Below, piece by piece: positions 1 through 19,562 of a DNA stretch of 19,562 bases. Below the pieces are notes generated by a model. That model saw only the letters and a program-made list of their open reading frames with translations. It ran no database searches and had not been told where the DNA came from. Numbering within the stretch: position 1 is the first letter of the stretch; each line of letters opens with the position of its first letter. Source of the DNA: a bacterium (GTDB taxonomy: Bacteria; DYJV01; JALVYZ01). Where the stretch lies: positions 1 through 19,562 of the forward strand of contig JALVYZ010000424.1 of NCBI GenBank assembly GCA_027037705.1, given 5' to 3'. A program made the translations under genes and the position numbers.

Positions 1-1
1 T

Positions 2-949
2 AAAGCATTTGATGTTCATCCTTTTGAAGTTTGGGGGCCACCAGCTATTTCAGATAAAAGTGGAAGTGCTCATTTGCAATCTTATATTTGTTCTATAGTT
101 AAAAATGGTTTATCTTTCTTACTTGATGGGGGGCTTGAGGTAGCAGATATAATTGTAATACCTCATTGCTGTGATTCATTACAGGGATTTGGAAGCATTG
201 TTAAAGATTTTATAAATATAGAAAAACCTGTAATTACATTTTATCTACCAAGAAATAATAGAAAAGTAGATATAGAATTTTTAGCAACTGAATTTGAAAA
301 TATTTATAAAAAATTATCTAAAATTACAGGGAAAAAACCTTCCTATGAAGATTTATTAAATTCAATAAATTTAGAGGAAAAAATTGATGAAATTTTATTA
401 AAAGTTAATGATTATAACATATTAAGATTAAGAGAGTTTTTGCCAGATGAGGATTTTATAAGATTAATTGAAGATAGTTTATCTAAAGGAAAAATTAAAA
501 AAGATGAAAAAGTTCCTATTATAATTTCTGGAATAATTCCGGAACCCAAAGAAATTTTAAATATTATTGAAGAGGCAGGAGGATATATTGCTGCTGATGA
601 TTTAGCCTGTATTAGAAGAAGAATTTATCCAAAAGGTAAAAGTAAAAATCCTTTTATTAGAATGGCTGAGAGAATTTTAAATGGTCCGCCATGTCCAATG
701 AAAAATTCTTCAATTAGAGATAGGATAAACTTTCTTGCAAATTTAGTAAATAAAACAAAAGCTAAGGGAATAATATTTTACAATATAAAATTCTGTGAAG
801 CAGAAAATTTTTATCATCCTTTTATTATAAATTATTTTAAGGAAATAGGAATAAGTTGTTTGAAAGTTGAGGTTGATTTAAATAGCTCAATTTCTGCCCA
901 AATTATTACAAGGATAAGAGCTTTTATTGAAATGTTAAAAGGAGTATAA
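2..949 (+). CDS. 2-hydroxyacyl-CoA dehydratase family subunit (HgdB/BcrC-like), 5' truncated
   Basis: The frame is open from the left edge, so the true start lies outside the window; 315 residues are visible. The visible part opens with a WGPP motif and a cysteine-bearing segment ([10 protein letters not shown]), followed by [25 protein letters not shown] and KFCEAE. It ends in [14 protein letters not shown], a form of the (G)Q-x-x-TR-x-x-AF-x-EML tail typical of this family. These cysteines are the expected ligands of the [4Fe-4S] cluster used for radical dehydration of a 2-hydroxyacyl-CoA. The next gene begins one base after the stop and encodes a second dehydratase-type subunit, with an activator after that, so this is a two-subunit enzyme with its activase. 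The substrate cannot be read from sequence. A benzoyl-CoA-reductase-like or double-cubane reductase role is possible. The TTG at 74 is internal, because conserved sequence precedes it. Confidence 0.85.
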
Positions 950-950
950 A

Positions 951-2264
951 TTGTCTCTTTTTGAATATATATTAAATTATAAGATTTTTGGAGCAACTTA
1001 CTTTAAATTACAAAAGATAAAAGAACAAATTTTTTTTAAATATCCAAAATCCTGGAACACGGATATCTTTGCACCACCATTAAAAATAGGTTCTTATACA
1101 AAAGAGTTAATTTCTTCCCACTATCTTGAGGGGCGTTTTGTAAAAGGAGTAAAGCCTGTTGCTTGGGTTACTTCAGGAGCTCCTGTTGAAATTTTAAAAG
1201 CTCTTGGATTTTATATCTTGTATCCAGAAAATCATGGAGCTTTATGTGGAGCAAAGAAGGTTGCAGTAGATCTATGTGTTGAAGCTGAAAAGAGAGGATA
1301 TTCAATTGATATTTGTTCATATTCAAGAACAGATTTTGGAAGCATTTTTTCAGGTAAAACCCCTGTTGGAAAATTACCAAAACCTGATTTGTTGTTAACT
1401 TGTTCAAATATATGTCAGACTGTTTTATACTGGTATCAGGTTTTATCTCATTACTTTAAAGTTCCATTATTAATAATTGATACTCCTTTTTTATATGAAA
1501 AAGCAAAAGATTATGAGATTGAATATGTAAAAAAACAGCTTGAAGATTCTATCCCGATTTGTGAAAAAGTTGCAAAAAAGAATTTAAATTTTAAGAAATT
1601 AAAAAAAGTTGTTAAATTAAGCAAAGAAGCAACTGAATTATGGTTTGAAATAATAAAAACTGCAAAAAATAAACCATCTCCGATTTCTGTATTTGATCAA
1701 TTTATTCACATGGCTCCAATTGTTGAAATGCGAGGAGAAGAAAAGACTGTAAAATTTTACAATATATTACTAAATGAATTAAAGGATAGAATTTCAAATG
1801 GTATTGGTGCAGTTAAAAATGAGAAAAAGAGAGTTTTATGGGATAATCTACCAATATGGTATAAAATAAAATTTTTCAGTGAATTTTTAGCTGAAAATGG
1901 AGTTGCTGTTGTTGCCTCAACATATACAAATGCGTGGGGGGAGCTATGTTCTTTAATTGATCCAGATAGACCTATAGAATCTGTTTCAAAAACTTACCTT
2001 CATCCAATTTTAAATAGGAGTACAAAAGATAAATTATATACAATATTTAATATGATCGATGAATTTTCAATTGATGGAGTAATTTTACATTCTGATAGAT
2101 CCTGTAAGCCTTACTCTATTGGACAGATAGACCAGAGAAAGAAATTCATTGAAAAAAAACAAATTCCAGCAATTTTAATTGAATCAGATCATAATGATTC
2201 AAGAGCATTTTCTGATGAACAAATTAAAAATAGATTATTAACATTAATTGAAATGATGGAGTAA
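951..2264 (+). CDS. 2-hydroxyacyl-CoA dehydratase family subunit (HgdA/BcrB-like)
   Basis: A 437-residue protein of the 2-hydroxyglutaryl-CoA dehydratase/benzoyl-CoA reductase family. Supporting motifs are [13 protein letters not shown] (about 71-83), the [12 protein letters not shown] segment with C151 and C155, and the following [15 protein letters not shown] stretch, which is characteristic of these subunits. Further candidate cluster or structural cysteines are C99, C109, C122, C333 and C385. With the upstream gene it should form the heterodimeric, iron-sulfur, oxygen-sensitive dehydratase component. The start is TTG, chosen because a GGAG at 941-944 sits six bases upstream and the gene follows the previous stop by one base, which implies translational coupling. 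The family assignment is firm; the substrate is unknown. Confidence 0.87.
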
Positions 2265-2265
2265 A

Positions 2266-3018
2266 ATGGTTTCATTAGGCATTGATGCAGGTTCAACAAC
2301 TATAAAAATTATTGGAATTGATAAAAATAAAAAGATTGTTTTTGAAAAGATAGAAAATACTGAGCCTGATATTGATAAGCAGGTAAAAAGATTACTAAAA
2401 AATATAAAAATTTCTGAAATTAAAATAGTTGTCACAGGTTATGGAAGTAATTTAATAAAATTTGCAACTAAAAAAGTAACTGAGATAACATGTCATGCTA
2501 CAGGAGCATTTTATTATTTTAAAAAAGGTGGAACATTAATTGATATCGGTGGGCAAGATAGTAAAGTAGTAATTATTTCTGATAATGGTAAAGTTCTTGA
2601 TTTTACAATGAATGATAAATGTGCAGCAGGAACAGGCAGATTTTTGGAAAATATAGCATGGAGATTAAAAATTCCAGTTGAAAGAATGGGAGATATAGCG
2701 CTTAATTCAGAAAAAGAGGTTAACATTTCAAGTACATGTGCAGTCTTTGCTGAAAGTGAAGTAATTTCAATGCTTGCAAGAGGAGAAGAGTTAGAAGCAG
2801 TGATAAAAGGCCTTCATAGGGCTCTCGTAAAGAGAATAGGAGCAATGGCAAATTCTCTTAATATTTTTCCTCCGCTAATTCTTTCTGGTGGTGTTTCTAA
2901 AAATAAAGCAATTCAAAGAATGCTTAAAGAGGAATTAGGCTTTAATATACTAATTCCTGAAAATCCACAAATCATAGGAGCATACGGAGCTGCAATTTTG
3001 GGAATAGATCGTATATAA
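2266..3018 (+). CDS. 2-hydroxyacyl-CoA dehydratase activator (HgdC/BcrD-type ATPase)
   Basis: A 250-residue protein of the BadF/BadG/BcrA/BcrD/HgdC ASKHA ATPase family. It carries the phosphate-1 loop [10 protein letters not shown] (5-14), the DIGGQDSK motif (93-100), the cluster cysteine in NDKCAAGTG (C119), a second one in [11 protein letters not shown] (C158), and the adenosine/phosphate-2 region [10 protein letters not shown] (206-215). In the known activators two such cysteines per subunit bridge one [4Fe-4S] cluster across a homodimer. ATP hydrolysis then drives one low-potential electron into the dehydratase. The length is normal for the family. It starts one base after the preceding stop, with a GGAG at 2258-2261, and forms one transcription unit with the two dehydratase subunits. 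The electron donor is probably a ferredoxin or flavodoxin; none is encoded adjacent. Confidence 0.93.
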
Positions 3019-3026
3019 ATAAGTTC

Positions 3027-3059
3027 TTTAGTTTTATTAAAATATTGCTAAAAACTAAA
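3027..3059. terminator. Weak AT-rich inverted repeat between convergent genes
   Basis: The 81-bp gap between the activator gene and the convergent sugar-dehydratase gene holds a 9-bp perfect inverted repeat: TTTAGTTTT at 3027-3035 and AAAACTAAA at 3051-3059, with a 15-nt loop. It may act as a bidirectional terminator, but it lacks G+C pairs and a clear T-run, so the call is weak. Nothing else is recognisable in the gap. Confidence 0.3.
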
Positions 3060-3099
3060 TGAGAATTAACCTGAGATATTGATAGTTTTTGCAAGAAAT

Positions 3100-4920
3100 T
3101 TAATAAGAATTTATAAACTTATCAATAATCTTTTTTAATTTTTCTGTATTTCTTATATTTTCATTTATTTCTTTAATAAATTTTTCAAGTTCTTCAAAAG
3201 TTGTTTTTGAGTTCACAATGGTTTTAAATATTTTTTTATGTTCTGTTGGAAGTTTTTCTTCATCATCATTCAAAAGTTCTTCTTTTAATTTTTCCCCAGG
3301 TCTTAGTCCTGTATATTGAATTTCTATATCCTGATATGGTGTCAATCCTTGAAGTTTTATTAAATTTTCTGCAAGTTCTATTATTTTAATAGGTTCTCCC
3401 ATATCAAGAATGAAAATTTCTCCATTATTTTCTCCAAAAATTGAAGCTTGTAGCACAAGCAGAACTGCTTCTGGTATTGTCATAAAAAATCTTTCAATTT
3501 CAGGATGAGTTATTTTTACAGGACCACCATTTTTTATCTGTTCTAAAAATATTGGAATTACACTACCTCTACTGCCTAAAACATTTCCGAATCTTACAGA
3601 AATAAATTTTGTTACATCAAGAGAATTAAATGTTGAACAAATAATTTCTGCAACTCTTTTAGTTTTACCCATAATATTAACTGGGTTTACAGCTTTATCA
3701 GTGGATATATTTATAAATTTTTCTATTTTCTGTTCAAGGCATATTTTAGCAATATTGTATGTGCCTAATATATTAGTTTTTATTGCTTCTTCAGGGAAAA
3801 ACTCCATTAATGGTACATGTTTATATGCTGCTGCATGGAAAACAATGTCTATGTGATGTTGGGTAAGTACATTTTTGAATTTTTCACTATCTTTTATATC
3901 ACCTACAACAGGAATGAATTTATTTTCAAGAACCTCAAGAGTTAAATTGTATAGTTCTGTTTCATCAATTTCATATCCAACGATTTTGTTTGGGGTAAAT
4001 TTTATAAGCTGTCTTACAATTTCTGAGCCAATTGATCCGCCTGCCCCTGTAACTAAAATGTTTTTGTTTGTAAAATAATTTTTAATTGAATTTTCATCTA
4101 TTTTTACAACTTCTCTTGATAATAGATCTTCAATTGTAATATCTTTCAAATCTTTTAATGATATTATTTTTTTTGATGATAACAGTTTTGGTAATATTTT
4201 AATATCGTTTATGTTATATTTTTTTGCAATATCAATTATTTCTTTTAGTTTTTTATATGGAATATCTGGAATCGCGACTATTATTGTATCAATATTGTTA
4301 TTTTTCAAAAAATTTTCAAGGTCATTTATTTTTCCAAAAACTTTAACTCCATGGATAAGAGTGTTTATTTTGTTGTTATCATCATCTAAAAAAGCAACTG
4401 GATAATATTCTTTAGAATAGAGTAATTCTCTTGCTACCTGTTCACCAGTTTTGTCAGCTCCCATAATAACTGTTCTTTTACCTTTTTTATTTATTGATGA
4501 TAACATTTCAGTAAAAACTCTTTTAGAAATTCTAAAAGATGAAATTAAAAATATTGAAATAAAGAAATCAATAAATGGAATACTTCTTGGAACAAAAATT
4601 GAGGGTGCATATATTAAAGCAAAATGATCAAAAAGTATCATAATTAATAAAGTAATTGTAAAAGCTTTTATTATTGAAATAAATTCTGTAATACTAACAT
4701 ATCTCCAGCTTACAGAATAAAGTCTAAAATAACCAAGGAGAATGATTTTAAATAAGATTACAAATGGTAGCCAATAGTATAATTGTTTTTCAAAATTCGG
4801 ATTTATATTAAAATCAAATCTTAAATAGTATGAAAAATAAAAACTGATTGTAAGAAGAATAATATCAACGATTAGAAAAAAGATTGCTCTTTTAAAAAAT
4901 GTTGGTTTAAATAAATTCAT
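3100..4920 (-). CDS. Membrane-bound nucleotide-sugar 4,6-dehydratase (CapD/PglF/WbpM family)
   Basis: About 606 residues when started at the ATG at 4920. Four hydrophobic segments occupy roughly the first 130 residues. A CoA-binding-like Rossmann domain follows (IMGADKTGEQVAREL, about 152-166), then an extended SDR domain with NAD motif TGAGGSIG (about 291-298), AAAYKHVP, STDKAVNP (about 406-413) and MGKTK (about 417-421). The SDR YxxxK is replaced by MxxxK, as in UDP-GlcNAc 4,6-dehydratases of the PglF/WbpM/CapD group. These make UDP-4-keto-6-deoxy sugars for polysaccharide or protein glycosylation at the inner membrane. It is transcribed away from the NifA-like gene and stands alone here, without glycosyltransferases nearby. 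An in-frame TTG at 4932 could add four residues. Neither start has a clear ribosome-binding site; ATG is preferred. Confidence 0.9.
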   Translation of the reverse strand: MNLFKPTFFKRAIFFLIVDIILLTISFYFSYYLRFDFNINPNFEKQLYYWLPFVILFKIILLGYFRLYSVSWRYVSITEFISIIKAFTITLLIMILFDHFALIYAPSIFVPRSIPFIDFFISIFLISSFRISKRVFTEMLSSINKKGKRTVIMGADKTGEQVARELLYSKEYYPVAFLDDDNNKINTLIHGVKVFGKINDLENFLKNNNIDTIIVAIPDIPYKKLKEIIDIAKKYNINDIKILPKLLSSKKIISLKDLKDITIEDLLSREVVKIDENSIKNYFTNKNILVTGAGGSIGSEIVRQLIKFTPNKIVGYEIDETELYNLTLEVLENKFIPVVGDIKDSEKFKNVLTQHHIDIVFHAAAYKHVPLMEFFPEEAIKTNILGTYNIAKICLEQKIEKFINISTDKAVNPVNIMGKTKRVAEIICSTFNSLDVTKFISVRFGNVLGSRGSVIPIFLEQIKNGGPVKITHPEIERFFMTIPEAVLLVLQASIFGENNGEIFILDMGEPIKIIELAENLIKLQGLTPYQDIEIQYTGLRPGEKLKEELLNDDEEKLPTEHKKIFKTIVNSKTTFEELEKFIKEINENIRNTEKLKKIIDKFINSY

Positions 4921-4952
4921 GATTTTTTTCAATTAGCAAAATTATTTTTTCA

Positions 4953-4988
4953 TTGCAATATATTTAAAATTTGTGGTAAAATTATAAT
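4953..4988 (+). promoter_or_regulatory. Candidate promoter of the NifA-like gene, possibly giving a leaderless transcript
   Basis: The only non-coding DNA before the ATG at 4989 is about 60 bp shared with the divergent gene. TTGCAA (4953-4958), 18 bp, then TAAAAT (4977-4982) would place the transcription start at about the ATG itself. No Shine-Dalgarno sequence precedes the ATG. A TATAAT at 4983-4988 abuts the start codon but has no -35 partner at normal spacing. The -35 lies in an 8-bp palindrome ATTGCAAT (4952-4959), so the same hexamer reads on the other strand toward the sugar-dehydratase gene. Confidence 0.35.
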
Positions 4989-6503
4989 ATGAAATCAAAT
5001 AAGTATCTTTCTGCAATTCAAAAAATAAGTGAACTTGTTTCTAAAAATGTTGATTTTACAGAATTAATGAAAAATATTCTTATAATTTTGTCAAATGAAG
5101 TAAATATGCAAAGAGGTATGATTTCAATTTATAGAAGGGATTTACAGAAGATAATTGTAGATGTAACTTATGGAATCCCCAAACAGGGAGAAATGGTTTT
5201 TTACAAAGTAGGCGAAGGGATAACTGGTAAAGTTGTTGAAACAGGAAGGCCAATTGCAATTCCAAGAATTGATAAAGAGCCATTGTTTCTTGATAGAACA
5301 GGAGCGCGAAGAAAAATAGACAGATCTAAGTTGGCTTTTATCTGTGTGCCTATAAAATATGATAACGAGGTAGTAGGTGCTTTAAGTGTTGATAGAGTTT
5401 CAGAAAAAGATGATTTAAAATTTGAAGTATCGTTTTTAGAGACTATTGCGAATATTATTGCTTCTAAAGTACATTCACGTCGTATAATGGATGAAAATAT
5501 AAAGCTAAGAGACGCTATTTCAAGACATAGTCCTGTGGGGACAATAATTGGAAATTCAAGCTCAATGAGACATGTTGCGGAACTTATAAATCAGGTAGCT
5601 GAAACTGATACAACAATTTTAATTACAGGAGAAACTGGAACAGGTAAAGGACTTGTTGCATCTGAAATTCATCAGAGAAGTAGAAGAAAAAATGGTCCTT
5701 TTATTAGAGTTAATTGTGGTGCAATCCCTGAAAATTTGATAGAATCGGAGCTTTTTGGTCATGAAAAAGGTTCTTTTACAGGGGCAATCTCAACAAGGAA
5801 AGGTAAATTTGAAGAAGCAAATAGAGGAACAATATTTTTAGATGAAATAGGAGAATTATCTTTAAGTGCTCAGGTAAAATTGTTAAAAGTTTTAGAAGAT
5901 AGAGAAGTGACAAGAATTGGGAGTAATAAACCAATAAAAGTTGATGTAAGAATTATTGCTGCTACTAATAAAAATCTTGAAAAAGAGGTTGAAAAAGGAA
6001 ACTTTAGATTAGATTTGTTGTATAGATTAAATATTTTTCCAATTCATTTACCTCCATTAAGAGAAAGGGGTTCAGATATAATATTGCTTGCAGATTATTT
6101 TGTTCAAGTGCTGAGTGAAAAACTTGGAAAAAAAATTAAGAGAATTGATTCAAGTGCTATAGATTTAATGATGTCTTATCATTGGCCTGGTAATGTTAGA
6201 GAGTTGCAAAATTGTATTGAAAGGGCTATATTAATAGCAGAAGGAGATGTAATTTATGGTTATCATCTACCTCCTTCACTGCAAATAGAAGGAGAGTTAA
6301 AACAGGAAAAAACGTTATTTACAGGAAATTTTAAAGAGCTTGTTGAAAATTATGAAAAAACTTTAATTGTGAATGCATTAAAAAAAGCAAAAGGTAAACA
6401 GTCTGAAGCAGCAAAAATTTTAGGGACAACTAAAAGAATAATTCAATACAAAATTCAAAAATATGAAATTGATTACAAAAAATATGCTGGAGTAACAATT
6501 TAA
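4989..6503 (+). CDS. NifA-like sigma-54-dependent transcriptional activator (GAF-AAA+-Fis)
   Basis: A 504-residue protein with three parts. An N-terminal GAF domain (about 10-165) contains the NifA-like signatures RGMISIY, GEGITGKVVETG and PLFLDRTGARR. A sigma-54-interacting AAA+ domain (about 183-415) has Walker A GETGTGKG (214-221), the sigma-54 contact loop GSFTGA (261-266), Walker B IFLDE (282-286), an arginine-finger region FRLDLLYRLN and WPGNVREL. A C-terminal Fis-type helix-turn-helix spans about 463-492. It should remodel sigma-54 RNA polymerase at GG/GC promoters in response to a GAF-sensed signal. There is no receiver domain, so a histidine-kinase partner is not expected. No nitrogenase gene is in the window, so the NifA resemblance does not fix the regulon. 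It heads the 11-gene chain, and the next gene starts 31 bp downstream. Confidence 0.9.
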   Translation: MKSNKYLSAIQKISELVSKNVDFTELMKNILIILSNEVNMQRGMISIYRRDLQKIIVDVTYGIPKQGEMVFYKVGEGITGKVVETGRPIAIPRIDKEPLFLDRTGARRKIDRSKLAFICVPIKYDNEVVGALSVDRVSEKDDLKFEVSFLETIANIIASKVHSRRIMDENIKLRDAISRHSPVGTIIGNSSSMRHVAELINQVAETDTTILITGETGTGKGLVASEIHQRSRRKNGPFIRVNCGAIPENLIESELFGHEKGSFTGAISTRKGKFEEANRGTIFLDEIGELSLSAQVKLLKVLEDREVTRIGSNKPIKVDVRIIAATNKNLEKEVEKGNFRLDLLYRLNIFPIHLPPLRERGSDIILLADYFVQVLSEKLGKKIKRIDSSAIDLMMSYHWPGNVRELQNCIERAILIAEGDVIYGYHLPPSLQIEGELKQEKTLFTGNFKELVENYEKTLIVNALKKAKGKQSEAAKILGTTKRIIQYKIQKYEIDYKKYAGVTI

Positions 6504-6534
6504 AAATTATAAAAGTTATAATAGGAGGGGAATC

Positions 6535-6843
6535 ATGAAAAAAGATGATGATATTTTAAAGAAAACATATTTAGCAGGTATAGGTTTTTTATCATTAGCT
6601 GAAGAGAGGATGAGAAAAACTCTTGATGTATGGATAAAAAAAGGAGAAAAAGTAGAAAAGGAAGGGAAAAAAGCTGTATCTGAACTTAAAGAAAGGTTTG
6701 AAGATTTAAAAAAGGATTTTGAAAAAAAGATTGATATTCAGATTTCAAAGGCTATTGAAAAGTTAAATCTCCCAACAAAAGATGACTTTGAAAGTTTAAA
6801 GAAAAGAATAGAAGAGCTTGAAAAAAAATTACAAGATAAATGA
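6535..6843 (+). CDS. Phasin-like coiled-coil protein
   Basis: A 102-residue, very charged, predominantly helical protein. The first third (LAGIGFLSLAEERMRK) is mildly amphipathic. The rest is Lys/Glu-rich coiled coil, ending in LPTKDDFESLKKRIEELEKK, a tail typical of small proteins annotated as polyhydroxyalkanoate-synthesis-regulator phasins. No PHA synthase is in the window. Its stop overlaps the start of the UbiB/ABC1 gene by 4 bp (ATGA), so the two are probably made together. A role as a membrane or lipid-surface accessory of that kinase is an inference from this coupling. A strong Shine-Dalgarno sequence, GGAGGGG (6524-6530), fixes the start. Confidence 0.72.
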   Translation: MKKDDDILKKTYLAGIGFLSLAEERMRKTLDVWIKKGEKVEKEGKKAVSELKERFEDLKKDFEKKIDIQISKAIEKLNLPTKDDFESLKKRIEELEKKLQDK

Positions 6844-8486
6844 TTTTTAAACTGCCTCAAACCTATAAAAAAATTAAAAGACTAAACCAAATTTTGCCTG
6901 TTTTTTTCAAATATGGCTTTGGCTGGATATTAAAAGAGTTAAAATTAGATTATTATATTTATATTGGTAAAAATATATTTAAATTAAAAAAAATCAAAGA
7001 ATTTGAAACCTTATCTAATGAGAAAAGATTTGTTTTAGCTCTTCAGGAACTTGGTCCTACTTTTATTAAACTTGGTCAGATTTTAAGTACAAGAGAAGAT
7101 ATTTTCCCTGATAATTGGATTAAAGAGCTTGAAACACTTCAGGATAACGTTGTTCCTATTAAATATCCTATAATTGAAAAAATAATTTCTCCTATTAAAG
7201 ATAAATTTGAATATATTGATCCTAATCCGCTTGCATCAGCTTCAATAGCTCAAGTACATAAAGCGAAATTAAAAAATGGAAAAGATGTTGTTATTAAAGT
7301 AAAAAGACCTAAAATTGAAGAAATAATTTTTACAGATATTTTGTTACTTTTTGAAATTGCACAATTAATTGAAAATCATGTACCTGAATTGAGAATGTTT
7401 AAACCTGTTAAACTTGTTGAAGAGTTTTCCAACACAATTAGAAAAGAACTTGATTTTTTTAGAGAGAAACAGAATTTGAAGAATTTTCGTTCATTTTTTG
7501 AAAATGATGATTTTTTATACATTCCAGAAGTTTATGATGAATATTGTTCTGAAAATTATATTACAATGGAGTACATTGAAGGTATAAAGATAAATAATTT
7601 TACAAAACTTAAAGATAGTAAAATTGATTTAATAAAATTATCTGAAAAATGGAGTGAAAAAGTAATAGAACAGGTTCTTGTCTATGGCTATTTTCATGCT
7701 GACCCACATCCTGGGAATATATTTGTTTTAAAAGATAACAGAATTGCATATCTTGATTTTGGAATGATAGGAAGACTTACAGATGAGATGAAATTTAATA
7801 TTGCAAATCTTATAATTGGAATCGCTGGAAAAGATGTTGATTTAATAGTAAAAACTTTAAAAAATATGACTCCAGATTTTTATGTTGAAGATATTAACAG
7901 TTTTAAAAGAGATTTACTTGATTTTATTGATATGTATTACAATGTACCTTTAAAAGATTTTAATGTGGGAAAGGTTTTTAAGGAACTTTTCAGGATTTTG
8001 AGAAAATACGAAATAAGCATAATTACAGATTATGTTTTACTTGACAAAACAATTTTGACTCTTGAGGCAATTGGGCGCAAACTAAATCCTGATTTTAATC
8101 TTGTTGAAAAAGCTTATTCTCATGTTAAAAGAATTCTAAAGGAGCAAAAAAGTTTAAAAAAGATTCTTTCAAAGGATTTAAAAAAGAGGGTTCAAAATTT
8201 TTACGAAGTTTCAGAAGAAATTCCAGGATATATTTTAGATTCATTTAAAACACTTTTATCAAAGAATCTTGTTATTAATTTCAAACATCAGGGTCTTGAA
8301 GATTTTACAAAAGAGATGGACCGTTCTGTTAATAGATTAATCTTTGGATTAATTATTTCTGCAACATTAATTTCAAGTTCATTTTTAATTAAAATTAGTA
8401 CTTTTTTGGGAGTAGTTGGTTTTTCTTTTGCGACCTTTCTTGGCTTATGGCTGCTATATGGTATATTTAAATCTGGGAGACTGTAA
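6840..8486 (+). CDS. ubiB: UbiB/ABC1 (AarF) family atypical protein kinase
   Basis: A 548-residue protein with the hallmarks of the ABC1/ADCK/UbiB family. These are the KxGQ motif in PTFIKLGQILSTR (73-85), the alanine-rich loop replacing the Gly-rich loop (LASASIAQVH, 131-140), the VVIKVKRP lysine (about 153), catalytic-loop HADPHPGN (286-293) and metal-binding LDFG (305-308). Two C-terminal hydrophobic segments (about 500-518 and 521-543) anchor it in the membrane. Family members support quinone biosynthesis through an ATPase activity rather than ordinary protein phosphorylation. Whether this organism uses ubiquinone, menaquinone or another isoprenoid lipid cannot be told here. It overlaps the phasin-like gene by 4 bp and the next gene by 1 bp. 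The decaheme cytochrome two genes downstream fits a quinone-linked electron-transfer role. Confidence 0.92.
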   Translation: MIFKLPQTYKKIKRLNQILPVFFKYGFGWILKELKLDYYIYIGKNIFKLKKIKEFETLSNEKRFVLALQELGPTFIKLGQILSTREDIFPDNWIKELETLQDNVVPIKYPIIEKIISPIKDKFEYIDPNPLASASIAQVHKAKLKNGKDVVIKVKRPKIEEIIFTDILLLFEIAQLIENHVPELRMFKPVKLVEEFSNTIRKELDFFREKQNLKNFRSFFENDDFLYIPEVYDEYCSENYITMEYIEGIKINNFTKLKDSKIDLIKLSEKWSEKVIEQVLVYGYFHADPHPGNIFVLKDNRIAYLDFGMIGRLTDEMKFNIANLIIGIAGKDVDLIVKTLKNMTPDFYVEDINSFKRDLLDFIDMYYNVPLKDFNVGKVFKELFRILRKYEISIITDYVLLDKTILTLEAIGRKLNPDFNLVEKAYSHVKRILKEQKSLKKILSKDLKKRVQNFYEVSEEIPGYILDSFKTLLSKNLVINFKHQGLEDFTKEMDRSVNRLIFGLIISATLISSSFLIKISTFLGVVGFSFATFLGLWLLYGIFKSGRL

Positions 8487-9082
8487 TGTCAACATTATTT
8501 CTTTTCAGACATACTGAGACTGTAAATACACAAGATGGAAAATTTAGATATAATGGATTTATAGATGTAGATATTGTCCCAGAGGGATTAAATCGTTTAA
8601 AAAAGTTTATATCTATAATTAAATATAAAAATATTAAAAAAGTCTACTCAAGTGATTTAAAAAGAGCTTATAAAGGCGCAAAAATATTTGCTGATGCTTT
8701 AGGTCTGGAAATTATAAAATTAAAAGAGTTAAGAGAGGTAAAACAGGGGATTTTTGAAGGATTAACATATAATGAAATAATTGAAAAATATCCTGATGAA
8801 GCAGAAAAAAAATTTTCAGATTATGTAAATTATAGAGTTAAGGATGCTGAATCTCTAAAAGATGCATACAACAGAGTAATACCATGTATCAAAAAAATTA
8901 TGAGCTCAGATGAAAATGTAATTATTGTTGCTCATGGCGGGATAAATATGCTAATCCTATGTCACTGCTTAAATATGGATTTAAAAGATTTTTTTAGAAT
9001 TCAGCAGGATTTTGGGTGTATGAATGAAATTGAATTTATGGATAATTTTATTAAAGTAGTAAGAATGAATTTTGTTCTGTAA
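8486..9082 (+). CDS. Histidine phosphatase superfamily protein (phosphoglycerate-mutase-like)
   Basis: A 198-residue, single-domain cytosolic protein. The N-terminal FRHTET supplies the catalytic R8-H9, with Thr where the classical RHGE has Gly. Other expected active-site residues are R60 (SSDLKRA), E84 (ELREVKQGIFEG) and H150 (VIIVAHGG). The length and motif spacing match CobC/GpmB-like phosphatases rather than cofactor-dependent glycolytic mutases, which are longer. The substrate is unknown: alpha-ribazole phosphate and various small phosphoesters are possible, and no cobalamin gene is nearby. The ATG overlaps the UbiB stop (TAATG), and the next gene overlaps in the same way. Confidence 0.85.
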   Translation: MSTLFLFRHTETVNTQDGKFRYNGFIDVDIVPEGLNRLKKFISIIKYKNIKKVYSSDLKRAYKGAKIFADALGLEIIKLKELREVKQGIFEGLTYNEIIEKYPDEAEKKFSDYVNYRVKDAESLKDAYNRVIPCIKKIMSSDENVIIVAHGGINMLILCHCLNMDLKDFFRIQQDFGCMNEIEFMDNFIKVVRMNFVL

Positions 9083-10677
9083 TGAAAAAAATATTTATAT
9101 TTAATTTTTTAAAATCAATTTATTCCATTTTCATTCTTCTACCTCCTATTCTTGTTTTTTTATTAATATTTCCTTCATCTCTATTTTCAATAAAATGTAA
9201 TCCATGCCATAAAAATATCACACCAATTGATAAAAACCATAATTTTAAATGTGGATACTGTCATATTAAAGATAATGAAAAACTAAAAATTAGAAATGAA
9301 AAATGTATAAATATCATAAAAAATCCATCTGATTTAAAATTTGCAAAATATAAATGTGGGAAATGTCATGAAGATGAAATTAAAAGAGTAAAAACATCGT
9401 TAATGAGTACAAATGTTGGAATTATAAATACTACAAGATTTTTGTGGGGAGAACAAAATTCACCAAAAGCTAAATATTCAACAGTAAAAGTAAAAAATTT
9501 AAAAAAAATTCCAGATAAAAAGTTAGTTGATGATTTTTTAAGAAAGGTCTGCTTACGCTGTCATATTAATACTGAAGGTTCAAAAAGATTTGGAGAAATA
9601 AGAAGTTCAGGTTGTGCAGCTTGTCATGTGATTTATAAAAATGACGGAACTCATGAACACAAATTTGCAAAAAAAATTCCGTCTTCTCAATGTCTTCACT
9701 GTCATAATTTTAATAGAGTTGGAATGGATTATGAAGGTTATTTTGAACATGACTATGCTTTAGCTTATCGCTCTCCTTTACCATTGAGGGAAAAAATCTA
9801 TGGAGAATATCAGCATAGATTGAGAGCAGATATTCATTTTTTAAAAGGAATGGAGTGTATAGATTGTCATTCAAAAGATGAAGTTATGGGTGATGGAAAT
9901 ATTTATTCATTTAAATATCAGGCTGTAAAAGTTAGGTGTATTAATTGCCATAAAAAAGTTCATAAAAATGATAATTTTTATAAAAAACATAAAAGACTTG
10001 AATGTTATAGCTGTCATTCATTGTGGGGGTTCCAAGATTATGGGATGCATGTTATAAGAGAAGATTATAAAGGGTATTTTAGATGGAAATTTTTAAAAGA
10101 TACAAATGTTCCAGATACTCAAAAGATTTTAAAGGAAGCAATTGATGGGTATGGAGATACTTCAAAACTTGTTGATGGCAAATCAGTGAAATTTAAAAAT
10201 GTTGAGCCAAAGATTACTGATTACATTGAGGAAAAGAAAAAATTAGGAGTTTGGTATATTTTATGGACTTTTAGAAGATGGGAAGACCCTGTGCTTGGTA
10301 TAAATCAAAGGGGGAAAATATCTCCTGTGAGACCAGATTATCAATTTTATGTTACATGGATTGATAAAGATATGAATGTTAAAATTGATAACAAAAGAAT
10401 GAAATTTAACTGGAATCCTTATGTCCCCCATACTACAATAAAACAGGGGAGAGATTGCTATTCTTGTCATTTTAATATAAAATCATTGGGACTTGGTTAT
10501 GGTATGATTTCAAAAGATGGTAAAATTTTAAATATGTTTGATATAAAAAAAAATAAATTTAAAATTGATTATCCTCTTGAAAAAATTATTAATTTAGATG
10601 GAAAAATTCTTCAAAATTTTATATATAAAAATTTTTTACAATTAACATTAAAAGTTATAAAAAAGCTTATAAAATGA
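9082..10677 (+). CDS. Decaheme c-type cytochrome with N-terminal membrane anchor or signal
   Basis: A 531-residue protein with ten CxxCH heme-attachment motifs, starting at residues 39, 57, 92, 157, 178, 204, 259, 286, 308 and 459. An N-terminal hydrophobic stretch (about 10-35) directs it across the inner membrane as a signal peptide or an uncleaved anchor; no convincing cleavage site is seen. Hemes should be attached in the periplasm by cytochrome c maturation proteins, which are not in the window. Nine motifs lie within residues 39-312. A heme-free, Trp/Tyr-rich stretch of about 146 residues follows (including LWTFRRWEDPVLG and RPDYQFYVTW), then the tenth motif and a heme-free tail of about 70 residues. 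I cannot place it in a named enzyme family. It could be an electron-transfer conduit or a reductase. It overlaps the upstream gene by 1 bp and the downstream transglycosylase gene by 4 bp. Confidence 0.9.
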   Translation: MKKIFIFNFLKSIYSIFILLPPILVFLLIFPSSLFSIKCNPCHKNITPIDKNHNFKCGYCHIKDNEKLKIRNEKCINIIKNPSDLKFAKYKCGKCHEDEIKRVKTSLMSTNVGIINTTRFLWGEQNSPKAKYSTVKVKNLKKIPDKKLVDDFLRKVCLRCHINTEGSKRFGEIRSSGCAACHVIYKNDGTHEHKFAKKIPSSQCLHCHNFNRVGMDYEGYFEHDYALAYRSPLPLREKIYGEYQHRLRADIHFLKGMECIDCHSKDEVMGDGNIYSFKYQAVKVRCINCHKKVHKNDNFYKKHKRLECYSCHSLWGFQDYGMHVIREDYKGYFRWKFLKDTNVPDTQKILKEAIDGYGDTSKLVDGKSVKFKNVEPKITDYIEEKKKLGVWYILWTFRRWEDPVLGINQRGKISPVRPDYQFYVTWIDKDMNVKIDNKRMKFNWNPYVPHTTIKQGRDCYSCHFNIKSLGLGYGMISKDGKILNMFDIKKNKFKIDYPLEKIINLDGKILQNFIYKNFLQLTLKVIKKLIK

Positions 10678-11462
10678 AAAAAATTATAATTTTTTTAATA
10701 ATTATTTTAATAACACATATATCAATTTTATATTCAAAAAAAGATGATTTTTATGCTAAATTTAAAATTACTCCAGTAATAGATGAAGTCGCTATTAACA
10801 ATATAAAATATGTTGAAATAAAAGCAAATTATGATAGATTTTTATCGCCAGAAATTGTAAAATTGGCGAATAATTGCTATAAAAAAAATTTAAAATGGTT
10901 AAAAAAAGCTCATAAAATTTATAAAGTAAATCCTAAAATTATTGTAGCAATTTTAACTGTGGAAAGTCTATGTGGCAATTATCATGAGAAATATAATATA
11001 GTTGGTGTATACAAGACATTGATAAAGCTTAATAAAGATAAAAAATATCAGAGAAAAATTTTTAAAATTGTAAAATTAAAATATCCTAAAACTTCAAAAA
11101 AATGGTTTAAAAAACGAATTTTAAAAAAATATAAATGGGCAAAAAAACAGTTAGTAGCATTAAAAAAGATTTATGAAAAATATAAAATTAATGTTTTTAA
11201 CATAAAAGGTTCTTGGGCTGGAGCTTTTGGATTGCCTCAATTTATTCCAACAACTTTTTTAAATTATGCAGTTGATGGGAATAAAGATGGAAAAATTAAT
11301 TTAGATTCATTTCCAGATGCAATATTTAGTATTGCAAATTATTTAAAAAAGAATGGCTGGAATGAAAACTTTTCAAATAAGAAAAAGTATAAAGTAATTT
11401 TAAGATATAACAATAGTAAATTATATGCAGAAACTATTTTAAAATTAGCAGGAAAAATTTAA
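10674..11462 (+). CDS. Lytic murein transglycosylase, MltB-like (GH103)
   Basis: A 262-residue exported protein with a hydrophobic signal sequence (about residues 4-20, followed by SKKDD). The catalytic glutamate is E97 in VAILTVESLCG. The GH103 signature GSWAGAFGLPQFIPTTFLNYAVDGN begins at residue 179 and is followed by SIANYLKKNGW (219-229). Such enzymes cleave the MurNAc-GlcNAc bond of peptidoglycan to 1,6-anhydro ends, for wall remodelling or for inserting envelope-spanning complexes. It is shorter than E. coli MltB (about 360 residues), and no lipobox cysteine is seen at the signal end, so it may be periplasmic and soluble or membrane-tethered. The start codon overlaps the cytochrome stop (ATGA), and its stop overlaps tmk by 1 bp. 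Confidence 0.88.
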   Translation: MKKIIIFLIIILITHISILYSKKDDFYAKFKITPVIDEVAINNIKYVEIKANYDRFLSPEIVKLANNCYKKNLKWLKKAHKIYKVNPKIIVAILTVESLCGNYHEKYNIVGVYKTLIKLNKDKKYQRKIFKIVKLKYPKTSKKWFKKRILKKYKWAKKQLVALKKIYEKYKINVFNIKGSWAGAFGLPQFIPTTFLNYAVDGNKDGKINLDSFPDAIFSIANYLKKNGWNENFSNKKKYKVILRYNNSKLYAETILKLAGKI

Positions 11463-12094
11463 TGTATATTGTATTTGAAGGCATAGAGGGTAGTGGAAAA
11501 AGTTTGCAAATAAAACTTTTAAAAGATTTTTTAGAATTAAATTGCATTGATTTTATAATTACAAAAGAACCAGGTTCTACAAAAATTGGGATGCAGATAA
11601 GAGAAATTTTATTATCATCAAAAAATAAAGAGATGTCTTATTTAACTGAACTTTTTTTATACAATGCAGATAGAGCTCAACATTTTGAGGAAGTTATTAT
11701 CCCAAATTATGGGAAAAAAGTTATTATATCAGATAGAAGTTTTTTCTCAACATTTGCATATCAGGGATATGGTAGAGGGATATCATTTAAATTACTTGAA
11801 AATTTAAATAAAATTTCTACAAATGGTATTTCTCCTGATTTGGTAATATTACTTGATTGTGAGCCTGAAATTGGCATAAAAAGAGCATTAATAAGAGAAG
11901 AGACATTAGAGAATGCTCGATTTGAGCTTGAAGATATTGAATTCCATAAAAGAGTGAGAGAGGGATATTTAAAATTAGCAGATGAAAAAAATTGGTTAAT
12001 TTGTAATGCTACTTTATCACCAGAAAAAATTAATAATCAAATAATTAATTATCTTAAAAATGATAGAAATTTTAAAAATTTTATTAAAAAATAA
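11462..12094 (+). CDS. tmk: Thymidylate kinase
   Basis: A 210-residue dTMP kinase that makes dTDP for DNA synthesis. It shows the P-loop GIEGSGKS (7-14), the dTMP-binding EPGS (36-39), the DR motif ISDRSFFSTFAYQGYGRG (89-106) and the arginine-containing LID region (RALIREETLENARFE, 141-155). The length is typical. The residue after GKS is Leu (GKSLQ), where most bacterial homologues have Thr; this is a small departure that does not alter the call. Its 3' end overlaps holB by 35 bp. The tmk-holB-ricT order that follows is a conserved gene neighbourhood in many bacteria. Confidence 0.95.
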   Translation: MYIVFEGIEGSGKSLQIKLLKDFLELNCIDFIITKEPGSTKIGMQIREILLSSKNKEMSYLTELFLYNADRAQHFEEVIIPNYGKKVIISDRSFFSTFAYQGYGRGISFKLLENLNKISTNGISPDLVILLDCEPEIGIKRALIREETLENARFELEDIEFHKRVREGYLKLADEKNWLICNATLSPEKINNQIINYLKNDRNFKNFIKK

Positions 12095-12800
12095 TAAGTT
12101 CCCACAATCTTCAATTTTTAATAGTGGAAATATAGAGGTCCCCTTTTTTGTTATTAAATACCTTTTTTGCGAAAATAAAGAAGTAAAACCTTGTAATGCC
12201 TGTCTATCTTGTAAAAAAGTAAATAAAAGAGTGCATCCTGATCTTTTTGTAGTTGATATTGAAGAAGGAGCAAAAAATATCAAAATCAATCAGATTAGAG
12301 AAGTAAAAAATTTTTGTTCTATGACAACTTCTGGAAGATGTAAAGCAGTATTTATAAATAACGCAGAGTTTATGTCAATTGAAGCTCAAAATTCTATTTT
12401 AAAGATACTTGAAGAACCTGGAGATAATAACTATTTTTTATTAAAAACAAAAAATAAATATAAACTTTTACCAACAATTTTATCTCGTTGTGTTCATTTT
12501 AATCTAAAGCCAGTCGATAATTTTTTTAAAAATGAAGAATTTTCTTTAAAAAATTTAAAAAAATTATCTTTTTTTGAGGTTTATGATAAATTAAATGAAT
12601 TAATAAAAGAAGTAAAAAATTTAGAAGATTTTTTAAAAATTTTAATATATTCAAATTATCCAGATGAAATTGATTTTTTATTTTTACTTTTAAATTTTGA
12701 ATCTTATATTAAATATAACATAAATAAAGATACTGTAATTGGAGTGATTTCATTCTGGATTAAAGGAGGAGAAAATTGTCAAATAAAATTTGCTATTTAA
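12060..12800 (+). CDS. holB: DNA polymerase III delta' subunit (clamp-loader)
   Basis: A 246-residue protein with the clamp-loader delta' layout: an N-terminal KNNKFPQSSIF segment, a zinc-binding cysteine set (C37, C45, C48, C51 in CNACLSC), the IKINQIREV segment, FINNAEFMSIEAQNSILKILEEP (starting at 98), and the SRC sensor motif LSRC (141-144). The P-loop position reads NSGNIEVPFF and has no GxxGxGK(T/S). It therefore should not bind ATP, as expected for delta' rather than gamma/tau. It is shorter than usual (about 300-330 residues), so the C-terminal collar domain appears reduced. It overlaps tmk by 35 bp and ricT by 25 bp. The start at 12060 keeps the conserved N-terminus. Confidence 0.87.
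   Translation: MIEILKILLKNNKFPQSSIFNSGNIEVPFFVIKYLFCENKEVKPCNACLSCKKVNKRVHPDLFVVDIEEGAKNIKINQIREVKNFCSMTTSGRCKAVFINNAEFMSIEAQNSILKILEEPGDNNYFLLKTKNKYKLLPTILSRCVHFNLKPVDNFFKNEEFSLKNLKKLSFFEVYDKLNELIKEVKNLEDFLKILIYSNYPDEIDFLFLLLNFESYIKYNINKDTVIGVISFWIKGGENCQIKFAI
12762..12770 (+). promoter_or_regulatory. Strong ribosome-binding site that sets the TTG start of ricT
   Basis: AAAGGAGGA lies five bases before the TTG at 12776, inside the end of holB. It is among the best Shine-Dalgarno matches in the window and supports this non-ATG start, which keeps the conserved N-terminus of RicT. Confidence 0.75.
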
Positions 12801-13507
12801 CTTTTTTAAGGGCTGGTTCGCCAAGACCATTTTTATGGAACAAAGAAGATGAGATTAAAGAAGGAGATTTAGTTGTAGCAGAAGGAGATAGAGGAGTAAA
12901 TTTAGCTAAGGTTATAAAAGTAGTTGAATCAGAAGTAGTGCATCCAGATTTATCTGAAAATATAAAAGAAATTATAAGAAAAGCAACAGATGATGATTTA
13001 AACAATTATAAAAAAAATATAGAGGATTCAAAAGAAGCATTTAAAGTATGTTTAAAAAAAATAAAAAAACATAATCTCCCAATGAAGCTTGTAAATGCAG
13101 AATTTATGTTAGATAGAGATAAAGTTGTATTCTATTTTACTGCAGATGGTAGAATAGATTTTAGAGAGTTAGTAAAAGATCTTGCAAGGCATTTTAAGAT
13201 TAGAATAGAGATGAGGCAGATTGGTGTCAGGGATGAGGCTAAAATGATAGGATGTATTGGAAATTGTGGTAGAGAAGCATGTTGTGCAACATTTTTATAT
13301 GATTTCCAGCCAATATCATTGAAAATTGCAAGAGATCAAAATGTAGTTTTGAATCCAGGCAAAATATCAGGGCCCTGTGGAAGGCTATTATGCTGTTTAA
13401 GTTATGAACATGAATTATATCTTGAGGAAGGTGAAAAAGCAGATAAAAAGGTATTTGTATATGAAGAAGAGTATAATGAAGAAGAATTAAAAAAATTAGA
13501 AGATTAA
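12776..13507 (+). CDS. ricT: PSP1/RicT family protein
   Basis: A 243-residue PSP1-domain protein. The diagnostic C-terminal region contains MIGCIGNCGREACCATFLYD (157-176) and GPCGRLLCCLSYEHELY (199-215), giving cysteines C160, C164, C169, C170, C201, C206 and C207. In Bacillus, RicT (YaaT) joins RicA and RicF in an iron-sulfur complex that affects RNase Y-dependent mRNA processing and Spo0A phosphorylation. Those partners are not visible here. Many non-sporulating bacteria carry the gene beside holB and tmk, as here. The TTG start is set by a strong upstream ribosome-binding site, and the gene overlaps holB by 25 bp. Family membership is firm; its function in this organism is inferred. Confidence 0.92.
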   Translation: MSNKICYLTFLRAGSPRPFLWNKEDEIKEGDLVVAEGDRGVNLAKVIKVVESEVVHPDLSENIKEIIRKATDDDLNNYKKNIEDSKEAFKVCLKKIKKHNLPMKLVNAEFMLDRDKVVFYFTADGRIDFRELVKDLARHFKIRIEMRQIGVRDEAKMIGCIGNCGREACCATFLYDFQPISLKIARDQNVVLNPGKISGPCGRLLCCLSYEHELYLEEGEKADKKVFVYEEEYNEEELKKLED

Positions 13508-13788
13508 TGGAAAAATTAAATAGCGTTATTGAAAATATTTTAATAGATTTAGGTTATGAAAATTTATATTATTCAGGGATTTTAAGAAAAAACTGGCAAG
13601 ATATTGTTGGAGAATTAATTGCTAAAGTTTCAACTCCAGATAGAATAGAAAGAGATATTCTTTTTATAAAATGTTCAAATCCAGCGTGGAAGCAGGAACT
13701 CCATTTCTTTAAAGAAGAAATCAAAAATAATGTAAATAAATTTTTTAATAAAGAAATAGTTAATGATATCAAAATATTTTTTGGATAA
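13507..13788 (+). CDS. DUF721 (DciA-like) protein
   Basis: A 93-residue basic protein matching the short DUF721 fold: an N-terminal helix (LNSVIENILIDLGYE), WQDIVGELIAKVSTPDRIE (about 30-48), a hydrophobic strand ILFIKCSNPAWKQELHF (about 51-67) and EIKNNVNKFF. The W-x-x-IVGE-x-IA and S/NPAW-x-x-EL patterns are the family signature. DciA proteins help load the replicative helicase DnaB in bacteria lacking DnaC/DnaI. Its place between ricT and priA, within a run of replication genes, supports a replication role, but small DUF721 proteins are less well studied. The start overlaps the ricT stop (TAATG), and priA follows after two bases. Confidence 0.78.
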   Translation: MEKLNSVIENILIDLGYENLYYSGILRKNWQDIVGELIAKVSTPDRIERDILFIKCSNPAWKQELHFFKEEIKNNVNKFFNKEIVNDIKIFFG

Positions 13789-13790
13789 AC

Positions 13791-15950
13791 ATGAAAAAAT
13801 TTGTAAAAGTAGTTTTAAATTTAAATATATTCTCAGAATTTGTATATGAAGTCCCCGATATTTTTAGTTTTTCTTTAAAATTTAAAAGAGTTTATGTTCC
13901 ATTTAAGAAAAAAATAAAAATTGGTTTTGTTGTAGATGAGTTTTTAGGTAAAAATGAGGATTTTAATTTTAATATTGAAAAGGTTATAGATGTAATAGAT
14001 TATTATAATTTAATTTCTGAAAAAGAATTAAAATTTTATAAATGGCTATCTGATTATTATATAACTCCCCTTGGACAGATTATTTTTAATGCGCTTCCTC
14101 CTGTGAATATTGAATCATTAAAATTAAAAATTAAAGATGAAAATTACTTAGGATTAAACGAGAATGAGCAAAAAATATTAAATTTATTAAGGGATGGCTA
14201 TTCGTTAAAAAAAATTCAAGCTGAAATTTCATATTTTTTTGTTTATTTAAAATCATTAATAGATAATGGTATAATTGAAATTAAGAAGAAGCAGTATAGA
14301 ATTTCAAAAAAAGATTATCTATCTGTACTTGCAGAAATATCCTATCAATATTTTAGACCTGAAAAATTAAATCAACATCAGGAAAAGGTATGGAATTCTT
14401 TAAAAGATAGGCTAAATAATTTTACGGTAAATTTATTATTTGGAATAACAGGTAGTGGGAAAACAGAAATTTATTTAAAGGCCATTAAAGAAGTTTTAAA
14501 TAAAAATAAACAAATTATATATCTTGTCCCGGAAATTGCTTTGACTCCAGGACTTTTAGAAGTTTTTTTTGAGAATTTTAAGGATAAAAAAATTGCAGTT
14601 ATTCATAGCAAAATTACATCAAATAAAAGAAATAAAATATTAACAGAGATTGCAAATAACAATATTGATATTGTAATAGGAGCGAGGTCTGCAATTTTTG
14701 CTCCTTTAAAAAAACTTGGTTTAATAATTGTTGATGAAGAGCATGAACAGAGTTATAAACAAGAGGATAAACCAAGATACAATGCAAGAGATAGTGCTAT
14801 TGTAAAAGCAAAAATTTATAATTGTCCAATAATTCTTGGAAGTGCAACTCCTTCATTAAAAAGCTGGTATAACGCTAAAAAAGGTAAATATTTTTATTAT
14901 GAAATTAAAAATAGAGTAAATAATAATCCTCTCCCTGAAGTAGAACTAATTGATTTAAAAGAAGAAAAAAATGATAAAATAATTTCAGAAAAGTTAAAAC
15001 AAGAGATATTAAATGAGATAAAAAAGAAAGGTCAAGTAATTTTATTTTTAAATAAAAAAGGTTATGCAAGTTTTCTTTTTTGTAGTTCTTGTGGATATGT
15101 TTTTAAGTGTAAAAATTGTGAAATTTCCCTAACTTACTATAAAAGTAAAAATTCTCTTTTCTGTCCATACTGCGAAAATAATTATAAAGTTGATTATGTA
15201 TGTCCAAAGTGTAATTCTCCTTATTTAAGAATGGCAGGAAAAGGTACAGAAAAGATAGAAGAAAAAATAATTCATGAGCTTGAAGGTGTAAAAGTTGCAA
15301 GGTTTGATTTGGAGTCTACTCAGAAAAAAGGAGAGCTTGAAAAAATATTAAAGGATTTCAATGAAGGAGAAATTGATATTATTGTTGGTACTCAAATGAT
15401 TGCTAAGGGACATGATTTTAAAAATGTTGGATTAGTTGGAGTTATTACAATTGATAATGTTTTAAACTTTCCAGATTATACTTCATCAGAGAGAGCTTTT
15501 CAATTACTTGTCCAGTGTTCAGGACGAGCTGGAAGAGGTAAAAATAAAGGAAAGGTGATTGTTCAAACTTATAATATAGAGAATTACATATTCCAATTTT
15601 TTAAAAATTATGATTTTGAAGGATTTTACGAAAAGGAACTTGAATTCAGAAAATTAGCCAAATATCCACCTTTTTATAATTTAGCACATATAATTTTAGA
15701 AGGAAATACTGAAAATAAAGTTCAGAAAAATATTAAAAAATTATTTGAAAAAATTAATCAAAGTGATATAATAAAAATAGGACCATCTAAAAGTCCAATT
15801 TTTAAAATCAGAAATAAATATAGATATTCAATATTGCTAAAATCAAAATCTAAAGCAAGATTAAATAGTTGTGTAAGAAATCTATTAAATGAAAAATTAG
15901 ATTCTGGTGTAGATTTTAAAATAGACATTGATCCTGAAAATATAGCTTGA
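13791..15950 (+). CDS. priA: Primosomal protein N' (PriA helicase)
   Basis: A 719-residue superfamily-2 DNA helicase that reloads the replisome at stalled forks. Residues 1-105 form the fork-binding 3'BD-like domain. Walker A is GITGSGKT (218-225), Walker B is IIVDEEHEQSYKQ (312-324) with DEEH, and motif III is LGSATPS (349-355). Eight cysteines (C431, C434, C440, C443, C458, C461, C471, C474) form the expected two zinc sites. Motifs V and VI appear as GTQMIAKGHDF (533-543) and QCSGRAGRG (575-583). The length is typical. It starts two bases after the DUF721 stop, with only a weak ribosome-binding site, so translation is probably coupled. It is the last gene of the 4989-15950 chain, and its stop codon overlaps the next promoter's -35 box. 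Confidence 0.96.
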   Translation: MKKFVKVVLNLNIFSEFVYEVPDIFSFSLKFKRVYVPFKKKIKIGFVVDEFLGKNEDFNFNIEKVIDVIDYYNLISEKELKFYKWLSDYYITPLGQIIFNALPPVNIESLKLKIKDENYLGLNENEQKILNLLRDGYSLKKIQAEISYFFVYLKSLIDNGIIEIKKKQYRISKKDYLSVLAEISYQYFRPEKLNQHQEKVWNSLKDRLNNFTVNLLFGITGSGKTEIYLKAIKEVLNKNKQIIYLVPEIALTPGLLEVFFENFKDKKIAVIHSKITSNKRNKILTEIANNNIDIVIGARSAIFAPLKKLGLIIVDEEHEQSYKQEDKPRYNARDSAIVKAKIYNCPIILGSATPSLKSWYNAKKGKYFYYEIKNRVNNNPLPEVELIDLKEEKNDKIISEKLKQEILNEIKKKGQVILFLNKKGYASFLFCSSCGYVFKCKNCEISLTYYKSKNSLFCPYCENNYKVDYVCPKCNSPYLRMAGKGTEKIEEKIIHELEGVKVARFDLESTQKKGELEKILKDFNEGEIDIIVGTQMIAKGHDFKNVGLVGVITIDNVLNFPDYTSSERAFQLLVQCSGRAGRGKNKGKVIVQTYNIENYIFQFFKNYDFEGFYEKELEFRKLAKYPPFYNLAHIILEGNTENKVQKNIKKLFEKINQSDIIKIGPSKSPIFKIRNKYRYSILLKSKSKARLNSCVRNLLNEKLDSGVDFKIDIDPENIA

Positions 15951-15976
15951 CAAATAATAATTATTATTTTAATAAT
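15947..15976 (+). promoter_or_regulatory. Promoter of the PerR/superoxide-reductase operon
   Basis: A perfect -35 TTGACA (15947-15952) overlaps the priA stop codon. After 18 bp comes AATAAT (15971-15976), which matches five of six bases of the -10 consensus; with 17-bp spacing the hexamer would be TAATAA. A start near 15983 leaves a short leader to the GTG at 16006, with the ribosome-binding sequence AAAGGGGGAG at 15993-16002. Confidence 0.65.
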
Positions 15977-15987
15977 AATTATTACTA
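15952..15987. promoter_or_regulatory. Two adjoining 18-bp palindromes, probable Fur/PerR operator
   Basis: The first, 15952-15969, is a perfect 18-bp palindrome (AAATAATAATTATTATTT) filling the promoter spacer. The second, 15970-15987, is palindromic except for one mismatched pair and covers the -10 and start region. Their centres are 18 bp apart. Both resemble the AT-rich ATAAT-ATTAT inverted repeats bound by Fur/PerR regulators, and the first gene downstream is such a regulator. Autorepression is the likely reading. Confidence 0.6.
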
Positions 15988-16005
15988 AAAACAAAGGGGG
16001 AGAAA

Positions 16006-16410
16006 GTGTCAATAGTTAGAATGACCAAACAAAGAGAGATAATTTTAGAAGAGCTTAGAAAATTAAAAACTCATCCAACAGCAAGTGATTTATATGACAT
16101 TGTGAGAAAGAGATTGCCAAAGATAAGTCTTGGTACTGTATACAGAAATCTTGAAATTTTGGCGGAAATGGGATTGATAAAAAAACTTGAAATTGCTGGT
16201 AAAGAAAAAAGGTGGGATGGAGACATTTCAAAACATTATCATTTTCGATGCGTTAAATGTGGGAAAGTAGAGGATATTTTTTTAAAAGATGAAGATTTAG
16301 AAAAATTAGATTCTTTTTTCAAAAATTACATCAATGATAATGTAAAATTTGAAGAGATGAATGTAGAAATTAGTGGTTTATGTAAAGATTGTAATACAAT
16401 TAATAATTAA
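16006..16410 (+). CDS. perR: Fur-family regulator, probably peroxide-sensing PerR
   Basis: A 134-residue protein with an N-terminal winged helix ([12 protein letters not shown], then [14 protein letters not shown] as the recognition helix) and a C-terminal dimerisation domain. Structural zinc cysteines are C82, C85, C126 and C129. The regulatory metal site of Bacillus PerR (H37, D85, H91, H93, D104) has counterparts at H23 (HPTASD), D71 (RWDG), H77 and H79 (HYHFRC) and D90 (KVEDI). Having Asp rather than Glu at the last position favours peroxide-sensing PerR over iron-sensing Fur. The GTG start is chosen because AAAGGGGGAG precedes it; an ATG at 16021 would remove five residues. It heads a superoxide/iron operon and probably represses it through the adjoining palindromes. 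Confidence 0.85.
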
Positions 16411-16424
16411 AAGGAGGTTTTAAA

Positions 16425-16808
16425 ATGGCAGAAAAATTACAAGTTTATAAATGTGAAAAATGTGGAAATATTGTTGAGGTTCTTCACGGTGGGGTTGGTA
16501 AATTAGCTTGCTGTGGTCAAGATATGGTTTTAATGGAAGAAAATACTGTTGATGCTGCAAAAGAGAAACATGTCCCTGTAATTGAAAAGATTGATGGTGG
16601 GTATAAAGTTACTGTTGGAAGTGTTATTCATCCAATGGAAGAAAAACACTATATTGAGTGGATTGAATTAATTACAGAAGATGGAAAAGCATATAGACAA
16701 TTTTTAAAACCAGGTGATGAACCAGTTGCAATATTTAAAGTTGATGCTCAAAAAGTTACAGCAAGAGAACATTGTAACTTACATGGTGTCTGGAAGGCAA
16801 GTAATTAG
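16425..16808 (+). CDS. dfx: Desulfoferrodoxin (2Fe superoxide reductase)
   Basis: A 127-residue two-domain superoxide reductase that reduces superoxide to peroxide in the cytoplasm. The N-terminal desulforedoxin-type centre I has C10, C13, C29 and C30 (CEKC and ACCG). The C-terminal catalytic centre II has H49 (EKHVP), H69, H75, C117 and H120 (REHCNLHG) as the His4Cys iron ligands, with E47-K48 forming the conserved EKH motif. A strong ribosome-binding site AAGGAGG (16411-16417) lies directly after the perR stop. Rubredoxin, encoded two genes downstream, is the usual electron donor in anaerobes. Confidence 0.96.
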
Positions 16809-16842
16809 GCTGAATGGTGAAAGCTTAAGGCAGAAGGATAAA
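16808..16842 (+). repeat. Five degenerate 7-bp tandem repeats (GGCTGAA-like)
   Basis: Starting at the last base of the dfx stop codon, the sequence divides into heptamers ggctgaa, tggtgaa, agcttaa, ggcagaa and ggataaa. All keep AA at positions 6-7, and most keep G at position 2. The region is non-coding, lies inside the operon, and is richer in G than its surroundings. Confidence 0.55.
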
Positions 16843-16852
16843 AAAAATTAAA

Positions 16853-16880
16853 AACCACGAGTGCAGAACCACGACTCACG
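16853..16880 (+). repeat. Four degenerate 7-bp tandem repeats (AACCACG/ACTCACG-like)
   Basis: The heptamers aaccacg, agtgcag, aaccacg and actcacg follow one another in phase; the first and third are identical. This array differs from the G-rich one 10 bp upstream but has the same 7-bp period. It lies just before the ferritin ribosome-binding site and is locally G+C-rich in an AT-rich genome. Confidence 0.55.
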
Positions 16881-16885
16881 ATTAA

Positions 16886-16894
16886 AAAAAGGAG
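16886..16894 (+). promoter_or_regulatory. Ribosome-binding site that sets the ferritin start
   Basis: AAAAAGGAG lies five bases before the ATG at 16900. It supports that start over an in-frame GTG at 16861, which falls within the heptamer repeats and would add 13 residues unlike any ferritin N-terminus. Confidence 0.75.
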
Positions 16895-16899
16895 TTAAA

Positions 16900-17412
16900 A
16901 TGTTAGCAGAAAGAATTGAAAAAGAATTAAATAAACAAATTAATGCAGAATTGTACTCTGCTTATCTTTATTTTGCAATGAGTGCTTATTTCCAGGAGCA
17001 GGGATTAACAGGTTTTGCAAAATGGATGGAAGCTCAAACTGTTGAAGAGATGGGACATGCTAAGAAGATTTATGATTATGTTTTTGATAGAGGTGGAAGA
17101 GTTGAGCTTGAAGAGATAAAAAAACCACCAGTTAGCTGGAATTCACCATTAGATGCATTTAAAGCTGCTTTAGAACATGAAAGATATGTTTCAAAATTAA
17201 TTAATGAACTTGTTAAAATTGCATTAGAAGAAAATGATTATATGACAAATAATTTTTTACAGTGGTTTGTAGCAGAACAAGTAGAAGAGGAAGCAAGTGT
17301 CGGAGAGATAGTTCAAAGGTTGCATTTAGTTGGAGATAGAGGTAATGGATTGTTTATGATAGATCGAGAATTAGGTCAAAGAACAATTACATTGCCTACA
17401 AATCAACAATAA
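16900..17412 (+). CDS. ftnA: Non-heme ferritin (FtnA type)
   Basis: A 170-residue iron-storage ferritin that assembles into a cytoplasmic 24-subunit shell. Ferroxidase residues fall at the same positions as in E. coli FtnA: E17, E50, H53, E94, Q127 and E130. The start [17 protein letters not shown] is the normal family N-terminus. In this operon it would bind Fe2+ as superoxide is removed, limiting peroxide-driven Fenton chemistry. The 91-bp gap upstream contains two heptamer-repeat arrays and no clear promoter, so it is probably cotranscribed with perR and dfx. Rubredoxin follows after 16 bp. Confidence 0.95.
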
Positions 17413-17428
17413 TTTTTGGAGGAAAGAA

Positions 17429-17593
17429 ATGGAAAAATATGTATGTGAAATTTGTGGGTATGTTTATGACCCAGAAAAAGGTGATCCAGATAATGGAATA
17501 GAACCAGGAACAGCTTTTGAAGATTTACCTGAAGATTGGGTTTGTCCAATTTGTGGTGCAGGAAAAGAAGATTTTACTAAAGAGGAGGAATAA
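17429..17593 (+). CDS. Rubredoxin
   Basis: A 54-residue complete rubredoxin with iron-binding cysteines C6, C9 (VCEICGY), C39 and C42 (VCPICGA), the aromatic core [10 protein letters not shown], and LPEDWVCP. It is a small cytoplasmic one-electron carrier and the usual donor to superoxide reductase, two genes upstream. A good ribosome-binding site, GGAGGAA (17418-17424), precedes the ATG. The gene ends two bases before the flavodoxin ATG, and the flavodoxin ribosome-binding site GAGGAGG (17582-17588) lies within its last codons, so the two are probably translationally coupled. It is short enough to be skipped by length-filtered gene calling. Confidence 0.96.
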
Positions 17594-17595
17594 AA

Positions 17596-18042
17596 ATGGG
17601 TAAGGTTTTAATTGCATATTTAAGTTTAAAAGGTCATACTGAAAAATTAGCTGAGTATATTGCTGAGGGTGTTAGAATTGGAGGATGTGAAGCAGATGTA
17701 AAAAAGGTGAATGATATTAAAAAGCCAGAAGATTTAGAAGGATATGATGCATACATTTTTGGAAGTCCTACTTATCATAGAGATATGCCCCAGAAAATGA
17801 AAACATTTTTGTTTTTAGCAAAAGAAGCTAATTTAGAAGGTAAAGTTGCAGGTGCATTTGGTTCTTATACTCACTCTGGAGATGCTCCTAAATTAATATT
17901 TGAAACAATGGAGTTTGTTTTTAAAATGAAGCCAGTTAGTTTAGGCTCTTTTAATGTAAAAGAAGGTGATATTGATAAAGATGAATATTTGAGAGCATGT
18001 CAGCAGTATGGTAGAGCTGTGTGTGAGCAAGCAAATAGTTAG
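17596..18042 (+). CDS. Flavodoxin-like FMN protein
   Basis: A 148-residue flavodoxin-fold protein. The FMN phosphate loop is SLKGHTEKLAE (10-20), the 50s region gives FGSPTYHRDMP (55-65), and the 90s loop is GSYTHSGDAP. The length suits a stand-alone short-chain flavodoxin or the flavodoxin domain of FprA-type flavodiiron proteins; no diiron domain is attached or adjacent. It may act as a low-potential carrier for the superoxide/oxygen-defence enzymes of this operon or, less likely, for the dehydratase activator elsewhere. It is the last gene before a strong terminator. Confidence 0.88.
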   Translation: MGKVLIAYLSLKGHTEKLAEYIAEGVRIGGCEADVKKVNDIKKPEDLEGYDAYIFGSPTYHRDMPQKMKTFLFLAKEANLEGKVAGAFGSYTHSGDAPKLIFETMEFVFKMKPVSLGSFNVKEGDIDKDEYLRACQQYGRAVCEQANS

Positions 18043-18049
18043 AAAATAC

Positions 18050-18077
18050 AGTCCCTCTTATGAGGGACTTTTTTTTT
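18050..18077 (+). terminator. Strong intrinsic terminator
   Basis: A perfect 8-bp stem AGTCCCTC (18050-18057) / GAGGGACT (18062-18069) with the loop TTAT is followed by an unbroken run of eight T (18070-18077). It begins seven bases after the flavodoxin stop and should end the perR-dfx-ftn-rubredoxin-flavodoxin transcript. Confidence 0.93.
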
Positions 18078-18083
18078 ATAAAA

Positions 18084-18545
18084 ATGAAAATCTTTATTCA
18101 TGGTTTAGAAAGTAGTGGTTCAGGTTTTAAAGGAAGGTTTTTTAAAGAAATATTTTTCGATATTATAACTCCTGATTTTAAAGGTGATTTTAACTTAAGA
18201 ATGCAACAACTTGAAAATATTCTAAAATTTGAAAAACATGTCTCAATAATTGGTTCAAGTTTTGGCGGCTTAATGGCAACAAAATATGCTTATGACAATC
18301 CACAAAAAGTTAACAAAATGGTTCTTTTAGCTCCTGCAATTATTTTTGAAAATGTAATTAATGAATCAATGAAAATTAGTGTCCCTACAATAATATATCA
18401 TGGTAAAAAAGATAATGTAGTACCGTTAAAAGAAACAAAAGAATTGGCTGAAAAAATTTTTACAAACTTAAAATTTTTTGAAGTAGATGATGACCATTTT
18501 CTACATAAAGCAATTTATAAAATCCCTTGGAAAAAAATTCTATAA
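18084..18545 (+). CDS. Small alpha/beta hydrolase (YqiA/UPF0227-like esterase)
   Basis: A 153-residue compact alpha/beta hydrolase. It opens with FIHGLESSGSG (oxyanion HG at 6-7), has the nucleophile elbow IGSSFGG (56-62; Ser59 nucleophile), the acid Asp110 in YHGKKDNVVP, and the catalytic His138 in DDDHFLHK. Its small size fits YqiA-type esterases; the natural substrate is unknown. The ATG at 18084 is chosen because an in-frame ATG at 18060 lies inside the terminator loop and would add eight residues encoded by the stem and T-run. The chosen start has no ribosome-binding site and sits six bases after the T-run. Its stop overlaps the stop of the convergent ribD gene. Confidence 0.8.
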   Translation: MKIFIHGLESSGSGFKGRFFKEIFFDIITPDFKGDFNLRMQQLENILKFEKHVSIIGSSFGGLMATKYAYDNPQKVNKMVLLAPAIIFENVINESMKISVPTIIYHGKKDNVVPLKETKELAEKIFTNLKFFEVDDDHFLHKAIYKIPWKKIL

Positions 18546-19562
18546 AGATAAATCGTTATAACCAATAACTAAAAAATTATTATCTAATTTTTTCAAATAT
18601 TTGATATTTATGGTGAACGGTTTTTTTAAAGGAAAGAAATCATTCCCATTAATCATTGAAATTGTATCTTTCCCTCCCATAATTTTATTTGAATAAAAAA
18701 AATAAAATTTATCAATAATATTAGATTTAATGAAAGAATAGCTAATTTTATTCCCACCTTCTACAAGTATGTTAAAAATGTTGTTTTTATAAAGTAATTC
18801 GGGAATTTCAATAAAATTTTTAAATTTTAAAATATTGTATTTTAGAAATTTTTTGGGAATTTTATTTGATTGTGTTAGAAAATATAAATTATCAGCATCT
18901 TTAAATATATTAAAATTTTCATCTAAATTAAAACTATTTGTTAGAATAATTTTTTTTAATTCTTTAATTATCTTGTTATTTTTTCTAACATTCAAATTTG
19001 GATTATCTTTTCTAATTGTTTCAGCACCTACTAATATCCCGTCACAAAATAATCTTAATTTATGAACATATTTTCTCGATTTTTCATTTGTAATCCATTT
19101 TGAATACCCAGAGGGTTCAGCTATTTTCCCATCAAGAGTTGCTGCCAATTTTAATGAAATAAAAGTTTTTTTCTTAATAATATTTTTTATAAAAACTTCA
19201 TTTAATTCTTTGCATTTATCTTCCAAAATTCCTGTTACCACCTCAATGCCAGCATTCTTTAATTTTTCAATCCCTTTACCTGCAACCAATGGATTAGGAT
19301 CCTGCATTCCTATTACAACTTTTTTTATTTTTTTTGAAATAATTAAATCTACGCATGGGGGAGTTTTCCCATAATGAGAGCATGGTTCTAAATTAACAAA
19401 AAGAGTTGCTCCTTTTACTGATTCTCTGGAAGAATTTATTGCTTCAACTTCAGCATGAGGAAATCCAAATTTTTTATGATATCCTTCTCCAATTATTTTA
19501 TCATTCTTAACAATTACACAACCTACTAATGGATTAGGAAGAGTGTTTCCACCTGCTTTTTT
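18540..19562 (-). CDS. ribD: Bifunctional riboflavin biosynthesis protein RibD, 5' truncated
   Basis: About 340 residues are visible; the reading frame runs off the right edge, and roughly 15-25 N-terminal residues are missing. The deaminase half shows PNPLVGCVIV, the zinc ligands H36 and E38 (FPHAEVEA), C61 and C70 (EPCSHYGKTPPC), and DPNPLVAGKG. The reductase half shows SLKLAATLDGKIA, SKWITNEKSR, ILVGAETIRKDNP and NILVEGGNKISYSF. The enzyme deaminates and then reduces the pyrimidine intermediate in riboflavin synthesis, supplying flavins such as the FMN of the nearby flavodoxin. An in-frame ATG at 19307 is internal to the deaminase domain and is not the start. The gene converges on the esterase gene, sharing six bases at the stops. 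Confidence 0.95.
   Translation of the reverse strand, partial: KKAGGNTLPNPLVGCVIVKNDKIIGEGYHKKFGFPHAEVEAINSSRESVKGATLFVNLEPCSHYGKTPPCVDLIISKKIKKVVIGMQDPNPLVAGKGIEKLKNAGIEVVTGILEDKCKELNEVFIKNIIKKKTFISLKLAATLDGKIAEPSGYSKWITNEKSRKYVHKLRLFCDGILVGAETIRKDNPNLNVRKNNKIIKELKKIILTNSFNLDENFNIFKDADNLYFLTQSNKIPKKFLKYNILKFKNFIEIPELLYKNNIFNILVEGGNKISYSFIKSNIIDKFYFFYSNKIMGGKDTISMINGNDFFPLKKPFTINIKYLKKLDNNFLVIGYNDLSL
18571..18593 (+). terminator. Possible weak terminator for the esterase gene, within ribD
   Basis: A 9-bp perfect inverted repeat, AAAAAATTA (18571-18579) and TAATTTTTT (18585-18593), with a 5-nt loop, lies 25 bp past the esterase stop, inside the antisense 3' end of ribD. The stem is all A/T and ends in T's, so it could terminate plus-strand transcription weakly. 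This may be chance in AT-rich DNA. Confidence 0.25.

Follow-up and report, generated by a model that had tools for sequence, protein, structure and literature searches.

The stretch of DNA analysed here (the window, 19,562 nt) carries a gene for a 531-residue multiheme cytochrome c that overlaps its upstream reading frame by a single base (9082) and its downstream frame by four (10674-10677). Its immediate upstream neighbour encodes a histidine phosphatase, with genes for an ABC1/UbiB-type kinase and a phasin-like protein also on that side, and directly downstream lies an SLT-family transglycosylase. The original prediction had noted that no partner reductase, porin, quinol dehydrogenase or maturation gene is adjacent, and this holds throughout the window, which also contains no ext/cbc cluster (ExtM, Rieske/cytochrome b) around the gene. 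Plasmid records gave no match to the protein. Two other gene sets in the window deserve mention in their own right. Positions 2-3018 encode two proteins assigned by Pfam to the 2-hydroxyglutaryl-CoA dehydratase D-component, followed by what appears by eye to be an ATP-binding activator, a set that looks like a radical dehydratase or benzoyl-CoA reductase-like system. At 16006-18042 stand consecutive genes for a Fur-like regulator and for desulfoferrodoxin-like, ferritin-like and flavodoxin-like proteins, which together look like a cluster for oxidative stress and iron; the ferritin was named by Pfam and the others by eye.

The ten CxxCH motifs reported in the original prediction stand well clear of chance, in that 20,000 composition-preserving shuffles of the protein averaged 0.03 motifs, with no shuffle exceeding 3. 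Their described spacing, with nine motifs within residues 39-312 and one at residue 459, is likewise correct. The sole strongly hydrophobic stretch of the protein, as judged by hydropathy, spans residues 12-30, and so the earlier suggestion that the protein is exported, or alternatively anchored by its N-terminus, is plausible. Apart from those in the heme motifs the protein has a single cysteine, Cys75, at a position that is His in all 21 other divergent ExtN-like (N-side, see below) proteins and in 95% of ExtM-like ones. Should this His be a distal heme ligand, the window protein would have exchanged it for Cys; an error of sequencing or assembly could equally lie behind the substitution.

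Table 1. Features of the cytochrome gene and of related loci. Positions are those of the window unless a contig is given.
Feature	Position	Strand	Basis or remark
ExtN/CbcN-type decaheme cytochrome c gene	9082..10677	+	ATG start, 531 aa
N-terminal hydrophobic export/anchor segment, residues 1-37	9082..9192	+	hydropathy maximum 12-30; predicted helix 2-29
Heme site 1, CNPCH, residue 39	9196..9210	+	aligned heme columns, motif count
Heme site 2, CGYCH, residue 57	9250..9264	+	aligned heme columns, motif count
Cys75 codon, only non-heme Cys	9304..9306	+	alignment
Heme site 3, CGKCH, residue 92	9355..9369	+	aligned heme columns, motif count
Heme site 4, CLRCH, residue 157	9550..9564	+	aligned heme columns, motif count
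Heme site 5, CAACH, residue 178	9613..9627	+	aligned heme columns, motif count
Heme site 6, CLHCH, residue 204	9691..9705	+	aligned heme columns, motif count
Heme site 7, CIDCH, residue 259	9856..9870	+	aligned heme columns, motif count
Heme site 8, CINCH, residue 286	9937..9951	+	aligned heme columns, motif count
Heme site 9, CYSCH, residue 308	10003..10017	+	aligned heme columns, motif count
QDYGMH at place of extra ExtM heme site (CYGCH)	10033..10050	+	neither this protein nor Geobacter ExtN has CYGCH
Heme site 10, CYSCH, residue 459	10456..10470	+	aligned heme columns, motif count
GSU2203/DmsE-type decaheme lipoprotein	L131 (G000:C63) 270-1223	-	own genome; above family cut-offs
GSU2203/DmsE-type decaheme lipoprotein	L145 (G000:C166) 11455-12486	-	own genome; above family cut-offs
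MtrB/PioB-like barrel	L145 (G000:C166) 9046-11436	-	one in-frame TGA
MtrB/PioB-like barrel, partial	L145 (G000:C166) 96-1367	+	one in-frame TGA
MtrB/PioB-like barrel	L146 (G001:C160) 2739-5129	+	one in-frame TGA

The protein had been described as lying outside recognisable families, a view that several lines of evidence contradict. It matches the NCBIfam models for ExtM (NF040943; 1.3e-61, 209 bits against a cut-off of 800) and ExtN (NF040967; 2.1e-32, 112.5 bits against a cut-off of 200), with the higher whole-protein score for ExtM and both scores under the curated cut-offs. Pfam returned generic c7/c3 cytochrome matches only, and models for DmsE, OmcA/MtrC and other decaheme cytochromes matched at 1e-6 or weaker. 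The comparison with the MtrA/DmsE and OmcA families proposed in the original prediction accordingly yielded no assignment, the protein reaching 28.5 of 192.2 bits for MtrA/DmsE (TIGR03508) and 14.7 of 209.3 bits for OmcA/MtrC (TIGR03507). Species genomes scanned with the window protein as single query yielded no relative, and the same scan with an alignment of five closer relatives retrieved 80 loci.

A tree of 134 superfamily proteins divides into two sides, one of 86 proteins (ExtM) and one of 48 (ExtN), the latter holding Geobacter ExtN, the products of the second gene in many ExtM-ExtN pairs and the window protein with a support of 100. In a second, more careful tree of 48 rows the ExtM-specific heme columns were blanked, so that the split cannot rest on the extra hemes, and the N and M sides still stood apart (support 99/100, 98% of bootstrap trees). 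In both trees a long branch, of about 2 changes per column, leads to Geobacter ExtN. Each of the ten heme sites in the window protein has its homologue in Geobacter-type ExtN. Of the proteins tabulated, all 22 on the ExtM side and none of the 47 on the N side carry the two extra sites of ExtM, the internal CYGCH and a C-terminal one. Aligned heme columns were used for this table after a simpler criterion, two CxxCH motifs 8-14 residues apart, had failed to split Geobacter ExtN from ExtM.

The window protein, which lacks two of the twelve sites (CYGCH and the C-terminal one) that mark the ExtM dodecaheme, is thus ExtN-type, having the same ten sites as Geobacter ExtN and missing the same two. 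Heme sites and trees together rule out the ExtM assignment that its higher model score would have suggested. ExtM nevertheless resembles it as a member of the same superfamily whose N-terminal eight hemes align well. Family and heme-site homology are seen directly in the sequences, and on that footing the protein belongs to the 10-heme ExtN side of the ExtM/ExtN superfamily. Because it misses the ExtN cut-off and has no ext cluster around it, we call it ExtN-like rather than an ExtN equivalog. It is also longer than Geobacter ExtN/CbcN (531 aa compared with about 415-450). The scores below curated cut-offs might be read as a sign that the protein represents an unrelated, uncharacterised decaheme family whose ExtM and ExtN matches merely reflect shared CxxCH motifs. 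We regard this as extremely improbable, however, in view of near-full-length alignments to N-side proteins of other phyla (28-42% identity) in which non-heme residues are conserved too, the single branch shared with ExtN, and the weak matches of unrelated decahemes (DmsE/OmcA). The uncharacterised family envisaged earlier, which is at odds with the ExtN-side grouping, the heme-site homology and an orthologue in a related genome, gives way to a new but divergent representative of a family that is already known, though little studied.

Members of this family have been described in Geobacter. GSU2934 and GSU2935 are the 10-heme and 12-heme proteins of a conserved cytochrome bc cluster and belong to the small number of cytochromes that the six Geobacter genomes compared in one study all share (PMC2825233). 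They have been named ExtN and ExtM, respectively (PMC5877670), and GSU2934 is also listed as cbcN (PMC13194489), with the 10-heme CbcN described as part of the CbcMNOPQR complex (PMC10989804). The activity ascribed to Cbc complexes is that of menaquinol:ferricytochrome c oxidoreductases (PMC8235581), and ExtO is a 14 kDa Rieske protein (PMC5877670). The cited Geobacter papers contain no measured activity for ExtN itself and no tested role for ExtM/ExtN. A separate observation concerns the NCBIfam model NF040968 (FeS_ExtO), which has 416 positions and scores the ExtN protein at locus L082 (11748-13091, +) at 474.7 bits, compared with 470.4 for the ExtN model. Since ExtN scores no worse with it than with the ExtN model, while ExtO is only 14 kDa, the name or seed of NF040968 looks mistaken.

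The structure predicted by AlphaFold2 with 48 relatives (mean pLDDT 86.7, pTM 0.86) bears on whether the protein could instead have a catalytic role, such as reducing oxyanions of sulfur, nitrogen or selenium in the manner of OTR, NrfA or HAO. Its best VIA-align partner is octaheme tetrathionate reductase (OTR, PDB 1sp3; Z 9.0 over 275 residues, 4.4 A), with OcwA and HAO far lower at Z 3.3-3.5 (HAO 3.4); only chains ranked by Foldseek were covered, which makes the absence of other families there uninformative. The family profile touches NrfA-type nitrite reductases over part of their length (best 1.5e-7), and the Geobacter ext cluster has been tied to selenite and tellurite reduction through ExtI (PMC5877670). 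The published phenotype belongs to extI, however, and not to extN; Foldseek alone found no match to the model in the PDB; and all ten motifs of the protein are plain CxxCH, with no CxxCK variant. OTR itself is only 16% identical, binds eight hemes rather than ten and gave no sequence match at the threshold used. An enzymatic role is therefore very unlikely in our estimation. Of the comparison with OTR, HAO and NrfA suggested in the original prediction, a distant resemblance in fold survives, but matches to characterised members in sequence are partial and none is full-length. We take the OTR/NrfA resemblance as distant kinship among multiheme cytochromes and not as evidence of enzyme activity.

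The genomic setting is informative about possible partners, with the proviso that calls of presence and absence are searches of a fragmentary assembly (93% complete, 496 contigs). A second superfamily member, on contig C311, matches the ExtM model at 2e-110 over nearly its whole length, and so the genome, like those of Geobacter, possesses ExtM as well as an ExtN-type protein. The order-mate, the only other genome of the phylum examined, has one ExtM and a 60%-identical orthologue of the window protein, which is also solitary; the window protein is thus no one-off. A 5 kb core of the order-mate's ExtM contig is identical to NCBI DYJV01000003.1 (a MAG, Candidatus Methylomirabilis sp. isolate SulCav_AS07-7). 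In both genomes the ExtM and ExtN-type genes lie far apart on separate contigs without ext neighbours, and gene order around the window locus and the order-mate's orthologue is not conserved. Pairing of the two genes in genomes is directly observed, and elsewhere they are usually adjacent, as in many other lineages. Two loci (L034 and L047) have the order Rieske, cytochrome b, ExtM, ExtN-like, and an ORF with a Rieske motif lies within 5 kb at 30 of 51 pair loci compared with 7 of 36 single-gene loci. The genome of the window also encodes a CcsB-type heme lyase together with ResB beside a tetraheme cytochrome (contig C362). The System II pathway of cytochrome maturation, read directly from these genes, is thus present, and the absence of maturation genes, which the original prediction had named as an argument against function, does not apply.

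Both genomes contain MtrB/PioB-type barrels with adjacent GSU2203-type decaheme lipoproteins, making an exit route for electrons across the outer membrane plausible. The genome of the window has two barrel copies and two lipoproteins (Table 1), and thus other decahemes besides the window protein. A search of this genome for the ExtI porin, run with no positive control, was negative.

The barrel genes have features of their own. Each of the three contains one TGA in frame, at corresponding positions (YGG*GGHAFTDRVGSACDK, YAG*GGHVFSDQVGSACDK and FNG*AGTAFTPQVGCGK), with a GGU-type loop ([AG]GGTYG) 22 bases 3' of the TGA in every case. RNA folding was better than in shuffles at only one of the three sites, and at other places in the two genomes TGA acts as a normal stop codon. 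These sequences raise the possibility of an outer-membrane barrel that contains selenocysteine. The barrels at L145 9046-11436 (-) and L146 2739-5129 (+) each contain a single CxxCH (CTLCHVRGLRK and CTACHVRGLRK, respectively), and both adjoin a gene for a GSU2203-type decaheme lipoprotein.

With conduits of this kind present, the window protein might be a solitary periplasmic carrier or capacitor that, with ExtM, serves MtrAB-like conduits directly and receives electrons from another quinol dehydrogenase, with no Rieske/cytochrome b complex involved. Neither Rieske nor cytochrome b was found in its own genome by Pfam model or with the order-mate's proteins as queries, and Nitrospinota ExtM-ExtN pair loci have no Rieske gene nearby. 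Loss of the complex is not established, however: the fragmentary state of the assembly makes this absence weak evidence, and the order-mate keeps a Rieske protein and an ExtP-like cytochrome b (ExtP 8e-64) side by side, on a contig other than those of its M and N genes. We consider a solitary carrier unlikely on balance. A more specific form, in which ExtM and ExtN of this little-known phylum are both free-standing periplasmic wires feeding MtrAB-like conduits without Rieske/cytochrome b and one distal ligand of ExtN has changed from His to Cys75, seems quite improbable.

The reading we favour, and consider probable, is that the window gene encodes a divergent ExtN/CbcN-type decaheme that acts as a periplasmic wire fed by menaquinol oxidation through an ExtOP/Cbc-type Rieske/cytochrome b complex. 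In other genomes, ExtN-side genes occur alongside the Rieske and cytochrome b genes of such complexes, although in the genome of the window these core genes were not found and in the order-mate they occupy another contig. We infer the periplasmic location, partner, direction of electron flow and activity of the protein. In the proposed pathway, the apoprotein would be matured by the System II CcsB/ResB machinery and would reside in the periplasm as a heme wire next to ExtM. An ExtO/ExtP (Cbc-type) core of Rieske protein and cytochrome b would oxidise menaquinol and supply the electrons, which the wire would presumably hand on to periplasmic carriers and MtrAB-like outer-membrane conduits. The ext cluster has been split into separate loci in this lineage.

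As a single finding the window gene is ordinary. It does extend the N type to a small phylum, in which the ExtM/ExtN pair persists though the cluster is scattered, and the two missing heme sites supply a clean rule for distinguishing ExtN and ExtM in cases that the family models do not settle.
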